A program made the position numbers and the translations under genes. Of a stretch of DNA of 64,000 nt, positions 1 to 64,000 are shown piece by piece. The number at the start of each line of letters is the position of its first letter. The stretch's first letter is position 1. The notes under the pieces are model-generated. The model saw only the letters and a list, made by a program, of their open reading frames with translations. It ran no database searches and was not told the origin of the DNA. Source of the DNA: Bacteroidales bacterium. Lineage in GTDB: Bacteria > Bacteroidota > Bacteroidia > Bacteroidales > UBA10428. The stretch spans positions 84,133 through 148,132 of the forward strand of contig JAFGVA010000121.1 in the NCBI GenBank assembly GCA_016938235.1, in the 5' to 3' direction.

Positions 1-718
1 TGAAAATAATATTCGAATATTTACCAATTCTATCGTTTCCTGTTTCTTTATAAATACTTTTAAGCACTTCTGCCGATACCGATATCGTGGCTAATGGAGT
101 CTTAAGTTCATGCGTCATGTTATTTATAAAATCATTCTTGATTTCAGCAAGTCTTTTTTGCTTATAAAAGCTGAAAATAATAAATATAAAGGCAGCTACC
201 GTAGTAAAAAGAAATACACCCGACAGGCCTACCCATAAAGTCATCTTTCCGAAAACATTTTTCTCCTTGTTTGGGAAGTACACCGATAAGTGTATGTATT
301 CTTTATGCCAGAGGCAGGACAAACAAACTTTATAGGCTTCTGCCTCATGCAGTATACTGAAATTGTTTTTTGCAAATATAATTTTAGAATTAACTGTTGT
401 TACCAGCCCATAGCTGAAATTTGAATCAAGCTGATGATATACAGCATATTTAGTAACCAGTTCATTTAGTAAAAAGGTGTCAATAACATCAAAAATATTC
501 AGGTTTTCGTTTTGGCTCTGCTGAATTACATAATTTGAAGTATCGGTGTAGGTTTGTAATTCAGCTACTACATCATCAAGCATCTGGTTTGCTCTGTGGT
601 TGAATTGCTTTTCTGCAACATCCAGAGTTTTCTTTAGCCAAAACGATTGTGAAATAATAATGCCCAAAAGGGAAATAGCAGAGGCTATTGATATAATTCT
701 CAGATGCTTATACTTCAT
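1..718 (-). CDS. Sensor histidine kinase (partial, C-terminus outside window)
   Basis: The reading frame starts at the ATG at 716-718 and runs off the left edge after 239 codons. It has a hydrophobic segment at about residues 8-26, a periplasmic region at about 27-160, and a second membrane segment at about 162-183. A HisKA dimerisation helix follows with the phospho-acceptor box MTHELKTPL, His203. The ATPase domain lies outside the window. This is the membrane sensor architecture of Bacteroidota two-component systems, in which an OmpR-type regulator is usually adjacent; here it would be off the left edge. The periplasmic domain contains a CxxCxxH motif (Cys132, Cys135, His138) just before the second membrane segment. 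The signal sensed cannot be told from sequence. Confidence 0.88.
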   Translation of the reverse strand, partial: MKYKHLRIISIASAISLLGIIISQSFWLKKTLDVAEKQFNHRANQMLDDVVAELQTYTDTSNYVIQQSQNENLNIFDVIDTFLLNELVTKYAVYHQLDSNFSYGLVTTVNSKIIFAKNNFSILHEAEAYKVCLSCLWHKEYIHLSVYFPNKEKNVFGKMTLWVGLSGVFLFTTVAAFIFIIFSFYKQKRLAEIKNDFINNMTHELKTPLATISVSAEVLKSIYKETGNDRIGKYSNIIF

Positions 719-798
719 TATACGATATTAACAATTTAAAACCTGTAAATATTGGAATTAAATTACTAAAATAACTGATTATAAGCAGATAGAGGTAA

Positions 799-819
799 AA
801 TTAACAAGCAATTAACAAG
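799..819. repeat. Two 10-bp direct repeats with 11-bp period upstream of the kinase
   Basis: AATTAACAAG occurs at 799-808 and again at 810-819, one base apart, so the repeat period is 11 bp or one helical turn. It lies about 80-100 bp upstream of the histidine kinase start. OmpR/PhoB-type regulators bind direct repeats with this spacing, so autoregulation is a reasonable inference. Confidence 0.5.
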
Positions 820-833
820 GAAAGCAAGGAATT

Positions 834-1397
834 CTATTTTTTATTAAGACGAGTCATGGTAAGCTCCAGACCAACAGTTCCAAAGCCCTTAATTATTTCA
901 ATTGAATGGTCTATGAGTTCAGGAAGCTCTTTTTCTTCGTCCTTCGACCATTCCCCGAGTACATGGTTTACCTGTTGGCCTTTATGAAAGTCGTCACCGA
1001 TGCCAAATCGTACCCTGGCATAGTTTGAATGACCAATAACCTGGCTGATATTTGCCAGTCCGTTGTGTCCACCATCGCCGCCTTTAGGTCTGATTCTTAT
1101 AGAACCAAAAGGCAGGGCAATATCATCAACTAAAACAAGCATCCTGTCAACCGGTACCTTAGCCTGTTTAAGCCAGTAGCTGACAGCCATGCCGCTTCTG
1201 TTCATGTACGTTGATGGCTTGACGAGAACAAATGTTCTGCCTCGGTGCTTAAACTCTGCTACCATACCATAACGCTTATCCTCAAAAGAAATATTGGACG
1301 CACCGGCAAGTGCATCCAATATTTTAAATCCTATATTGTGACGGGTATTATGGTATTCACTACCAATATTTCCCAATCCAACTATCAGATACTTCAA
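834..1397 (-). CDS. pth: Peptidyl-tRNA hydrolase
   Basis: Cleaves peptidyl-tRNAs that drop off ribosomes and recycles the tRNA in the cytoplasm. The frame opens further upstream, but I chose the TTG at 1395-1397. It is preceded five bases away by AAGGAGG, a textbook Shine-Dalgarno that is rare in this window, and it makes the protein begin MKYLIVGLGN as in the family. The result is 187 residues, close to the 194 of E. coli Pth. Asn10 and His20 of the active site are visible (GLGN and NTRHNIG), as are the LVDDIALPFG stretch and the GGDGGHNGL segment. It lies 19 bases downstream of rplY, a pairing common in bacteria, and is probably cotranscribed with it. Identity is certain; only the start is a choice. 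Confidence 0.95.
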   Translation of the reverse strand: MKYLIVGLGNIGSEYHNTRHNIGFKILDALAGASNISFEDKRYGMVAEFKHRGRTFVLVKPSTYMNRSGMAVSYWLKQAKVPVDRMLVLVDDIALPFGSIRIRPKGGDGGHNGLANISQVIGHSNYARVRFGIGDDFHKGQQVNHVLGEWSKDEEKELPELIDHSIEIIKGFGTVGLELTMTRLNKK

Positions 1398-1416
1398 GGT
1401 ATCCTCCTTGACATTT

Positions 1417-2055
1417 TTATTCAGCAGCAGCTTCTGCAGTAGCTTCTTCACCACCTTCAGCAGTTTCTCCTACTTCTTCAGATTCACCAGCTTCCATGCC
1501 TTTTGCTGCAAGTCTTGACGAAACAATACCTATTACCATGGCTTGGGCGGGATCGAGAAGTTCAAGATTGTCGTACGCTAAATCGCTAATTTTCTTAACA
1601 CTGCCAATACCCATCTTTGTGATATCAATTTCAAGTGTCTCAGGAAGGTTTGCCAACAGACCTTTCACTTTAAGATATCTTCTTCTCTGACGAAGTTTAC
1701 CACCGGCAAGAATTCCTTTTGAAGTACCAACCAAAGTAATAGGAAGCGACACAACTGCAGGAACATCTTCTTTTACCTGTATAAAATCCATGTGAATAAC
1801 CGCATCAGTTACCGGATGGTATTGTATATCCTTTACAATAGCTTTATAAGCTGTACCGTCAATGCTTAAATCAACTAAGAAAACCTGGTTTGTGTAAATC
1901 AGATTTTTAAACTTGTTTATGTGGGCATGAAAATGGATTATTTCATCGCCAGTGCCATACATTACGCATGGAACTTGTTCTTGAGCACGCAATTTCTGGC
2001 TGCTCTTTTTACCTAATTCGGTCCTTTTTTTTGCTTCTAGTGAATACGTTTTCAT
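1417..2055 (-). CDS. rplY: 50S ribosomal protein L25 (Ctc/TL5 long form)
   Basis: Ribosomal protein that binds 5S rRNA in the large subunit. The 212-residue length marks the two-domain TL5/Ctc type. An N-terminal L25 barrel covers about residues 1-90 and begins with the typical SLEAKKRTELGKKSSQKLR-type stretch. A C-terminal TL5 domain covers about 95-185, and an acidic Ala/Glu-rich tail fills about 190-212. It is first in a two-gene unit with pth. A TAnnTTTG box lies about 97 bases upstream of the start, leaving a leader of roughly 90 nt that can fold into hairpins. Confidence 0.96.
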   Translation of the reverse strand: MKTYSLEAKKRTELGKKSSQKLRAQEQVPCVMYGTGDEIIHFHAHINKFKNLIYTNQVFLVDLSIDGTAYKAIVKDIQYHPVTDAVIHMDFIQVKEDVPAVVSLPITLVGTSKGILAGGKLRQRRRYLKVKGLLANLPETLEIDITKMGIGSVKKISDLAYDNLELLDPAQAMVIGIVSSRLAAKGMEAGESEEVGETAEGGEEATAEAAAE

Positions 2056-2103
2056 TTTTTTTACATTAAAACAATTAGACTTGTGCTACTTGGAATTAAA
2101 ATT

Positions 2104-2151
2104 CCCCATCACACCATTGTTTTTAACAATACCCCGTGTGAAATTGGGGTG
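2104..2151 (-). promoter_or_regulatory. Structured 5' leader of rplY (candidate)
   Basis: Read on the minus strand, CACAC (2140-2136) can pair with GTGTG (2114-2110). This encloses a perfect hairpin ATTGTT-AAA-AACAAT (2130-2116). CCCC (2149-2146) can pair either with GGGG at 2135-2132 or with GGGG at 2107-2104. The two options exclude each other. Whether the first CCCC is inside the transcript depends on the exact start site, just below 2152. Confidence 0.4.
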
Positions 2152-2159
2152 CAAATATA
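2152..2159 (-). promoter_or_regulatory. Candidate -7 box for rplY-pth
   Basis: TATATTTG on the minus strand matches the Bacteroidota sigma -7 consensus TAnnTTTG exactly. It is the only good match in the gap between prs and rplY. I see no clear -33 TTG at the right distance. Confidence 0.5.
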
Positions 2160-2174
2160 ATGATTCCCTGAAAA

Positions 2175-3110
2175 TTAAAAAATAAAGTTTGAACTTATTG
2201 ATTTGTATTTGTATACCTTGTTGATTACATCTGCGAAAAGATCGGCAACAGATATCACTTTTATTTTATCTGAGTGACCTCTTAAAGGTATGGTATCTGA
2301 GATAACAAGCTCTTTTATTGATGATGCATCGATACGCTCATAGGCTGGTCCCGAGAGCATTCCGTGGGTAGCCATAACTCTTATACTTTTTGCTCCTTCA
2401 TTCATCATCATGTCTGCTGCAAGACAAATTGTGCCTGCTGTATCAATCATATCGTCAACAATGACAATATCTTTATCTTTTACTTCACCGATAATCCTCA
2501 TTTCGCCAACCACATTAGCTTTTTTCCGGCTTTTATAGCATATTACCATTTCGGAATTCAGAAAACGGGCATATGCATTTGCTCTTTTGGAACCTCCCAT
2601 ATCCGGGGCAGCGATAACTAAATCCTGCTCAAGGCTCTTTAAATAGGGAATAAACAAGGATGAAGCATAAAGATGATCTACAGGAACATTAAAAAAGCCC
2701 TGAATCTGATCGGCATGTAAATCCATGGTCATTACTCTGTCGACTCCTGCAGCTGTTAAAAGGTCGGCAACCATTTTTGCACCTATGGAACAGCGGGGTC
2801 TGTCTTTTCTGTCCTGACGGGCAAGCCCCATATACGGCAATACCGCAACAACTTTATATGCCGATGCCCTTTTTGCAGCATCAACCATAAGCAGCAGTTC
2901 CATCAGGTTATCCTGTGGAGGATATGTCGATTGTATAATGAAAACTATGCAACCACGAACCGATTCGTCGTAGGCTGGCTGAAACTCACCATCGCTAAAT
3001 TCAAGAACCGATGTTTTACCCAGTTCTGTACCGAAACTTTTAGCAATTTTTTCTGCTAAATAAGTCGATGAGCGACCTGTAAAGAATTTAATAGGAGCTT
3101 TTATCTTCAT
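2175..3110 (-). CDS. prs: Ribose-phosphate pyrophosphokinase (PRPP synthetase)
   Basis: Makes PRPP from ribose 5-phosphate and ATP for purine, pyrimidine, His, Trp and NAD synthesis. The ATG at 3108-3110 gives a 311-residue protein starting MKIKAPIKFFTGRSS, which matches the family start; the upstream TTG at 3128 would add six residues outside the family pattern. Visible motifs are the metal/ATP site VMTMDLHADQIQ, the basic catalytic loop CYKSRKKANVVGEM, and the PRPP-binding loop IVIVDDMIDTAGT. Full length for class I enzymes. It has its own promoter (TATTTTTGCACC at 3144-3155, minus strand). Confidence 0.97.
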   Translation of the reverse strand: MKIKAPIKFFTGRSSTYLAEKIAKSFGTELGKTSVLEFSDGEFQPAYDESVRGCIVFIIQSTYPPQDNLMELLLMVDAAKRASAYKVVAVLPYMGLARQDRKDRPRCSIGAKMVADLLTAAGVDRVMTMDLHADQIQGFFNVPVDHLYASSLFIPYLKSLEQDLVIAAPDMGGSKRANAYARFLNSEMVICYKSRKKANVVGEMRIIGEVKDKDIVIVDDMIDTAGTICLAADMMMNEGAKSIRVMATHGMLSGPAYERIDASSIKELVISDTIPLRGHSDKIKVISVADLFADVINKVYKYKSISSNFIF

Positions 3111-3147
3111 TTTAAAACAGTTATGCAACAGTGAGGGATTGGCGGTG

Positions 3148-3155
3148 CAAAAATA
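3148..3155 (-). promoter_or_regulatory. Candidate -7 box for prs
   Basis: TATTTTTG on the minus strand, continuing into CACC. The 12-mer TATTTTTGCACC is repeated exactly in front of murF (28057-28068). The predicted leader of prs is about 30 nt. A perfect 14-bp palindrome, ATATCTTAAGATAT at 3160-3173, sits five bases upstream. It could be an operator, or a weak terminator of engB. Confidence 0.5.
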
Positions 3156-3197
3156 AAAAATATCTTAAGATATAATGGGTAAAAGAATATAAAATCC

Positions 3198-3803
3198 TTA
3201 TTTTGATTTTAACACCCTGTTAGTATCTTCTATATAGTTTAAAAGTTCTTCTTTTCCTTCGCTTGTTTTCGATGAGGTTATAAATACTCCGGGCAGGCTT
3301 TCCCAGCTTTCGAGTAAAACTTTTTTGTAGTTTTCAACCTGAGTTGATATCTCTGTTTTTGAAAGCTTATCGGATTTTGTAAATACAATACTAAAAGGGA
3401 TCATGTTTTCACCTAACCAGTTAAGAAATTCAAGGTCAGCAGCTATGGGGTCGTGTCGGATATCAATCAAAAGAAACAGGCATGCCATGCTTTCTCTTTT
3501 TGACAAATATTGCTTAATCATGGGATCGAACAATTCCCTTTCTTTCTTTGATAATTTAGCATATCCATAGCCGGGAAGGTCAACCAGAAACCAGTCTTTA
3601 TTTACAAGAAAATGATTAATCAATCGTGTTTTACCGGGATTGCCTGATGTAAGAGCAAGCTTTTTACGTCCTGTTAATGCATTTATTAATGATGATTTCC
3701 CTACGTTGGATCTGCCAACAAATGCATATTCCGGCATGCGGGTTTCGGGGCATTGATCGAGCTTTGCGCTACTTTTTACGAACTCTACTGTATTAATCTT
3801 CAT
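3198..3803 (-). CDS. engB: Ribosome biogenesis GTP-binding protein YsxC/EngB
   Basis: TrmE-Era-EngA-YihA superfamily GTPase involved in late assembly of the large ribosomal subunit. I place the start at the ATG at 3801-3803, giving 201 residues as in the family; the frame is open 16 codons further upstream but that part overlaps manA without homology. G1 (GRSNVGKSS) is at about residues 30-38, G3 is VDLPGYGYAKL and G4 is FTKSDKL. The start overlaps the end of manA by 11 bases, so the two are translationally linked. Confidence 0.95.
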   Translation of the reverse strand: MKINTVEFVKSSAKLDQCPETRMPEYAFVGRSNVGKSSLINALTGRKKLALTSGNPGKTRLINHFLVNKDWFLVDLPGYGYAKLSKKERELFDPMIKQYLSKRESMACLFLLIDIRHDPIAADLEFLNWLGENMIPFSIVFTKSDKLSKTEISTQVENYKKVLLESWESLPGVFITSSKTSEGKEELLNYIEDTNRVLKSK

Positions 3804-4797
3804 TGTTTTCGAATTTAGCCGCCATGTATATTTCCAGTAATTTTGATTCATGGTCAGAATTAATAGTATAAAATTCGATAGAGGCAGGTATAAGTATGGT
3901 TTCTCCTTTATTGATATTTATTGCTTCAGTGTCGTCGTAAGAAATGGTTGCATTTCCTTCAATTCCCATGTAAATAATGAAAGAATCGAATATCCGCATA
4001 TCTCTTTCCAAAGTTCCTTTTATTTCCAGAAGGTTAGTAGTAAAATACCGACAATCAGCAAGGTTTACAGCTTCATTTTTTTTCGGAATGTATGGTGTTT
4101 TTATATCATCCCTGAATTTATAATCAATAACATCAACAGCCTCTTCGGTATGCAAATCTCTTGAATTTCCTTGTGCATCTTTACGGTTATAATCGTAAAC
4201 CCTGTATGTGATGTTAGATGTTTGTTGAATTTCGGCAAGCAGAATACCTTTTCCAATTGCATGAATTCTTCCGGCAGGCATAAAAAATACATCACCAGGC
4301 TTTACTTCCACTGTGTTCAGAATATCGGGCAAGGTGTTGTTGTTGAGGTGTTTAATGTATTCTTTTTTTGATACTTCTTTACTAAATCCTGAAATAAGTT
4401 TCGAGCCTTCATCGGCTTGCATTACATACCACATTTCGGTTTTGCCAAAAGAATGGTGTCGTTGTGCTGCTATATTGTCATTAGGGTGAACCTGTATTGA
4501 TAGGTCGTTGCAGGCATCAATAAATTTAATTAAAATTGGAAAGTCGGTGCCAAACTGACTAAAAATTTTCTGTCCGACAAGGTCTCCCATATAAACTTCG
4601 ATTAATTCCTGCAGATTATTACCGGCCAGAAATCCGTTTTCAACAACAGAAATGTTTCCTTCAACTCCCGATATTTCCCAGCTTTCTCCGGCTTGATCCG
4701 AGGCTTTTTCTTTGTTTAAGACGGTTCTGAGTTTCGACCCGCCCCAAATAGGTTCTTTAATAATTGGCTCAAATTTTAAAGGATAAAGCTTATTCAC
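3793..4797 (-). CDS. manA: Mannose-6-phosphate isomerase, class I
   Basis: Interconverts mannose 6-phosphate and fructose 6-phosphate, feeding GDP-mannose or hexose catabolism. It is a cupin-fold zinc enzyme. Zinc-site motifs include SIQVHPND and GKTEMWYVM, followed by FFMPAGRIHAIGKG. There is no ATG near the start. The candidates are a TTG at 4821 and a GTG at 4797. I prefer GTG 4797, because the product then begins MNKLYPLKFEPI, the usual start in this family, at 334 residues. Divergent from the exonuclease gene. The GGCACAAAA motif occurs twice in the shared intergenic region (4822-4830 and 4872-4880). Confidence 0.9.
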   Translation of the reverse strand: MNKLYPLKFEPIIKEPIWGGSKLRTVLNKEKASDQAGESWEISGVEGNISVVENGFLAGNNLQELIEVYMGDLVGQKIFSQFGTDFPILIKFIDACNDLSIQVHPNDNIAAQRHHSFGKTEMWYVMQADEGSKLISGFSKEVSKKEYIKHLNNNTLPDILNTVEVKPGDVFFMPAGRIHAIGKGILLAEIQQTSNITYRVYDYNRKDAQGNSRDLHTEEAVDVIDYKFRDDIKTPYIPKKNEAVNLADCRYFTTNLLEIKGTLERDMRIFDSFIIYMGIEGNATISYDDTEAININKGETILIPASIEFYTINSDHESKLLEIYMAAKFENNED

Positions 4798-4843
4798 AGG
4801 AAAAAATTTTAAATTAGACAAGGCACAAAATGTGATTTCAATT

Positions 4844-4851
4844 TAATTTTG
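4844..4851 (+). promoter_or_regulatory. Candidate -7 box for the exonuclease gene
   Basis: TAATTTTG matches TAnnTTTG and would give a leader of about 57 nt before the ATG at 4915. No clear -33 element is seen. Confidence 0.3.
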
Positions 4852-4875
4852 AATAGATGAAATTATATTTTGGCA

Positions 4876-4883
4876 CAAAAGTA
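4876..4883 (-). promoter_or_regulatory. Candidate -7 box for manA-engB
   Basis: TACTTTTG on the minus strand matches TAnnTTTG. It lies upstream of both possible manA starts and in the same interval as the divergent exonuclease promoter. Confidence 0.35.
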
Positions 4884-4914
4884 TTTAAAAAAAAACTAAA
4901 ACCTGCCAAATAAA

Positions 4915-5625
4915 ATGCTCGATTCACTAAACCTAAAACAAGTTCTGTTTCTTGATATTGAAACGGTTCCCCAAAAGCCCGCATTTAATGAATTACCTGA
5001 AGAATTCAAGAAATTATGGGACAAAAAGTCATCGTTTTTCAGAAAAGATGAACAGGAAGCTGCCGATGTTTACGAACGTGCCGGAATTTATGCCGAATTC
5101 GGAAAAATTATCTGTATCTCGGTAGGAGCTGTGACCGGAGAAAGAGATAATTACGGATTTAAACTAAAATCGTTTTATGGCGATGACGAAGTAAAGCTAC
5201 TATCTGAGTTTTACGAAATGGTTGAAAAGTTAAACCATACAAAGCAACTTAGATTTTGTGCTCATAATGGAAAAGAATTTGACTATCCGTATTTATCCAG
5301 AAGAATGTTGATTAATAAGGTAAAGTTACCCGATATACTTGATATAGCAGGCAAAAAACCCTGGGAGGTGAATCATCTCGACACGCTTGAATTATGGAAG
5401 TTTGGAGACTACAAACACTATACTTCACTTGATTTACTTACTCACGTTTTTGATATTCCCAGTCCGAAGCAGGATATTGACGGGAGCATGGTAGCCCGGG
5501 TTTTCTATGAAGAAAAAGACCTTGAGAAAATTAAGGTGTATTGTGAGCATGATGTTGTTGCTGTTGCCCAGCTTTTAATGAGGTATATGGGTTTGCCTTT
5601 AATTGAATCAATAATCTACAGTTAA
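4915..5625 (+). CDS. PolB-like 3'-5' exonuclease (DnaQ/DEDDy superfamily)
   Basis: Predicted stand-alone 3'-5' exonuclease of the PolB-like family (PF10108 type), 236 residues. The three exonuclease motifs are visible. Exo I is FLDIETVP near residues 13-20, with Asp and Glu as metal ligands. Exo II is CAHNGKEFDYPYLSRRM. Exo III is VYCEHDVVAVAQLL, where the Tyr-x3-Asp pattern marks the DEDDy class. It is not fused to a polymerase domain. Its neighbours run in the opposite direction, so it is probably monocistronic. Substrate (DNA or RNA) cannot be decided from sequence. Confidence 0.85.
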   Translation: MLDSLNLKQVLFLDIETVPQKPAFNELPEEFKKLWDKKSSFFRKDEQEAADVYERAGIYAEFGKIICISVGAVTGERDNYGFKLKSFYGDDEVKLLSEFYEMVEKLNHTKQLRFCAHNGKEFDYPYLSRRMLINKVKLPDILDIAGKKPWEVNHLDTLELWKFGDYKHYTSLDLLTHVFDIPSPKQDIDGSMVARVFYEEKDLEKIKVYCEHDVVAVAQLLMRYMGLPLIESIIYS

Positions 5626-5630
5626 AAAAG

Positions 5631-6428
5631 TTAACCAAGAAAGTTCAGCACCGTTTGAATGAAGCGCTCTGTTTCCTGGGCATGCAACCAGTGTCCCGAG
5701 TTTTCAAAAGTTTCAAATACTGCATTTGGGAACACATCGGGTATAGCATTCATCTCTTCATTAGTTATATAGGGCGATATTCCTCCCCGGATAAAAAGCG
5801 CAGGTATAAAACTTTGTATACCAAGCTTTACAGGAGGTGCTGCGTCAACTACCTGGTCAATATTATTCCTTAGAGCTTCCACATTGAGCTGCCATGCGAA
5901 TTTCCCCTTTGAGTTTCTCTTTAGGTTTTTTAGCAAAAATTTGGCAATATGTTTGTCCTGAGTTACTTCGGTGAAATAGTTTTCAATTACTGTACGATTC
6001 TCAAGATGCTGAATGGGCGCGTTTGCAAATCCTTCCAGTATTTTTCGGTGAAAATCAATTTGGGGCTTAAATGCTTTCTGGTCGAGGTATGAGTAGGGTG
6101 AAATATCCACACAAATCAGTTTTTCAATTTGTCCCGGATGCTGCAGCGTAAATGTGATGGCAGTTTTGCCTCCCATCGAATGTCCCAGAAGATAAAACCG
6201 TTCGAGCTGAAGCAGGTTTGTAAGCTCTTTCAGATCAAGAGCCATTTCATCGTAGTTATGCAAAGCACTGTGTGGAGACTTTCCGTGGTTTCTCTGATCA
6301 ACAAGTATAACAGTGAAATTATCTGACAGAATTCTGGCAATATTCAACCAATTGTGTCCTGAGCCATACAATCCATGAAGAATCACCAATGCAGGGCCAT
6401 TCCCGATTTTTTCAAAGAACAGATTCAT
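5631..6428 (-). CDS. Alpha/beta-fold hydrolase (YbfF-like esterase)
   Basis: 265-residue alpha/beta hydrolase without a signal peptide, so cytoplasmic. An oxyanion-hole HGLYGSGHNW stretch is at residues 18-27 and the nucleophile elbow LGHSMGGKT puts Ser84 as nucleophile. A C-terminal SGHWLHAQE supplies the catalytic His. This pattern matches YbfF/acyl-CoA esterases and related lactonases. The start codon overlaps the pdxJ stop codon by one base (TAATG), so the two form an operon. Substrate unknown. Confidence 0.85.
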   Translation of the reverse strand: MNLFFEKIGNGPALVILHGLYGSGHNWLNIARILSDNFTVILVDQRNHGKSPHSALHNYDEMALDLKELTNLLQLERFYLLGHSMGGKTAITFTLQHPGQIEKLICVDISPYSYLDQKAFKPQIDFHRKILEGFANAPIQHLENRTVIENYFTEVTQDKHIAKFLLKNLKRNSKGKFAWQLNVEALRNNIDQVVDAAPPVKLGIQSFIPALFIRGGISPYITNEEMNAIPDVFPNAVFETFENSGHWLHAQETERFIQTVLNFLG

Positions 6429-7141
6429 TATGTTAATTCGGCCAGGTACAATTTTATGGTTTTTTCAAGGCCAATATAAAGTGCATCTGCAATGAGGGCA
6501 TGTCCAATAGACACTTCAAGCAATCCCGGAATATTTTCATTGAAATAGCGCAGGTTTTCAAGGCTGAGATCATGGCCGGCATTTATTCCAAGTCCAACTT
6601 TTTGGGCTTCCCTGGCAGCTTTAATAAAGGGAGCAATTGCAAATTCTTTATTTACAGGATAGTTGGTAGCATAAGGTTCTGTATAGAGTTCCACCCTGTC
6701 GGTTTTAGTTTTGGCAGCTGCTTCAAAATGGGGTAACTCTGTTCCTGTAAAAATGGAAGTTCTGATACCATTTTTGTGGAATTCGCTAATAACTTCTGTT
6801 AAAAAAGACTGGTTTTTAATGGTGTCCCAACCTGCGCTTGATGTAATAGCTTCAGGAGGATCCGGCACCAGGGTAACCTGGGTTGGTTTTACCGAGCAAA
6901 CCAAATCAATAAATTGTTTTGACGGATAACCTTCAATATTAAACTCGGTAGTTATAGCTGGTTTTATATCGTAAACATCCTGTTTTTTAATATGACGTTC
7001 ATCTGGCCTGGGGTGCACTGTGATGCCCTCAGCTCCGAATTTCTGACAATCTGCAGCTGCCTTTAAAACATTAGGAATGTTTCCGCCCCTGGAGTTTCTT
7101 AATGTTGCAATTTTGTTTATATTTACACTTAATCTGGTCAT
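6428..7141 (-). CDS. pdxJ: Pyridoxine 5'-phosphate synthase
   Basis: Condenses 1-deoxyxylulose 5-phosphate with 3-amino-2-oxopropyl phosphate to make pyridoxine 5'-phosphate (vitamin B6, DXP-dependent pathway). TIM barrel of 237 residues, the normal length. It starts [20 protein letters not shown], as in the family. Conserved [33 protein letters not shown] and [15 protein letters not shown] blocks are present. It is transcribed with the downstream alpha/beta hydrolase. The start codon directly abuts a 20-bp imperfect palindrome at 7142-7161, downstream of a TAnnTTTG box. Confidence 0.97.
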
Positions 7142-7161
7142 CAGAGAATAATTATACTCTG
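7142..7161. promoter_or_regulatory. 20-bp palindrome between pdxJ -7 box and start codon
   Basis: CAGAG and CTCTG arms flank a palindromic ATAATTAT core, with only one mismatched pair between arm and core. The site covers the predicted transcription start and ends at the base before the pdxJ ATG. It could act as an operator or an mRNA hairpin. Confidence 0.45.
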
Positions 7162-7169
7162 CAAAAGTA
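7162..7169 (-). promoter_or_regulatory. Candidate -7 box for pdxJ
   Basis: TACTTTTG on the minus strand matches TAnnTTTG and lies 21-28 bases before the start codon. Confidence 0.45.
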
Positions 7170-7194
7170 ACAGGTTTTTCATATTAGTTCAGAA

Positions 7195-7860
7195 ATGCTG
7201 GCAAAAGATTTAATATCAGACGTTATTCCTGCCTTAAAAACCTCAGATAGTGGCCAAAAGGCACTTTACTGGATGGATATTTTCAGGATATCGCATTTGC
7301 CTATTGTGAATAATGAAGATTTTCTGGGGCTGATATCCGATAAGGATATTTACGACCATAATATGGCTGAAGAACCCATTGGCAACCATAGTTTGTCTTT
7401 ATTCAGCCCCTATGTTTTGACGGATCAGCATGTTTATGAGGTTATGGAAGTAGCTTCTGAGTTACAGTTAACAGTGATTCCGGTGCTTGATTCAGACAAC
7501 AGGTTTCAGGGAGTTATCACCCTGACAGATTTGTTACATTTTTTTGCTGATGTTTCGGCATTAAAGCAACCTGGTGGAATTATTGTGCTCGAACTGAATA
7601 CAAATGATTACTCTATGTCGCAGATTGCTCAAATAGTTGAGAGCAACGATGCTAAAATTCTAAGCAGCTATATAACCAGTTCTCATCAGTCCACAAAAAT
7701 GGAAGTAACCCTTAAAATTAACCGGAAAGATTTATCCGCAATTATTCAAACTTTCTTACGTTACAATTACGAAATTAAAGCATCTTTTATGGATGAAAAC
7801 GATCTGAATTCACTTTACGAAAACAGGTATGATTCATTCATGAAATATTTAAGCATCTAA
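7195..7860 (+). CDS. CBS-domain protein
   Basis: 221-residue soluble protein. Two CBS motifs occupy about residues 1-120, with the typical HLPIVNNEDFLGLISDKDIY and VIPVLDSDNRFQGVITLTD-like strands. The remaining part resembles an ACT-like regulatory fold, with a GGIIVLELNTNDYSMSQIAQ segment. CBS pairs bind adenine nucleotides, so a regulatory role is likely. It precedes nadK by 12 bases. The order pdxJ (divergent), CBS protein, nadK, barrel proteins, uppS, bamA, ompH recurs in Bacteroidota genomes. The partner it regulates is unknown. Confidence 0.85.
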   Translation: MLAKDLISDVIPALKTSDSGQKALYWMDIFRISHLPIVNNEDFLGLISDKDIYDHNMAEEPIGNHSLSLFSPYVLTDQHVYEVMEVASELQLTVIPVLDSDNRFQGVITLTDLLHFFADVSALKQPGGIIVLELNTNDYSMSQIAQIVESNDAKILSSYITSSHQSTKMEVTLKINRKDLSAIIQTFLRYNYEIKASFMDENDLNSLYENRYDSFMKYLSI

Positions 7861-7872
7861 GTTTTTCTTTTC

Positions 7873-8754
7873 ATGAAGATTGCAATTTTTGGCAAAAGCA
7901 TTTCGCAGGAATTTCATATTCACATTGTAGAATTAATTGACAGGCTTAAATCTGAAAAGGTTGAAATAAGTATTTATTTGCCTTTTTTCAACATAATAAA
8001 GTCTGTATGCAGTTTAAATGAAGTCGATTGCAGTTTTTTCAGTACGCCTTTTGAATGTCCCGACGATATCAATTTTTTAGTTACTATTGGAGGCGATGGA
8101 ACATTTCTGGAAAGTATTCTGTTTCTTAAAAGTTCAGACATACCGGCAATTGGTATTAACACCGGTCGATTAGGGTATCTTGCTACTATTGCCCGCGATG
8201 AAATATCAAAAGCTTTTGATGCAATTTTTAGTAATAATTACAAGCTTGAAGAAAGATCCCTGCTTAGAGTTGAGACAGACATTGATCTTTTCGACGGGTA
8301 TAATTTTGCCCTAAACGAAGTTACAATTCAAAAGATTGATTCATCGCTTTTAAGCATAGATACCTGGATAAATGGTGAATTTTTGAATACATTCTGGACA
8401 GATGGCCTGATTATTGCAACCCCAACCGGGTCAACTGCGTATTCATTAAGTGTGGGTGGCCCAATTGTGATGCCGGGATCGTGCAATTTTACAATTGCAC
8501 CCATTGCATCGCATAACCTTTCGGTAAGGCCGATTGTGGTTCACGACAATGTTGTGATTGAAGCACAGGTGAAATCGAGAAACGATAAATACCTGTTAAC
8601 TGCTGATAATCGGACACATATATTGAATGTTTCCGAAAGAAAACTAACTATACGGAAAACAAAATTTATACTAAAATTGTTAATTTTACCATATAATAGT
8701 TATTTTAACACACTCAGGAATAAATTGATGTGGGGTATGGATAAAAGAAATTGA
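7873..8754 (+). CDS. nadK: NAD kinase
   Basis: Phosphorylates NAD to NADP. The diagnostic GGDGT motif is at residues 73-77 (TIGGDGTFLES), followed by GINTGRLGYLA and the second NAD-binding block TPTGSTAYSLSVGGPIV. 293 residues, normal for bacterial enzymes. It follows the CBS protein closely and precedes the outer-membrane gene block, so it is probably the second gene of that operon. Confidence 0.97.
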   Translation: MKIAIFGKSISQEFHIHIVELIDRLKSEKVEISIYLPFFNIIKSVCSLNEVDCSFFSTPFECPDDINFLVTIGGDGTFLESILFLKSSDIPAIGINTGRLGYLATIARDEISKAFDAIFSNNYKLEERSLLRVETDIDLFDGYNFALNEVTIQKIDSSLLSIDTWINGEFLNTFWTDGLIIATPTGSTAYSLSVGGPIVMPGSCNFTIAPIASHNLSVRPIVVHDNVVIEAQVKSRNDKYLLTADNRTHILNVSERKLTIRKTKFILKLLILPYNSYFNTLRNKLMWGMDKRN

Positions 8755-8833
8755 TAAGTACCTAATGATTAGGAATATTTTTTATTTTACTATAAAAAGT
8801 ATAACTTTCAGTTTTCTACTTAATTAGAGAAGA

Positions 8834-9628
8834 ATGAACAGAAGAGGGGTAAAAATAGTTTTGTTATTCATAATTTCATTTTTCATTTGTTCTGATAGTT
8901 TGTTTGGACAAAGATGGAAGTTGAAACGTTATGAAGTAGGACTGGGGGTTGGCACCACGCAAATATTTGGGGATATTGGAGGGTCAGCTGATGAAAGTAA
9001 TTGGTTTGGTATTAAAGATATTAAATTCGATGAAACCAAGCTTTCCTATGCCGGAAACATCAGGTATAAAATAAACCCCTATTTTACTGTTAAAACCAAT
9101 TTAATTTATGGTTTTGGCGAAGGTTCTGATGTTGGTACCAGGAATGATCGTGGAAGAGGGTATCACACCAAAATGTTTGAAGCATCCGGTATTTTTGAAT
9201 ATTACTTCCTGAGAGAAGATAAAGGCTATCGTTCTGCCGCTATGTATAACAAACGGGGTATGTTAAATAACTATAGTTCTACGGCGGCCTATGTTTTTGT
9301 TGGATTTGGCGCAAACATGTCCAACACTGTTCATGCCGATACCATGCCCATTATTGGTGGTTATGACCTATACAAAGCCAAAAATACAGCACCCGTCATT
9401 CCATTTGGTATCGGAATTAAATATATTATTGATGAAAGTATTTATGTAAATGCCGATTTTGGCTACCGCGTTGCTTTGAACGATTATGTTGAGGGCTATA
9501 AAACATTGGCATCTAAATACCCCGATGTATACTACTTCTTTACAGTTTCTGTTAATTACAGGCTGAAAACTTCACGCAGGAATATACCGGCATTTCTGGA
9601 TTTTAAATACAGCAAATTTGGGTATTAA
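8834..9628 (+). CDS. Outer-membrane beta-barrel protein (DUF6089-like)
   Basis: 264 residues with a signal peptide (hydrophobic residues about 7-22, cleavage probably before the QRWKLKRYE stretch). The mature part alternates hydrophobic and polar residues with many aromatic, Gly and Asn positions, as in 8- to 10-strand barrels. The GVGVGTTQIFGDIGG-type start is typical of the DUF6089 family, found beside uppS-bamA in Bacteroidota. No enzymatic motif is visible. Probably structural or sensory in the outer membrane. Confidence 0.72.
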   Translation: MNRRGVKIVLLFIISFFICSDSLFGQRWKLKRYEVGLGVGTTQIFGDIGGSADESNWFGIKDIKFDETKLSYAGNIRYKINPYFTVKTNLIYGFGEGSDVGTRNDRGRGYHTKMFEASGIFEYYFLREDKGYRSAAMYNKRGMLNNYSSTAAYVFVGFGANMSNTVHADTMPIIGGYDLYKAKNTAPVIPFGIGIKYIIDESIYVNADFGYRVALNDYVEGYKTLASKYPDVYYFFTVSVNYRLKTSRRNIPAFLDFKYSKFGY

Positions 9629-9836
9629 ATATTTGATGGTTTCCATTAAGATTAAGTTATTCAAAAGCCAGTTAACTTTTTTTATGTTTTTTTATTAAAA
9701 ATTCTCACCTTGGGCGCTAAAAACTTGTATTAAAACGTTTAATATTGCGCATAAGTTTTATTCCGATAAAACCTCACGTTAGAAATACACATTTATTCAG
9801 AAAAGCAGTAAATGTTTTTTTTACCTGAAGTTTTAA

Positions 9837-10541
9837 ATGACGAATAAACTAAAAACTAAAAATCACGTGAAAAAAACTGTATTTTTTATTCTTGGTCTGG
9901 TTCTTTCGACATCATTATTTGCTCAAAGAAAAGTTGATCTGGGATTTATCGGTGGCACCGATTTTTATTTGGGAGATATCAATTCAACCCGCTTGTTTTA
10001 CTCGCCCAGGTATGCTGTAGGGCCAATTTTCAGATACAATATCGACGACAGAGTTTCTGTCAGGTTCCATGGAGTATATGCAAATTTATCGGGCACCGAC
10101 AGCGATTTCGAAAATAATATTACTAAAAGGCCAACACCGGTTAGTTTTTCGGTTAACCTGGTAAACATAGCCAGCCAGGTAGAATATAATTTTTTCGATT
10201 ATAAAACAGGTATCGAAGCCGGAGAATTCACTCCATATATGTTTGGAGGCATTGGATATTCTATGGTGTTATCTTCTACAGTTGAAAACTCCGGAGTTTC
10301 ACCGGAACAACATTTTACAATACCATTTGGTGTTGGAAGCAAATTAAATGTTACCCGCAGAATGAGCGCAGGAGTTGAGTGGAGTATGAATAAAGCATTC
10401 TCCGACAGGCTTGATGGCGTTATTTCTCCATTAGACGATGCCGAATTATTAATGTTCAATAATGACTGGTATAGTTTCTTTGGACTTTTTATTACCTATA
10501 AGTTTTTTAAATTTGCAGCCGATTGTCCGACATATGATTAG
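9837..10541 (+). CDS. Second outer-membrane beta-barrel protein (DUF6089-like)
   Basis: 234 residues, with a signal peptide ending near ...STSLFAQ followed by RKVDLGFIGGTDFYLGDINSTR. Its beginning resembles that of the preceding barrel gene, so the two are probably paralogues. The ATG at 9837 is taken as the start; a GTG ten codons later would give a shorter, equally plausible signal peptide. It lies 11 bases upstream of uppS. The 208-base gap before it contains no gene; it has a small hairpin, GTTTTAT-TCCG-ATAAAAC, at 9755-9772. Function unknown. Confidence 0.72.
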   Translation: MTNKLKTKNHVKKTVFFILGLVLSTSLFAQRKVDLGFIGGTDFYLGDINSTRLFYSPRYAVGPIFRYNIDDRVSVRFHGVYANLSGTDSDFENNITKRPTPVSFSVNLVNIASQVEYNFFDYKTGIEAGEFTPYMFGGIGYSMVLSSTVENSGVSPEQHFTIPFGVGSKLNVTRRMSAGVEWSMNKAFSDRLDGVISPLDDAELLMFNNDWYSFFGLFITYKFFKFAADCPTYD

Positions 10542-10552
10542 AAAAGTTACTA

Positions 10553-11311
10553 ATGATTAATAAAGAGCAGCTTGATATAGAAAGGCTTCCGGCGCATATT
10601 GCTATTATTATGGATGGCAATGGACGATGGGCAAAGAAAAAGGGAAATCCACGGGTCTTTGGGCATAAAAATGGAGTAGCAGCCGTTCGCGATACAGTTG
10701 AGGGTGCAGCAGAACTAGGAATTAAATATTTGACTTTATATGCTTTTTCAACTGAGAATTGGAATAGACCAAGAACCGAAGTTGATGCTTTAATGTCATT
10801 ATTGGTTAACACCATAAATAAGGAAACAAAAACACTGTTAGACAATAATGTTCGGTTAGCAGCTATTGGTGATATTGAGTCTTTACCATCAAATGTTGCA
10901 GCAAATTTAAGAGGTGCAATAGACAAGACCAAAACCAATACAGGTTTAACCCTTGTTTTGGCGCTTAGTTACAGTGCCAGGTGGGAAATTATTAAGGCTG
11001 TAAAAAACATTGCAGAAGAAGTTAAGTCTGGTAAACTTAATGTTAGCGAAATTGATAATACCACCTTCAGCAACTACCTTACCACTAAAGAAATACCAGA
11101 TCCTGAGTTGTTAATTCGAACAAGTGGCGAATCGCGAATCAGTAATTTCTTGTTATGGCAGATAGCATACTCAGAGCTGTATTTTACACATGTTTTATGG
11201 CCCGATTTCAGAAGAGAAAATCTGTATGAAGCTATAGCAGATTATCAATGTCGGGAGCGAAGGTTTGGGAAAACAAGCGATCAGGTATCAGAAAAAATTC
11301 AAAGTAAATAG
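10553..11311 (+). CDS. uppS: Isoprenyl transferase (undecaprenyl diphosphate synthase)
   Basis: Cis-prenyltransferase that adds isopentenyl units to farnesyl diphosphate, making the C55 carrier used for peptidoglycan and surface glycans. 252 residues. The catalytic stretch IIMDGNGRWAKKKG has Asp21, followed by YLTLYAFSTENWNRP. The diphosphate-binding arginines lie in LIRTSGESRISNFLLWQ, just before AYSELYF. It is followed after 11 bases by bamA, a conserved arrangement that couples carrier lipid and outer-membrane assembly. Confidence 0.96.
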   Translation: MINKEQLDIERLPAHIAIIMDGNGRWAKKKGNPRVFGHKNGVAAVRDTVEGAAELGIKYLTLYAFSTENWNRPRTEVDALMSLLVNTINKETKTLLDNNVRLAAIGDIESLPSNVAANLRGAIDKTKTNTGLTLVLALSYSARWEIIKAVKNIAEEVKSGKLNVSEIDNTTFSNYLTTKEIPDPELLIRTSGESRISNFLLWQIAYSELYFTHVLWPDFRRENLYEAIADYQCRERRFGKTSDQVSEKIQSK

Positions 11312-11322
11312 TTAAATCAGCA

Positions 11323-13827
11323 ATGCGTAAATTTTTAGTTTTATTTTTCATAGTATTTCAAATACTAAATACTTTTTCACAGGAAGTCAATACAGACTCT
11401 CTTCAGGTTATAGATTATTCAAGAACAAGAGAATATGTTATTGCTGAGATAAAAGTTACCGGGGTTAAGTATTTAAACCCAACACACCTGGTTAGTATCT
11501 CGGGATTACACAGGGGACAGGAAATAACAATTCCGGGTTCAGACATTTCAAATGCAATAAAGAATTACTGGAGACATGGCTTATTTGCCGATGTTAAAAT
11601 TATTATTACCAAAATTGAGGGTACCAATGTTTACCTTGAGATTCAACTTGTTGAGCAACCCCGTATGAGCGATTTAATTATTAGCGGTATAAAAAAAGCA
11701 GAACAAGATGACATTAAAGAAAAGATAGAACTGAAAAAAGGCACCCAGATAACAGATAATATTATTAATAATACTGTTACGATAATTAAACGTCATTACA
11801 TCGAAAAGGGGTTTTTTAATATTGATCTAAATATCCGGCAAAAAGCTGATACTGCAGGACAAAACAGGGTTGTTCTTTATATTGATATTGATAAAAATGA
11901 ACGCGTAAAAATCGAGGAAATTATTTTCGAGGATAATGAAGTTTTTACAGATAAAAAACTAAGACATAACCTCAAGAAAACAAAACAAAGAGACCTGAAT
12001 ATTTTTAAGGGGTCGAAATACATCGAAGCTGATTATAAGGAAGATAAGATTAAACTTATTGATTTCTACAACAAAAACGGATATCGTGATGCAAAAATCG
12101 TTAAGGAAGAACTTTACCCGATTAACGAAGAACGCGTTGGTCTGAAGTTAACTATGTATGAAGGAAATCAATACTACATCAGGAATATTCGTTGGGTTGG
12201 AAACACAAAGTATCCTTCGGAGTATCTGACCAGGGTGCTTGGCATAAAAGAAAAACAAATCTACGATAAACAGCATCTCGAAGACAGGTTGAATATGGAC
12301 GAAGATGCCATATCAACATTGTACATGGATAATGGTTACCTGTTCTTTTCAGTGACACCTGTTGAAATGAAAGTTGAGGAAGATTCGGTAGATCTGGAAT
12401 TAAGGATTTACGAAGGAAATCCTGCAACTATCAGCCAGATAATAATAAACGGGAATACCAAAACGAATGAACACGTTGTTCGTCGTGAACTGTATACCAG
12501 ACCTGGTGAGTTGTTTAGCAAGTCCGACCTGATGCGTTCATATAGGGAGATTGCCAATTTAGGACATTTTAATCCGGAAAACATAGGCGTTGATCCCTTA
12601 CCCAACCAGGCAGACGGAACAGTAGATATTAAATATACACTCGAAGAACGAGCCAATGATCAGCTTGAACTTTCTGGCGGCTGGGGTGGCGGCTATGGTT
12701 TTGTAGGATCGGTAGGGGTTAAATTTACAAATCTTGCTGTTGGTAAAATTCTTGATAAATCGGCATGGAGACCCGTTCCAACAGGTGATGGACAGACTTT
12801 TTCGATAAGAGCCCAATCAAATATCCGCTATCAGGGTTTTAATATGTCTTTTCTTGAACCCTGGTTTGGAGGTAAAAAACCAAATTCGTTATCTATTTCT
12901 ACAAATTATACTATCATACGATACTTAACCAGCAGTGGTTTAAAATATACAACAAAAGGCACCTTCCAAACACTTGGCGGAGCCGTTGGTTTTGGAAAGA
13001 GATTAAAGTGGCCCGATGATTATTTTAGTATTTATTCAGAACTTGGATATAATCAGTATAAGTTAAATGATTATCCGGGTTATCCCTTAAATTCAGGAAG
13101 TTATAATCTTGTAACCTTTAAGAATGTTCTAAGCAGAAGTTCGCAGGACCAGATGATATATCCGCGTAAAGGTTCGGCACTTAGCCTTACTGTAACAGTA
13201 ACTCCGCCATTTTCATTAATTAACGGCAAAGATTATAGTAAATTAGAATATACCGAGAAATTCAAAAATATTGAATTCCATAAATGGGTATTCAAGTCGG
13301 CATGGTACACACAGATAGCCGGTGACCTTGTTCTGGCATTGAAATCCGAATTTGGTGCTTTAGGTTTTTATAATGAAAATATTGGCTACCCGGTATTTGA
13401 AAAATTTGATATGGGAGGCAGTGGTCTGTCTGGTTATACTATGATGGGAACAGATGTTATACCATTAAGAGGATATCAGGATGGGGCTTTGACGCCAAAA
13501 AAAACCTATATTACCGAAGATAATTACACATCAACCTATGATAATGGGAATGTATACACTAGATTTTATTCAGAATTAAGATACCCAATATCCCTTAATC
13601 CCTCGGCTACATTATACGGGTTGGTATTCCTCGAAGGAGGTAATGTATGGGATGAATGGGATAAGTTTAATCCATATGCAATAAAACGTTCTGCCGGCGT
13701 GGGTATCAGGGCATTTCTGCCTATGTTTGGGCTCCTCGGATTTGACTGGGGTTATGGATTTGATTATCTTGATGATGGATCGGGTAAAAAAGGAGAATTC
13801 CATTTCATAATTGGTCAACAATTGTAA
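11323..13827 (+). CDS. bamA: Outer membrane protein assembly factor BamA
   Basis: Central subunit of the BAM complex that folds beta-barrels into the outer membrane. 834 residues: signal peptide (about 1-19, ending TFSQ), five POTRA domains over about residues 30-450, and an Omp85 barrel of 16 strands to the C-terminus. Gly-rich strands such as ELSGGWGGGYGFVGSVGVKF open the barrel, and GSGLSGYTMMGTDVIPLRGYQDG is the conserved region containing the L6 loop. It is followed by two ompH genes, the periplasmic chaperones that deliver its clients. Confidence 0.96.
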   Translation: MRKFLVLFFIVFQILNTFSQEVNTDSLQVIDYSRTREYVIAEIKVTGVKYLNPTHLVSISGLHRGQEITIPGSDISNAIKNYWRHGLFADVKIIITKIEGTNVYLEIQLVEQPRMSDLIISGIKKAEQDDIKEKIELKKGTQITDNIINNTVTIIKRHYIEKGFFNIDLNIRQKADTAGQNRVVLYIDIDKNERVKIEEIIFEDNEVFTDKKLRHNLKKTKQRDLNIFKGSKYIEADYKEDKIKLIDFYNKNGYRDAKIVKEELYPINEERVGLKLTMYEGNQYYIRNIRWVGNTKYPSEYLTRVLGIKEKQIYDKQHLEDRLNMDEDAISTLYMDNGYLFFSVTPVEMKVEEDSVDLELRIYEGNPATISQIIINGNTKTNEHVVRRELYTRPGELFSKSDLMRSYREIANLGHFNPENIGVDPLPNQADGTVDIKYTLEERANDQLELSGGWGGGYGFVGSVGVKFTNLAVGKILDKSAWRPVPTGDGQTFSIRAQSNIRYQGFNMSFLEPWFGGKKPNSLSISTNYTIIRYLTSSGLKYTTKGTFQTLGGAVGFGKRLKWPDDYFSIYSELGYNQYKLNDYPGYPLNSGSYNLVTFKNVLSRSSQDQMIYPRKGSALSLTVTVTPPFSLINGKDYSKLEYTEKFKNIEFHKWVFKSAWYTQIAGDLVLALKSEFGALGFYNENIGYPVFEKFDMGGSGLSGYTMMGTDVIPLRGYQDGALTPKKTYITEDNYTSTYDNGNVYTRFYSELRYPISLNPSATLYGLVFLEGGNVWDEWDKFNPYAIKRSAGVGIRAFLPMFGLLGFDWGYGFDYLDDGSGKKGEFHFIIGQQL

Positions 13828-13886
13828 ATTTGGAATAATATTTGATACAGCTTAGGAAACAAAAAAAACTCCAAAAAGAAATTATT

Positions 13887-14402
13887 ATGAAGAAATTAAG
13901 CTTGATTTTAGGACTGTTGGTTGTAACAATAACTGCAGGTTTTGCTCAGAAATTTGCATATGTCGATACAGAATATATACTTGGAAATATACCATCGTAC
14001 AAAGCTGCTGAGGAAGAATTGGAATCGATGACTACCGAATGGCAAACCGAAATAGATGCGATGTACCAGGAAATTGATAAAATGTACCGTGAATACCAGG
14101 CAGAAAAGGTTTTGCTTACCCAGGAAATGAGACAGACAAGGGAACAAGAAATTATTAGCAAAGAGAGAGAGGCAAAGAAACTTCAAAACGATTATTTTGG
14201 CTCGGAAGGCTTGCTTTATCAAAAGCGTGAGGAGAAAATAAAACCCATTCAGGATGAAATATACAATGCTCTGAAAGAGATTTCTAATGAAGGTGGTTAT
14301 GCCTTAATTTTTGACACTTCAGGAGGACCAAGTATACTATATTCCAATCCCCGTTACGACATAAGTGACGATATCTTAACCCGATTAGGTTATAAAAATT
14401 AA
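13887..14402 (+). CDS. OmpH/Skp family periplasmic chaperone (copy 1)
   Basis: Holds unfolded outer-membrane proteins in the periplasm. The start is set at ATG 13887, which gives MKKLSLILGLLVVTITAGFAQ, a clear signal peptide; the longer frame upstream lacks sense as a leader. The mature protein begins KFAYVDTEYILGNIPSYKAA, typical of OmpH. A long charged coiled coil follows at about residues 40-120, giving the Skp tentacle. 171 residues. Next to bamA and a second copy. Confidence 0.93.
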   Translation: MKKLSLILGLLVVTITAGFAQKFAYVDTEYILGNIPSYKAAEEELESMTTEWQTEIDAMYQEIDKMYREYQAEKVLLTQEMRQTREQEIISKEREAKKLQNDYFGSEGLLYQKREEKIKPIQDEIYNALKEISNEGGYALIFDTSGGPSILYSNPRYDISDDILTRLGYKN

Positions 14403-14499
14403 TTGATTACATTTGTGTGATTTTTTAAGAAAAAACCCGAAAATGATTAGCCTTGCTTAATAATGGCAGTTTAATATCGCAATAATAAAATATAAAAAG

Positions 14500-15027
14500 A
14501 TGAAAAGCTTTAAGACACTCATAGCACTTGTTGCAGTTGCTACTTTTTCACTAACAGTTAGTGCACAATTAAAAATCGGACATATAAACAGTCAGGAACT
14601 CATGGCTTCAATGCCTGAAACCGACAGTGCTCAAAAGAAACTTGAACAAGTAGCTTTGGAACACGATAATATTCTTGAAGAAATGTCGGTTGAGCTTAAT
14701 AAAAAATATGAAGATTATTTAAAAAAGCTTCAGGATACTGCAAATCCAATGTCGGAATTAGTACGAGCAAACAAGGAAAGTGAGTTGCAAGAATTACAAG
14801 AAAGAATGCAGACTTTTCAGCAAAATGCAGAGCAGGATATTCAACGCCAGAGAATGGCCTTGTTTCAACCTATACAAGAAAAAGCCATTAAGGCAGTTAA
14901 CGATGTTGCTGCAGAAAACGGGTTTACCTATATTTTGGATATTGGTGCCGGAGCTGTTGTTTATACAGCACCAGGTGCCGAAGATATTCTACCTCTTGTT
15001 AAAAATAAACTAGGAATACTAGAATAG
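14500..15027 (+). CDS. OmpH/Skp family periplasmic chaperone (copy 2)
   Basis: 175 residues with a signal peptide ending SLTVSAQ. Then LKIGHINSQELMASMPETDSAQ begins the first strand, followed by a coiled coil at about residues 45-120 and a C-terminal strand with the Tyr-Ile-Leu-Asp core. Same fold as the preceding gene, but clearly diverged in sequence. Two or more tandem ompH copies after bamA are usual in Bacteroidota; whether they form mixed trimers is unknown. A strong terminator follows at 15052. Confidence 0.93.
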   Translation: MKSFKTLIALVAVATFSLTVSAQLKIGHINSQELMASMPETDSAQKKLEQVALEHDNILEEMSVELNKKYEDYLKKLQDTANPMSELVRANKESELQELQERMQTFQQNAEQDIQRQRMALFQPIQEKAIKAVNDVAAENGFTYILDIGAGAVVYTAPGAEDILPLVKNKLGILE

Positions 15028-15051
15028 AAAAAGATATTAATTTTAATTTTG

Positions 15052-15086
15052 AAGCCAGTCTTAATTAAGGACTGGCTTTTTTATTT
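15052..15086 (+). terminator. Rho-independent terminator after ompH copy 2
   Basis: Nine-base stem AAGCCAGTC/GACTGGCTT (15052-15060 and 15070-15078), a 9-base loop, then a T-rich run. It ends a few bases before the murI ATG, so murI must rely on readthrough or an unrecognised promoter. Confidence 0.85.
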
Positions 15087-15090
15087 TATT

Positions 15091-15897
15091 ATGGATAACA
15101 GACCTATTGGTATATTTGATTCTGGTGTTGGCGGCCTTACGGTTGCAAATGCAATCCGTCAGATCTTACCTGGCGAAAATTTAATATATTTTGGAGATAC
15201 TTCTCACCTGCCATACGGTGATAAATCTCCTGAAACAATTCAGCATTATTCTGCCGGCATTACAAAATTTTTACTTGAGCAAGACTGTAAAATTATTGTT
15301 ATTGCATGTAATTCTGCATCGGCCAATGCTTTTGAGACTGTAAAAGGGATGACTGGAAACAAAGCACCGGTTTTAAATGTTATTGATCCGGTTGTTGAGT
15401 ACGTTACAAAATACAATGAATATAAGCATATTGGTGTGATTGGTACAAAAAGTACAATAAACAGCAATACCTATGCCGATAAAATTCACTGCAAAGACAA
15501 GGGTTATATTGTATCTAGTATGGCAACTACCCTGTTTGTTCCCATGATTGAAGAAGGTTTTATTTACGACGATATAAGCAACGCAATAATCAGGACTTAT
15601 CTTTCGAGACATGAACTTAATGGTATTAATTGCCTGATTTTGGGATGCACTCACTACCCGATAATAAAAAACCAGATTAATAAGTTTTATAATTTTGAGA
15701 TAGATATTATTGATTCTTCAAAAATTGTAGCGAATGCTCTGCGGGAACTTCTCGATAAAAATAATTTATTGAGCGGTAAAAATGAATCAGTTGAACATAA
15801 GTTTTTTGTGTCGGATATAACCCCGGCATTTAAGATTATTTCAAAGATGTTTTTCGAAGAAGATGTTGATTTAAAACTTCAGAATATCTGGGATTAG
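15091..15897 (+). CDS. murI: Glutamate racemase
   Basis: Makes D-glutamate for peptidoglycan. The ATG at 15091 gives 268 residues starting MDNRPIGIFDSGVGGLTVANA, the family start; the frame is open upstream, but that part lies inside a terminator. The two catalytic cysteines are visible in VIACNSASANA and LGCTHYPII. It is convergent with the next minus-strand gene, with only 8 bases between them. Confidence 0.96.
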   Translation: MDNRPIGIFDSGVGGLTVANAIRQILPGENLIYFGDTSHLPYGDKSPETIQHYSAGITKFLLEQDCKIIVIACNSASANAFETVKGMTGNKAPVLNVIDPVVEYVTKYNEYKHIGVIGTKSTINSNTYADKIHCKDKGYIVSSMATTLFVPMIEEGFIYDDISNAIIRTYLSRHELNGINCLILGCTHYPIIKNQINKFYNFEIDIIDSSKIVANALRELLDKNNLLSGKNESVEHKFFVSDITPAFKIISKMFFEEDVDLKLQNIWD

Positions 15898-15905
15898 AAG
15901 TCCTT

Positions 15906-17030
15906 TCAGCTTTTAATTATCCGGGTAACAAGAATAAGCAGTAAAAGCACTAAAGGGAAGTAAAATCCGTATAAAATAAGACTTAAAATATAAGCGGTAA
16001 GCAAAAGTGCCCCCAGAACAATTCTGATTCTTTTACCAGGTTTAACCTTAGGTAATAAAAACACTGTCCATACCGGATTTAACCAGAGTAAATGAAAATT
16101 CCACCTGAATATTTCATGGTCTGATATGAGTAAAACAAGCCATAGCACAACCGAAAATAAGATTACAGGTACAAATACGAAATAATCAAATGCAATGATT
16201 CTTTTTTCTATGCGGTACTCAAAATATCTTATCGATAAACCAATTAAAAAAAGAACAGAAAGCATGATTCCGGCTAATGAATATTCCCTTGTATGTGTTT
16301 CTTCCATTTTTAAAAGCAGGGTGTCTGGACCAACAAGAGGAGTTTGTTTGTCGTTAAGTACAAGTTCTTTTAAATAGGACTGCAGCGAGTCGGGGAGAAA
16401 AACAGATGACTTAAAGTCCGATTGTTTATAGAATTCACTTCCGGCAGATACGTTTATGGCAAGTTTCGACCAACTATGTTTTGACAAATAGGGGTCGACA
16501 AGGTTTAAAAAGGTCTGGCTTTCAAATTCTTTTCCTGGTTTTGCGGGAGCGGGGTGAGCAATACTGTCAATTAGGTCGAATATTCTGGTTGAGCAGTTAT
16601 TGTATAGAAAGTCGTAGTAATACTGCCTGTTCCCGGGCAAATAGTTTTGTTCCAGCGCTTGTTGAATTTCCTTCTTCAAACCAAATGGCAGAAAAAACTC
16701 ATTTTCAACAATGCTTCTGTTTTCTTCCTGAGTATATAGAATAACATATTCTGTTGGAATTCTGGACAGTTTGTATTTAAGGTTACCCTTAATGAACTTA
16801 AAGTAGAAACCTTCGTCGTCAAAATCAAAAGTTCCGTAATTGTAAGTATAGTCTGTATTGTTGCAGTAATCAACAACTCTTACAGCACTGTGGCCAAAAG
16901 TACTGTATAATTCAGTGCCGGGTGTGTAGGTGAGCAGAGAGATCCGTATTGGGTCAACAGAAAAATTGCCTGCTTTTATAGCAATAGTTTGAAGGATTAA
17001 GAATGCAAGCCAGAAGCTTTTTTTTATCAT
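15906..17030 (-). CDS. DUF4105/Lnb-type membrane protein, putative lipoprotein N-acyltransferase
   Basis: 374 residues: signal peptide (about 1-20), a periplasmic DUF4105 domain (about 25-240) and about five membrane helices (about 250-374). The domain has LLTYTPGTELYSTFGHSAVRV, with His47, and YDFLYNNCSTRIFD, with Cys146. This His-then-Cys order fits a permuted NlpC/P60-like acyl-transfer fold. From memory, this domain plus a five-helix tail is the architecture described as Lnb, the Bacteroidota lipoprotein N-acyltransferase that stands in for Lnt. The fold and motifs are seen; the activity here is inferred. It is 12 bases downstream of a DUF1571/LysM-like gene and probably cotranscribed. 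Confidence 0.75.
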   Translation of the reverse strand: MIKKSFWLAFLILQTIAIKAGNFSVDPIRISLLTYTPGTELYSTFGHSAVRVVDYCNNTDYTYNYGTFDFDDEGFYFKFIKGNLKYKLSRIPTEYVILYTQEENRSIVENEFFLPFGLKKEIQQALEQNYLPGNRQYYYDFLYNNCSTRIFDLIDSIAHPAPAKPGKEFESQTFLNLVDPYLSKHSWSKLAINVSAGSEFYKQSDFKSSVFLPDSLQSYLKELVLNDKQTPLVGPDTLLLKMEETHTREYSLAGIMLSVLFLIGLSIRYFEYRIEKRIIAFDYFVFVPVILFSVVLWLVLLISDHEIFRWNFHLLWLNPVWTVFLLPKVKPGKRIRIVLGALLLTAYILSLILYGFYFPLVLLLLILVTRIIKS

Positions 17031-17042
17031 TTATATTTTTGC

Positions 17043-17903
17043 TTAAAAAGAATACACCGGATTTTCTAAATCAAAATCAAGTTCTGTGAAGTTCGGATTT
17101 ATTTTCAAATCAACATAGGTATATTCTTCCCAAAGTCCGTTTTCATCATAAGCCTTTATACCATTAAAATAACCGGTTTCAATGTCAATATAGGCAACAA
17201 TTTTTTTGCTGTAATCGGTTGGGATTTTAATTTTTGTATCGGCAGGTATTTCTTCATAATCTTTAAGTTCAGGATTAAGCAGGGTAACCATATAATCATT
17301 AATCTTTAGCTTATCTGAAAGCTCTTCAAGTGTTGAACCTTCGGCAAGATTATAATCAATGATAGAAAAGTTGGGATTCTCAAAAGTAAACTTATGGCTT
17401 AATAAATTGTTGTATTTTACTAATCCATTGTAAGTAAACATGTTGGAGAAGTCGTCTTTGTATTTGCTTTGAAGGTATTCAAAAACCTCAACAATAAACC
17501 GGAATCCTGCTTTATAAATCGAATGGTGATTATTTTCGCGCATAGTTTTGCCGGTAGGATTCAGGCTTATAGTAGTCCACGGGAATGAAGAAGGTTTAAC
17601 CCAGGCTTTTTCGTTATTTTCACCTTCTTTGAACAGCACTTCAAAATTGTTGGGATATTCCTGCTTAAGATAAACCTGATAAGGATTGTAGTTGATTTTA
17701 AAGGTGGCTTTTTTTGAGAGGTAGGCATTTTCTATCCGCTCCTTCATTATCATGGTTAATGTAACCGAATGGGTGTTGTTTTTTTGCTCAATAAGCTTTT
17801 TAATCAAACTGTTTACAAGAGTTTTGTCGTTCTCAAAAGTCTTAAAGCTTGTTGATAACACCAGCAGAGGAAAAAGCAAAGCAAGAGAGATTCTCCTGAA
17901 CAT
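17043..17903 (-). CDS. Exported DUF1571-like protein with LysM-like segment
   Basis: 286 residues with a signal peptide (about 1-21). The body resembles DUF1571, proteins with a lipid-binding LolA-like concave sheet: a SVTLTMIMKERIENAYLSK strand is followed by a KATFKINYNPYQVYLKQEYP hairpin. Inside the C-terminal half, about residues 190-230, is a LysM-like piece with YNLAEGSTLEELSDKLKI and a later IPADTKIKIPTDY. The family assignment is from pattern only. It sits directly upstream of the Lnb-like gene, so a role in lipoprotein or cell-wall handling in the periplasm is plausible but unproven. Confidence 0.55.
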   Translation of the reverse strand: MFRRISLALLFPLLVLSTSFKTFENDKTLVNSLIKKLIEQKNNTHSVTLTMIMKERIENAYLSKKATFKINYNPYQVYLKQEYPNNFEVLFKEGENNEKAWVKPSSFPWTTISLNPTGKTMRENNHHSIYKAGFRFIVEVFEYLQSKYKDDFSNMFTYNGLVKYNNLLSHKFTFENPNFSIIDYNLAEGSTLEELSDKLKINDYMVTLLNPELKDYEEIPADTKIKIPTDYSKKIVAYIDIETGYFNGIKAYDENGLWEEYTYVDLKINPNFTELDFDLENPVYSF

Positions 17904-17934
17904 GAAAGATAAAATATTATAAAAGAAGTTTTAC

Positions 17935-18654
17935 TTAAATTTGTTTCTGCCCTCTAAGATACCTCTTATCAATAAAACTCCAATCAAGATAATTCCAAAA
18001 AGAGTTAATGTACCTTTCTTTTTCGTATGTATAATCCAGGTAGTAGGCATGTTCCCACATATCAAGACCAAATAACGGGAACCCCTGTTTTTTAGATTCT
18101 ATATTAGAAAAGAAAGGGTTTTGATTGTTTTCTGTATTAACAATTTTCAGTTTATTATCCGGTTCAAGAACCAGCCAGGTCCACCCACTGGTGTTATTAG
18201 TGGCCTTCTTGTAAAATTCGGCTTTTAACTGCTCAATGGAACCAAAATTATGGTTAATTATGTTTAAAAGACGATTTGAAGGCTTAGAGCAATTTTTTGA
18301 ATTCAGCGATTTCCAGAATAGCTTATGATTAAAAAACGAACCTGCATTTTCAAGTTGTTCTTCAGAATAATTTTCTGCATGAGTAAAAATGCTTTTGGCA
18401 TTTTTCACACCGGCTGATGTATCTTTGTTTAAGAATACTTTTAATTTACCTGCTTCCCCAAGGAAGATCTCCTCGTAATGAATTTTAATATTCTTCTTGC
18501 TCAGAAATCCAGATAACGATTCAAATTTTCCTGATATTGATGGTATTCTAAGGGATGCTTTCCTGCTAATACTTTCGGCTTTCACCAAAGAGGGCACAAT
18601 AGCAACACCAATAATACCTGCAATACCATTTCTAATAAAGTCCCTCTTGTTCAT
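17935..18654 (-). CDS. Exported Fe/Mn superoxide dismutase homologue, divergent
   Basis: 239 residues. The N-terminus MNKRDFIRNGIAGIIG followed by a hydrophobic run is Tat-like, with Lys-Arg in place of Arg-Arg. The four metal ligands of Fe/Mn-SOD are all recognisable: His59 (IHYEE), His110 (FFNHKLFWKSL), and Asp198 and His202 (DMWEHAYYLDY). The usual HYxKHHxxYV helix is replaced by HYEEIFLGEAG, so the second-shell His30 and gateway Tyr34 (E. coli SodB numbering) are missing in an ungapped alignment. It may be an exported SOD with altered kinetics, or a metal-binding relative. A TAAGTTTG box lies upstream. Confidence 0.75.
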   Translation of the reverse strand: MNKRDFIRNGIAGIIGVAIVPSLVKAESISRKASLRIPSISGKFESLSGFLSKKNIKIHYEEIFLGEAGKLKVFLNKDTSAGVKNAKSIFTHAENYSEEQLENAGSFFNHKLFWKSLNSKNCSKPSNRLLNIINHNFGSIEQLKAEFYKKATNNTSGWTWLVLEPDNKLKIVNTENNQNPFFSNIESKKQGFPLFGLDMWEHAYYLDYTYEKERYINSFWNYLDWSFIDKRYLRGQKQI

Positions 18655-18679
18655 TGTAACGTTTTTATACTCTTCTTAA

Positions 18680-18687
18680 CAAACTTA
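18680..18687 (-). promoter_or_regulatory. Candidate -7 box for the SOD homologue
   Basis: TAAGTTTG on the minus strand matches TAnnTTTG and lies about 26 bases before the start codon. No clear -33 TTG is seen. Confidence 0.4.
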
Positions 18688-18756
18688 GCTAAAAAATTGT
18701 TTTATATGAAACGAATAAAAACACTTTTTGTTTCAATAACTTAGCAAACAAGGCAT

Positions 18757-20190
18757 TTAGCGTTTGATATCTTTTACAATTAGTTTAATAATTTCATCTA
18801 AAGGTAGTTTACGCTGTTCACCGGTGCCCATGTCTTTGCAGGTAAGATTACCTGATTTCAATTCATCTTCACCAACCAAAACAACCCAGGGAATATTTTT
18901 ACTGTTTGCATAAGTCATTTGCTTTTTAAGCTTGGCAGTATCGGGGTATACCTCTGCTGATATTCCTGCACTTCTTAGCTTTTGAACTACCGGAAGAGAA
19001 TAAATTTGCTCCTCTTCGCCAAAACAAATGATTAAAACCTGGGTACCTGTAATTACCTCGTTTGGATAAATGTCCAACTGATTCATTACATCATATATTC
19101 TGTCGGCACCAAAACTTATTCCTACACCCGAAACATCTGGAAGTCCAAAGATACCGGTAAGGTTATCGTATCTTCCTCCGCCACAAATACTTCCAATTTG
19201 AACATCGTTTGCCTTAACTTCAAATATCGCTCCGGTATAATAGTTTAATCCACGTGCCAGGGTAAGATCCAGTTCAAGGGTGCTCTTAAAGTCAGTTTTG
19301 GCCAGGTAGCTAAAGATTTGTTCAACCTCGTTAATTCCTTTTAGCCCTGTTTCAGAATGAAAAAGAACCTCCTTTAACCGGGCAAGTTTCCCGGTGTTTG
19401 AACCTGAAAGCAAAAGCACCGGTTGAAGTTTTTCAATTGCAACTGCCGAAAGGCCTTTTTCCTTCAGTTCATTATTAACATTTTCCAATCCAACTTTTTC
19501 AAGTTTATCAATGGCAATGGTTATATCTGTAATCAGATCCGGAGCACCTATATAATCAGCAATTCCTGCCAGAATTTTCCTGTTGTTCAGTTTTATTGTT
19601 ACAGAAATATTAAGCTTTGAAAACACATTGTCAATAATGTTAATTAGTTCAACTTCGTTTAATAACGAATTGCTGCCAACTACATCTACATCGCACTGAA
19701 AGAACTCTCTGTACCTGCCTTTTTGTGGCCTGTCAGCTCTCCATACGGGCTGAATCTGGTATCTTTTAAACGGAAAAGTGATTTCGTTCTGATGCTGTAC
19801 AACGTACCTGGCAAAAGGAACGGTAAGATCGTATCTAAGGCCTTTCTCAGTTAAACTAAACATCTCGGAAGGAGTCATCATCATCATTAAAGGATATTTC
19901 TCACCTTTAATCAAATCTAATCTTGAACAGTCGTTTTCCGCTACGGTTCTAATAACATTTTTTCGAATACCAGCTTTTTGGCCGGAATCAAGAATTTTGA
20001 AAAGCAATTTGTCGCCTTCTTCACCATATTTCCCTAGCAACGTGCCCAGGTTTTCCATTGCCGGAGTTTCAATGGGCTGATATCCGTATAATTGAAATAC
20101 ATCTTTTATGGTGTCGAAAATATAATTCCGCTTCACCATTTCGGTCGGTGAAAAATCTCTTGTTCCTTTTGGTATAGAGGGTTTTTGCAT
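18757..20190 (-). CDS. hisS: Histidyl-tRNA synthetase
   Basis: Class II aminoacyl-tRNA synthetase charging tRNA-His. 477 residues. It starts [15 protein letters not shown]. The class II motif 2 region is visible as [23 protein letters not shown], and the histidine-specific block as [28 protein letters not shown] and [13 protein letters not shown] make up the motif 3 region. The C-terminal anticodon-binding domain covers about residues 380-477. It has its own promoter box (20244-20251) and a small leader hairpin. Confidence 0.97.
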
Positions 20191-20243
20191 AATTCTATAT
20201 TGAACTTCATTATTTTCTGCATTTTGCAGGTTAAAAACGGCTA

Positions 20244-20251
20244 CAAAGGTA
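20244..20251 (-). promoter_or_regulatory. Candidate -7 box for hisS
   Basis: TACCTTTG on the minus strand matches TAnnTTTG. The predicted leader of about 50 nt contains a CTGCA/TGCAG hairpin. Confidence 0.45.
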
Positions 20252-20292
20252 AAAATTTGTGCGAAGAAACGGTTATGGAGGTTTCTGTAAAA

Positions 20293-20775
20293 TTAACCAG
20301 GCTGTTTTACTCCGGTTTCTTTAAATAATTTTATGATATATTCCTGGCAGCCATTGTCTCCTTCTGCCGGAGCCCATTGAGCAAAATTTTTATCGTCAAT
20401 CGGAGAGTAAGGGCCATCCTTCACTTCAAAGACAACAGTTCCCGATTCAAGAGATAAAAGGGTGTGCCAGACTCCTGCAGCAATCTCTACTCCATAATTT
20501 CCTGCAAGTGGGTCTAAAACAATGTGTTCGGTAATTTTACCAGAATCATTAAAAGTTATTACCAGTATTTTTCCTTTAAGTACAGTAAAAATTTCTCTTT
20601 TATCCGGATTTTCATGTTTATGGGGCTGAACATAGGTGCCTGGCTCAACGGCATTAAGCAATCTTTGCAGTTTATCCGAAAGTTCTTCATGAAAGTTATA
20701 ATTCATTCTTAATCTTTCCGTTTTTTTTGCTTGTTCAGAAACGCTATCTAACAGGGGTTTATTTATTTTCTTCAT
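20293..20775 (-). CDS. WbuC family cupin metalloprotein
   Basis: 160-residue single-domain cupin. The metal-site motif is visible as YVQPHKHENPDKREIFTVLKG, with the second cupin motif at EIAAGVWHTLLSLESGTVVFEV. The C-terminal KNFAQWAPAEGD stretch is typical of the WbuC family found in and beside surface-polysaccharide loci. Its start overlaps the end of the upstream MFS transporter by 17 bases. The reaction of WbuC proteins is not settled, and there is no polysaccharide cluster here. Confidence 0.8.
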   Translation of the reverse strand: MKKINKPLLDSVSEQAKKTERLRMNYNFHEELSDKLQRLLNAVEPGTYVQPHKHENPDKREIFTVLKGKILVITFNDSGKITEHIVLDPLAGNYGVEIAAGVWHTLLSLESGTVVFEVKDGPYSPIDDKNFAQWAPAEGDNGCQEYIIKLFKETGVKQPG

Positions 20776-22024
20776 CTTTTATCTTGCGGAAAAATGATTC
20801 TACAACACTTATTATAAATAATACAAATGAAACAACACCAATAGCAATACCTATATTATACTTTTGAGTAAGCAATCCCAGCACGAAGGCTATTATTGCT
20901 CCGATAATTGAAACAATCTGAGATTCTATTGAAAGTACAGTTGCCAGGAAAGTTGGTGTAAATTTCTCTGAAATATAGGTAACTGTAAAGGGTTTCTGCA
21001 TATTCAGAAATATATATAAAGGAATAAACATGATGCCTGACATCAGCGGCAAATCAAATAAGTAAAGTGCAGCAATACCAATGCCTGTTATTGCACCTAA
21101 AATGTTGAGTTGATTAATTGCGACACCTGTAATTCCTGATGGATTTGGGTAAGACGAAGATTTTCGTGAGCTTAAAGCCGAAAACATATGCAGGACGAAA
21201 TAGATAAGACCAAGACTAATTGCAGTTCGGTCTTTGGTGTCATATAAGAGGCCAATTGGTAAGGCCATTACAGCTGTTACCATAATTGGCTGAACAAAAT
21301 CCTTCATTGCAAAATGAAAACCTTCGAAATAGGTGACAAAACTTAATCTTTTCAGGGTTTTAAAATTAAAAAGCTGTTTATAGCTGCCATAGAAAGCATA
21401 TTTTATGTTTTCAAACAACGAACCCTGATCATCTAATTTACCATCAAGTTCTTTTGGATAGGTGATTAATAAAATACTGCCGATAATATACGGTATAGCA
21501 GTAAATAGAAATATCTTATCGTAATTTTCTGAGAAAATCATTAAAACGGCGGCTATAACTGCTGATATTGCTGAGCCATATTGCGACCATGAGCGTGTAT
21601 GTCCGTAATAACTGGTTCTTGCTTTTGTCCATTTTTTCAGGTTCAGGTATTCAATAATCATGGCTTTATGACTGCCTGTTCTGAATGCATCACCAACTCC
21701 GAAAATGATGGAAGGGATAAAAAGAGCATAGAAAGTATCAGAAAAATAATAAACAATAAAAGATGCGATATAAAGCAAATACGAAAACAACAAACTGGAT
21801 CTTCTTCCCAGAGCATCGGCAACTACTCCGCTGGGAATTTCAAGTATTGCCCTTACTGCAAATTTCAGGGAGTAAAGAAACATGACCTGGGTATAATTAC
21901 CCAACAGTTTCTGCAAAAGGAAAAGCATGAAAAAAGGTTCGAAAAATCTTTGGTTCTTCAGGAAACCATAGGAGCAAAACCTGTAAAACTGCCAGTCTTT
22001 TTTGAACCCTAATTCTTTTGCCAT
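20759..22024 (-). CDS. Major facilitator superfamily transporter
   Basis: 421 residues with about 12 predicted membrane helices. The conserved MFS loop 2-3 signature is visible as GVVADALGRRSSLLFSY. The long loop at about residues 190-225 is the usual central cytoplasmic loop. It overlaps the downstream WbuC cupin gene, so the two are coupled. Substrate cannot be told. Confidence 0.85.
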   Translation of the reverse strand: MAKELGFKKDWQFYRFCSYGFLKNQRFFEPFFMLFLLQKLLGNYTQVMFLYSLKFAVRAILEIPSGVVADALGRRSSLLFSYLLYIASFIVYYFSDTFYALFIPSIIFGVGDAFRTGSHKAMIIEYLNLKKWTKARTSYYGHTRSWSQYGSAISAVIAAVLMIFSENYDKIFLFTAIPYIIGSILLITYPKELDGKLDDQGSLFENIKYAFYGSYKQLFNFKTLKRLSFVTYFEGFHFAMKDFVQPIMVTAVMALPIGLLYDTKDRTAISLGLIYFVLHMFSALSSRKSSSYPNPSGITGVAINQLNILGAITGIGIAALYLFDLPLMSGIMFIPLYIFLNMQKPFTVTYISEKFTPTFLATVLSIESQIVSIIGAIIAFVLGLLTQKYNIGIAIGVVSFVLFIISVVESFFRKIKDEENK

Positions 22025-22036
22025 GAAATTTTATGC

Positions 22037-23371
22037 TTAAAACAACCAATCGAGGTTGATATACAGTCCGGAGCTACCATCTCTTTCATCAAGCGCGACT
22101 CCGTAATCAACCGCTACAATAAAGTTTTCATTCAAAGCCACTCTGAAACCGCCCCCGACACTTTGATGCAAGCCCTCTCCACCGGTAACAATAGCAGGCC
22201 AGGCTGTTGTTGGCTGTATGTCATAGTCTCTTGTTACCAGGCCTAAATCGGTGAAACCACTTAGGGCCAGGTAAACATTTTGATTGAGTACTTCGCCCCT
22301 GAAGAATTTCCAGCGCAGTTCAAAATTTCCAAAAGCAACATCGTTACCAACAACCCGATCGCGAAGAATTCCTCTCATAGTTTTTGAACCGCCGAAACCA
22401 TCACGATCTGTAGATCTTCCGTAATTCAGTTGAAATGGTAACATATAGCTGGGTACTTCGCCTGCCAGTATTCCCTGGTAACCAACTCTGTATGCAAACG
22501 ATAACCTGTCGGGCAGAAGAGTAAAATATTGACGATGAGTGAGAGCATATCTAAGATAAGAAGGGCTTTCACCTAAAAAACCCGGATCGTAATAAAACAC
22601 CAGGCTGGTCCATACTCCATGCATGGGGTTAGGTTCATTGTCTCTTGTGTCATAAACTGCTCCAAATTTTATAAAGGTGCTTGAACCACCGTCGGTATAT
22701 TCTTCGGGTAATACCCCGGAAGAGATATATTCCCCATAAAGGCCTCCATTAATTGCAGGAAGCAGTTTTTCGGTTTTACCTTCGTTTAGCTTAGCAATAT
22801 CTACAGTATCTAACTTCACATTATAATGACTTATACCAGCAATCCAACTTAAATCCGGGTGCATTAATTTCCCCTGAAAATCGGCTCTCAGTCTTAAAAG
22901 TTTCCGGTCTTGCCGGTAATATACCCTTGACCTGTATTCAGTAGTTGAATTATCTTCAAAATTGGCATTGTATAGGGCATTATATCCGTTAAAACCATAA
23001 AAATCAAGGGCTTGTTCGGTAAGGTAGCTTACCTCACCAGAAACCCTGACTCCGGGAATAAGATATTTTGAATCGTATGTGGCTTGTGTGATTCCGCTAC
23101 CTTTTGTTGTTCTCGACCATTCGAGATATATTGAGTGCCTGTAATCGGGGTAGGTTGTTCCATCTCCATAATCGTAAAAATTTACCAAACCACCGTATTT
23201 AAAACCAATATCGCTATCGTAGGCTATTGCTGGTACTGCACCAAATGTCCATCCTGTCTTTGTTTTTTTCTCTTCAGTTTTTGTACTATCGGCCGGTGAT
23301 GCAATAGCCACCTGAAGCAATGCAAGAGCAACTAATAAAAGAAAAGTCTTTTTTACCATTTTAATTAACAT
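22037..23371 (-). CDS. BamA/TamA (Omp85) family outer-membrane protein without POTRA domains
   Basis: 444 residues: signal peptide (MVKKTFLLLVALALLQVAIA) followed almost directly by a barrel. A second ATG at 23359, four codons in, is an equally good start. The C-terminal half has Omp85 surface-antigen features: AVYDTRDNEPNPMHGVWTSL, the GFGGSKTMRGILRDRV region resembling the L6 loop, and a C-terminal strand ending NLDWLF. There is no room for POTRA domains, so it is the minimal Omp85 type common in Bacteroidota. Substrate or function is unknown. It is 12 bases upstream of the MFS gene. Confidence 0.75.
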   Translation of the reverse strand: MLIKMVKKTFLLLVALALLQVAIASPADSTKTEEKKTKTGWTFGAVPAIAYDSDIGFKYGGLVNFYDYGDGTTYPDYRHSIYLEWSRTTKGSGITQATYDSKYLIPGVRVSGEVSYLTEQALDFYGFNGYNALYNANFEDNSTTEYRSRVYYRQDRKLLRLRADFQGKLMHPDLSWIAGISHYNVKLDTVDIAKLNEGKTEKLLPAINGGLYGEYISSGVLPEEYTDGGSSTFIKFGAVYDTRDNEPNPMHGVWTSLVFYYDPGFLGESPSYLRYALTHRQYFTLLPDRLSFAYRVGYQGILAGEVPSYMLPFQLNYGRSTDRDGFGGSKTMRGILRDRVVGNDVAFGNFELRWKFFRGEVLNQNVYLALSGFTDLGLVTRDYDIQPTTAWPAIVTGGEGLHQSVGGGFRVALNENFIVAVDYGVALDERDGSSGLYINLDWLF

Positions 23372-23430
23372 TAAATTATGTTATACAATTCTTGTACCTG
23401 AAAGATACAAACTCATTTTTAACCCGGGTA

Positions 23431-24438
23431 TTAATTAATGGCAGAAATCTCTTTTTTTCCTGAGATATCTATGTAGATTGAAAACTTTTGGCTTACATCA
23501 ACTACTTCGGGTAGAAAATGTAAAGAAAATTCAACAAAACTTTTAACCCTGTTCTTTTTAAAGAAGTAGATTATTAAATCTGTACGGTTATAAAATTTGG
23601 CTGAGTATAATCCATCGCCAACCATTTGTATTTGTCCTTCGCCAAAATAATTAGTAGTTCGCAGGCCAAAAAAATTATAAGATGCATATAATTCGGTCAG
23701 ACTACCAAGCCTGAGATCGGTATCATAAACATGTCTGAGTCTGTCATAAGAAAATGTAAGTCCTGTTTTAAAACAAAGTGAATCGAGAAAAGTGTTTTCC
23801 GACAGGTTTATTCCTCCGTGAAAAGTTAAGCCACCATTGTCGCGAATATGGTCGGTTGAGTCGGGTATAGCCGTTCCTGCATAATGATACATCAGGAAGT
23901 TGTATTGTAAAAACCATTTTGCAGGCATTAAAGTACCTGTGCCGCCAATCAGGAATGTTTCTCTATCGGTTTCAGTCTGGCGTGATGTCCAGTCAAGCCA
24001 GGCAGTCTGACTTCCCCAGGGTTTTGAGAATTCGAGGTAAATACCTTCTACATTTGGTCGGTAATATTTAAAAGTGTCGGTTAACAATACATTTGGATGG
24101 GTAATTAAGTTTCTTCGTGAGAAAGAGCCCATATAAACTTTGGCATTCCGGCTTGCATGTCTGAAATACATTGTCGGTTTTATATTTGCATACGCAGGTT
24201 TGCTTCCGTATTCATGTAAAAAGTTGAAACCTCCATAAAAACTGTTGTTTTCATCTACTAAAAAACCGGCAGATGCAAATATCTGGGTTCCCAGCATTGA
24301 TTGAGGTTCTACATATTTATTAAAATACTCCCTGTTATCAAAAAAATTATCGGTACCGGCATTCCAGATAAAATACTGAGAATAACTTATTTTCAGACAA
24401 AAAAATCCGATTATTAAGAGCAAATAAATCCTAATCAT
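23431..24438 (-). CDS. Putative outer-membrane beta-barrel protein
   Basis: 335 residues with a signal peptide ending near ...CLKISYSQ. The mature part is rich in Tyr, Phe, Trp and Asn with short alternating strands, as in outer-membrane barrels. I do not recognise the family. It precedes the Omp85-type gene on the same strand with a 59-base gap, so the two may be cotranscribed. Divergent from the GT39-type glycosyltransferase. Confidence 0.6.
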   Translation of the reverse strand: MIRIYLLLIIGFFCLKISYSQYFIWNAGTDNFFDNREYFNKYVEPQSMLGTQIFASAGFLVDENNSFYGGFNFLHEYGSKPAYANIKPTMYFRHASRNAKVYMGSFSRRNLITHPNVLLTDTFKYYRPNVEGIYLEFSKPWGSQTAWLDWTSRQTETDRETFLIGGTGTLMPAKWFLQYNFLMYHYAGTAIPDSTDHIRDNGGLTFHGGINLSENTFLDSLCFKTGLTFSYDRLRHVYDTDLRLGSLTELYASYNFFGLRTTNYFGEGQIQMVGDGLYSAKFYNRTDLIIYFFKKNRVKSFVEFSLHFLPEVVDVSQKFSIYIDISGKKEISAIN

Positions 24439-24450
24439 ACAAACACAGTA

Positions 24451-24479
24451 TTGATTTAGTTTATAAAATGTTATTTTTG
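24451..24479 (+). promoter_or_regulatory. Promoter of the GT39-type glycosyltransferase gene
   Basis: TTG at 24451-24453 and TATTTTTG at 24472-24479, separated by 18 bases, match both elements of the Bacteroidota housekeeping promoter. Predicted leader about 35 nt. Confidence 0.6.
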
Positions 24480-24520
24480 GGATGGTTGAAACTGGCCATT
24501 AAATTACTTTCTTTCAGAAT

Positions 24521-26233
24521 ATGATAAAAGACTTTTGCCGGAAAATAGATGAATATAAGTATCCCATAAGAATAATCTGGATCTTTTTGGCAATATGGCT
24601 GGCAGTAAACCTTATTCAATCTGCTTTTACTGAGCTTCATCCCGACGAAGCATACTATTGGATGTATTCCAGGTGGCTGGCCTGGGGGTATTTCGATCAT
24701 CCTCCCATGATTGCTTTTCTGGTAAAAACAGGATACCTTTTATTTAAAAATGAATTAGGGGTAAGGCTTTTAACCTCTATTATGGGTGCAGGTACTTTGT
24801 ACTTTATTTACCTTTTAGTTAAGGATCAGCTAAAGAACCTGTCGGTTTTAATTCTGCTTTTGCTTTCTGTTCTCATTGTTCAGAGCCATATTGGTGGTTT
24901 TCTTGCAATTCCGGATTTACCATTAGTATTTTTCTCAGTTGTGTTTCTGTATTTGTATAAGAAGTATGTCGACCAGGATAATTTCACATTAGCTGTTTTA
25001 CTGGGTGTTGTAGCCAGTTTGATGCTTTACAGTAAATACCATGCAGTACTGGTTTTGTTTTTTACCCTTATATCTAACCTGAAACTTTTTCGCAGGCTTA
25101 GTTTCTGGATTATTCCCATAATTATAATTCTGGCATTATTGCCTCATTTGTTCTGGCAAATAAAGAATAATTTTCCAACATTCGAATATCATTTGATAAG
25201 TCGCTCATCAGCCTATAAATTAGACCATTCAATTAATTATCTGTATAGCCAGTTGTTAATATCCGGCCCCCTTATAGGAATAATCATTTATTATCATTCG
25301 TTTAAGCTAAAGGTGAAAGATAATTTATTCTTACGGGCTCTTAAATTCAATTTTATTGGTTTTATGGCTTTTTTCTTTTTAATGAGCTTCAAAGGGCATG
25401 TAGAACCACACTGGACTGCTGTTGCTTACATAGCCGGCATTGTGCTTACAACAATCAGTATTCAAAATAATGAGAAAGCAAAGAAATGGCTTCGTGTTTT
25501 AGTATTACCCACGGTATTGTTGTTTTTATTAATCAGATTTATACTGATTTTCGATGTATTACCGGATTCGGTAAAAATTGACAAGGATTTTCATAACTGG
25601 GATGCATGGGCTGATGTAATAAAAAAAAGAGCGGATGGTAAAAAGGTAGTCTTTGTCGACTCCTTTCAAAGGCCATCAAAATATGCCTTTTATACAGGAG
25701 GAGATTTTGTTCATGTGCTGAATTCAATTCATTATCGTAAAAATCAGTTCGATATCTGGCATGGCGAAGATAGTATTCAGGGCAGATCTGTGTTATTAAT
25801 GAAAAGTTACATACCTAACGATACACTGATAACGTCAAATGGAGAGTTCAGAATAAAAGATTATGATAAGTTTTATTCTTATTTTAATATTAAGATAAAG
25901 CCAGATTGCAAGCGAATTAAGGCTGTCCCTGAGCAAGAGCTAGATATTTCTATTGAAATTGAGAATACAAGAAATGACACCTTGAAATTCAGAAGCTCCG
26001 AGCCGGGATTTGCGCCCAGAATTGTTTTGAATTTTCACGATGGCAAACATTTTCTGAGTCCGCAGCAATTGCAGTTTTTAACCGGAGATATTTTAGTTGG
26101 TGAGTCTGAAGAAATGAATTTGCATTTTACTGCGCCGCCTGTAAAAGGAGTTTATTATTGTTATCTGTCTATAAATAACGATCGTTTGAGGCCCCCATTA
26201 AACAGTAAGCCGTTTGAATTAATCGTTGAATAA
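24521..26233 (+). CDS. GT39/ArnT-like membrane glycosyltransferase
   Basis: 570 residues. The first ~400 form about 11 membrane helices of the PMT/ArnT superfamily. The catalytic loop LHPDEAYYW follows the first helix, with Asp42-Glu43 as the acidic pair, then WGYFDHPPMIA as in the family. These enzymes move a sugar from a polyprenyl-phosphate donor to a lipid or protein acceptor outside the inner membrane. The last ~150 residues are soluble and include a beta-rich region that could bind an acceptor. Donor and acceptor are unknown. Confidence 0.82.
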   Translation: MIKDFCRKIDEYKYPIRIIWIFLAIWLAVNLIQSAFTELHPDEAYYWMYSRWLAWGYFDHPPMIAFLVKTGYLLFKNELGVRLLTSIMGAGTLYFIYLLVKDQLKNLSVLILLLLSVLIVQSHIGGFLAIPDLPLVFFSVVFLYLYKKYVDQDNFTLAVLLGVVASLMLYSKYHAVLVLFFTLISNLKLFRRLSFWIIPIIIILALLPHLFWQIKNNFPTFEYHLISRSSAYKLDHSINYLYSQLLISGPLIGIIIYYHSFKLKVKDNLFLRALKFNFIGFMAFFFLMSFKGHVEPHWTAVAYIAGIVLTTISIQNNEKAKKWLRVLVLPTVLLFLLIRFILIFDVLPDSVKIDKDFHNWDAWADVIKKRADGKKVVFVDSFQRPSKYAFYTGGDFVHVLNSIHYRKNQFDIWHGEDSIQGRSVLLMKSYIPNDTLITSNGEFRIKDYDKFYSYFNIKIKPDCKRIKAVPEQELDISIEIENTRNDTLKFRSSEPGFAPRIVLNFHDGKHFLSPQQLQFLTGDILVGESEEMNLHFTAPPVKGVYYCYLSINNDRLRPPLNSKPFELIVE

Positions 26234-26371
26234 CGAGCGTTTTATCAGATGTTTTTTCTATCTTCGAGCTGATTTTTTCAAATTAATTATTAATTCTTGA
26301 GTAAATACTGTGTGCACTGGTAGAGAAAAGAGGAATTAACATTTAATTGATTAAACATAAATAAACAAACT

Positions 26372-26776
26372 GTGATTCCAACCGATCAATCAATTTCATG
26401 GCATGGCCTGAATTTTCTCATTGCAGATGATGATGTATATAGTCATCTCCTGCTTGAAAGGGCTTTTTTGCGTACAGGAGTTAAAATACATCACGCTTAT
26501 AATGGTATAGAGGCCCTTAAAATTTTACTTGAGCAGGATATTGATGTTGCCATAGTAGATATTATTATGCCCGGATACGATGGAATGGAAGTTGTGGAAA
26601 AATCGAGGCAGCATTGTCAAAACACATTATTTTTAGCATATACAGCAGATATTCTTCGTGTTAATAAGGCAGTTTGTTTGCAAAAAGGTTTTGACGCCTG
26701 TTATACAAAACCTATGTTGCCCTACAGGCTGATGAGTGAAATCGATAAGTTAGTTGCTGTTAGAAAAGTGCTATAG
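26372..26776 (+). CDS. Single-domain response regulator
   Basis: 134-residue CheY-like receiver with no output domain. The acidic pocket is at Asp19-Asp21 (FLIADDDVYS), the phospho-acceptor is Asp63 (VAIVDIIMPGYDG), Thr91 follows (AYTAD) and Lys113 is present (CYTKPM). All catalytic residues are intact. The start is a GTG; there is no ATG upstream in frame. No kinase is adjacent, so it may serve an orphan or hybrid kinase. It overlaps the convergent murF gene by six bases. Confidence 0.88.
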   Translation: MIPTDQSISWHGLNFLIADDDVYSHLLLERAFLRTGVKIHHAYNGIEALKILLEQDIDVAIVDIIMPGYDGMEVVEKSRQHCQNTLFLAYTADILRVNKAVCLQKGFDACYTKPMLPYRLMSEIDKLVAVRKVL

Positions 26777-28054
26777 AAAATCAATTAACCTTTCAAGCTT
26801 GTTGTATCTGGAGCCTTTAATAAGTATTAGTTTTTCTTTAATTTTTACTTCAGTAAGTTTATGAATAAGTTTATCAGTATCAGAATATACTTCTATCGGG
26901 TATTGATTTTCAAGCGACTTAAATTCATCGCCAATGAATATACAGTTAAGTTCGTTAGCTATAATTTTTTCCACCAGTTTTTTATGCTCCGCCTCACTGA
27001 ATTCTCCCAGTTCTTTCATGCTGCCAAGAATTAACAGCTTATCCGGATTGTTCATGCTCTGAAGGCTGCTAATTGCAACTTCCATGCTACTTGGATTAGC
27101 ATTATAGCTATCAAGAATTAATAGATTTGATTCGGTTTTTAAAATCTGAGAACGATTATTCTGTGGTGTAAACTCTTCAATGGCTGTTATTATATCATCA
27201 ATTTGAACCTGAAAAAATAAACCAACAGAGGCTGCCGCCACAATATTTATGACATTATAGACACCGAAAAGCTGAGTAGAAAGCCATTTCTTGTCACCTT
27301 CCAGATATAGTTCAATATGCAGTTTTCCGTCAAAAGAATTATTGGAGGCGTAGCAATTTGTTTCAATGGAGCCATAGGGTACCACTTTGTTATATTCTGT
27401 CAGAAGAGAGTTTAATAAAGCATCTTCTTTATTGACAAAGATTGTTTTATTGTTTTCTTTTAAAAATGAATATAGCTCCGATTTTGCCTTTATAACACCT
27501 TCCGGGCCTCCAAAACCTTCAAGATGAGCTTTCCCGATATTAGTAATTAAACCATAGTCTGGCAGTGCAATTTCACATAACTCCTTTATTTCGCCAATAT
27601 GATTAGCGCCCATTTCAACCACAAGTATCTCGGTGTTTTGCTTTGCTTTCAGAATTGTAAGTGGAACGCCAATGTGGTTGTTTAGATTGCCTGCTGTTGC
27701 AACTGTTATATATTTTTTTGATAATACACGCTGAATTAGTTCTTTACTTGTTGTTTTTCCGTTGGTGCCGGTAAGCGAGAACACCTTAAACCCACATGCA
27801 GTTCTGTGATATCGGGCAAGTTGGTGGAGTGTTTTCAGAACATCAGGTACCAGAATAGTATTAGAGTTTAAGTATTCAGCTTGATCTATTACAGCATAAG
27901 CGGCTCCTTTCTTTAAAGCATCTTCAGCAAATAGGTTACCATTAAAGTTTTCGCCTTTTAATGCAAAAAAAATCGAACCGGGAATAATATTTCTGGAGTC
28001 GGTTGATATTTGTTGGTTACATTCAATGTAACGTTTGTAAAGTCCGCTAATCAT
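26771..28054 (-). CDS. murF: UDP-N-acetylmuramoyl-tripeptide--D-alanyl-D-alanine ligase
   Basis: Adds D-Ala-D-Ala to UDP-MurNAc-tripeptide, the last cytoplasmic step of peptidoglycan precursor synthesis. 427 residues from the ATG at 28054, beginning MISGLYKRYIECNQQISTDSRN as in the family; an upstream TTG at 28063 falls in the promoter. The ATP-binding P-loop GTNGKTTSKE is at about residues 96-105, with LVVEMGANHIGEIKEL, TNIGKAHLEGFGG and LILDSYNANPSSM further on. The gldJ-murF order is also found in flavobacteria. The start codon lies 6 bases after a -7 box, so the mRNA is probably leaderless. Confidence 0.96.
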   Translation of the reverse strand: MISGLYKRYIECNQQISTDSRNIIPGSIFFALKGENFNGNLFAEDALKKGAAYAVIDQAEYLNSNTILVPDVLKTLHQLARYHRTACGFKVFSLTGTNGKTTSKELIQRVLSKKYITVATAGNLNNHIGVPLTILKAKQNTEILVVEMGANHIGEIKELCEIALPDYGLITNIGKAHLEGFGGPEGVIKAKSELYSFLKENNKTIFVNKEDALLNSLLTEYNKVVPYGSIETNCYASNNSFDGKLHIELYLEGDKKWLSTQLFGVYNVINIVAAASVGLFFQVQIDDIITAIEEFTPQNNRSQILKTESNLLILDSYNANPSSMEVAISSLQSMNNPDKLLILGSMKELGEFSEAEHKKLVEKIIANELNCIFIGDEFKSLENQYPIEVYSDTDKLIHKLTEVKIKEKLILIKGSRYNKLERLIDFL

Positions 28055-28060
28055 AAGGTG

Positions 28061-28068
28061 CAAAAATA
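28061..28068 (-). promoter_or_regulatory. Candidate -7 box for murF
   Basis: TATTTTTG on the minus strand, followed by CACCTTATG. The 12-mer TATTTTTGCACC is identical to that before prs. It lies inside the T-run of the gldJ terminator, and the murF ATG follows six bases after the box. Confidence 0.5.
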
Positions 28069-28095
28069 AAAAAAGGCTGCTTATTCAGCAGCCTT
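28062..28095 (-). terminator. Rho-independent terminator of gldJ
   Basis: On the minus strand AAGGCTGC pairs with GCAGCCTT (28088-28095 and 28073-28080) around a 7-base loop. TTTTTTTATTTTT follows. Strong stem and T-run, located between gldJ and murF. Confidence 0.88.
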
Positions 28096-28118
28096 GATTT
28101 TATATTTTATAAACTATT

Positions 28119-29615
28119 TTATTGTCCACCTTTTCCTGAAGGGCTACCTACCCTGGTCATAGCACATCTGAATCCAAGATCGTCTCTCGATGATTTTTCA
28201 TCAAGGAAACGGCGTGTTCCTGGACTCATCCAGTAGGCTCTGTCTCTCCATGAGCCACCTTTATATACCCTGCTTTGGTCTGAAACAAGCGAGCTTTCAT
28301 CGTTCGGAGCCATTTTGTACATTCTTGTGGATCCTCTTTCCTGAACTTTTGCACCTGCAGACCAATCACCACCTTCAATTATCGATGACTCGTGATCACC
28401 ATCACGGTAGTTAATATAATCAGCTTTTTTATAGTTCCAGCGGTTTATGGCTTCTTCTTCAGGAACTTCAACATATTGTAAGCGTCCTAAGCTGTCTTTT
28501 TCAGCAGTATTACCTTCTTCGTCTTTTTTTAGTTGTTTGAAAACATTACCACGGAATGGGTTGAATTCATCAACATCCTGGAAGGATAGTGGACGATAAA
28601 CATCCTGCACCCATTCATTAACGTTACCAGCCATATTATATAAACCATAATCATTTGGCCAGTAAGAATTAACAGGAGCCGGAATTGAGGCCTGGTCATT
28701 TAAATCACCGGCAACACCCATCATGTCACCACGTCCACGAACAAAGTTAGCACGCATTTCACCCCGGTTACTTTTTATGTCTTGTCTCACATTATGGCCA
28801 TTCCATGGATATACTCTACGCTCGTAAACTCTTTCTTCGTATGAATTTCCGATCAATGCAAGTGCTGCATATTCCCACTCAGCCTCCGAGGGCAACCTGT
28901 AGCGGGGCAGTAAAATACCATCTTCAAGTTGAACTCTTCTTGTTTCCTGATTTGGGTCAAGACTTGGCATATTTTTATTTATAATACCTTCATATTGTCC
29001 GGCGAGATAGGAATCAGTATTAAAGTTTTCTTCATTAATCTGATTAGGATCCGGGCTTAAAATATCTTCGTCAATTAACAACTTTTCGTTAACACGGTCG
29101 GTTCTCCATACACAATAATCTGTTGCCTGAAGCCAGTTTACACCAACAACCGGATATTCGTTGTACGATGGATGCCTGAAGTAATAAAGCACATAAGGCT
29201 CGTTGTACGCCAAAGGTCTTCTCCAAACCAAAGTATCAGGAAGTGCATTTCTGTGAACCTGCGGGTAATCAACAAAAACCCTGTGTAACCAATAAAGATA
29301 TTCTCTATAGTCAATGTTTCTTACTTCGGTTTCATCCATGTAAAAAGATGAAACTGTTACCCTACGTGGAACGTTGTTCCATTCATAAATAACATCTTGT
29401 TCAACACGTCCCATTGTAAAGGTACCACCTTCGATTAATACCAAACCAGGACCGGTTTTCTGTTCAACAGAGGGTCTAACCTCAAATCCTCCATTATCTG
29501 GATCGTTGTATGCCCAACCTGTGGTTGTAGAGCCGCTTTTTGCTCCGCCTCCACATGAAATAAATAAAGTGGAAACCAGTGCTAAACTAGTGAAAACAGA
29601 CAGCTTGAAGTTCAT
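28119..29615 (-). CDS. gldJ: Gliding-motility/T9SS lipoprotein GldJ
   Basis: 498-residue lipoprotein with lipobox FISC, Cys21, and a body of the SUMF1/formylglycine-generating-enzyme fold. It shows GLVLIEGGTFTMGR, RLPSEAEWEYAA, NMAGNVNEWVQDVYRP, VYKGGSWRDRAYWM and a final DLGFRCAM. Key features of GldJ rather than GldK are the position next to porU-porV and murF, as in Flavobacterium johnsoniae, and the absence of gldL, gldM and gldN behind it. GldJ is needed for stability of GldK and so for T9SS and gliding. This protein is shorter than flavobacterial GldJ (about 560 residues). GldK remains the alternative reading, which is why confidence is not higher. Confidence 0.8.
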   Translation of the reverse strand: MNFKLSVFTSLALVSTLFISCGGGAKSGSTTTGWAYNDPDNGGFEVRPSVEQKTGPGLVLIEGGTFTMGRVEQDVIYEWNNVPRRVTVSSFYMDETEVRNIDYREYLYWLHRVFVDYPQVHRNALPDTLVWRRPLAYNEPYVLYYFRHPSYNEYPVVGVNWLQATDYCVWRTDRVNEKLLIDEDILSPDPNQINEENFNTDSYLAGQYEGIINKNMPSLDPNQETRRVQLEDGILLPRYRLPSEAEWEYAALALIGNSYEERVYERRVYPWNGHNVRQDIKSNRGEMRANFVRGRGDMMGVAGDLNDQASIPAPVNSYWPNDYGLYNMAGNVNEWVQDVYRPLSFQDVDEFNPFRGNVFKQLKKDEEGNTAEKDSLGRLQYVEVPEEEAINRWNYKKADYINYRDGDHESSIIEGGDWSAGAKVQERGSTRMYKMAPNDESSLVSDQSRVYKGGSWRDRAYWMSPGTRRFLDEKSSRDDLGFRCAMTRVGSPSGKGGQ

Positions 29616-29639
29616 GATAAATAAATTTTATATATCTTA

Positions 29640-29668
29640 AATTTACAACAAATACTAATTTACAACAA
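29640..29668. repeat. 12-bp direct repeats upstream of gldJ
   Basis: AATTTACAACAA occurs at 29640-29651 and 29657-29668, a 17-bp period, within the 66-base gap between the porP-like gene and gldJ. Possible regulator site or duplicated promoter element. Confidence 0.35.
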
Positions 29669-29681
29669 TTTTCTATTATAA

Positions 29682-30620
29682 CTATATTTTGGGACATTTT
29701 ATTGCGCCCATCTTTTTTCTTCTTCCTTTATACTGTAATTTATATAAAAAAGTTACTTCGTGGGCTGTCATTTTTGGATTAATTGATACAGCCGAAGACA
29801 AATTTAGGTCATATGCATAAATAAACTCATAATTATCAAATAAAATTCCTAACAAAAGAGCAATACTATTAACATTTAGTCCGGTTTGTGATATCAGAAT
29901 TCCCGACTTTATATTGTAAAAGCCAAGGTTTATACCATAATTATAGCGTAAAAAATCTTCTGTAATATAAACTTCTGCCATAGGTTCGATATAACCTGGC
30001 AATGTATTGTATCTGTTCGATTCGATATGTGACAGATAGCTTAAACATAAAGCCCGGTTCATAATGGGTTGATCAAGAAAGGGGTATATATTAACTATAG
30101 AAACACCAATGTTATGATCTTTCTGAAAAGTAAGTGTCATCCCGGCGTTTATAATTGGGTAATGGTTTTGTTCGCTTTGTAAATAAACAACCCCCGGATT
30201 CTCAAAATGCAAATTACTGTAGTCTAAACTTCTTAAATTATAACTGCCGTTTAAGCCAAAAGAAAGATAATTTCTGTATGCTATCTTTATTTTATAGGAA
30301 TAGTTTACTCCAACCGTTGTATTTGTTAAAAAACCTTTGTATTGCCTGTCGTGATTTAAAACAACACCAACATTACTGTTTAACGATGACATGGCATGGA
30401 AAAAAGCACCTCCATAGGTATTAAATAATCCATCTACAGGCCATTGATTGCGATAGTTCATCTGTAATAATGAATTTTCATTAATGCTTGCAAGCGATGG
30501 GTTATTAAAAACAGCATTATTATAAAAATTCGAAGTGAAATAGTTTTGTGAATAAGTTACTGAACAGAAAACTAATGAGTTTAAAAATAAAATAATGTAG
30601 ATTTTGAGACGGATTAACAT
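29682..30620 (-). CDS. PorP/SprF family T9SS outer-membrane protein
   Basis: 312 residues: signal peptide ending near SVTYSQ, then NYFTSNFYNNAVFNNPSLAS, the family start with its conserved Asn-Pro-Ser/Ala. A predicted barrel follows, with a VGVNYSYKI-type strand and a YEFIYAYDLNLSS-type strand near the end. PorP/SprF proteins work with T9SS substrates, in flavobacteria often one partner per adhesin. This copy has no adhesin gene nearby; it lies between gldJ and the divergent porU. It probably shares a transcript with gldJ. Confidence 0.85.
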   Translation of the reverse strand: MLIRLKIYIILFLNSLVFCSVTYSQNYFTSNFYNNAVFNNPSLASINENSLLQMNYRNQWPVDGLFNTYGGAFFHAMSSLNSNVGVVLNHDRQYKGFLTNTTVGVNYSYKIKIAYRNYLSFGLNGSYNLRSLDYSNLHFENPGVVYLQSEQNHYPIINAGMTLTFQKDHNIGVSIVNIYPFLDQPIMNRALCLSYLSHIESNRYNTLPGYIEPMAEVYITEDFLRYNYGINLGFYNIKSGILISQTGLNVNSIALLLGILFDNYEFIYAYDLNLSSAVSINPKMTAHEVTFLYKLQYKGRRKKMGAIKCPKI

Positions 30621-30804
30621 TCTATTAATACTATTTCGATATAATAAAACGTTAAAAGTATTGTTTTATTGAACAGTTTCGGTAATTGTAACTTAGTTTA
30701 TTATAAAATATACTGTAAAAAAAATTGAAATTATCTTTATATGGGCTTAAGTTCGCAGACTTAAAAATGTTTGTATTATATCAAAACAGAAAATTGCTTG
30801 TTGC

Positions 30805-33800
30805 GTGAAGAAAATAATTTTTAAAATACTGATGCTCAGCATTACTGTTTCCCCCTTATTTGGGCAGGAATTTGCTGAAAACTCGATATTGAAATCTGGT
30901 AAATGGTATAAGATTAAAGTTGCCGGCACCGGAATTTATAAACTTAGTTATTCTGATATTAAGGAATTAGGTTTTGATACACCTGAAAATATCAGGATCT
31001 ATGGAAACATGGGCAGGCAATTATCCTATACAATCAACGGGAGTGGTATAGAATCTGATGATCTCGAAGAACTTCCAATATATTCTTCGGCATTGGCTGC
31101 AGATTTTGGTGAAGATGATTATTACCTGTTTTTTGCACAGGGTACAGAGAATTGGGTGTATAATGATTTCTGGAAGATGTTTGAACAGAGTTTAAGCTCC
31201 TATGCAACAGAAAATTATTATTACATAACAAGCAGTTTTGGTCCGGGCCAAAGAATAGAATCAATTGACTATTCTTCATTAGCATCAGATATTACAATAA
31301 CAACTTACAGATGGCGCGGCTACTACGAAGAAGAATTATATAACCTAATTAATTCTGGCAGGCAATGGTATGGTGAAAAATTTAATAATTCGGATTTTAG
31401 TTATACGTTTAATATAAAAAACCTCATTTCAGGGAATGAAGCATTAAAACTTAAGATTACTACTGCTTTACGTTCAGGATCTGCAAAAGATGTTTATTTT
31501 TCCTTAAACGATAACAGGTTCGACACTGTCCGTTATACTTCTGTAAATATTGAAGATATTGAATCGATTTATGCCAGGCCCGATCGTAGCTATTACATTC
31601 TTCCGGGTCAGAAAGAATCGTATAAGATAAACCTTAGTGCAGACAATCCCGGCACCGACTTTGAAGCCTATGTTGATCATATAACTCTCACTGCTGAGGC
31701 AGATCTTTCAATCACTTCCTATCCGTTTTTTTTCAGAACCACGGCAACTTTTATTAATGAAAATATTAATAATGCCACTTTTATTGTTAAAGAGGCTGCA
31801 TCAAACACCCAGGTTTGGGATGTTACAGATTTTAGCCGGGTGCATGCTTTAAAGGGAAGCTTATCTGGCAATACTTTTACATTTAAGACGCCAGTAGCTG
31901 ATTACCAGGAATTTGTTGCTGTAGATCCATCAAAATTATATCCTGCACCGATTTTTACCGATGAAGGCAGAAACGATCTGGGGTGGATTGATAATCAGAA
32001 TCTCCATGCTATGGAAATTCCCGAACTTCTGATTGTAACTCACCCATTATTTGTTGATCAGGCTAATGAACTGGCAGATTTGCACAGACAAAAAGATGCG
32101 ATGAAAGTTTCGGTTGTTAAAACAGATTTGATTTATAATGAATTTTCATCTGGTAAAGCTGATGCCTGTGCAATCCGGAATTTTGCCAGAATGCTTTATA
32201 CTCGTTCCGGTAATAATAAAACATTTAAGTACTTATTGCTTTTTGGCGATGGCACTTATGACAACCGGAATTACAACGTGAACAACACCAACTACATACC
32301 TACCTATCAGTCCATAGATTCAAGAAACCCCGGTATGAGCTATACTTCAGATGATTTATTCGGGATGCTTGAAGTTGGAGAATGGGTAGAATCGGGTACA
32401 TTAGATATTGGTGTAGGCAGGTTACCTGTAAAATGGAATGAATCGACCAAAGAGTATGAGGCTCAGAAAATGGTTGATAAAATAAAACTTTATTACGGCA
32501 GTTCCCTGATGAGAGATTGGAGAAACAACATTATTTTTCTGGCTGATGATGGCGAGAGCGGCTGGGACAGCACTGTTTTTATGAAGGATTCAGACATACT
32601 TACCGAAACAGTTAAACAGAAGGCTCCCGGCTTGAATATCAATAAAATATATCTTGATGCTTATACCCAGATTAGTTCTTCTACCGGTGCATCATATCCC
32701 GAAGTTGAAAAAGCAATTATTGAATCGTTCAAAAAAGGTGCATTGGTTTTTAATTACATGGGGCATGGTGGAGAAAATGGCATAACACAGGAAAAGGTTT
32801 TTCAAAAGACAGATATGGATAACCTGACAAATTCGCCCTATTTCCCATTGTTCATTACAGCAACTTGCCAGGTAAGCCGGTTCGATAATGTAATTAAAGA
32901 GGGAGACGTTTATTCAACCAAAGTTTCTGCTGGCGAAAGTGTGTTGTTGAATCCAAACGGTGGAGCAATAGCATTGTATACAACAACAAGAGTTGTTTAT
33001 CAGTCAAGCAATATGGCGCTAAGCGAAAGGTTATATGAGCATATGTTCGAAAAGGATGATAAGGGTAAGCGTTACAGGTTGGGAGATCTTTTCAGAATGG
33101 CAAAGAACGAGTCGGGTGGAGAAAACAAACTGAAATTTGCGCTGCTTGGTGATCCGGCTATCATGCTTCCTTATGGAGAATATATTGTTGTGGCCGATTC
33201 AATAAACCACAAATCTGTTGATGAATTGTCTGACTCCATCAGTGCACTTGAAAAAGTTACGGTTTCTGGTCATGTTGCTTATGATGACAGCACATTAATT
33301 TCTGATTTTAATGGAATAGTTCAGTTTAGTGTGTTTGATAAAGCGTATATTGTAACTACCCGAAGCAACGATGGGATACCCAAGATAGATTTTGAACTAC
33401 AGGACAAACTCTTATACAGGGGGAAAGCTTCCGTTATTAATGGATATTTTACAGCAGCGTTTATCGTTCCAAAAGATATTTCATATAATATTGGTGCAGG
33501 CAAAATGTCTTTCTATGCTCAAAATGGAATAATTGATGCTAAAGGATATACAAACGATTTTCTTATTGGAGGAACAAGCAGCGAATATGAAAATGATGTT
33601 TTTGGGCCAGATATACAGCTATATATGAATAATGAGTCATTTCAGGATGGAGGCATAACCAGTCCAAATCCGGTTTTCCTTGCTCATTTATTTGATGAAC
33701 ATGGAATAAATACCACCGGAAATGGTATTGGTCATGATTTATCGGCAGTGCTCGATGATGATTATATGAACATTTATAATCTGAATAATTTTTACGAAGG

Positions 33801-34269
33801 CAACCTGGATGACTACCAAAGGGGTGAGGTCAGGTATCCGCTGTCTGAACTTTCAAAAGGGCAACATACAATTAAACTTAAAGTTTGGGATAATTACAAT
33901 AATTCTGCAGAAGAAGAACTTAACTTTTATGTCGAAAACAGCAATCATGCAGTTATTGAAGATTTATTTAATTACCCGAACCCTATGAGCGATTACACCT
34001 ATTTTCAATATACCCATAATTTAGTCGGCGAACATACTATTGTGCTTGATGTGTTCGATCTTTCAGGAAAGAAAATATATACAGTGAACCGTACAAATTA
34101 CGAAGGCGGGTTTGTATCAACTCCCCTGGAGTATAATTTAACAACTTTGAACGGCGAGGGATTACAGCCTGGCGTTTACCCATACAGAATTACACTTAGA
34201 GTAACTCCGGATAATTCAATAAAAACATATGAAGCTATTGAGTCAAGCCGACTAATAATAATTCCCTAG
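30805..34269 (+). CDS. porU: Type IX secretion system sortase PorU
   Basis: 1154-residue gingipain-like (C25) cysteine protease on the outer-membrane surface that cuts the CTD signal from T9SS cargo and attaches it to lipopolysaccharide. It starts at a GTG; no ATG is available nearby. A signal peptide covers about 1-19. The catalytic pair is His654 (FNYMGHGGENG) and Cys688 (FITATCQVSRFDN). The C-terminal ~100 residues show an Ig-like FlgD-type domain (DLFNYPNPMSDYTYF, VFDLSGKKIYTV). PorU itself carries such a CTD-like end in known systems. Cotranscribed with porV. Confidence 0.94.
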   Translation: MKKIIFKILMLSITVSPLFGQEFAENSILKSGKWYKIKVAGTGIYKLSYSDIKELGFDTPENIRIYGNMGRQLSYTINGSGIESDDLEELPIYSSALAADFGEDDYYLFFAQGTENWVYNDFWKMFEQSLSSYATENYYYITSSFGPGQRIESIDYSSLASDITITTYRWRGYYEEELYNLINSGRQWYGEKFNNSDFSYTFNIKNLISGNEALKLKITTALRSGSAKDVYFSLNDNRFDTVRYTSVNIEDIESIYARPDRSYYILPGQKESYKINLSADNPGTDFEAYVDHITLTAEADLSITSYPFFFRTTATFINENINNATFIVKEAASNTQVWDVTDFSRVHALKGSLSGNTFTFKTPVADYQEFVAVDPSKLYPAPIFTDEGRNDLGWIDNQNLHAMEIPELLIVTHPLFVDQANELADLHRQKDAMKVSVVKTDLIYNEFSSGKADACAIRNFARMLYTRSGNNKTFKYLLLFGDGTYDNRNYNVNNTNYIPTYQSIDSRNPGMSYTSDDLFGMLEVGEWVESGTLDIGVGRLPVKWNESTKEYEAQKMVDKIKLYYGSSLMRDWRNNIIFLADDGESGWDSTVFMKDSDILTETVKQKAPGLNINKIYLDAYTQISSSTGASYPEVEKAIIESFKKGALVFNYMGHGGENGITQEKVFQKTDMDNLTNSPYFPLFITATCQVSRFDNVIKEGDVYSTKVSAGESVLLNPNGGAIALYTTTRVVYQSSNMALSERLYEHMFEKDDKGKRYRLGDLFRMAKNESGGENKLKFALLGDPAIMLPYGEYIVVADSINHKSVDELSDSISALEKVTVSGHVAYDDSTLISDFNGIVQFSVFDKAYIVTTRSNDGIPKIDFELQDKLLYRGKASVINGYFTAAFIVPKDISYNIGAGKMSFYAQNGIIDAKGYTNDFLIGGTSSEYENDVFGPDIQLYMNNESFQDGGITSPNPVFLAHLFDEHGINTTGNGIGHDLSAVLDDDYMNIYNLNNFYEGNLDDYQRGEVRYPLSELSKGQHTIKLKVWDNYNNSAEEELNFYVENSNHAVIEDLFNYPNPMSDYTYFQYTHNLVGEHTIVLDVFDLSGKKIYTVNRTNYEGGFVSTPLEYNLTTLNGEGLQPGVYPYRITLRVTPDNSIKTYEAIESSRLIIIP

Positions 34270-34320
34270 GATTTACGTTTACAAATTATATTTTTTAAAT
34301 TCGCACCGTTAAACAAAAAA

Positions 34321-35478
34321 ATGAACATGTTAAAAAGAATAGTAATTGTTGTACTTGTTTTTGTTTTTGTAAATCAAGTTAAGGGTCAGACCGGCACTGA
34401 TGGAAGGGATGAAAACGCTCTTAACCCCATACGATCAGCTGTGCCGTTTCTTACTATTTCACCCGATTCAAAATCGGGTGCGCTTGGTGATGCAGGTGTT
34501 GCTACAGCTCCTGATTTAAGCTCACAGCACTGGAATGCATCGAAATACGTATTTATGAAAGAAAGATCGGGGGTTGCTTTGTCTTACACACCCTGGCTAA
34601 GAAGCCTTCAGGTAAACGATCTGAATTTACTCTATCTTTCCGGATATACAAATGTTGACAGGAAACAGGCAGTAAGTGGTTCAATTCGATATTTTAACCT
34701 GGGAGAGATAAACGAGGTATTGGAAGACGGAACTCCAACTTATAAGAAAATAAGACCTAATGAATATGCATTAGATATTGGATACTCAAGAAAATTTTCA
34801 GAATACTTTAGCGGAGGTTTGGTATTCCGTTACATTCGTTCCGATATTGCAAATGGTACCAGTGGTTTAGGCACAGGTAGCAACCAGGCAAGGTATGAGC
34901 CCGGTAATTCATTTGCGGCAGACATTACCACTTATTATCAAAGAGATATTAAGCTTCAGGGATATGACGGAGAAATGGCATATGGACTAAATATTTCTAA
35001 TATAGGTAACAAGATGGCCTATTCTCAAGATAAGGAAAGTCAGTTTATCCCGACAAATATGAGAATTGGTGGTCGTTTAAGTATCGATCTGGATTCTTAT
35101 AACAGTATTAGCGCTACCATGGATATTAATAAAATGTTAGTCCCAACTCCCAGCGATTCAGTCGATTTACAAACCATTGGGGTAATCGAAGGTATTTTTC
35201 AATCGTTTGGCGATGCCCCGGGTGGTGCAAAAGAAGAATTGAATGAAATAATGTGGAGCATTGGTACCGAGTACTGGTATATGAACCAATTTGCCATCAG
35301 AGCTGGCTATTTTCATGAGCATGCAAGTAAAGGAAACAGAAAATACTTTACTGCCGGTGTGGGTTTAATGTTAAATGTATTTTCATTAGATTTTTCATAT
35401 TTATTCCCGGCAACCGGAGGCAGAAGTAATCCATTGGCAAATACCATGCGATTTACGCTGGGATTCACATTTGAATAA
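34321..35478 (+). CDS. porV: Type IX secretion system outer-membrane protein PorV/LptO
   Basis: 385-residue FadL-like 14-strand barrel that shuttles T9SS cargo from the translocon to PorU. Signal peptide about 1-22, ending QVKGQ. The mature start ALNPIRSAVPFLTISPDSKSGALGDAGVATA is the family signature, and the end GGRSNPLANTMRFTLGFTFE is also typical. It follows porU with 51 bases between, and a long hairpin closes the unit at 35511-35567. Confidence 0.94.
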   Translation: MNMLKRIVIVVLVFVFVNQVKGQTGTDGRDENALNPIRSAVPFLTISPDSKSGALGDAGVATAPDLSSQHWNASKYVFMKERSGVALSYTPWLRSLQVNDLNLLYLSGYTNVDRKQAVSGSIRYFNLGEINEVLEDGTPTYKKIRPNEYALDIGYSRKFSEYFSGGLVFRYIRSDIANGTSGLGTGSNQARYEPGNSFAADITTYYQRDIKLQGYDGEMAYGLNISNIGNKMAYSQDKESQFIPTNMRIGGRLSIDLDSYNSISATMDINKMLVPTPSDSVDLQTIGVIEGIFQSFGDAPGGAKEELNEIMWSIGTEYWYMNQFAIRAGYFHEHASKGNRKYFTAGVGLMLNVFSLDFSYLFPATGGRSNPLANTMRFTLGFTFE

Positions 35479-35510
35479 AAAGCATTTATTTGTAGTTTTG
35501 AAATAAGTCG

Positions 35511-35567
35511 AAAGCTTGTTGTTGTACTTAAAAACTTTAGTTTACTTTGTACAGCAGTAAGCTTTTT
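35511..35567 (+). terminator. Long imperfect hairpin after porV (candidate terminator)
   Basis: Bases 35511-35527 can pair with 35549-35565 over 17 pairs with G-U wobbles, loop of 21 bases, ending in TTTTT. Less canonical than the other terminators. It lies between porV and ispF. Confidence 0.5.
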
Positions 35568-35601
35568 GCTTCATTATTATTTTCGTTAATTAGTATTAAG
35601 T

Positions 35602-36084
35602 ATGAATTTCCGTATTGGTTTTGGATACGATGTACACCAGTTAGAAACAGGAAGAAAACTTATATTGGGAGGAGTTATTTTATCTCATGATAAAGGGCCT
35701 GTTGCACATTCGGATGGAGATGTTCTTATTCACGCAATTTGCGATGCCATACTGGGTGCTGCAAATTTAAGGGATATAGGAGTCCATTTTCCGGATAATG
35801 TTGAAGATTACAAGGGAGTAGACAGTAAACTGTTATTAAAAAAAACCATTGGGCTTCTGAATGAAAGTGGGTACAAAGTTGGAAATATTGATTCAACAAT
35901 TTGTTTGCAAAGGCCAAAAGTAAAAGAGTACATACCAATCATGCAGGAAAAACTTGCGCTGGTTATTGGTATTCCTGCTACCAATTTATCTATTAAAGCA
36001 ACTACAACCGAAACTTTAGGCTTTGTTGGAAGGGAAGAGGGCATATCGGCCTATGCTGTTGTCTTAATTTATAGAAATAATTAA
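35602..36084 (+). CDS. ispF: 2-C-methyl-D-erythritol 2,4-cyclodiphosphate synthase
   Basis: MEP-pathway enzyme of isoprenoid synthesis. 160 residues. Zinc ligands are visible in GYDVHQLETG (Asp10, His12) and VAHSDGDVLIHAICDAILGAA. CDP-binding and product loops include DIGVHFPDN and the C-terminal KATTTETLGFVGREEGI. Normal length. It starts a run of small genes with the CoA-binding protein 12 bases on. Confidence 0.97.
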   Translation: MNFRIGFGYDVHQLETGRKLILGGVILSHDKGPVAHSDGDVLIHAICDAILGAANLRDIGVHFPDNVEDYKGVDSKLLLKKTIGLLNESGYKVGNIDSTICLQRPKVKEYIPIMQEKLALVIGIPATNLSIKATTTETLGFVGREEGISAYAVVLIYRNN

Positions 36085-36096
36085 CACTTAATTCTA

Positions 36097-36459
36097 ATGG
36101 AAAAATATCTGGTACTTGGGGCAAGTCCTAATCCTTTAAGGCATTCATACAAAGCTGTAAAAAGCCTGATAAGACATGGAAAAGCAGTTGTTCCTGTAGG
36201 ATTTCGAAAGGGCTCTATAGGCGGAGAAGAAATTCTTAAAGGCAAACCCGAGCTTGATAGAATTACAACTTTGCTTTTGTATCTGGGAGAGAAGCGCCAA
36301 AAAGAGTTTTACAAATATATTCTTGAAACAATTGTTCCTACAAAACTGGTTTTTAATCCGGGAACCGAGAATAGTGAACTCAAAGAACTTGCTGTAAAAC
36401 AAGGAATTAATGTTATTGATGGATGTGCACTTGTTATGATAAACAGTGGACAACTTTAA
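36097..36459 (+). CDS. CoA-binding protein (YccU-like)
   Basis: 120-residue Rossmann-fold protein of the CoA_binding_2 family. It shows the nucleotide-binding start YLVLGASPNPLRHSYKAVKSL, PVGFRKGSIGGEEI in the middle and a LVFNPGTENSEL loop. No catalytic domain is attached. It lies between ispF and a VTT-like membrane protein with gaps of 12 and 3 bases, so it is in one operon. Function of stand-alone members is unknown. Confidence 0.82.
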   Translation: MEKYLVLGASPNPLRHSYKAVKSLIRHGKAVVPVGFRKGSIGGEEILKGKPELDRITTLLLYLGEKRQKEFYKYILETIVPTKLVFNPGTENSELKELAVKQGINVIDGCALVMINSGQL

Positions 36460-36462
36460 CTT

Positions 36463-37032
36463 ATGAGCACCCGAAAGTTTATACTATCTAATATTCTTAA
36501 AGCGCTCCTTTGGTTAGCCGCTTTTCTTGGCGCTTATCTTCTGTTTCGCCGGTTTGTTAATATCGATTATTTCGACTGGTTAAAGCCGGTGTTTGATAAT
36601 GAGAGACTTATGTATATCCTCTTTCTCGTTTCCGAAATTATTATAGGTGTTGTACCACCCGAGATATTTTTTATCTGGGCCTTACGTTTCGAGGAGTTAG
36701 CCCATTTTTTATTTGTTATTGGCAGCCTTGCACTCATTTCGTATATGGCTGGCATCATTGGTTATTTCATAGGAAGGTACCTCAACCGAACTTTATACTT
36801 CAGGTATATTAAAATAAGATTTCTGCGAAAAATGGACAAAAGGCTTAAACAGTATGGCCTTTACTTAATAATTGTGGCTGCTTTAACACCTGTTCCTTTT
36901 AGCGGAGTTGCAATGCTCGTTGGTTCTACTCGTTACCCATTTGTTAAGTACTTTATGTTTTCCTTAACCAGGTTTCTTCGATTTGCAATTTATGCCTGGG
37001 TTTTTTGGGAAGCCCGATTGCATTTTGTTTAG
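36463..37032 (+). CDS. VTT/DedA-like integral membrane protein
   Basis: 189 residues with about five hydrophobic segments. The middle, VVPPEIFFIWALRFEELAHF followed by GSLALISYMAGIIGYFIGRYL, resembles the VTT (SNARE-associated/DedA) core with its two re-entrant loops; the PVPFSGVAMLVGSTR stretch fits the second. DedA proteins are lipid flippases or scramblases in other bacteria; that role here is inferred. Last gene of the ispF run, with a 13-base convergent gap to the next gene. Confidence 0.7.
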   Translation: MSTRKFILSNILKALLWLAAFLGAYLLFRRFVNIDYFDWLKPVFDNERLMYILFLVSEIIIGVVPPEIFFIWALRFEELAHFLFVIGSLALISYMAGIIGYFIGRYLNRTLYFRYIKIRFLRKMDKRLKQYGLYLIIVAALTPVPFSGVAMLVGSTRYPFVKYFMFSLTRFLRFAIYAWVFWEARLHFV

Positions 37033-37045
37033 TTTGTACCTGGTT

Positions 37046-37945
37046 TTAACTATGAAAGACCAATAAGGGTATATGCGTGTGATAAAACACTTTTTTTGCA
37101 GTACTTGATCTGAAAACTTTCTCCATTAAACTTCTCTTTCTATGTGTTAGCGAGATAATATTAATGTTATTATCCTGAATATATTTATCGAGCGTTTGTA
37201 ATAAATCGGGTTTGTTTTCCAGTATGTGGCATTCTACTGCTTCGAGCTGATAAGACTTTTGGAAATAATCTTTCAGCCCCTGCATCTTAACTATTTCCCA
37301 TTTATCAGTCCTTGTACCGATATGTACACAATGGATTTCCATGTTAAAGTAATTCGTAAATCGCAGGAGTTTCTTTATTGAAACAAAATCGGACTCATCA
37401 AAATCGGTGAGATAAACTATTTTCTTAAGCCTTGATTCTCCAATAAACTCGTAGTCTTCGGGAATAGCAAGAACAGGAATTTTCAGTTTCCGGATACATA
37501 CTTCAGTAATGCTACCCAATATGGAAGATGTTTTTTTATCGGCACCACGGGTTCCCATAACAACCATTTCGGGCTTTATTTCATCGGCAAGCGATATAAT
37601 TTCATCTTTTGCCAATCCGGCCTTAATTTCATGTTTTATTCTGTTTTCCTGCAATGTTTCAAACTCGGGGAACAATCTGAGTTTATCCGAAAACTCCTTC
37701 ATATCGGAACTTTCGCTCTCAAGTAATTTTTCTGTAACATCTGTTCTCAGTTGCTGTTGTGTTTGAATACCACCGGTTAATTCAATCAAATCAAATGCCG
37801 GAGAATAAAATGAATGTAAAAGACAAATATCGTTTCCTGATTTGTTTGCAATTTTAGCGGCAAACCTACATGCAAGAACACTGTATTCCGAATAATCTAC
37901 CGGAACCAGAATTATTTTATTACTAACATTATCAGCAGTTTCCAT
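37046..37945 (-). CDS. Tandem universal stress protein
   Basis: 299 residues with two Usp domains, about 10-150 and 155-299. The first keeps the ATP-binding G-x2-G-x9-G(S/T) pattern (MGTRGADKKTSSILGS). The second lacks the full pattern, so it may bind nucleotide differently or serve for dimerisation. Cytoplasmic. No operon partner. Confidence 0.85.
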   Translation of the reverse strand: METADNVSNKIILVPVDYSEYSVLACRFAAKIANKSGNDICLLHSFYSPAFDLIELTGGIQTQQQLRTDVTEKLLESESSDMKEFSDKLRLFPEFETLQENRIKHEIKAGLAKDEIISLADEIKPEMVVMGTRGADKKTSSILGSITEVCIRKLKIPVLAIPEDYEFIGESRLKKIVYLTDFDESDFVSIKKLLRFTNYFNMEIHCVHIGTRTDKWEIVKMQGLKDYFQKSYQLEAVECHILENKPDLLQTLDKYIQDNNINIISLTHRKRSLMEKVFRSSTAKKVFYHTHIPLLVFHS

Positions 37946-38000
37946 ATCAACCTCCCTGTTTTGGAACCTGCATATAATTTACGAAAAAAAGAAATAAATA

Positions 38001-38429
38001 TCAATACTGGAAGGTATAAACTGCATTTACTTCGTCTTCTTCGCCGCTTCCGTCATCAACGTAGTATGTCCAGTTTATTTGTTGTGCATTTTCAGAAATG
38101 GTTCCGCTACCTCTTATTTTAAATCCACCCAGTAAGGTTTGGGTGGCAAGGCTAATGTTTGTGCCGGTTACTCTTCCGACAGCCTCGACTCCTGAACCTA
38201 AATCGTAGAAATTAGATATTAAAACCTGGGTTGAATCGCTTGCTGACGGACTAATATATACAGTGTAGAAATCCTGGGTAGATTTAAACAACGAAGAAGA
38301 TTCTTCGCATTTCCAGGTCCCTTCAATTTTTTCAATAATTGATTTTGAGTTTGTATCCAGTAAATCTTCACAACTTATATTAAAAATAAAGGTGAACAGC
38401 AATATAAAATTAAAATATTTGGTTTTCAT
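38001..38429 (-). CDS. Small hypothetical lipoprotein
   Basis: 142 residues with a lipoprotein signal peptide ending FIFNISC, lipid Cys20. The mature part starts EDLLDTNSKSIIEKIEGTWKCEES and consists of short beta strands, compatible with a lipocalin-like fold. The ACEEDEVN-like acidic end is short. I do not recognise a family. It is monocistronic, between the Usp gene and the divergent lemA. Confidence 0.6.
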   Translation of the reverse strand: MKTKYFNFILLFTFIFNISCEDLLDTNSKSIIEKIEGTWKCEESSSLFKSTQDFYTVYISPSASDSTQVLISNFYDLGSGVEAVGRVTGTNISLATQTLLGGFKIRGSGTISENAQQINWTYYVDDGSGEEDEVNAVYTFQY

Positions 38430-38525
38430 GGGTTTTAATCTTTATAGTTTTTGTATTATTTAATCTTCTTGAATAAAACATTACCAAAACTATGCCAAAA
38501 GTAATGAGACTTTTAATGAATTGTA

Positions 38526-38533
38526 TAATTTTG
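38526..38533 (+). promoter_or_regulatory. Candidate -7 box for the lemA operon
   Basis: TAATTTTG matches TAnnTTTG and gives a leader of about 20 nt before lemA. No TTG at the ideal -33 distance. Confidence 0.45.
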
Positions 38534-38559
38534 ACAATACATTTTAATAACTCAAAACT

Positions 38560-39135
38560 ATGAAGTACAAAAATTGGATTATAGGTATAGCTGTAATAAT
38601 TTTAATCGGTGGAATTTATATATCGAAATATAATAAGATTAAAAGACTGGAGCAGAATGTTAAGGCTCAATGGTCAAAGGTTGAATCGGCTTACCAAAGG
38701 AGACTCGACTTAATTCCGAACCTGGTAAATACAGTAAAAGGCTATGCCGAGTTTGAAAAAGAAACACTAACACAGGTTATCGAAGCAAGAGCAAAAGCAA
38801 CATCGGTTACTGTAGATCCTGCAAATTTAAACCAGGCTTCTATTCAACAGTTTCAACAAACCCAGGGAGCATTGTCTTCGGCTTTGGGCAGGTTAATGGT
38901 TGTGGTTGAGAAGTATCCCGATTTGAAAGCAAACCAAAATTTCCTTGAATTACAAGCCCAGCTCGAAGGTACAGAAAACCGAATCAAGGTTGAAAGAGAC
39001 AGATATACCGATCAGGTAAGCTCCTACAATAAGTATGTAGTTACTTTCTTTAATCAAATGTTGTTCCACAAAGAAGAAATGGGATATTTTACAGCCGATG
39101 AAGCAGCATCGCAAGCTCCAACCGTTGAATTCTAG
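38560..39135 (+). CDS. LemA family protein
   Basis: 191 residues. One N-terminal membrane segment (about 6-22) is followed by the conserved VKAQWSKVESAYQRRLDLIPNL helix and a four-helix bundle with FLELQAQLEGTENRIKVERDRY. LemA proteins are anchored with the bulk outside or inside depending on species; role not settled. It is followed by two TPM-domain genes, an association seen in many Bacteroidota. First gene of a four-gene unit. Confidence 0.92.
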   Translation: MKYKNWIIGIAVIILIGGIYISKYNKIKRLEQNVKAQWSKVESAYQRRLDLIPNLVNTVKGYAEFEKETLTQVIEARAKATSVTVDPANLNQASIQQFQQTQGALSSALGRLMVVVEKYPDLKANQNFLELQAQLEGTENRIKVERDRYTDQVSSYNKYVVTFFNQMLFHKEEMGYFTADEAASQAPTVEF

Positions 39136-39140
39136 AATTT

Positions 39141-39581
39141 ATGAAAGCAGATAAGTTTTTTACCGACAAACAAAAAAAGACAATAGTTGAAGCGATAGCT
39201 GAGGCTGAGAATAATACCTCGGGCGAAATACGTGTGCACATAGAAAACACTTGTTCCGAGGATGTTCTGGACAGAGCAGCCTTCTTGTTTGAAAAACTGG
39301 AGATGCACAAAACGGAAAAACGCAACGGGGTTCTTTTTTACCTGGCGGTGAATGATCGCAAATTTGCAATTCTGGGAGATGCAGGTATTAACGCTGTGAC
39401 TTCAGCCGATTTCTGGGATAAAATAAAAGAAGAGCTTATTTTGCATTTTAAAGAATCAAACTTTACTGAAGGATTATCAAAAGGGATCAGAATGTCGGGA
39501 GAGGCTTTAAAACAGCATTTTCCATATAAAACAGACGACAAAAACGAATTAACTGATGAAATTTCATTTGGAAAAAACTAG
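39141..39581 (+). CDS. TPM-domain protein (short form)
   Basis: 146 residues with a TPM (TLP18.3/Psb32/MOLO-1) domain over about residues 8-130. Typical segments are IAEAENNTSGEIRVHIE, NGVLFYLAVNDRKFAILGDAGI and DKIKEELILHFKESNFTEGLSKGI. No signal peptide, so it is probably cytoplasmic or associated with LemA. It starts 5 bases after lemA and is followed after 3 bases by a longer TPM gene. Confidence 0.85.
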   Translation: MKADKFFTDKQKKTIVEAIAEAENNTSGEIRVHIENTCSEDVLDRAAFLFEKLEMHKTEKRNGVLFYLAVNDRKFAILGDAGINAVTSADFWDKIKEELILHFKESNFTEGLSKGIRMSGEALKQHFPYKTDDKNELTDEISFGKN

Positions 39582-39584
39582 AAG

Positions 39585-40367
39585 ATGAAAAAACTTATTT
39601 CGGGCATTATAATATTATTACTGTTTCAGGCGATTGTTTTTAGTAGGACTGAAAGACTTTTTAATGATTCTGTTAATTTATTTTCGCAAGGTGACAATGT
39701 TTATTTTGAGAATATCTTGGAGGATTTTTCTAACAAAACTACATCTCAAATAGCTGTATTTATAGTTTCTAGTTTTTATGGTAATGATAAAGCTATGTAT
39801 GGTCACGAAATTTTAAACAAATATGGGATTGGTGATGAGGAATTAGATAATGGAATAGTTATTTTATTAAAACCAAAGACCCAATATCAAAATGGTGATG
39901 TTTATATTGCTGTAGGGTATGGTTTAGAACCATTAGTTCCTGATGCAGTTGCGAAGCGAATTGTTGAAAATGAAATGATCCCAAGTTTCAAAAAGAATGA
40001 TTATAAAACGGGTATTTATAATGCTATAAATGTATTAAAGAGTCTAAGTTTAAAAGAATATCCAGCTAAAGAATATGTAAATAAGACTAAAAGGGAGGAG
40101 AGGATAGGATCATCCATTTTCAGTCTTGTAGTTTTAATTTTTATCATATTGACCTTCTTTGGCAGGGTTGCGGGGGTACGTCGATCATCAATAGGCAGGA
40201 GCAATTTACCGCTGTGGCTTCTTATTTCCATGTTAGGATCTGGCAGAGGCAGTCATTCCGGTAGCTTTGGAAACTTTTCATCGGGGAGAGGTTCTTTTGG
40301 TGGAGGCGGTTTTGGAGGCTTTGGCGGTGGTATGTCTGGAGGCGGAGGAGCTGGAGGAAGCTGGTAA
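39585..40367 (+). CDS. TPM-domain membrane protein with Gly-rich tail
   Basis: 260 residues: signal peptide (about 1-20), a TPM domain (about 25-165), a membrane helix (about 178-195), then a Gly/Ser-rich tail ending GGGGAGGSW. This is the YgcG-type form. The tail composition (poly-Gly with Phe and Ser) is normal for the family and seen as a low-complexity run. The pairing of a soluble TPM and a membrane TPM after LemA suggests a complex, but the activity is unknown. Confidence 0.88.
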   Translation: MKKLISGIIILLLFQAIVFSRTERLFNDSVNLFSQGDNVYFENILEDFSNKTTSQIAVFIVSSFYGNDKAMYGHEILNKYGIGDEELDNGIVILLKPKTQYQNGDVYIAVGYGLEPLVPDAVAKRIVENEMIPSFKKNDYKTGIYNAINVLKSLSLKEYPAKEYVNKTKREERIGSSIFSLVVLIFIILTFFGRVAGVRRSSIGRSNLPLWLLISMLGSGRGSHSGSFGNFSSGRGSFGGGGFGGFGGGMSGGGGAGGSW

Positions 40368-40376
40368 ACGGGTATT

Positions 40377-41585
40377 ATGAAAAGCTTGCTCTCACTCATA
40401 TCTGTTCTATTGTGCTTTGCTGCTATACAAATTAAAGCACAAGATGGGGATACCATAAATTACGACAAATCTTTAATTGCTGCAGATACAGCTATTACTG
40501 ATACAACAATTCAGAAATCTTCCAGCTTAAAAATTGTTTTTGCCGGCGATATTATGGGACACGACGCTCAAATTGAGGGCGCTTGGGTCGATTCGATTAA
40601 AAAATTCAACTACGAACCCACCTTCAGCCATATTGCCGATTATATTTCTGCTGCTGATATTGCTGTTGGCAATCTTGAAGTTACCCTTGCGGGACCTCCC
40701 TATAAAGGTTATCCCCAGTTTTCAAGTCCCGATGAACTGGCAATTGCTGCAAAAAATGCTGGCTTCGATATAATGGTAATGGCTAATAACCATGCTTTGG
40801 ACAGGGGAACCCCGGGTTTTAAAAGAACGCTGAATGTGCTTGACAGTTTGGAAATTCTGCATACCGGAACTTTTCTTAATGATTCAATACGCAACCTGTT
40901 TTACCCGCTTATTGTGGAACAAAACAACATCAGACTGGCCATTCTGAATTACACCTATGGAACAAATGGGCTGAAAATACCTTCTCCATATATTATAAAC
41001 CGAATCGATACGGCATTAATAAGAAAAGACTTACAGAAAGCCATGCTGGCTCATCCTGATATAACAATAGTTACAATTCACTGGGGAATTGAATACGAAC
41101 GCAACGAAAATAAAACACAACAGGTATTGGCTCATTTCATTCTTAATAACGGTGCCGATGCTATTATCGGGTCTCACCCGCATGTAATTCAGCCTATAAA
41201 GAATGTTATTTACAACACGAATGATTCCGGTAATACCAGGCCGGTTTTTTATTCATTAGGTAATTTTGTTTCAAATCAAAGGGCACAGTTTAAAGATGGC
41301 GGTATTGTTGCAGAACTTGTACTGTCGAAGAATGACTCAACCACCCGGATTGATTCTGTTGCATATCTTCCTTATTGGGTTTATCGCGAAGATGAGAATG
41401 AGAAATCTACCTTTTATGTTTTACCTGTTCAGAAGTATGAGAATGATACCAGTCTGTTTGATTTTGACGATAATAACAAATGGAGGTTTAACAGGTTTGT
41501 AAACGATACCAGAACCCATTTGTCAGGTTTTTCTGAATCCAATTTTTACACCATTAAGAAATCTGAAGGAATTAAAAATGAATAA
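40377..41585 (+). CDS. CapA family protein (PGA_cap metallophosphatase-like)
   Basis: 402 residues with a signal peptide (about 1-22) and a PgsA/CapA-type metallophosphatase-like fold. Metal-site segments are visible as KIVFAGDIMGHD, VGNLEVTLAG, VMANNHALDRG, VTIHWGIEYE and IIGSHPHVIQ. These proteins are linked to poly-gamma-glutamate export in Firmicutes, but no pgsB or pgsC homologue is nearby, so the substrate here is open. Last gene of the lemA unit, with 9 bases after the Gly-rich TPM gene. Confidence 0.88.
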   Translation: MKSLLSLISVLLCFAAIQIKAQDGDTINYDKSLIAADTAITDTTIQKSSSLKIVFAGDIMGHDAQIEGAWVDSIKKFNYEPTFSHIADYISAADIAVGNLEVTLAGPPYKGYPQFSSPDELAIAAKNAGFDIMVMANNHALDRGTPGFKRTLNVLDSLEILHTGTFLNDSIRNLFYPLIVEQNNIRLAILNYTYGTNGLKIPSPYIINRIDTALIRKDLQKAMLAHPDITIVTIHWGIEYERNENKTQQVLAHFILNNGADAIIGSHPHVIQPIKNVIYNTNDSGNTRPVFYSLGNFVSNQRAQFKDGGIVAELVLSKNDSTTRIDSVAYLPYWVYREDENEKSTFYVLPVQKYENDTSLFDFDDNNKWRFNRFVNDTRTHLSGFSESNFYTIKKSEGIKNE

Positions 41586-41612
41586 AAAAAGCTGCCCGGT
41601 CTGAGCAGCTTT
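41581..41612 (-). terminator. Intrinsic terminator at the end of the minus-strand M23 operon
   Basis: AAAGCTGC at 41588-41595 pairs with GCAGCTTT at 41605-41612 around a 9-base loop. On the minus strand a TTTTTTTATT run follows, so it closes the minus-strand zinc-ribbon gene. It could also act on the plus strand after capA, though the T-run there is weaker. Confidence 0.85.
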
Positions 41613-41637
41613 GATATTATCTTAAATCAGAAACGAT

Positions 41638-42420
41638 TTAATTTTCTTCTTTTGGTTTGTCCTGTAATATTTCATCGTCAACAAGGATACGACCGCAATA
41701 TTCGCAAACAATAATTTTCTTACGTGATTTGATATCCAATTGTCTCTGAGGAGGAATATTATTAAAACAGCCCCCGCAAGCATCACGTTCAACGGTTACA
41801 ACTGCTAAACCATTTCTGGCATTTTTTCTTATTTTTTTGAAAGCAGTAACAAGTCTTTCTTCAATTTTCTTTTCAACCTCTATCGATTGATTTGTAAGAT
41901 CTTCCTCTTCTTTCTTGGTGTCGCCTACTATGTCTTCTAATTCTTTACGTTTTGCTTCAAGATCAGCAGAACGCTCATCGAATTTCAGTTGTGACTCATC
42001 AATAATCAGCTTTTTTTCGCTTATCTGAACAGCGAATTCCCTGATTCTTTTCTCACAAAGTTCAATCTCCAGGGTTTGATATTCAACTTCTTTTGAAAGT
42101 GATTCAAACTCACGGTTATTTCTTACGTTGTTTTGTTGTTCTTCGTATTTCTTTATGAGAGATTTTGCGTCACTGATCTCATTCTTTTTTGCTGAGATGT
42201 TTGTTTCCAGACTTTTTACTTCTTGCTTATACTTATCGATACGAGTCTGAAGGCCTTCAATTTCATCTTCCAAATCCTGAACTTCGAGTGGTAACTCTCC
42301 ACGTAATGTTCTGATTTTATCAACCTCAGATTTAATCTTTTGTAACTTGTAAAGAGCCTTAAGCTTATCTTCAACTGAAAGTTCGGCAATTTCCTGTGCC
42401 TTGTTTTTAGTTTCAGCCAT
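41638..42420 (-). CDS. Coiled-coil protein with C4 zinc ribbon
   Basis: 260 residues. The first ~195 form a long charged coiled coil, and the C-terminus is a C4 zinc ribbon (zf-RING_7 type) with CGGCFNNIPP and CEYCGRILVDD. This family is usually found beside the Nif3-like gene, as here with one base between. It is soluble. A role in nucleic-acid or translation-related binding has been suggested for relatives, but is unproven. Confidence 0.85.
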   Translation of the reverse strand: MAETKNKAQEIAELSVEDKLKALYKLQKIKSEVDKIRTLRGELPLEVQDLEDEIEGLQTRIDKYKQEVKSLETNISAKKNEISDAKSLIKKYEEQQNNVRNNREFESLSKEVEYQTLEIELCEKRIREFAVQISEKKLIIDESQLKFDERSADLEAKRKELEDIVGDTKKEEEDLTNQSIEVEKKIEERLVTAFKKIRKNARNGLAVVTVERDACGGCFNNIPPQRQLDIKSRKKIIVCEYCGRILVDDEILQDKPKEEN

Positions 42421-42421
42421 A

Positions 42422-43519
42422 TTATTTAAAATATTTTACCGGATTAGAATTTACTTCTGATAAATGAACCGCAAATTTAGGTAAATTTTTTGTAAGTAAT
42501 TCATAAAAAATGTCTTTCGTGAATTGCTCACTCTCAAAGTGACCTATATCTATGATAATCAGTTTATTGTCGGCATCAAAAAACTGATGATATTTAATAT
42601 CGCCTGTAATAAATGCATGTGCATTTTGCATTTTAGCCTGGTTTATGAGGAAACTTCCGCTTCCTCCGCACAAAGCAATCTTCTTTATTGGCTTTTTTCT
42701 GTTGCCGGCATATCTTATTCCCTCAGCTTTAAATTTTTCTTTTAAAAGTTTGAGTAATTCCTCTGTTTCCAACACATTGGGCAGTTCACCAATCAGACCT
42801 GCACCAGCAGTTTTCAATTCGTTAGTTATGGCGTACAAATCGTAAGCAACTTCTTCGTATGGATGCGATTTTAAGAGAGCGTTTATAACTCTTGATTTTA
42901 TAATAGCCGGCAGCACTGTTTCAATTCTTATTTCTTTCTCGAAATGCAACCTGCCTTTTTCCCCAACAAACGGATTTGTTACTTCATTACCTTTAAAAGT
43001 TCCGGTACCTTCAATATTGTAACTACAGCTTTCATAATTACCAATGTTTCCGGCGCCAGCATCAAATATTGCCTGGCGTACCTGTTCTGCATGCGTTTCA
43101 GGAACAAAAGTAACCAGTTTTAAAAGTTTGTTTTTCAGAGGAGAAAGAACTTTACAGTTTTCAAGTCCGATTTTCCCGGCTATTTTATTATTGACACCAT
43201 TAATTACACTGTCAAAATTTGTATGCCCTGCATAAAGGAGGATATCGTTTTTTATTGCCTTAATTACAATTTCTTCAACCGTATTCTTTCCGTTCAGTTT
43301 ATTAATTCCCTGAAAGATTACCGGGTGGTGCGAAACAATCATATTCAGCTTCTTTGAAATAGCTTCATCCAGTACCTCCATTGTTACGTCGATAGTGCAT
43401 AAAACGCCGCTTACGTCTGCATCAGGACTGCCAATAACCAATCCTGAATTATCATAATCTTCCTGGAATGCAGTTGGTGCAAAAGATTCCAATATCTGAA
43501 TAATTTCAAACGCTTTCAT
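42422..43519 (-). CDS. Nif3-like dinuclear metal-centre protein
   Basis: 365 residues, the long form with a central inserted domain (about 125-230) of the PII/CutA-like type. Metal ligands are visible in IVSHHPVIFQG, YAGHTNFDSV and IIDIGHFESEQ. Annotated in other genomes as GTP cyclohydrolase I type 2 homologue, without proof of that activity. It lies between the MerR gene and the zinc-ribbon gene in one transcript direction. Confidence 0.92.
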   Translation of the reverse strand: MKAFEIIQILESFAPTAFQEDYDNSGLVIGSPDADVSGVLCTIDVTMEVLDEAISKKLNMIVSHHPVIFQGINKLNGKNTVEEIVIKAIKNDILLYAGHTNFDSVINGVNNKIAGKIGLENCKVLSPLKNKLLKLVTFVPETHAEQVRQAIFDAGAGNIGNYESCSYNIEGTGTFKGNEVTNPFVGEKGRLHFEKEIRIETVLPAIIKSRVINALLKSHPYEEVAYDLYAITNELKTAGAGLIGELPNVLETEELLKLLKEKFKAEGIRYAGNRKKPIKKIALCGGSGSFLINQAKMQNAHAFITGDIKYHQFFDADNKLIIIDIGHFESEQFTKDIFYELLTKNLPKFAVHLSEVNSNPVKYFK

Positions 43520-43573
43520 ATTATCAAAAATTAATGCAATTGTATTTAAAAAAATACTTATTGATGACAGAAA

Positions 43574-43909
43574 CTAGAGGTTGTCCTTAATTTCAAGGAG
43601 AAGTTGTTTTATTGTGTTAAGCGATTTTATAACCTGGAAGTTGTTGGTTGTATCTTCTTTATTTTCTTTTAATTTTTTCTTTGCCCCGCTTAAGGTCATT
43701 CCTTTATCCTTTACAAGATGGAAAATCAGGTGGAAATTATCAATATCCTGTTTGGTAAAGAACCGGTTTCCCTTCTTGTTTTTCTTGGGTTGGATAATAT
43801 CAAATTCTTTTTCCCAGAAACGTATCAGCGATGTGTTAACATCAAACATTTTAGCTACTTCGCCAATTGAGTAATATAATTTCTCAATTTTTTTCTCGGT
43901 ATAAGGCAT
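43574..43909 (-). CDS. MerR family transcriptional regulator
   Basis: 111 residues. The N-terminal winged helix-turn-helix shows YYSIGEVAKMFDVNTSLIRFWEKEF and the wing GNRFFTKQDIDNF. A short coiled-coil end follows, with no effector-binding domain, so this is a minimal MerR. The pairing with M23 peptidases near alaS is common in Bacteroidota. Ligand and targets are unknown. Confidence 0.9.
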   Translation of the reverse strand: MPYTEKKIEKLYYSIGEVAKMFDVNTSLIRFWEKEFDIIQPKKNKKGNRFFTKQDIDNFHLIFHLVKDKGMTLSGAKKKLKENKEDTTNNFQVIKSLNTIKQLLLEIKDNL

Positions 43910-43972
43910 TCCTATAACTAATTGTACAAATCGAATTTAATAAATAAATATAAATAAACCAAGTATTTAGGT

Positions 43973-45448
43973 TTATTCACCTAAACAATAAAAGTAACCG
44001 TCGCGCGATGCAACATAAATTTTTTTATTATGCACAATAGGGGTCGATTCGAAAGTTGTATTAAATCTGTCAATTTTTGTAAAGGAAAGATTCTGATCAA
44101 ACTTAAAAAGATATAAACCTCTGTATCCTGCTGCAACAATCTTGTTTCCAACGATTAAAGGAGTTGAGATTGAAGCACCTGTTTTGTATTTATAAACCAA
44201 CCTGGGCCGGGGGTATTTATGTTTGAGGTTTGGACCCCAAACAACAACTGTGTCAAGTTTATTGTGTTCAACAACATACATATAACCATCAATGGCAGTA
44301 AATACGGCCAGATGCGGTGTACTGTCAGTGCGATACTTATCATTTACTGAAGCTGAACCAATAACTCCGCCTTCCCAACTTGCATATCTTGCACTATCAG
44401 TCGGGAAATACCATACAACGGCATCTTTAGGAGCTTTTTTAGGATTAAGTTTCATAATGCCACCATTGCCTTTAATATATTGTTTTTCAACTGAAACTAA
44501 AAGGCAGGAGTCACTGGTAACAACCGCAGAACCATCAATATCAGAACCAATATAAAAATCCCAGGTAATTGTGTCTTTTCTAAGATCGTAACCAAACACA
44601 TGCCCTGAACCGGAGGCTGTATATATTACACTATCAAGAATGCACGGTGAAGACTCCGAAACAACATTTTTCTTGTGTTTTCGAACATCTTCCATGGTGT
44701 AGAAGCAGGTTTCCTTGTAAATGGCCGGCTGAAACATATTATCTTTCATCTTTGCATCAGTACAATCGGGACTGAATTTTGTAAAGAGTGAATTTTCGAA
44801 AGCAAGGTAGGCTGTGTCATTATAAATCAGAGCACTGCCATCAACGTCACGGCTATAACTGCTGGTATATTTTATGTTAAGGCGCCATAATTCTTTTCCT
44901 GTAAAATAAGAAACAGCTCTGTAGCTTGGTATAAATTTTTCATCCAGGTAAGTTCCATAGCCAAGTCTGCTTCCCTGCAAAATAACCAGCTTATTTGCGG
45001 GATCATTCGTGTCGGGATTTTCCCATATTGTTCCTGTGCCTTTTACAACATCATCGAATTTGTATTGCCAGACTATCTTTCCGGTTTCAGCATTTATTTT
45101 TTTCAGGTGATGATCATAGGCCCCCTGTATGATAAACAGATTTGTATCTTCTCTTACAAGCAGGGGTTGTCCGGTCCAGCCTGCACCAGCCCATTCTTTT
45201 TCGCCTAGTTTACGCGATATGGTGGTTTTTCCTTTCCCAAGATAGAGTTTCCAATGTAATTCCAGAGAATCGGGAGCGCTATTTCCGTAATAATTACGTT
45301 CGAAATTTCCCAAAAAGGTTGGTATTATAATTTCGTAATCTGGTAGAAAAAAAGGCCTAGAAGTATCCGAGGCCTTGTTATTATCTTGGGAAAATATTGC
45401 CTGAATCTGAATAATCAGCAATAAAAACCCTGAAAAGTATTTAAGCAT
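43973..45448 (-). CDS. Exported PQQ-like beta-propeller protein
   Basis: 491 residues with a signal peptide ending QAIFSQ. Repeated beta-propeller blades of the PQQ/BamB-like type run through about residues 60-490; examples are NAETGKIVWQYKFDD, YFTGKELWRLNIKY and SGHVFGYDLRKDTITWDF. No quinoprotein catalytic residues are recognised. It follows two M23 endopeptidases with an 8-base gap, so it may be a scaffold in cell-wall or outer-membrane assembly. Function not known. Confidence 0.85.
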   Translation of the reverse strand: MLKYFSGFLLLIIQIQAIFSQDNNKASDTSRPFFLPDYEIIIPTFLGNFERNYYGNSAPDSLELHWKLYLGKGKTTISRKLGEKEWAGAGWTGQPLLVREDTNLFIIQGAYDHHLKKINAETGKIVWQYKFDDVVKGTGTIWENPDTNDPANKLVILQGSRLGYGTYLDEKFIPSYRAVSYFTGKELWRLNIKYTSSYSRDVDGSALIYNDTAYLAFENSLFTKFSPDCTDAKMKDNMFQPAIYKETCFYTMEDVRKHKKNVVSESSPCILDSVIYTASGSGHVFGYDLRKDTITWDFYIGSDIDGSAVVTSDSCLLVSVEKQYIKGNGGIMKLNPKKAPKDAVVWYFPTDSARYASWEGGVIGSASVNDKYRTDSTPHLAVFTAIDGYMYVVEHNKLDTVVVWGPNLKHKYPRPRLVYKYKTGASISTPLIVGNKIVAAGYRGLYLFKFDQNLSFTKIDRFNTTFESTPIVHNKKIYVASRDGYFYCLGE

Positions 45449-45456
45449 ATTAGTTC

Positions 45457-46428
45457 TTAATCAAATGTCTGACCTGATTTTAGCGATAATTCTATCATGC
45501 GTTCATATTCTTCCGGGGTCAGGTCGTTGAAATAGTAATTTACCGGATTTACTTTCTTGTTGTTAAGTGACACTTCGTAGTGAAGATGCGGTGCGGTAGA
45601 TAATCCAGTGTTGCCAACGCTTCCAATAACATCGCCACGCTTAACTATCTGACCCTGCTTAACATTAAAAGAGTTCATATGGGCATAAAGTGTTTTATAG
45701 CCAAACCCATGGTCAATAATAACCTTATTTCCATATCCTCTGCGCGATGACTCAACCTCAATAACTGTACCATCTCCTGTGGCATAAATATCAGTTCCTA
45801 ATGGAGCAGTAAAATCCATGCCATAATGAAACTTTCTGATTTTGTAAATAGGGTGAATTCTGTATCCCCAGCCACTTGCGGTACGTTTTAAATCTTTATT
45901 TGAAATGGGTTGTATGGCAGGAATGCCTGCAAGCATAGCCTCTTTGTTTTTAGCTAAATCAATTACCTCGTCGTAAGAAACAGATTGCACATATATTTTT
46001 TTCATTATCATATCAAGTTGTTTCTTGACATTAATTACAATATCGGCATTCTCCAGATTTTCAAGGTTTTGGTATGCGTTAGATCCGCCATATCCGGCTT
46101 CTCTGATTGTAGAATGAATAGGCTCGGTTTCAAAAATTGTTCTGTAGATGTTGTCATCTCTATCCTGCAAGTCCTGAAGAACAGTTTCCATCCGATTAAA
46201 ATCCTGCTGTATAATTTCGTAATTCACCTTTAATTCACTAATCTGGCGTTTAAGTCCTTTTTCTTTTGGTGAGTCGAATAAAGAAAAATAGACAAACCAA
46301 TAAATAATTGCCAGAATAATACTTGAAATAAAATAGGTAAGGAAATTCAGAAATTTCTGTTTCCGACTGCGTTTTACTTTAACGAAGCTGAGAGATTCCT
46401 GATTAAATTTATATTTATGTTTTGCCAT
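45457..46428 (-). CDS. M23 family metallopeptidase (copy 2)
   Basis: 323 residues: one membrane helix (about 28-50), a coiled coil (about 60-100) and a C-terminal LytM domain. Zinc ligands are HYGMDF (HxxxD) and HLHYEV (HxH). These enzymes cut peptidoglycan cross-bridges or regulate them. All catalytic residues are present. It lies 3 bases after a paralogue in the same operon. Confidence 0.92.
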   Translation of the reverse strand: MAKHKYKFNQESLSFVKVKRSRKQKFLNFLTYFISSIILAIIYWFVYFSLFDSPKEKGLKRQISELKVNYEIIQQDFNRMETVLQDLQDRDDNIYRTIFETEPIHSTIREAGYGGSNAYQNLENLENADIVINVKKQLDMIMKKIYVQSVSYDEVIDLAKNKEAMLAGIPAIQPISNKDLKRTASGWGYRIHPIYKIRKFHYGMDFTAPLGTDIYATGDGTVIEVESSRRGYGNKVIIDHGFGYKTLYAHMNSFNVKQGQIVKRGDVIGSVGNTGLSTAPHLHYEVSLNNKKVNPVNYYFNDLTPEEYERMIELSLKSGQTFD

Positions 46429-46431
46429 TGG

Positions 46432-47418
46432 TTAATCTTCTTGTGTGCGCTGTTCAACAATAAGTTCATATTCTTCTTCAAGCAGATCGTCAGAAAAATA
46501 AAAGGAAGGATTTATAGGTCGGTTGTTCAGTCTGACTTCGTAATGTAAGTGAGTTCCTGTTGATCTTCCGGTATTTCCCATCAGACCTATCAATTCCCCT
46601 CTGGTTACTTTCTGTCCTTCTTTCACGTTAATTTTGTTTAAGTGTGCATATCGCGTACTGTATCCAAAACCATGTGAAATTACAATTTCTTTTCCATACC
46701 CTCTACGTGAATCTTTGGCTAATGTTACAGTACCATCTGCTGTAGCATGTATTTCGGTGTTTTTAGGTCCTACAAAATCAATTCCTTCATGGTATTTTCT
46801 GATGAAAGTAAATGGATCTTTGCGAACCCCGAAATCAGAACTAATCCAGATATGTTTGTGAGTATTAACAGGGGGTATGGCTGGCACATATGCAAGCTCC
46901 TTTCTGAAGTCAACAGCCGATTTAAATATTTTATTAAAACTTTCTACCTGAATGTTAAGCTGTTTTTCAAGTGTATTTATTTTTTTACTTGTATTTGAAA
47001 TTAATTCAAAAGTTATAGAATTTTGAATACTAAAATCTGGTTCGGAACCTCCTGTACCGGCAAAACGGATTGGATTGGGTAAAGAATCAAGTTCCAGCAG
47101 TTCTCTGTAATATTTGTCGGAATAAAATAAATTTGCATGCAGCTGATTCTGAAGACTGTCAATATCGATATTAAGAGAATAATAATCTTCACTAAGTGTT
47201 TTAATCTTATTATTCATTAGTATTTCAATCGGCGACCCTATTGTAAAGTAAAAAACAACAGAAACAACTATGGCAAGCATGGCGGCAACAGCAACAAACC
47301 TGAAAGCTTTACAGATATATTCTCCAAAGCCAAAAGAAACAGCCTCATATCTGAGCTGAGTGCTATCAAATTGGTATCTTTTTCGTTTTGGGTTCAAATG
47401 CTTGTTAATAATTATCAA
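46432..47418 (-). CDS. M23 family metallopeptidase (copy 1)
   Basis: 328 residues with a membrane helix (about 45-66), a coiled coil (about 75-120) and a LytM domain with YHEGIDF and HLHYEVRL as zinc motifs. Closely similar in layout to the next gene. Start is a TTG at 47418; I see no ATG nearby, and the promoter at 47439-47469 supports it. First gene of a six-gene run (two M23, PQQ-like, MerR, Nif3-like, zinc ribbon), divergent from alaS. Confidence 0.9.
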   Translation of the reverse strand: MIIINKHLNPKRKRYQFDSTQLRYEAVSFGFGEYICKAFRFVAVAAMLAIVVSVVFYFTIGSPIEILMNNKIKTLSEDYYSLNIDIDSLQNQLHANLFYSDKYYRELLELDSLPNPIRFAGTGGSEPDFSIQNSITFELISNTSKKINTLEKQLNIQVESFNKIFKSAVDFRKELAYVPAIPPVNTHKHIWISSDFGVRKDPFTFIRKYHEGIDFVGPKNTEIHATADGTVTLAKDSRRGYGKEIVISHGFGYSTRYAHLNKINVKEGQKVTRGELIGLMGNTGRSTGTHLHYEVRLNNRPINPSFYFSDDLLEEEYELIVEQRTQED

Positions 47419-47438
47419 GTATTATTGACAGAATGCAA

Positions 47439-47469
47439 CAAATCTATAAGAAAAAAATTATTTTTACAA
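47439..47469 (-). promoter_or_regulatory. Promoter of the M23 operon
   Basis: On the minus strand, TTG (47469-47467) and TAGATTTG (47446-47439) are separated by 20 bases, matching both Bacteroidota promoter elements. The leader would be about 15 nt to the TTG start. Confidence 0.6.
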
Positions 47470-47533
47470 GCCCTAAAAATCAGCCAATTGTTAATAAGTG
47501 AATGTTTTTAATCAAATTAATATAAAGTTTTAA

Positions 47534-50149
47534 ATGAGTTCAAAGGAAATTCGTCAAAGATTTTTTGATTTTTTTGAGTTGAAGGAGCATAAAATAGTCT
47601 CATCTGCTCCTATGGTTGTAAAAGACGATCCCACTCTTATGTTTACAAATGCCGGGATGAATCAGTTTAAGGATATTTTCCTGGAAAATGCAATTGCAAA
47701 ATACAATCGGGTTGCCAATACCCAAAAATGTTTGCGGGTATCTGGTAAGCATAACGATTTAGAAGAGGTTGGTCATGATACATATCATCATACCATGTTT
47801 GAAATGTTGGGAAACTGGTCTTTTGGAAATTATTTTAAAAATGAAGCTATTGACTGGGCATGGGAATTCCTTATTGATGTTATGAAAATTAATCCGGAAC
47901 AGTTATATGCAACGGTTTTTGAAGGTGATGAATCAGACAACGTTCCCTGGGACGAAGAAGCTTATAATCTTTGGAGTAAATATTTACCTGCCAATAGAAT
48001 ATTAAAAGGTTCAAAAAAAGATAATTTCTGGGAAATGGGCGATGTAGGACCCTGTGGACCTTGTTCTGAAGTACATATCGATATACGAAATGCCGACGAA
48101 AGAAAAGCAAAGCCAGGTAGCGAATTGGTTAATGCGGATCATCCGCAGGTAATCGAAATCTGGAATCTTGTCTTCATTCAGTTTAACAGGAAAGCTGACG
48201 GAAATCTTGTTTCATTGCCAAAAAAACATGTCGATACCGGAATGGGATTCGAACGCTTGTGTATGGTTATTCAGGGTAAACAATCCAATTATGATACCGA
48301 TGTGTTTCAGCCTATTATTCAGAAAATTTCCGAAATTGTCTCTATTCCATACGGAAAAAATGAGAAAACAGATATTGCAATGAGGGTTGTGGCTGATCAT
48401 CTTCGGGCTGTTTCTTTTTCGATTGCTGACGGACAATTACCTTCGAATGCCAAAGCAGGATACGTTATTCGTCGTATTTTAAGAAGGGCTATTCGTTATA
48501 ATTATACTTTCCTTGATCAGAAAGAACCTATGATTAATAAACTAATTGGTGTTCTTGCTGATACTATGGGCGAGTCGTTCCCGGAATTAAGCAGTCAAAG
48601 AGCTTTAATTGAAAATGTTATTCTGGATGAAGAAAAAGCATTCCTGAGGACACTGGATTCCGGTATTAAGCTGTTAGACGGGCTTATAAACCAGGCTAAA
48701 GAGCAAAAATTAAACACAATTAGCGGTCGAAAAGCATTCGAGCTTTATGATACCTTTGGTTTTCCATTGGATTTAACTCAACTCATATTGCGGGAACAGG
48801 GACTAACATTAAACACTGATGAATTTAACAGTGAAATGGCAGCTCAGAAAGAACGTTCACGTAAGGCTTCAGAAAGTGATGCTTCTGACTGGACAGTTGT
48901 GGAAGAGGATAAAGTTCAGGAATTTGTCGGGTATAATTCTGTTGAATCGGAGGTAAGAATTACCCGATATAGAAAAGTTACTGCGAAAAATAAAGAGTAT
49001 TACCATCTGGTTTTTAATCATACTCCGTTTTATGGAGAAAGTGGCGGACAGGTAGGAGATAAAGGATATATTGAACTAAACGGTGAAAAAATATCGATAT
49101 TAGATACCATAAAAGAAAACAACCTGAGCATTCATTTAACTGAAAAATTACCGAGCAAGGTTGATGGTGTTTTTCATGCCAGGGTTGATTTAAAAGCCCG
49201 TAAGGCTACAGAAAATAATCATACAGCAACTCACCTCATGCACCATGCCTTGCGCAAAGTATTAGGTTCGCATGTTGAGCAAAAAGGTTCGCTGGTTCAT
49301 CCCGATTACCTGAGATTTGATTTTTCACATTTCCAGAAAATCAGCGATGATGAGCTTCAACAAATTGAAACTATCGTAAATGAGCTGATAAGGGAAAATA
49401 TTTCCGGACAAATAGAACAGAAATCTTTTGATGAGGCGCGTAAAATGGGAGCAATGGCCTTGTTCGGTGAAAAATACGGCGATGTTGTTCGGGTGGTAAA
49501 ATTCGGCGATTCTGTTGAACTGTGCGGTGGAACTCATGTCAATTTAACAGGTAATATAGGTTTATTTAAAATAATCAGTGAAAGTTCCACTGCTGCCGGA
49601 ATAAGAAGAATTGAAGCTGTAACAGCAGCAAAAGCACAGAAATACATCGATGATCGTTTGCAAATTCTTGCTCAGGTTTCAGAGATAGTAGGAGGTTCGG
49701 TTAAAAATATTGTATCAACCGTTACCGCTTTAACTCAGCAAAATGCCGAGTTGAGAAAAAAACTTGAAGAATTTGCCCAGCATGAAGCTAAACAACTTAA
49801 AGCCGATCTGAAAAATAAGGCAGTTGTGGCAAATGGAATTAATAAAATTATCGAGAAAGTTGATGCTGATGATGCTGGTATACTTAAGGATATTTGTTTC
49901 CAGCTCAAAGGTGAAATGGAAAACCTGTTTATGGTATTGGGAAGCGAAATTGAAGGAAAAGCTCATTTAGCAGTTGCTATTTCTGATAATCTTATTCAGT
50001 CAAAAGGTTTTAATGCCGGAAATATTGTACGTGAATTAGCTAAAGAAATTAAAGGTGGAGGTGGTGGACAAGCCTTCTTTGCTACAGCCGGAGGTAACGA
50101 CCCTGGCGGAATTGGCAGCGCTCTCGAAAAAGCAAAATCTATTAAATAA
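47534..50149 (+). CDS. alaS: Alanyl-tRNA synthetase
   Basis: 871 residues, full length. It starts [22 protein letters not shown]. The class II catalytic core has [14 protein letters not shown] and [12 protein letters not shown]. The editing domain has [12 protein letters not shown] with the zinc ligands, and CGGTHV. The C-terminal domain ends with the [14 protein letters not shown] region. It is transcribed alone, with a terminator at 50155. Confidence 0.97.
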
Positions 50150-50154
50150 CAGTG

Positions 50155-50184
50155 AAACCCGGAGCTATTTCCGGGTTTTCTTTT
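50155..50184 (+). terminator. Rho-independent terminator of alaS
   Basis: Nine-pair stem AAACCCGGA/TCCGGGTTT (50155-50163 and 50170-50178), loop of six, followed by T-rich sequence. Confidence 0.9.
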
Positions 50185-50290
50185 CATTTGAATATGATTT
50201 AACTTATTGCAGGCTCTATTGATTTTTATTTTATTCGTATTTTAGAAATGCTCAGATGTTAACTCGAATAAGTTACAAAAATCATATACA

Positions 50291-52441
50291 ATGAAAATCA
50301 AAGCAATTCAGTTTTTAACAATTACAACAATTATGCTTTCAGCATGTAAAAAGGAAAGTGAGAAATTTCCGACTATTGAGCTTAATTATGTCGAAACTAA
50401 GGCAGATAGAGTTTTCGATGATTATTTCGGAGTAAAAATAGCTGATCCCTATCGCTGGCTTGAAGATGATCGTTCTGCGGAAACCATGGAATGGGTTAAA
50501 AAGCAAAATGAAGTGACCTTTGGGTATCTTGAGAAAATACCATTTCGTGAAACTGTAAGAAAAAGGTTGGACGAGCTTTCAAATTACGAACGTTTCGGAA
50601 TACCTTTCAGAAAGGGGAATAAATATTATTACTTTAAGAATACCGGATTACAGAACCAATCGGTAATGTACGTTACCAGGGATAAATCTGTGGAGGGAGA
50701 AGTATTTTTAGATCCGAATACTTTTTCTGAAGATGGATCTACTGCGCTTGGAACGATGAAGTTTACAGAAGACGGAAGTTTGGTTGCCTATACAATTTCT
50801 CCCGGTGGAGCCGACTGGCAGAACCTGGTTGTTATGAATGCGACAACCAAAGAAATGTTACCTGATACCATTCATGATGTGAAGTTTACAGGTATCTCCT
50901 GGAAAGGGAATGAAGGCTTCTATTATTCGAGATACGATAAACCAAAAGGAGCTACAGTTCTTACAGGTATGACCCAGCAACATAAAGTATATTACCATAA
51001 ATTAGGCACTCCCCAGAAAGACGATAAACCTGTTTTTGGTCATAAGGATATTCAAAGAAGGTATATCGGAGCATACAACTTTAAGAATTGTGATTACTTA
51101 TTTGTTGATGCAGCAGAAAGTACAAGCGGCAACGAAATATATTTCAGGAAAGATGATGGAAACAGCAGCTTTAAACCTGTTATTGAAGGATTTGAAGCAG
51201 ACAATTCTGTTCTTTATGCTAAAGGGGAGGAGTTTTATGTGCTTACGAATCTTGATGCGCCTAAAAAAAGAATAGCTAAAGCCAGTTTTAATAAACCATC
51301 TTCGAAAGATTGGGAAGATATTATTCCTGAGAAGGATGAGGTTATTGAATCGGCTTCGTTTGCCGGTGGATATATTTTTGTGGAATATCTGAAAGATGCT
51401 GCAAGCCAGATTATACAATACGATATGGAAGGTAATATGATAAGAACGGTTGAATTACCAACTATAGGTACTGCCAGTGGTTTTGATGGTGAAGACGAAG
51501 ACACTGAGGTTTTTTACAGCTTTGTTTCTTTTACTTTCCCGACAACAATATACTCCTATAAAATTGAATCGGGAGAATCGGAACTCTTCAGAGCACCCGA
51601 AATTACCGCTGATCTTAATCAGTACGAAACTAAACAGGTTTTCTACGAAAGCAAAGACGGAACAAAAGTGCCCATGTTTATTGTTGCCCGTAAAGGAATT
51701 AAACCAGATGGTTCAAATCCTACACTTCTGTATGGTTATGGAGGGTTTAATGTTAGTTACACACCATCATTTGGTCAACGTTGGTTCTCATGGCTCGATA
51801 TGGGCGGCGTATTTGCTCTTGCTAATATTCGAGGAGGTGGAGAATATGGAGAAGCATGGCATGAGGCAGGCACTAAAATGAAGAAACAAAATGTTTTTGA
51901 TGATTTTATTGCTGCTGCAGAATATTTACAAAAGGAAAATTACTGTTCAAAAGAAAAACTTACCATTTTAGGGGGTTCTAACGGTGGTCTGCTTGTTGGG
52001 GCAGTTATGACCCAAAGACCCGATTTAATGCAGGTGGCATTGCCGGCAGTAGGTGTTATGGATATGTTGCGATATCATAAATTTACTGCAGGTGCAGGCT
52101 GGATTTCAGACTATGGTTGTGCCGATAGCAGTAAAGCCATGTTTGAATATTTATTGGCTTATTCCCCTGTTCAGAATGTTAAAGAAGGTGTTGAATACCC
52201 TGCAACCATGGTAACTACAGCAGATCATGACGACCGGGTGGTGCCGGCTCATTCTTTTAAGTTTATATCGCAGCTTCAAAATAAGCAGGCAGGAGAACTT
52301 CCGGTTTTAATCAGGATTGCTGTTAATGCTGGTCATGGTGGAGGTATGGCAACATCAAAATACCTTGATGAATTAGCAGATATTTATTCTTTCGCCTTTT
52401 ACAATATGAATGAGTATCCAGTATATTATCAAAAGAAATAG
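50291..52441 (+). CDS. Prolyl oligopeptidase family serine peptidase, lipoprotein
   Basis: 716 residues, S9A family. A lipoprotein signal ends IMLSAC, lipid Cys19, unlike the cytoplasmic enzymes of the family. A seven-bladed propeller covers about 75-430; the catalytic domain follows. Ser563 lies in ILGGSNGGLLV, Asp in TADHDDRVVP and His in AVNAGHGGG. Cuts short peptides after proline; as a lipoprotein it would act in the periplasm or on the outer membrane. It is 20 bases upstream of the acyl-CoA synthetases. Confidence 0.93.
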   Translation: MKIKAIQFLTITTIMLSACKKESEKFPTIELNYVETKADRVFDDYFGVKIADPYRWLEDDRSAETMEWVKKQNEVTFGYLEKIPFRETVRKRLDELSNYERFGIPFRKGNKYYYFKNTGLQNQSVMYVTRDKSVEGEVFLDPNTFSEDGSTALGTMKFTEDGSLVAYTISPGGADWQNLVVMNATTKEMLPDTIHDVKFTGISWKGNEGFYYSRYDKPKGATVLTGMTQQHKVYYHKLGTPQKDDKPVFGHKDIQRRYIGAYNFKNCDYLFVDAAESTSGNEIYFRKDDGNSSFKPVIEGFEADNSVLYAKGEEFYVLTNLDAPKKRIAKASFNKPSSKDWEDIIPEKDEVIESASFAGGYIFVEYLKDAASQIIQYDMEGNMIRTVELPTIGTASGFDGEDEDTEVFYSFVSFTFPTTIYSYKIESGESELFRAPEITADLNQYETKQVFYESKDGTKVPMFIVARKGIKPDGSNPTLLYGYGGFNVSYTPSFGQRWFSWLDMGGVFALANIRGGGEYGEAWHEAGTKMKKQNVFDDFIAAAEYLQKENYCSKEKLTILGGSNGGLLVGAVMTQRPDLMQVALPAVGVMDMLRYHKFTAGAGWISDYGCADSSKAMFEYLLAYSPVQNVKEGVEYPATMVTTADHDDRVVPAHSFKFISQLQNKQAGELPVLIRIAVNAGHGGGMATSKYLDELADIYSFAFYNMNEYPVYYQKK

Positions 52442-52460
52442 GTGAACGTATATTCATTCT

Positions 52461-54248
52461 ATGAATCGTTCGGACATACAATTTACATTTGATTTACCCT
52501 ATTACTGCGCAGAAAAATATGGTAATCAAGCTTTGTTGAATTACAAATCGGGTCAGAAATGGCATTCCTTCTCGGCAAATGACTACAAAGATATATGTGA
52601 GTCATTGGCGGTTGGAATGTTATTAAATGGCATTCGATCCCAAGAAAATGTAGCTACAATTTTCAACAATAACAGTCCGTATTGGAATTTCCTGGATATG
52701 GCTATCACAATGATTGGTGCCGTTCATGTTCCGGTTTATCCAACTATTAGCGATAGCGATTACCTGTATATTTTAAACCAGACAGAGGCACGCTTTGTGT
52801 TTGTCAGCGACCAGTTTCTATATAACAGAATATCTGGTTTGCAGGCCAATATTTCTACTTTATCCGATATCTATACAATAGATAAGCTGAATAATATTCA
52901 ACATTGGGAAGAGCTATACTATCTTGGAGTAGAAATGAAAGAACAATACAAGGCGGAGTTAAATGAAAGAAGAAAAAACATTACCAGTCAAACTGTTTGT
53001 TCCATAATTTACACATCAGGGACAACAGGCTTTCCAAAAGGAGTAATGCTTTCACACGAAAACCTGGTAAGCAATTTTCAGACTCTGGCCGACCTCCAGC
53101 CACTTGACAACGGACACAGGGTAATGAGTTTTCTTCCCTTATGTCATGTATATGAGCGTTCGGCAAACTATCAATGCCAGATTAAGGGCATTAAAGTATA
53201 TTATTGCGAAAGCCTGAAGTCAATAATGCATAATTTTCAGGAAGTGAAGCCACATGGAACAACCGTTGTGCCAAGAATCCTTGAAAAAATTGTCAAAATG
53301 GTTCTTTTGTCTGGTAAGAAAAGAAATCTGATTATCAGGCTTTTTATCCAGTGGTCTGTAGGAGTTGGATTGAGGCATAAACCCTACCGAAAAAAAACAT
53401 TTATCTATAAGATTTGGTATAAAATAGCATATCTTGCAGTATTCCGGAAAGTAAAACATTCGATGGGAGGTAAACTGCAATATATTGGATGCGGAGGAGC
53501 TCCTCTGAATCATAAAGTCCAGCGTTTTTTCTGGGCTGCTCAAATGCCTGTTTTTGAAGGATATGGCTTAACAGAATGTTCCCCTTTGGTTTCATTGAAT
53601 CATAATATTAAAGAGAAAAATTATTGGATAGGAACAGTAGGTTCGGTTCTTCCGGGGGTAGAAGTCAGACTTTCTGATGAGGGTGAAATTTTATGCAAAG
53701 GGCCAAATGTAATGAAGGGTTATTATAAACAGGAAGAATTGACTAACGAAACTATTGTTGATGGTTGGATGCATACCGGCGATAAAGGAGTTTTTGTCAG
53801 GGAAAAATACCTTCAGATTACCGGTCGGAAAAAGGAAATGTTTAAAACCTCGTATGGTAAATATATTGTACCCCAGGCCATCGAAAGCAAATTCGCTGAA
53901 TCTTTATTAATTGACCACCTTGTTATTGTTGGAGAAGGTAAACACTGTGCAGCAGCAATAATTGCACCTGACTTTTCATATATCAGATCGCAATACAAAG
54001 GCTTCGAAAAACTTTCAAACAGTAAAATTGTTGGTTCAGCTGAATTAAATGCACTAATACGCAAAGAAGTGGCAAAAGTGAATAAAGACCTTGGTAAATC
54101 GGAGCAGATTAAAAAGTTTCTTATTGTACCTGATGTATGGTCGACTGAGAGCGGAGAACTGTCTTCAACTCTCAAAATTAGAAGAAATATCATTCAGAAG
54201 AAATATCGCAGAAAGATTCATAATTTATTTCAAAATGAGTCGATATGA
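52461..54248 (+). CDS. Long-chain acyl-CoA synthetase-like AMP-binding protein (copy 1)
   Basis: 595 residues of the ANL superfamily. Core motifs are present: IYTSGTTGFPKGVMLSH (P-loop), FEGYGLTECSPLV (adenine binding), DGWMHTGDKG and the hinge TGRKKEMFKTSYGKYI. These activate fatty acids to acyl-AMP and acyl-CoA. It resembles the next gene throughout but has diverged, for example in the middle region at about residues 255-330. Copy 1 is 29 bases upstream of copy 2. Confidence 0.92.
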   Translation: MNRSDIQFTFDLPYYCAEKYGNQALLNYKSGQKWHSFSANDYKDICESLAVGMLLNGIRSQENVATIFNNNSPYWNFLDMAITMIGAVHVPVYPTISDSDYLYILNQTEARFVFVSDQFLYNRISGLQANISTLSDIYTIDKLNNIQHWEELYYLGVEMKEQYKAELNERRKNITSQTVCSIIYTSGTTGFPKGVMLSHENLVSNFQTLADLQPLDNGHRVMSFLPLCHVYERSANYQCQIKGIKVYYCESLKSIMHNFQEVKPHGTTVVPRILEKIVKMVLLSGKKRNLIIRLFIQWSVGVGLRHKPYRKKTFIYKIWYKIAYLAVFRKVKHSMGGKLQYIGCGGAPLNHKVQRFFWAAQMPVFEGYGLTECSPLVSLNHNIKEKNYWIGTVGSVLPGVEVRLSDEGEILCKGPNVMKGYYKQEELTNETIVDGWMHTGDKGVFVREKYLQITGRKKEMFKTSYGKYIVPQAIESKFAESLLIDHLVIVGEGKHCAAAIIAPDFSYIRSQYKGFEKLSNSKIVGSAELNALIRKEVAKVNKDLGKSEQIKKFLIVPDVWSTESGELSSTLKIRRNIIQKKYRRKIHNLFQNESI

Positions 54249-54277
54249 GAATTAAAACCTACTAAAATTTTTATCAA

Positions 54278-56068
54278 ATGGAAGCTACAAGAATATTTGA
54301 CATTCTGGATCGCATATCAAACCAATATACCGAGAAGGATGATGTTTTGGCAGTAAAAGAAAACGGGAATTGGATTAAATATTCGGCAAAAGAATATAGA
54401 GAAAAAGCTGATACTTTGAGCTACGGATTATTGGCCATGGGGCTGGTTCCCGGCGATAAAATTGCTACGGTGTCGAACAATCGTCCTGAATGGAATTTCC
54501 TGGATATGGCTATGAACCAGGCAGGAATTATTCATGTACCTGTTTATCCTACAATTAGCGACAGCGACTTTAAATACCTGCTTAATCATGCTGAGCCAAA
54601 ATTGTTGGTAGTTTCAGATAAAAGTTTGTTTTCGAAATTAGAGCCAATTGCCGGACAAGTCGGTGCCTTGCATGAAATCATTACGTTTAATGAAATTGAA
54701 GGGGCAAAGAACTGGAAGGAAATTTATGAACTCGGAAGATCAAAAGAAAGCGAATACAAGGACAAACTAATTGAAATAAGAAATTCGATTAAACCTGCCG
54801 ACCTTACTACAATCATATATACTTCGGGTACCACGGGTAATCCTAAAGGAGTTATGCTAAGCCATCATAATATTATGTCGAATTTAGCAGGTATTTTGGA
54901 GACTTTTAATTTTGGTCCCGAAGATAAAACACTTAGCTTTTTACCACTGAGTCATATTTTTGAGCGCACAATCGATTATTATTTTCAATATGCAGGTGTT
55001 TCTATATACTATGCTGAAAGTCTGGGTACTATCGGTCCAAATCTTCTGGAAATTAAACCTGATGTTTTTATTGCAGTTCCAAGAGTTATTGAAAGTGTTT
55101 ATGATAAAATTATAGGCAAAGGGAAAGATTTAAAAGGCATAAAGAAGCAGATTTTCTTCTGGGCAGTAAACCTTGGATTGCGATTCGATTATAATAAAAA
55201 ACAGGGGTTATTTTATAGTATTCAGCTTAAACTGGCAAGCAAGCTGGTATTTGCAAAATGGCGGGATGCCGTTGGTGGTAATGTAAGAATGATTGTTACT
55301 GGCGGTGCTGCAATTCAACCGCGTTTAAGCCGCGTTTTTGGTGCAGCCGGAATTCCGTTAATTGAAGGATATGGAATGACCGAGACTTCGCCGGTTATTG
55401 CGGCCAACAACTTCGATAAGGGAGAAGTTATGGCGGGTACAGTAGGTCCTGTTTTTCCGGGGGTAAACGTAAAATTATCCGATGATGGAGAAATTCTTGT
55501 TAATGGTCCGACAGTTATGATGGGCTATTACAAGGATCCTGAAAATACTAAAGAAACCATTGATGAGGACGGATGGCTACATACCGGTGATATCGGTGTT
55601 TTTGTAGAAAATAAATACTTAAAAATAACAGACCGTAAGAAAGAAATTTTCAAACTGTCGAGTGGAAAATATATTGCACCCCAGGCAATCGAAAATAAGA
55701 TTAAGGAATCGTTTTTTATTGAACAGGCATTTGTTTTTGGCGAAAATCAAAAATTTGCCAGCGCCATTATTGTGCCAAATTTAACTTTTCTTCATAACTG
55801 GTGCTCTTTGCACAATGTGAAATACCGCGATAATGATGAACTAATTCACATGGCCGAGGTAGTGAAAAGATACCAGAAGGAAATGAATGAGATAAATAAG
55901 CAATTAGGACAAACCGAACAAATAAAACGCTTTAAGCTGGTAGAAGATAATTGGTCAGCACAAACCGGTGAATTGTCGCCAACACTTAAGTTGCGCCGAA
56001 GATTCCTGTTTGAAAAATATAAAAAGATAATTGAGGAAATCTTTGCAGTTGATTCATCAGGGAAATAA
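54278..56068 (+). CDS. Long-chain acyl-CoA synthetase (copy 2)
   Basis: 596 residues, ANL superfamily, with IYTSGTTGNPKGVMLSHHN, IEGYGMTETSPVIAAN, DGWLHTGDIG and DRKKEIFKLSSGKYIAPQAIE. All core motifs are intact and closer to consensus than copy 1. Fatty-acid activation for lipid synthesis or degradation. Tandem duplicates of this enzyme are common in Bacteroidota; division of labour is unknown. Confidence 0.93.
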   Translation: MEATRIFDILDRISNQYTEKDDVLAVKENGNWIKYSAKEYREKADTLSYGLLAMGLVPGDKIATVSNNRPEWNFLDMAMNQAGIIHVPVYPTISDSDFKYLLNHAEPKLLVVSDKSLFSKLEPIAGQVGALHEIITFNEIEGAKNWKEIYELGRSKESEYKDKLIEIRNSIKPADLTTIIYTSGTTGNPKGVMLSHHNIMSNLAGILETFNFGPEDKTLSFLPLSHIFERTIDYYFQYAGVSIYYAESLGTIGPNLLEIKPDVFIAVPRVIESVYDKIIGKGKDLKGIKKQIFFWAVNLGLRFDYNKKQGLFYSIQLKLASKLVFAKWRDAVGGNVRMIVTGGAAIQPRLSRVFGAAGIPLIEGYGMTETSPVIAANNFDKGEVMAGTVGPVFPGVNVKLSDDGEILVNGPTVMMGYYKDPENTKETIDEDGWLHTGDIGVFVENKYLKITDRKKEIFKLSSGKYIAPQAIENKIKESFFIEQAFVFGENQKFASAIIVPNLTFLHNWCSLHNVKYRDNDELIHMAEVVKRYQKEMNEINKQLGQTEQIKRFKLVEDNWSAQTGELSPTLKLRRRFLFEKYKKIIEEIFAVDSSGK

Positions 56069-56219
56069 TTTATAAGATATTATAAAACTTCATAGGTTTT
56101 TTATTATATTTAGAATAGAAATCAGTTTTCTTAAGTTTTTATCACAAGGGATTTTCAAAAGTTAACATCTATAACTTAAGTACGAAACATTTTTCTACAT
56201 CGCGCAGAGATAAAGATGA

Positions 56220-56349
56220 TACTTTTGATGCACAATTAAGATTGAAAGATTAAATAAAATATTTAAAGCAAATCCACCTTGCTATGTGGATTTAAGTGTA
56301 AGGGTTAAACTAGTAAATGAGGGGTGCTGTGCAAACAGCACCTTTTTTT
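56220..56349 (+). ncRNA. Candidate small RNA upstream of sulP
   Basis: TACTTTTG at 56220-56227 is a -7 match. A transcript from about 56235 would contain the hairpin AAATCCAC/GTGGATTT (56270-56293) and end at the strong terminator at 56323-56349, about 115 nt in all. The only internal ATGs open tiny frames of three codons, or a frame that reads through the terminator. No -33 TTG is visible. Not matched to any known RNA family by eye. Confidence 0.4.
56323..56349 (+). terminator. Rho-independent terminator, candidate sRNA end
   Basis: GGTGCTGT at 56323-56330 and ACAGCACC at 56335-56342 pair around GCAA, then seven T. Could instead end the acyl-CoA synthetase transcript. Confidence 0.9.
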
Positions 56350-56360
56350 GTTCCTGCTTC

Positions 56361-56388
56361 TAAAAATATGTTCTTAAACATATTTTTA
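56361..56388. repeat. Perfect 12-bp inverted repeat
   Basis: TAAAAATATGTT and AACATATTTTTA are exact complements around CTTA. It lies between the two terminators, just upstream of the second candidate promoter. Could be an operator or a hairpin. Confidence 0.6.
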
Positions 56389-56414
56389 ATTGTTTTTTGT
56401 GTTAAAATCCTTTA

Positions 56415-56422
56415 TAATTTTG
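56415..56422 (+). promoter_or_regulatory. Candidate -7 box for the sulP leader
   Basis: TAATTTTG matches TAnnTTTG; a TTG at 56390-56392 lies 22 bases upstream. A transcript from about 56430 would meet the terminator at 56463-56496 within 70 nt. Confidence 0.45.
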
Positions 56423-56453
56423 AGTCACGTATTTACTAAATCAAAAAGGTTTT

Positions 56454-56498
56454 ATGCCTAAGAAACAGGATCGACATTTGTTGATCCTGTTTTTTTAG
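56454..56498 (+). CDS. 14-codon leader ORF overlapping a terminator (candidate)
   Basis: ATG at 56454 opens a frame encoding MPKKQDRHLLILFF and ends in TAG at 56496-56498. The frame lies across the whole terminator stem and its T-run. This is the layout of leader-peptide attenuators, in which a ribosome on the leader decides whether the terminator forms. There is no run of one amino acid apart from the final Leu/Phe residues, so the signal is unclear. It may also be chance. Confidence 0.25.
   Translation: MPKKQDRHLLILFF
56463..56496 (+). terminator. Rho-independent terminator in the sulP leader
   Basis: AAACAGGATC (56463-56472) pairs with GATCCTGTTT (56483-56492) over 10 bases around a 10-base loop, followed by more T. 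It sits 40 bases before sulP, so it must be bypassed for sulP expression from upstream. Confidence 0.85.
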
Positions 56499-56536
56499 TT
56501 TTCAGCATTTTTAAGGTGGAATATAGGGAGGATCTC

Positions 56537-58174
56537 ATGAAAGCTGTTTTTTATCCAAAATTATTTAGTTTATTAAAGTCCGGGATTTCGAAAAAGCAAG
56601 TTCAACAGGATATATTATCCGGAATTATTGTTGGAATTGTTGCTTTACCACTCGCCATTGCATTTGCTGTTGCATCTGGCGTATCGCCCGAGAAAGGCTT
56701 AATTACAGCCATTGTTGCAGGTTTTATTATTTCGTTGCTTGGTGGCAGCCGTGTTCAGATAGGTGGTCCTACCGGGGCCTTTGTGGTTATTGTATTCGGA
56801 ATTATAACCGAATTTGGACTTCAAGGCTTACTCATATCAACCTTTTTGGCCGGTATTTTCATGGTATTGTTTGGACTGCTTAAATTAGGTACATTATTAA
56901 AATATATACCACAACCCATGATTGTTGGTTTTACAAGTGGTATAGCACTTATAATCTTTTCTACACAGATTAAAGATGCACTTGGGTTGAACATTGCCGA
57001 TTTGCCTTCGGAATTCTTTCACAAATGGAAAATATACTTTGAGAATTTACAATCGATAAATTATGTTGCTTTAATCATTACCCTTTTAACAATACTTATA
57101 ACCGTTTATTCAAAAAAAATTACAACAAAAATCCCGGGTTCATTTATAGCTATTGTTCTTATAACAATTGTTGTTCAGCTATTTAAATTACCAGTGAATA
57201 CCATCGGAACGGTTTTCAAATCAATACCTAGTGGTATTCATATTGAAGCTATACATTTTAACATTACAGATATTCATAAATACCTGATTCCGGCTTTTAC
57301 TATTGCACTTTTAGGCGGTATAGAGTCCTTATTGTCGGCAGTAGTTTCTGACGGGATGATAAGCGGAAACCATAGATCGAATACTGAACTTATTGCTCAG
57401 GGCATTGCCAATATTGTAACGCCTTTTTTTGGAGGCATACCAGCTACAGGTGCAATTGCCAGAACAGCAACAAATGTAAAAAACGGGGGCCGAACTCCTA
57501 TATCAGGAATTGTTCATGCCATTACCTTGTTGTTAATTATGATTTTCTTTGGTAAGCAGGCAAAACTGATTCCGATGTCATGTCTTGCCGGTATATTAAT
57601 TGTTGTAGCATATAATATGAGTGAATGGCGCAACTTCTATTCCATATTAAAATCGTCTTATTTTGATGTTATTATTCTTTTAACCACCTTTCTATTAACA
57701 GTACTGATTGATTTAACTGTGGCAATTGAAATAGGAATAGTTTTGTCAGCTTTGTTATTTATGAAGCGAATGGCTGATATTAATACCAAAGTTTCGGGTG
57801 AAATTGATTCTGATATACTGGAGATATACAGCGATATACCAAAAGAAATTTCAGTATATGAGATAAGTGGTCCTTTTTTCTTTGGTTCGGCCAAGAGGTA
57901 TACCGAAACTATTCATGAAATTGGACTCAAATCAAGGATTCTTATAATCCGTATGAGGCATGTTCCTTTTGTTGATTCTACAGGATGCCAGAACCTGAAA
58001 TCTGTAATTAAAAATCTTCAGGCGCTGAATAAAACAGTTATATTATCCGGAGTAAACAGCGAGGTTAGAGACCAGTTAGGCAAAGCCGGCTTAACAGAGC
58101 TTATTGGTGAAAACAATGTTTTCAGTAGTTTTAATGAAGCTATAAGGGCAGCCAATACAATAAATGAATCTTAA
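56537..58174 (+). CDS. SulP family anion permease with STAS domain
   Basis: 545 residues. The ATG at 56537 is chosen because AGGGAGG precedes it by five bases; a GTG at 56516 would add seven residues. About 12-14 membrane helices over ~20-420 carry the SulP signature VGIVALPLAIAFAVASG and the RVQIGGPTGAFVVIV stretch. A C-terminal STAS domain follows (about 430-540) with VPFVDSTGCQNLKSV. SulP proteins carry sulfate, bicarbonate or other anions; which one is not visible. It overlaps the convergent Crp/Fnr gene by four bases. Confidence 0.92.
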   Translation: MKAVFYPKLFSLLKSGISKKQVQQDILSGIIVGIVALPLAIAFAVASGVSPEKGLITAIVAGFIISLLGGSRVQIGGPTGAFVVIVFGIITEFGLQGLLISTFLAGIFMVLFGLLKLGTLLKYIPQPMIVGFTSGIALIIFSTQIKDALGLNIADLPSEFFHKWKIYFENLQSINYVALIITLLTILITVYSKKITTKIPGSFIAIVLITIVVQLFKLPVNTIGTVFKSIPSGIHIEAIHFNITDIHKYLIPAFTIALLGGIESLLSAVVSDGMISGNHRSNTELIAQGIANIVTPFFGGIPATGAIARTATNVKNGGRTPISGIVHAITLLLIMIFFGKQAKLIPMSCLAGILIVVAYNMSEWRNFYSILKSSYFDVIILLTTFLLTVLIDLTVAIEIGIVLSALLFMKRMADINTKVSGEIDSDILEIYSDIPKEISVYEISGPFFFGSAKRYTETIHEIGLKSRILIIRMRHVPFVDSTGCQNLKSVIKNLQALNKTVILSGVNSEVRDQLGKAGLTELIGENNVFSSFNEAIRAANTINES

Positions 58175-58875
58175 CCTGTTTTGCTTATTTTTTCCAGTTC
58201 TTTAACCTTAAGCAAAGTTATTTTCCTGCCCGTTGTACTTATTAGTTTTTCGTCAGTAAATTTTTTCATTGTTCGAATAGCATTCGAGGTTGTCATATTC
58301 GAGAAATGAGCAATGTTTTCACGGGTAAATTTCGCCCTGAGGGTTATGCCGTCTTCCTCAAACCCATAAATATCTTTTACTAACAACAAGGTTTCGGCCA
58401 GCCTGCCTCTAATGTGCTTTTGCGTGAGGCTAATAATTCTGTTGAAGTTAAAGCCAAGTTCAATTGCCAACGATTTAATTATTTCTTTCGAAAACCTTGA
58501 ATTCTCATCAATGAGGCTAAACAGTGTTTTCTTAGGATAGATTCGTATTACACAATTTTCAATAGCCTCGGCACTTGTGGTATGGTTTTTTTCAGCAAAC
58601 AAAGCCTTATATCCCACAAACATGTGTGGTTTTACCAGACGAACAATCTGTTCCCGGTTACTATAACCTTTTATAAAAACCTTAGCGCTTCCTTCATACA
58701 GGTATATCAGGCCGATAGGTTTTTCTCCCTCCTTGAAGATGAGTTGTCCTTTCTTAATTTTTCTTTCAAGACAGCTTTGCTCCAAGATTGATTGTTGCTC
58801 AGGGCTTAAAACGTTAAAGACTGAACTAACACTGCTGTTGCTGTTAAAAATGTATTCACTTAAATCACTAATCAT
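58171..58875 (-). CDS. Crp/Fnr family transcriptional regulator
   Basis: 234 residues: cyclic-nucleotide-binding-like domain (about 20-140) with GQLIFKEGEKPIGLIYLYEGSA, a dimer helix, and a C-terminal winged helix with FTRENIAHFSNMTTSNAIRTMKKF. It has no Fnr-type N-terminal Cys cluster; Cys35 is isolated. The ligand is unknown. Convergent to SulP and divergent from TauE/SafE, with 35-65 bases to the latter depending on its start. Either neighbour may be its target. Confidence 0.9.
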   Translation of the reverse strand: MISDLSEYIFNSNSSVSSVFNVLSPEQQSILEQSCLERKIKKGQLIFKEGEKPIGLIYLYEGSAKVFIKGYSNREQIVRLVKPHMFVGYKALFAEKNHTTSAEAIENCVIRIYPKKTLFSLIDENSRFSKEIIKSLAIELGFNFNRIISLTQKHIRGRLAETLLLVKDIYGFEEDGITLRAKFTRENIAHFSNMTTSNAIRTMKKFTDEKLISTTGRKITLLKVKELEKISKTG

Positions 58876-58940
58876 TTGCCTTTTTACTGTTTTATTAAAT
58901 TAACAAAACTTTGTATTTGTTAAATATAGAATTACTTTCG

Positions 58941-59693
58941 GTGACAAAATTACCTACAGTGAATGATTTTTTAATGTTTGTGGTGCTTTTTTTTGCCGGA
59001 GCGGTTGCAAATTTCATAAATATCATGGCTGGCGGAGGGTCTGTAATCACGCTTGGAATTATGATGCTCCTGGGCATTGATCCCTCAGTAGCAAATGGAA
59101 CAAATCGAATAAGTGTTTTTGTTGGTGCTGGTGCCGGAGCAACAGCATACAAATCCGAAAAGTTTACTGACCTGAAACAAAGCTTAATTTTTAGTTTATG
59201 TGCTATACCAGGGGCAATAATAGGTTCAGTTTATTCGGTTTCGATTGAGGATGAGCTTTTTAAAAATCTTATCGCTTTAGTTATGATTTTCGTGCTCATC
59301 ACTCTTTTTATACCAAAAAAGAAAAAAACAGAAAGAACAAGGACATCCTATTTTATTTATCCGGCAATGGTTTTTGTTGGTTTGTATGGTGGTTTTATAC
59401 AGGCTGGCGTCGGGTTTCTTCTAATGGCTTCATTCAGGCATTTACTGGCTTACGATCTCATACGAACAAATATGCACAAAACTTTTGTTGTGCTTATATA
59501 TACAATTCCTGTATTATTAATCTTTGGAATTAGCGGAAACATTCATTGGCTTTATGCAATTGTTCTGTCTTTGGGGAGCATTGTAGGGAGTTGGATTTCG
59601 GTTAAATTATCTATAAAAAAAGGAGAAAAGCTGGTTAAGTTTGTTCTGGCAATATCAATAATTCTTATGGCAGCAAAATTCTTTTTCGAATAA
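58941..59693 (+). CDS. TauE/SafE family permease
   Basis: 250 residues from the GTG at 58941, with about seven to eight membrane helices. The family start is visible as FFAGAVANFINIMAGGGSVITLG, and the second repeat as GFIQAGVGFLLMASFRHL. No ATG precedes the first helix; a TTG at 58911 and a GTG at 58959 are alternatives. Members export sulfite or organosulfonates, so together with SulP this suggests anion or sulfur traffic, but the substrate is not proven. Confidence 0.87.
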   Translation: MTKLPTVNDFLMFVVLFFAGAVANFINIMAGGGSVITLGIMMLLGIDPSVANGTNRISVFVGAGAGATAYKSEKFTDLKQSLIFSLCAIPGAIIGSVYSVSIEDELFKNLIALVMIFVLITLFIPKKKKTERTRTSYFIYPAMVFVGLYGGFIQAGVGFLLMASFRHLLAYDLIRTNMHKTFVVLIYTIPVLLIFGISGNIHWLYAIVLSLGSIVGSWISVKLSIKKGEKLVKFVLAISIILMAAKFFFE

Positions 59694-59772
59694 AGTAATC
59701 GAGAAACATTTTAAATTATCCATAATCGGGTAATCTGTCTTAAAGAGTTTTTCCAGCTCTTTTTGTTTTTCC

Positions 59773-59780
59773 TACCTTTG
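59773..59780 (+). promoter_or_regulatory. Candidate -7 box for the DUF3108 gene
   Basis: TACCTTTG matches TAnnTTTG, and the same 8-mer serves hisS. The leader would be about 33 nt. Confidence 0.45.
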
Positions 59781-59818
59781 TTTTATTCAAACAGAAGACC
59801 CTAAAAACAAAACATGGT

Positions 59819-60595
59819 GTGTTGAGACTTTTAATTATAATTCTGTTATTTAGTTTTTTTTCAATCGATGTTCTAAGTCAGGAACAGAATATAAATATTC
59901 CCTGGTTTCCAGGCGAGGAATTGAAATATTCTTTTGGTTGGGGTGTTTTATCGCTTGGTAGAGCTGAAATTTCCTTTGATACTGATCATAAAAACTGTGA
60001 GACCTATATTGTTGCTTCGGCAAAAAGCTCTGGTTTTGCAAGGTTTCTTAAAGATATTCAATATAGCTTTGAAACCTGTGTTCAAGGAAATAAGGGATTA
60101 CCCTATTCCTCTGCCAGAAAAGTAGTTGAAGGTAGTTTTCATGATTATGATATAGCCTATTACTACCATGATATCAGGGAGGACTCTTCTATTGTTTATA
60201 CCAAAGAATTGGATTCTGTTGTAGTTGAAAAAGATATCAAAGATATCATAACTGGTTTTTTCTTTTTCAGATCAAACATTGTCATGAGCGATCTTAATGA
60301 TTATAAAATTGATACAATTACAACTTTTTTCATTGACTCTGTTTGGAACCTTGTAATCAAATACGGAGGTGTTGAAACCATTAATACAATACATGGGCCG
60401 GTGGAGTGTTTAAAATTCTATCCCGAAACAGAGGTTGGTTCATACTTTAGCGAAAAGGATGATATGACACTCTGGATTTCGAATGACAGCAGGCGAATTC
60501 CCTATAAAATCTATGTTGATTTAAAGGTAGGTTCCATAACAGCAGAGCTCCAATCATACACGCCACCAAAAACATCAAAAGTTAAAAAACACTAA
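59819..60595 (+). CDS. DUF3108 domain-containing exported protein
   Basis: 258 residues with a signal peptide (about 1-20, ending IDVLSQ). The mature part begins INIPWFPGEELKYSFGWGVLSLGRAEIS, the DUF3108 start, and ends with a GSITAELQSY strand. DUF3108 is a beta-rich periplasmic or outer-membrane-facing fold of unknown function. The start is a GTG (or the TTG after it). Confidence 0.8.
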   Translation: MLRLLIIILLFSFFSIDVLSQEQNINIPWFPGEELKYSFGWGVLSLGRAEISFDTDHKNCETYIVASAKSSGFARFLKDIQYSFETCVQGNKGLPYSSARKVVEGSFHDYDIAYYYHDIREDSSIVYTKELDSVVVEKDIKDIITGFFFFRSNIVMSDLNDYKIDTITTFFIDSVWNLVIKYGGVETINTIHGPVECLKFYPETEVGSYFSEKDDMTLWISNDSRRIPYKIYVDLKVGSITAELQSYTPPKTSKVKKH

Positions 60596-60622
60596 TTAAT
60601 TCTCTGGCACAAGTTACTCATT

Positions 60623-60640
60623 GCACAATAGTGCTTTTTT
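60623..60640 (+). terminator. Weak terminator after the DUF3108 gene
   Basis: GCAC-AATA-GTGC followed by six T. The stem is only four pairs, so this is tentative. Confidence 0.3.
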
Positions 60641-60687
60641 AACTAATTTGCTTACCATATTTTATTATTAACCAATCAAACCTAATA

Positions 60688-62232
60688 ATGAAAAAAATTG
60701 ATCGTCGTTCTTTTTTGAGGACAACTTCAGCTGCCGGTGGCATGGTATTGGTTTCACCTTACCTCGATGGTGCTTGGTTTGTTCAATCAAATAAAGGATC
60801 CACAGGTTATTTCGAATCTGAGTTCGGAATTAGCATGGAAATGTGCCGGAAACTTTTGGAAACAGCCCTGATGAGAGGTGGAGATTTTGCTGATCTTTAC
60901 TTTGAACACACACTGAATAACTGGTTAATGCTTGAGGATGGTAAAGTCAACCAATCTTATGGCATTGTTAAATTAGGAGTAGGAATACGAACTGTAAAGG
61001 GAGATCAAATCGGGTATGGATATACCGAAGATCTTAGCGATGAAGCCATGCTTTCCGCAGCTAAAACAGCTTCCTCTCTTGTAACTGAAACCCAAACAAC
61101 GGTGGCTTCAGCTTTCACAAAACTTTCTGCAAAAAATTATTATCCTTTACAGAATCTGAATGAAGTTCCATTAACCGATAAACTTCCGTTAGTTCAAACA
61201 ATCAACACAAAGTGTTTTGAGAAGTCGGGCTATATAAAAAATGTAAGAGCCGGCTTTCATGACAGCATGAAGAGGATAATGGTTGTAACCAGCGATGGTT
61301 TAATAGCCGAAGATATTATACCGCGTAATTATCTGTATGCATCGGTTGTTGCCGAGAAAGACGGTAAGAACGAACAAAGCGGGTGGAACCTCGGCGGCCG
61401 ACATGACTTCTCGTATTATTCAACCGATGTTGCTGAAAATATTTCTGATGAAGTAGTAAAACGGGCAGTTAAACAATTTGATGCCATTCAGCCACCTGCC
61501 GGCGAAATGCCTGTGGTTCTTGGTCCGGGAGTTACCGGAATTTTATTGCACGAGGCAATTGGTCATGGAATGGAAGCAGATTTTAACCGCAAGAATATTT
61601 CAACATACAGTACAATGATTGGCAAAAAAGTAGCTGAACCTTTTGTTACTATTGTTGACGATGGTACGATAGATCAGCAACTGGGGTCAATAAACTTTGA
61701 TGACGAAGGAAGTCAAAGCCAGAGAACAGTGCTGGTAGAAAATGGTGTGATGACCAGTTATCTGCATGATAAAATATCAGCCAAATATTATGGTGTTAAA
61801 CCTACCGGAAACGGACGTCGTGAAAGTTATGAGCATCAGCCGGTTCCAAGAATGCGTAACACATATATGATGAGTGGTGATGAATCTCCCGAAGATGTGA
61901 TTAAAAAAGCTAAGAATGGTATTTATATCGAAGATGTAAGTAACGGGCAAGTGAAAATAGGAGAAGGTGATTTTGCCTTTTATGTCTCACAAGGACGAAT
62001 GATAGAAGATGGTAAATTAACAGCACCCATAAAAGACGTGAATATTATGGGCAACGGCCCAAAAATGCTTGCAAATATTACTGCGGTGGCAAATGATCTT
62101 AAAATACATGAAGGCGGAGCCGGTTCGTGCGGTAAAGCCGGGCAATCGGTTCCGGTATCGTTTGGATTACCGACTTGCCTTGTTAAGTCATTGACTGTAG
62201 GTGGAACTAAACAAATGGGAGGTGTATCATGA
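60688..62232 (+). CDS. tldD: TldD family metalloprotease with Tat signal
   Basis: 514 residues, zinc peptidase of the TldD/PmbA family. The N-terminus IDRRSFLRTTSAAGGMVLV is a canonical twin-arginine signal, and the remaining part is the usual TldD fold. The metal site HEAIGH is at residues 288-293. E. coli TldD/TldE form a cytoplasmic heterodimer that digests unfolded peptides and trims microcin B17 and CcdA. Here the enzyme should be exported. The stop overlaps the tldE start (ATGA). Confidence 0.93.
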   Translation: MKKIDRRSFLRTTSAAGGMVLVSPYLDGAWFVQSNKGSTGYFESEFGISMEMCRKLLETALMRGGDFADLYFEHTLNNWLMLEDGKVNQSYGIVKLGVGIRTVKGDQIGYGYTEDLSDEAMLSAAKTASSLVTETQTTVASAFTKLSAKNYYPLQNLNEVPLTDKLPLVQTINTKCFEKSGYIKNVRAGFHDSMKRIMVVTSDGLIAEDIIPRNYLYASVVAEKDGKNEQSGWNLGGRHDFSYYSTDVAENISDEVVKRAVKQFDAIQPPAGEMPVVLGPGVTGILLHEAIGHGMEADFNRKNISTYSTMIGKKVAEPFVTIVDDGTIDQQLGSINFDDEGSQSQRTVLVENGVMTSYLHDKISAKYYGVKPTGNGRRESYEHQPVPRMRNTYMMSGDESPEDVIKKAKNGIYIEDVSNGQVKIGEGDFAFYVSQGRMIEDGKLTAPIKDVNIMGNGPKMLANITAVANDLKIHEGGAGSCGKAGQSVPVSFGLPTCLVKSLTVGGTKQMGGVS

Positions 62233-63551
62233 ACAAGGAAATGCTGGACCTTTGTAATTGGATAATGGATGAAACGCTAAAAAACGGCGCATCCGATTGT
62301 AAGGTTAGTCTGAATAAAAGACGTATTGTTGAGATTAACTACCGGAAACAAAAGCCGGAATCAATAAAAGAAGCAACCACCAGGAGTTTAAGTCTTGATG
62401 TATATCTGGACGGTAAATTTGCTGTTCAATCAACCCCGGATCTAAGGAAGACTTCGTTGGAAACATTTATAAAAAAAGCATGCGAAAATGCTAAGTATAT
62501 CGAAGCAGATCCATACAGAACTTTGCCTGGCAAAGATTTAATTAAAGGCAAACAGGATATTGATCTTGAACTATATGACAATAGGGTTAAAGATTTTGCG
62601 CCTGACTTAAAACATAAAATGGTACAGGAAATCGAAGAGGCTTGTATTAATAAAGGTGGCGATAAGGTAATTTCTGTTGAAGCCGGTGCAGAGTTTTCCG
62701 AGGATGAAAATCTTGAGGTAGCCAGTAACGGACTGGTAAATTCAACCCAAAAAACCTCGGTTTGGATTGGGGCTTCTATGGCCGCCCAGGATGAAGGAGA
62801 CAGAAGGCCAAACGGATACCATTGGGCAGGTGCCCGGTATTTAAACGATTTGCCAAAAACAAGTGATGTTGGTATAAAGGCTGCTGAGCGCACCCTGGAG
62901 CTACTTGGTGGAAAGAAAATGCCAACCGAAAAGTTGCCGGTTATTATTGAAAACAGGGTGGCAAACAGGCTCCTTAATGGCTTTATAGCCGGGATGAACG
63001 GAGGAAACATTCAACAACAACGTTCCTTTCTGGCGGATAAAAAGGGAGAGGTAGTGGCCAGTCCAAAGTTAAGCCTTATCGACGATCCATTTGTTAAGAA
63101 AGGCTTTGGAAGTCGTCTTGTTGATGGCGATGGTCTCCCTGCCCGGAAAAGAATAATGCTTGATCAGGGAAAGGTTGAAGAATTCTTTATCGATTGGTAT
63201 TACAGTCGGAAAATGGAATGCCAACCCACTACCGGAGGTGCTTCTAACCTGATTTTGAAGCCGGGAGAAAAATCTCTTGAAGACCTTATGAAAGATACAG
63301 GCAGAGGAATTCTGGTTACAGGTTTTATTGGAGGTAATTCAAACTCAACAACTGGCGACTTTTCAATTGGAATTATTGGGCACTTATTCGAAAATGGTGT
63401 TCCTGTGCAGGCTATTGCCGAGATGAATATCGCTGATAATCATCTGGAGTTCTGGAAAAAACTTGCCGATGTTGGTAATGATCCCTGGAAATACAGCAGC
63501 TGGAATATCCCCAGTCTTTTATTTGACGACATTGTTGTTGCAGGGGTATAG
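62229..63551 (+). CDS. tldE: TldE/PmbA family protein, partner of TldD
   Basis: 440 residues of the PmbA/TldE type. It lacks the HExxxH site at the position where TldD has it (VIIENRVANRLLNGFIAGMNG), as expected for the non-catalytic subunit. No signal peptide. Overlaps tldD by four bases, which points to coupled translation and a heterodimer. Confidence 0.92.
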   Translation: MNKEMLDLCNWIMDETLKNGASDCKVSLNKRRIVEINYRKQKPESIKEATTRSLSLDVYLDGKFAVQSTPDLRKTSLETFIKKACENAKYIEADPYRTLPGKDLIKGKQDIDLELYDNRVKDFAPDLKHKMVQEIEEACINKGGDKVISVEAGAEFSEDENLEVASNGLVNSTQKTSVWIGASMAAQDEGDRRPNGYHWAGARYLNDLPKTSDVGIKAAERTLELLGGKKMPTEKLPVIIENRVANRLLNGFIAGMNGGNIQQQRSFLADKKGEVVASPKLSLIDDPFVKKGFGSRLVDGDGLPARKRIMLDQGKVEEFFIDWYYSRKMECQPTTGGASNLILKPGEKSLEDLMKDTGRGILVTGFIGGNSNSTTGDFSIGIIGHLFENGVPVQAIAEMNIADNHLEFWKKLADVGNDPWKYSSWNIPSLLFDDIVVAGV

Positions 63552-63563
63552 CTAAATAAAAAA

Positions 63564-63640
63564 GTCAGAAGACGAAAGACAGAAGTAGTTCTTTAAATCA
63601 CTTGAAGATTTGCTTCATTCTTTCGTCTTCAAACTTCCAG
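63564..63640. repeat. Inverted pair of heptad-like repeats
   Basis: Bases 63564-63586 read as degenerate 7-nt units (GTCAGAA, GACGAAA, GACAGAA). A similar array lies on the other strand at 63612-63640. Between them, GAAGACGAAAGA (63568-63579) has its exact reverse complement at 63619-63630. Confidence 0.5.
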
Positions 63641-63739
63641 ATATTGTTTTTTGAATTTATTCGTAATTTATTAACCTTAATATTATAGTTAGCGGTTATT
63701 GTAAATGCAGACGAACTGAACCTAAATCATAATATTTGT

Positions 63740-64000
63740 ATGGAAGACTTTAAATCAGAAATCTTAGACAAGATTTGTTATACAGACCTTGTTTATGAAA
63801 GGATTAAAAAGAAACTGAACATACAACTCACAAAAGATGAAATCGAAACAATGATTCAGGAAATTATAGAAGAAACAGAATTAGCAAAATTTCAGAAAAC
63901 AGGAAAAAATATTTACATTACAAATAATTATAGAAATATTAGGCTGACAATTAATTCTTTCACCAATAGATTAATTACAGCAGACAGATTGAAAGAAAAA
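63740..64000 (+). CDS. DUF3781 family protein (partial, runs off right edge)
   Basis: 87 codons from the ATG at 63740 to the edge, no stop reached. It contains KICYTDLVYERIKKKLNI, QKTGKNIYITNNYRNIRLTI and the end TNRLITADRL, which match DUF3781 as I remember it. Family members are short (about 80-100 residues), so the stop should lie just outside. No function is known for the family. Confidence 0.65.
   Translation, partial: MEDFKSEILDKICYTDLVYERIKKKLNIQLTKDEIETMIQEIIEETELAKFQKTGKNIYITNNYRNIRLTINSFTNRLITADRLKEK

Follow-up and report, generated by a model that had tools for sequence, protein, structure and literature searches.

A TldD/TldE peptidase pair of Bacteroidales with a Tat leader on TldD alone: a candidate for joint export of a folded heterodimer

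The closest described relatives are the Escherichia coli proteins TldD and TldE (PmbA) (MEROPS M103; structure 5NJ5), an intracellular enzyme. In the excerpts available of the study of this pair, both subunits were required, only TldD bound metal, with Cys454 as the third metal ligand, and the complex was stable in high salt, with ~2,600 square angstroms buried and a width of ~65 angstroms, while TldE homologues (1VPB and others) homodimerised alone (PMC5810440). A second precedent is provided by the E. coli redox enzymes PaoABC and HybOC, in which one subunit carries a Tat leader and the partner or partners have none; for PaoABC, Tat hitchhiking of the leaderless subunits has been proven, and the leader-bearing subunit waits for its partners (PMC4273604, in excerpt).

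The window, that is, the whole 64,000-nucleotide stretch of Bacteroidales DNA that was analysed, contained a tldD gene and a tldE gene overlapping by 4 bases (ATGA, comprising the ATG of tldE and the TGA of tldD). The N-terminal sequences of the two products were MKKIDRRSFLRTTSAAGGMVLVSPYLDGAWF for TldD and MNKEMLDLCNWIMDE for TldE, the latter going straight into the first domain. Three TldD/PmbA domains were found in each protein, all above the curated Pfam cut-offs, and profile searches of the genome with PF01523 and with PF19289 yielded these two proteins and no other match. Scores against the NCBIfam equivalogs of the E. coli proteins were 395.5 bits for TldD (NF008006; cut-off, 513) and 177.5 bits for TldE (NF008268, PmbA; cut-off, 438), so that both proteins are family members and not strict equivalents of the E. 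coli pair. The layout given in the original prediction, with a Tat leader on TldD, none on TldE, and overlapping genes, was borne out at positions 60688 to 63551 by the open reading frames, the domains and the leader tests described below (Table 1).

Table 1. Positions in the window of the features of the tldD/tldE locus, and lone TldD-like loci in other genomes
Feature	Position or locus	Strand	Evidence
TldD, catalytic subunit, 514 aa including leader	60688-62232	+	Pfam PF01523/PF19290/PF19289
Tat leader, TldD residues 1-28	60688-60771	+	Motif rule, codon pattern, AlphaFold
Twin Arg of leader	60703-60708	+	Motif
HEAIGH metal motif (HExxxH), TldD residues 288-293	61549-61566	+	Alignment to E. 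coli HEAVGH
Cys481 of TldD, counterpart of E. coli Cys454, third metal ligand	62128-62130	+	Alignment with 5nj5_A
TldE, non-catalytic partner, 440 aa, leaderless	62229-63551	+	ORF and Pfam
Lone TldD-like loci	L016, L018, L020, L022, L024, L026, L072, L074, L075, L077, L079, L082, L085		

The window pair shared with the E. coli pair its fold, its domains, the HExxxH and Cys ligands, and a non-catalytic TldE partner. TldD matched E. coli TldD (5nj5_A) with an E value of 9e-102 (phmmer), and its AlphaFold model, with a mean pLDDT of 80.2, superposed on the same chain with an rmsd of 2.0 and a TMt of 0.92 (Foldseek). The metal-binding residues H288, E289, and H293 were invariant across 12 aligned TldD sequences, and Cys481 was invariant in the aligned set of window-type TldDs (class A, defined below). 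The HEAIGH motif was absent from the window TldE, leaving HExxxH in TldD alone of the pair. The best solved relative of TldE was 1vpb (E value, 9e-91), a structure titled BT3649 from Bacteroides thetaiotaomicron. The differences from the E. coli pair lay in the overlap of the genes and in the N terminus of TldD, where the alignment with the E. coli enzyme started only at window residue 62, with no counterpart of the leader.

The leader, close to the N terminus, consisted of DRRSFLR plus TTSAAGGMVLVSPYL, a twin-arginine motif and then a modest h-region that stopped near PYLDG; by eye, neither a lipobox Cys nor a clear signal peptidase I site was seen. Residues 1 to 38 had pLDDT values of <50 and lay outside the confident AlphaFold fold. 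When a strict Tat rule was applied, requiring RR-x-F and a hydrophobic stretch free of charges, the TldD leader was the sole pass among the 76 frames of the window (stop to stop, at least 100 aa); when the residues of the leader were shuffled 200,000 times, 53 of the shuffles passed. Across the first 30 codons of the window gene and five relatives, differences amounted to 0.36, 0.16, and 0.56 at codon positions 1, 2, and 3, respectively, and among the 252 codon pairs encoding the same residue, 139 used different codons; the low rate at position 2, the high rate at position 3, and the synonymous variation together make the leader look translated and selected. These findings bear on a concern raised with the original prediction, namely, that the true TldD start lies past the leader. 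The start might then be Met19 or Met50, for instance, with the leader an annotation artefact. In-frame ATG codons do occur past the leader, but conservation of its amino acid sequence across 40 of the 57 class A ORFs, with synonymous variation, and the rarity of chance passes in the shuffles make such a start extremely improbable.

The distribution of the leader was surveyed by searches of 296 genomes of the phylum, 40 of relatives, and 247 of the order, which partly overlapped, and the TldDs found were assigned to classes by profile scores and by our own motif rules. Among the 57 ORFs of class A, the window-type TldDs, 40 had a clear leader, 14 were leaderless, 2 were cut off, and 1 (G407) was ambiguous, with the motif present, no in-frame upstream start codon, and a run of N after the motif. 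Four partial ORFs were kept out of the classes, two of which (L058 and L059) were N-terminal TldD pieces with leaders. In a second sample, comprising named genomes (the best 80 of 588 relatives), the leader was present in 23 of the 80 under the rule used; the leader-bearers included Bacteroides cellulosilyticus, Parabacteroides distasonis, P. faecis, a Carboxylicivirga, and a Labilibaculum, and further ones came from metagenome-assembled records titled Aminicenantes, Marinimicrobia, Planctomycetales, and Myxococcales (labels as titled). The combination of a leader-bearing TldD with a leaderless TldE is real, and the emphasis of the original prediction needs one correction: the arrangement recurs in many relatives and is no peculiarity of one genome.

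Many of the leaders also carried a cysteine. Among 61 class A TldDs with leaders (40 taken from the first sample and 21 nonduplicates from the second), 33 had a Cys 15 to 33 residues past RR, and 27 had a strict lipobox-like pattern (e.g., LHSC, LISC, or LAGC). Cys occupied 31 of 610 positions between RR+20 and RR+29, versus 127 of 23,790 positions in the mature part. A lipobox serves only after export, in lipoprotein processing, so its occurrence in 27 of 61 leaders is an argument for export that does not depend on the RR motif. One genome (G482) held two window-type TldD/TldE pairs (loci L102 and L117), both with a Tat leader and a lipobox-like Cys.

Alternatively, the leader might go unused for export, as a fossil or a membrane tether, with the complex remaining cytoplasmic as in E. 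coli. The lack of a clear cleavage site in the window protein would fit this explanation, as would the 14 leaderless proteins among the 57 class A TldDs (with TldE adjacent in 6, not adjacent in 7, and not assignable in 1) and the loss of one Arg of the motif in an Aminicenantes-titled relative. That relative (L214:101-1627; 64% identical in the best segment) has SGRSF in place of RRSF, possibly through a recent loss of the twin arginine. On the other side, RR and F were invariant in the aligned TldDs, a set itself picked for having leaders, the leader codons showed a pattern of selection, lipobox-like Cys residues were frequent as counted above, and Tat machinery is encoded in the genome. Taken together, an unused leader seems very unlikely.

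TldE showed no sign of a leader of its own. The longest possible start of the window TldE adds only 5 residues before the first domain, leaving no room for one. At their usual starts, none of 55 class A TldEs, partners of leaderless TldDs included, had a leader; the highest 12-residue hydropathy near the N terminus was 1.29, and a single chance RR was seen. None of the 23 TldE partners of the leader-bearing TldDs in the second sample had a leader either (maximum hydropathy, 1.24). When the longest starts were read, 3 of the 55 TldEs (L100, L120, and L131) gained a hydrophobic stretch and 6 gained an RR; these readings were set aside because they extend back over tldD.

The same asymmetry was found in class B, the long TldDs (frames of ~525 to 595 aa), which were ~23 to 31% identical to the window TldD and in some clusters occurred in several copies. 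As in the window pair, a Tat-type leader was present on TldD (45 of 45, with RK and not RR in 9) and absent from TldE (0 of 38; maximum hydropathy, 1.18). The nine RK leaders (e.g., KRKDF; L033, L139, L141, L142, L147, L149, L150, and L152) came from genomes with TatC. By eye, no lipobox was noticed in the class B leaders listed, unlike in many of class A.

Class C comprised Sec-routed pairs of Bacteroidota, which resembled the window pair in the C-terminal domain, in having HExxxH in one partner, and in being encoded by neighbouring genes, but which were longer (~560 to 690 aa) and bore a signal on both partners. A hydrophobic signal was present on all 29 HExxxH members (minimum, 1.80) and on all 20 partners (minimum, 1.74); the partners were identified through weak matches, and those of the other HExxxH members were missed or lay beyond the stretch fetched. 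In the two class C pairs tested, both partners contained the C-terminal TldD/PmbA domain (Pfam). A loose RR pattern also flagged the Sec-type leaders of L168, L184, and L187, which stayed in the Sec tallies as signals of their own. So did that of L166, a partner protein of the Sec class whose leader (TTRRTFAFALVAATLLAPLASMAQ) is Tat-like and whose TldD-like neighbour has a Sec signal. One leader per pair on the Tat route and two signals per pair on the Sec route are what hitchhiking predicts, given that Tat would carry a folded pair and Sec unfolded chains.

Gene order was examined for its bearing on whether TldE travels with TldD. Each of the 40 class A TldDs with a leader, and also G407, had TldE immediately downstream (gap of -4 to +149 bases), and in both samples together TldE directly followed TldD in 62 of 62 leader-bearing versus 38 of 64 leaderless rows (Fisher p, 1.3e-9). 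In a tree of 129 rows built by a quick method, the leader state changed 14 times, at least 9 of them on well-supported branches, and among 9 independent pairs adjacency differed in ~2.3, never in the opposite direction, with a median p of 0.5; a 55-row tree gave 4 independent pairs and p values of 0.125 to 0.5. For the combined tree, 6 of the 80 second-sample rows were dropped (L197, L200, and L203 as duplicates, L214 for its degenerate motif, and L225 and L245 as 5'-cut), the adjacency state was lacking for three rows (G530, L262, and L275), L268, with a frame extending past the 5' end of its contig, was scored as leaderless, and G407 was scored as leader-bearing. Since the independent-pair tests were nonsignificant, relatedness can account for the raw association; as a test of co-export, adjacency was therefore rejected despite the large raw count and was retained as supportive only.

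Export of TldD alone, as a periplasmic homodimer, with TldE remaining in the cytoplasm in another role, was weighed against these results. Such an arrangement would accord with the restriction of the catalytic residues to TldD, seen in our alignment and in E. coli, with a reported active archaeal TldD homodimer, and with the TldE homodimers found in crystals (for E. coli and the homodimers, PMC5810440 or work cited there, in excerpt). Given such homodimers, a TldE lacking its TldD could still be maintained in the cytoplasm. It would also accord with lone TldD-like genes, which had a single PF19289 match and no second one in the 13 genomes examined (Table 1) and which suggest that TldE is dispensable to some TldDs. 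None of these lone genes, however, had a convincing Tat leader (11 had no motif and 2 a loose one), TldE adjoined the leader-bearing TldD in every one of the 62 rows, and the TldD-like proteins routed through Sec were paired with a partner bearing its own signal. Moreover, the phylum sample included 9 leader-bearing class A genomes, and in 7 of them no PF19289 match existed apart from the two of the pair, so that a TldE left behind would be partnerless, with no cytoplasmic TldD. Export of TldD by itself is accordingly regarded as unlikely.

The search for tatA and tatC proposed with the original prediction was positive, with TatC and two TatA/B/E-type matches found in the genome by profile searches. 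Co-occurrence of the leader with TatC was also tried as a test and discarded as uninformative, since TatC was present in 77 of 80 and 45 of 47 of the genomes searched, leaderless-TldD genomes included, and such near-universality leaves nothing for co-occurrence to test. The suggestion of modified-peptide processing, with peptide-natural-product genes nearby, found no support: YcaO had no match in the whole genome, and no peptide-natural-product enzymes were detected (Pfam/NCBIfam) among the 19 neighbouring proteins scanned, from a window total of 54 frames of at least 150 aa. Other genes in the window included a PorU-like C25 peptidase gene (30805-34269) adjoining porV (34321-35478), type IX secretion genes ~25 kb from the pair; a prolyl oligopeptidase (S9) gene (50291-52441), whose product has a lipoprotein-like leader ending in MLSAC; and a gene for a DUF3108 protein immediately upstream of the tldD/tldE pair. 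These neighbours are consistent, no more than loosely, with envelope peptide turnover.

The stability and buried interface of the E. coli pair, together with hitchhiking in PaoABC (PMC5810440 and PMC4273604, in excerpt), make cytoplasmic pairing followed by joint export the simplest reading. From the sequences, we infer the following course. TldD and TldE, made from overlapping genes, would fold and pair in the cytoplasm, where TldD would also acquire its metal. The leader on TldD alone would then send the folded pair through the inner membrane by Tat, with TldE as a hitchhiker. In many relatives, TldD may subsequently be lipidated at the lipobox-like Cys, tying the enzyme to a periplasm-facing membrane, and in the window protein, which has no such Cys, the leader may either be cleaved at another site or stay in place. 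In the latter case, it would serve as an anchor. Once exported, the hollow dimer would trim unfolded peptides in the periplasm with no preference for particular sequences, an activity that the E. coli enzyme exerts inside the cell. We think it probable that the pair is exported in this way, as a preassembled and often lipid-anchored periplasmic peptidase. The passenger role that the original prediction gave to TldE gained support from the leaderless TldE beside a Tat-leader TldD, the two-signal Sec pairs, the 62 of 62 adjacency, and the lipobox, all of which point indirectly to export of TldE. We favour, with somewhat less assurance, a broader view in which repeated gain or loss of the leader moves the whole prefolded heterodimer between compartments, TldE never having gained a leader in the pairs examined. 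Compared with the redox enzymes PaoABC and HybOC, the pair described here differs in being a putative peptidase heterodimer of two paralogous subunits, whose hitchhiking we infer from the genes.

TldD/TldE and Tat hitchhiking are each known, and their combination was not found in print in the literature searched. Among the papers listed on the TldD/TldE pair, on the family in relation to the periplasm or to Bacteroid species, on 1VPB, and on Bacteroid Tat substrates, no title or abstract opening concerned an exported TldD, and where TldD or PmbA and “twin-arginine” occurred together, the terms were unrelated in the portions of text available; no localisation data, and no paper on BT3649 or BT3648, were found. 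The family review of Vobruba et al. 2022 (cited in PMC10885120), according to whose title the family reportedly also contains N-deacetylases, might mention such a protein. If the proposed export is correct, a family that is widespread in bacteria and has been studied as an intracellular peptidase would also work in the periplasm, for example in the gut genera Bacteroides and Parabacteroides. The pair would add to the known Tat hitchhikers one unlike the redox examples, and the contrast with the two-signal Sec pairs would allow the rule that Tat transports complexes in folded form to be read directly in genome sequences. In addition, 1VPB (BT3649) may then represent an exported subunit that was crystallised without its partner, the leader having been seen in B. 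cellulosilyticus, another Bacteroides.
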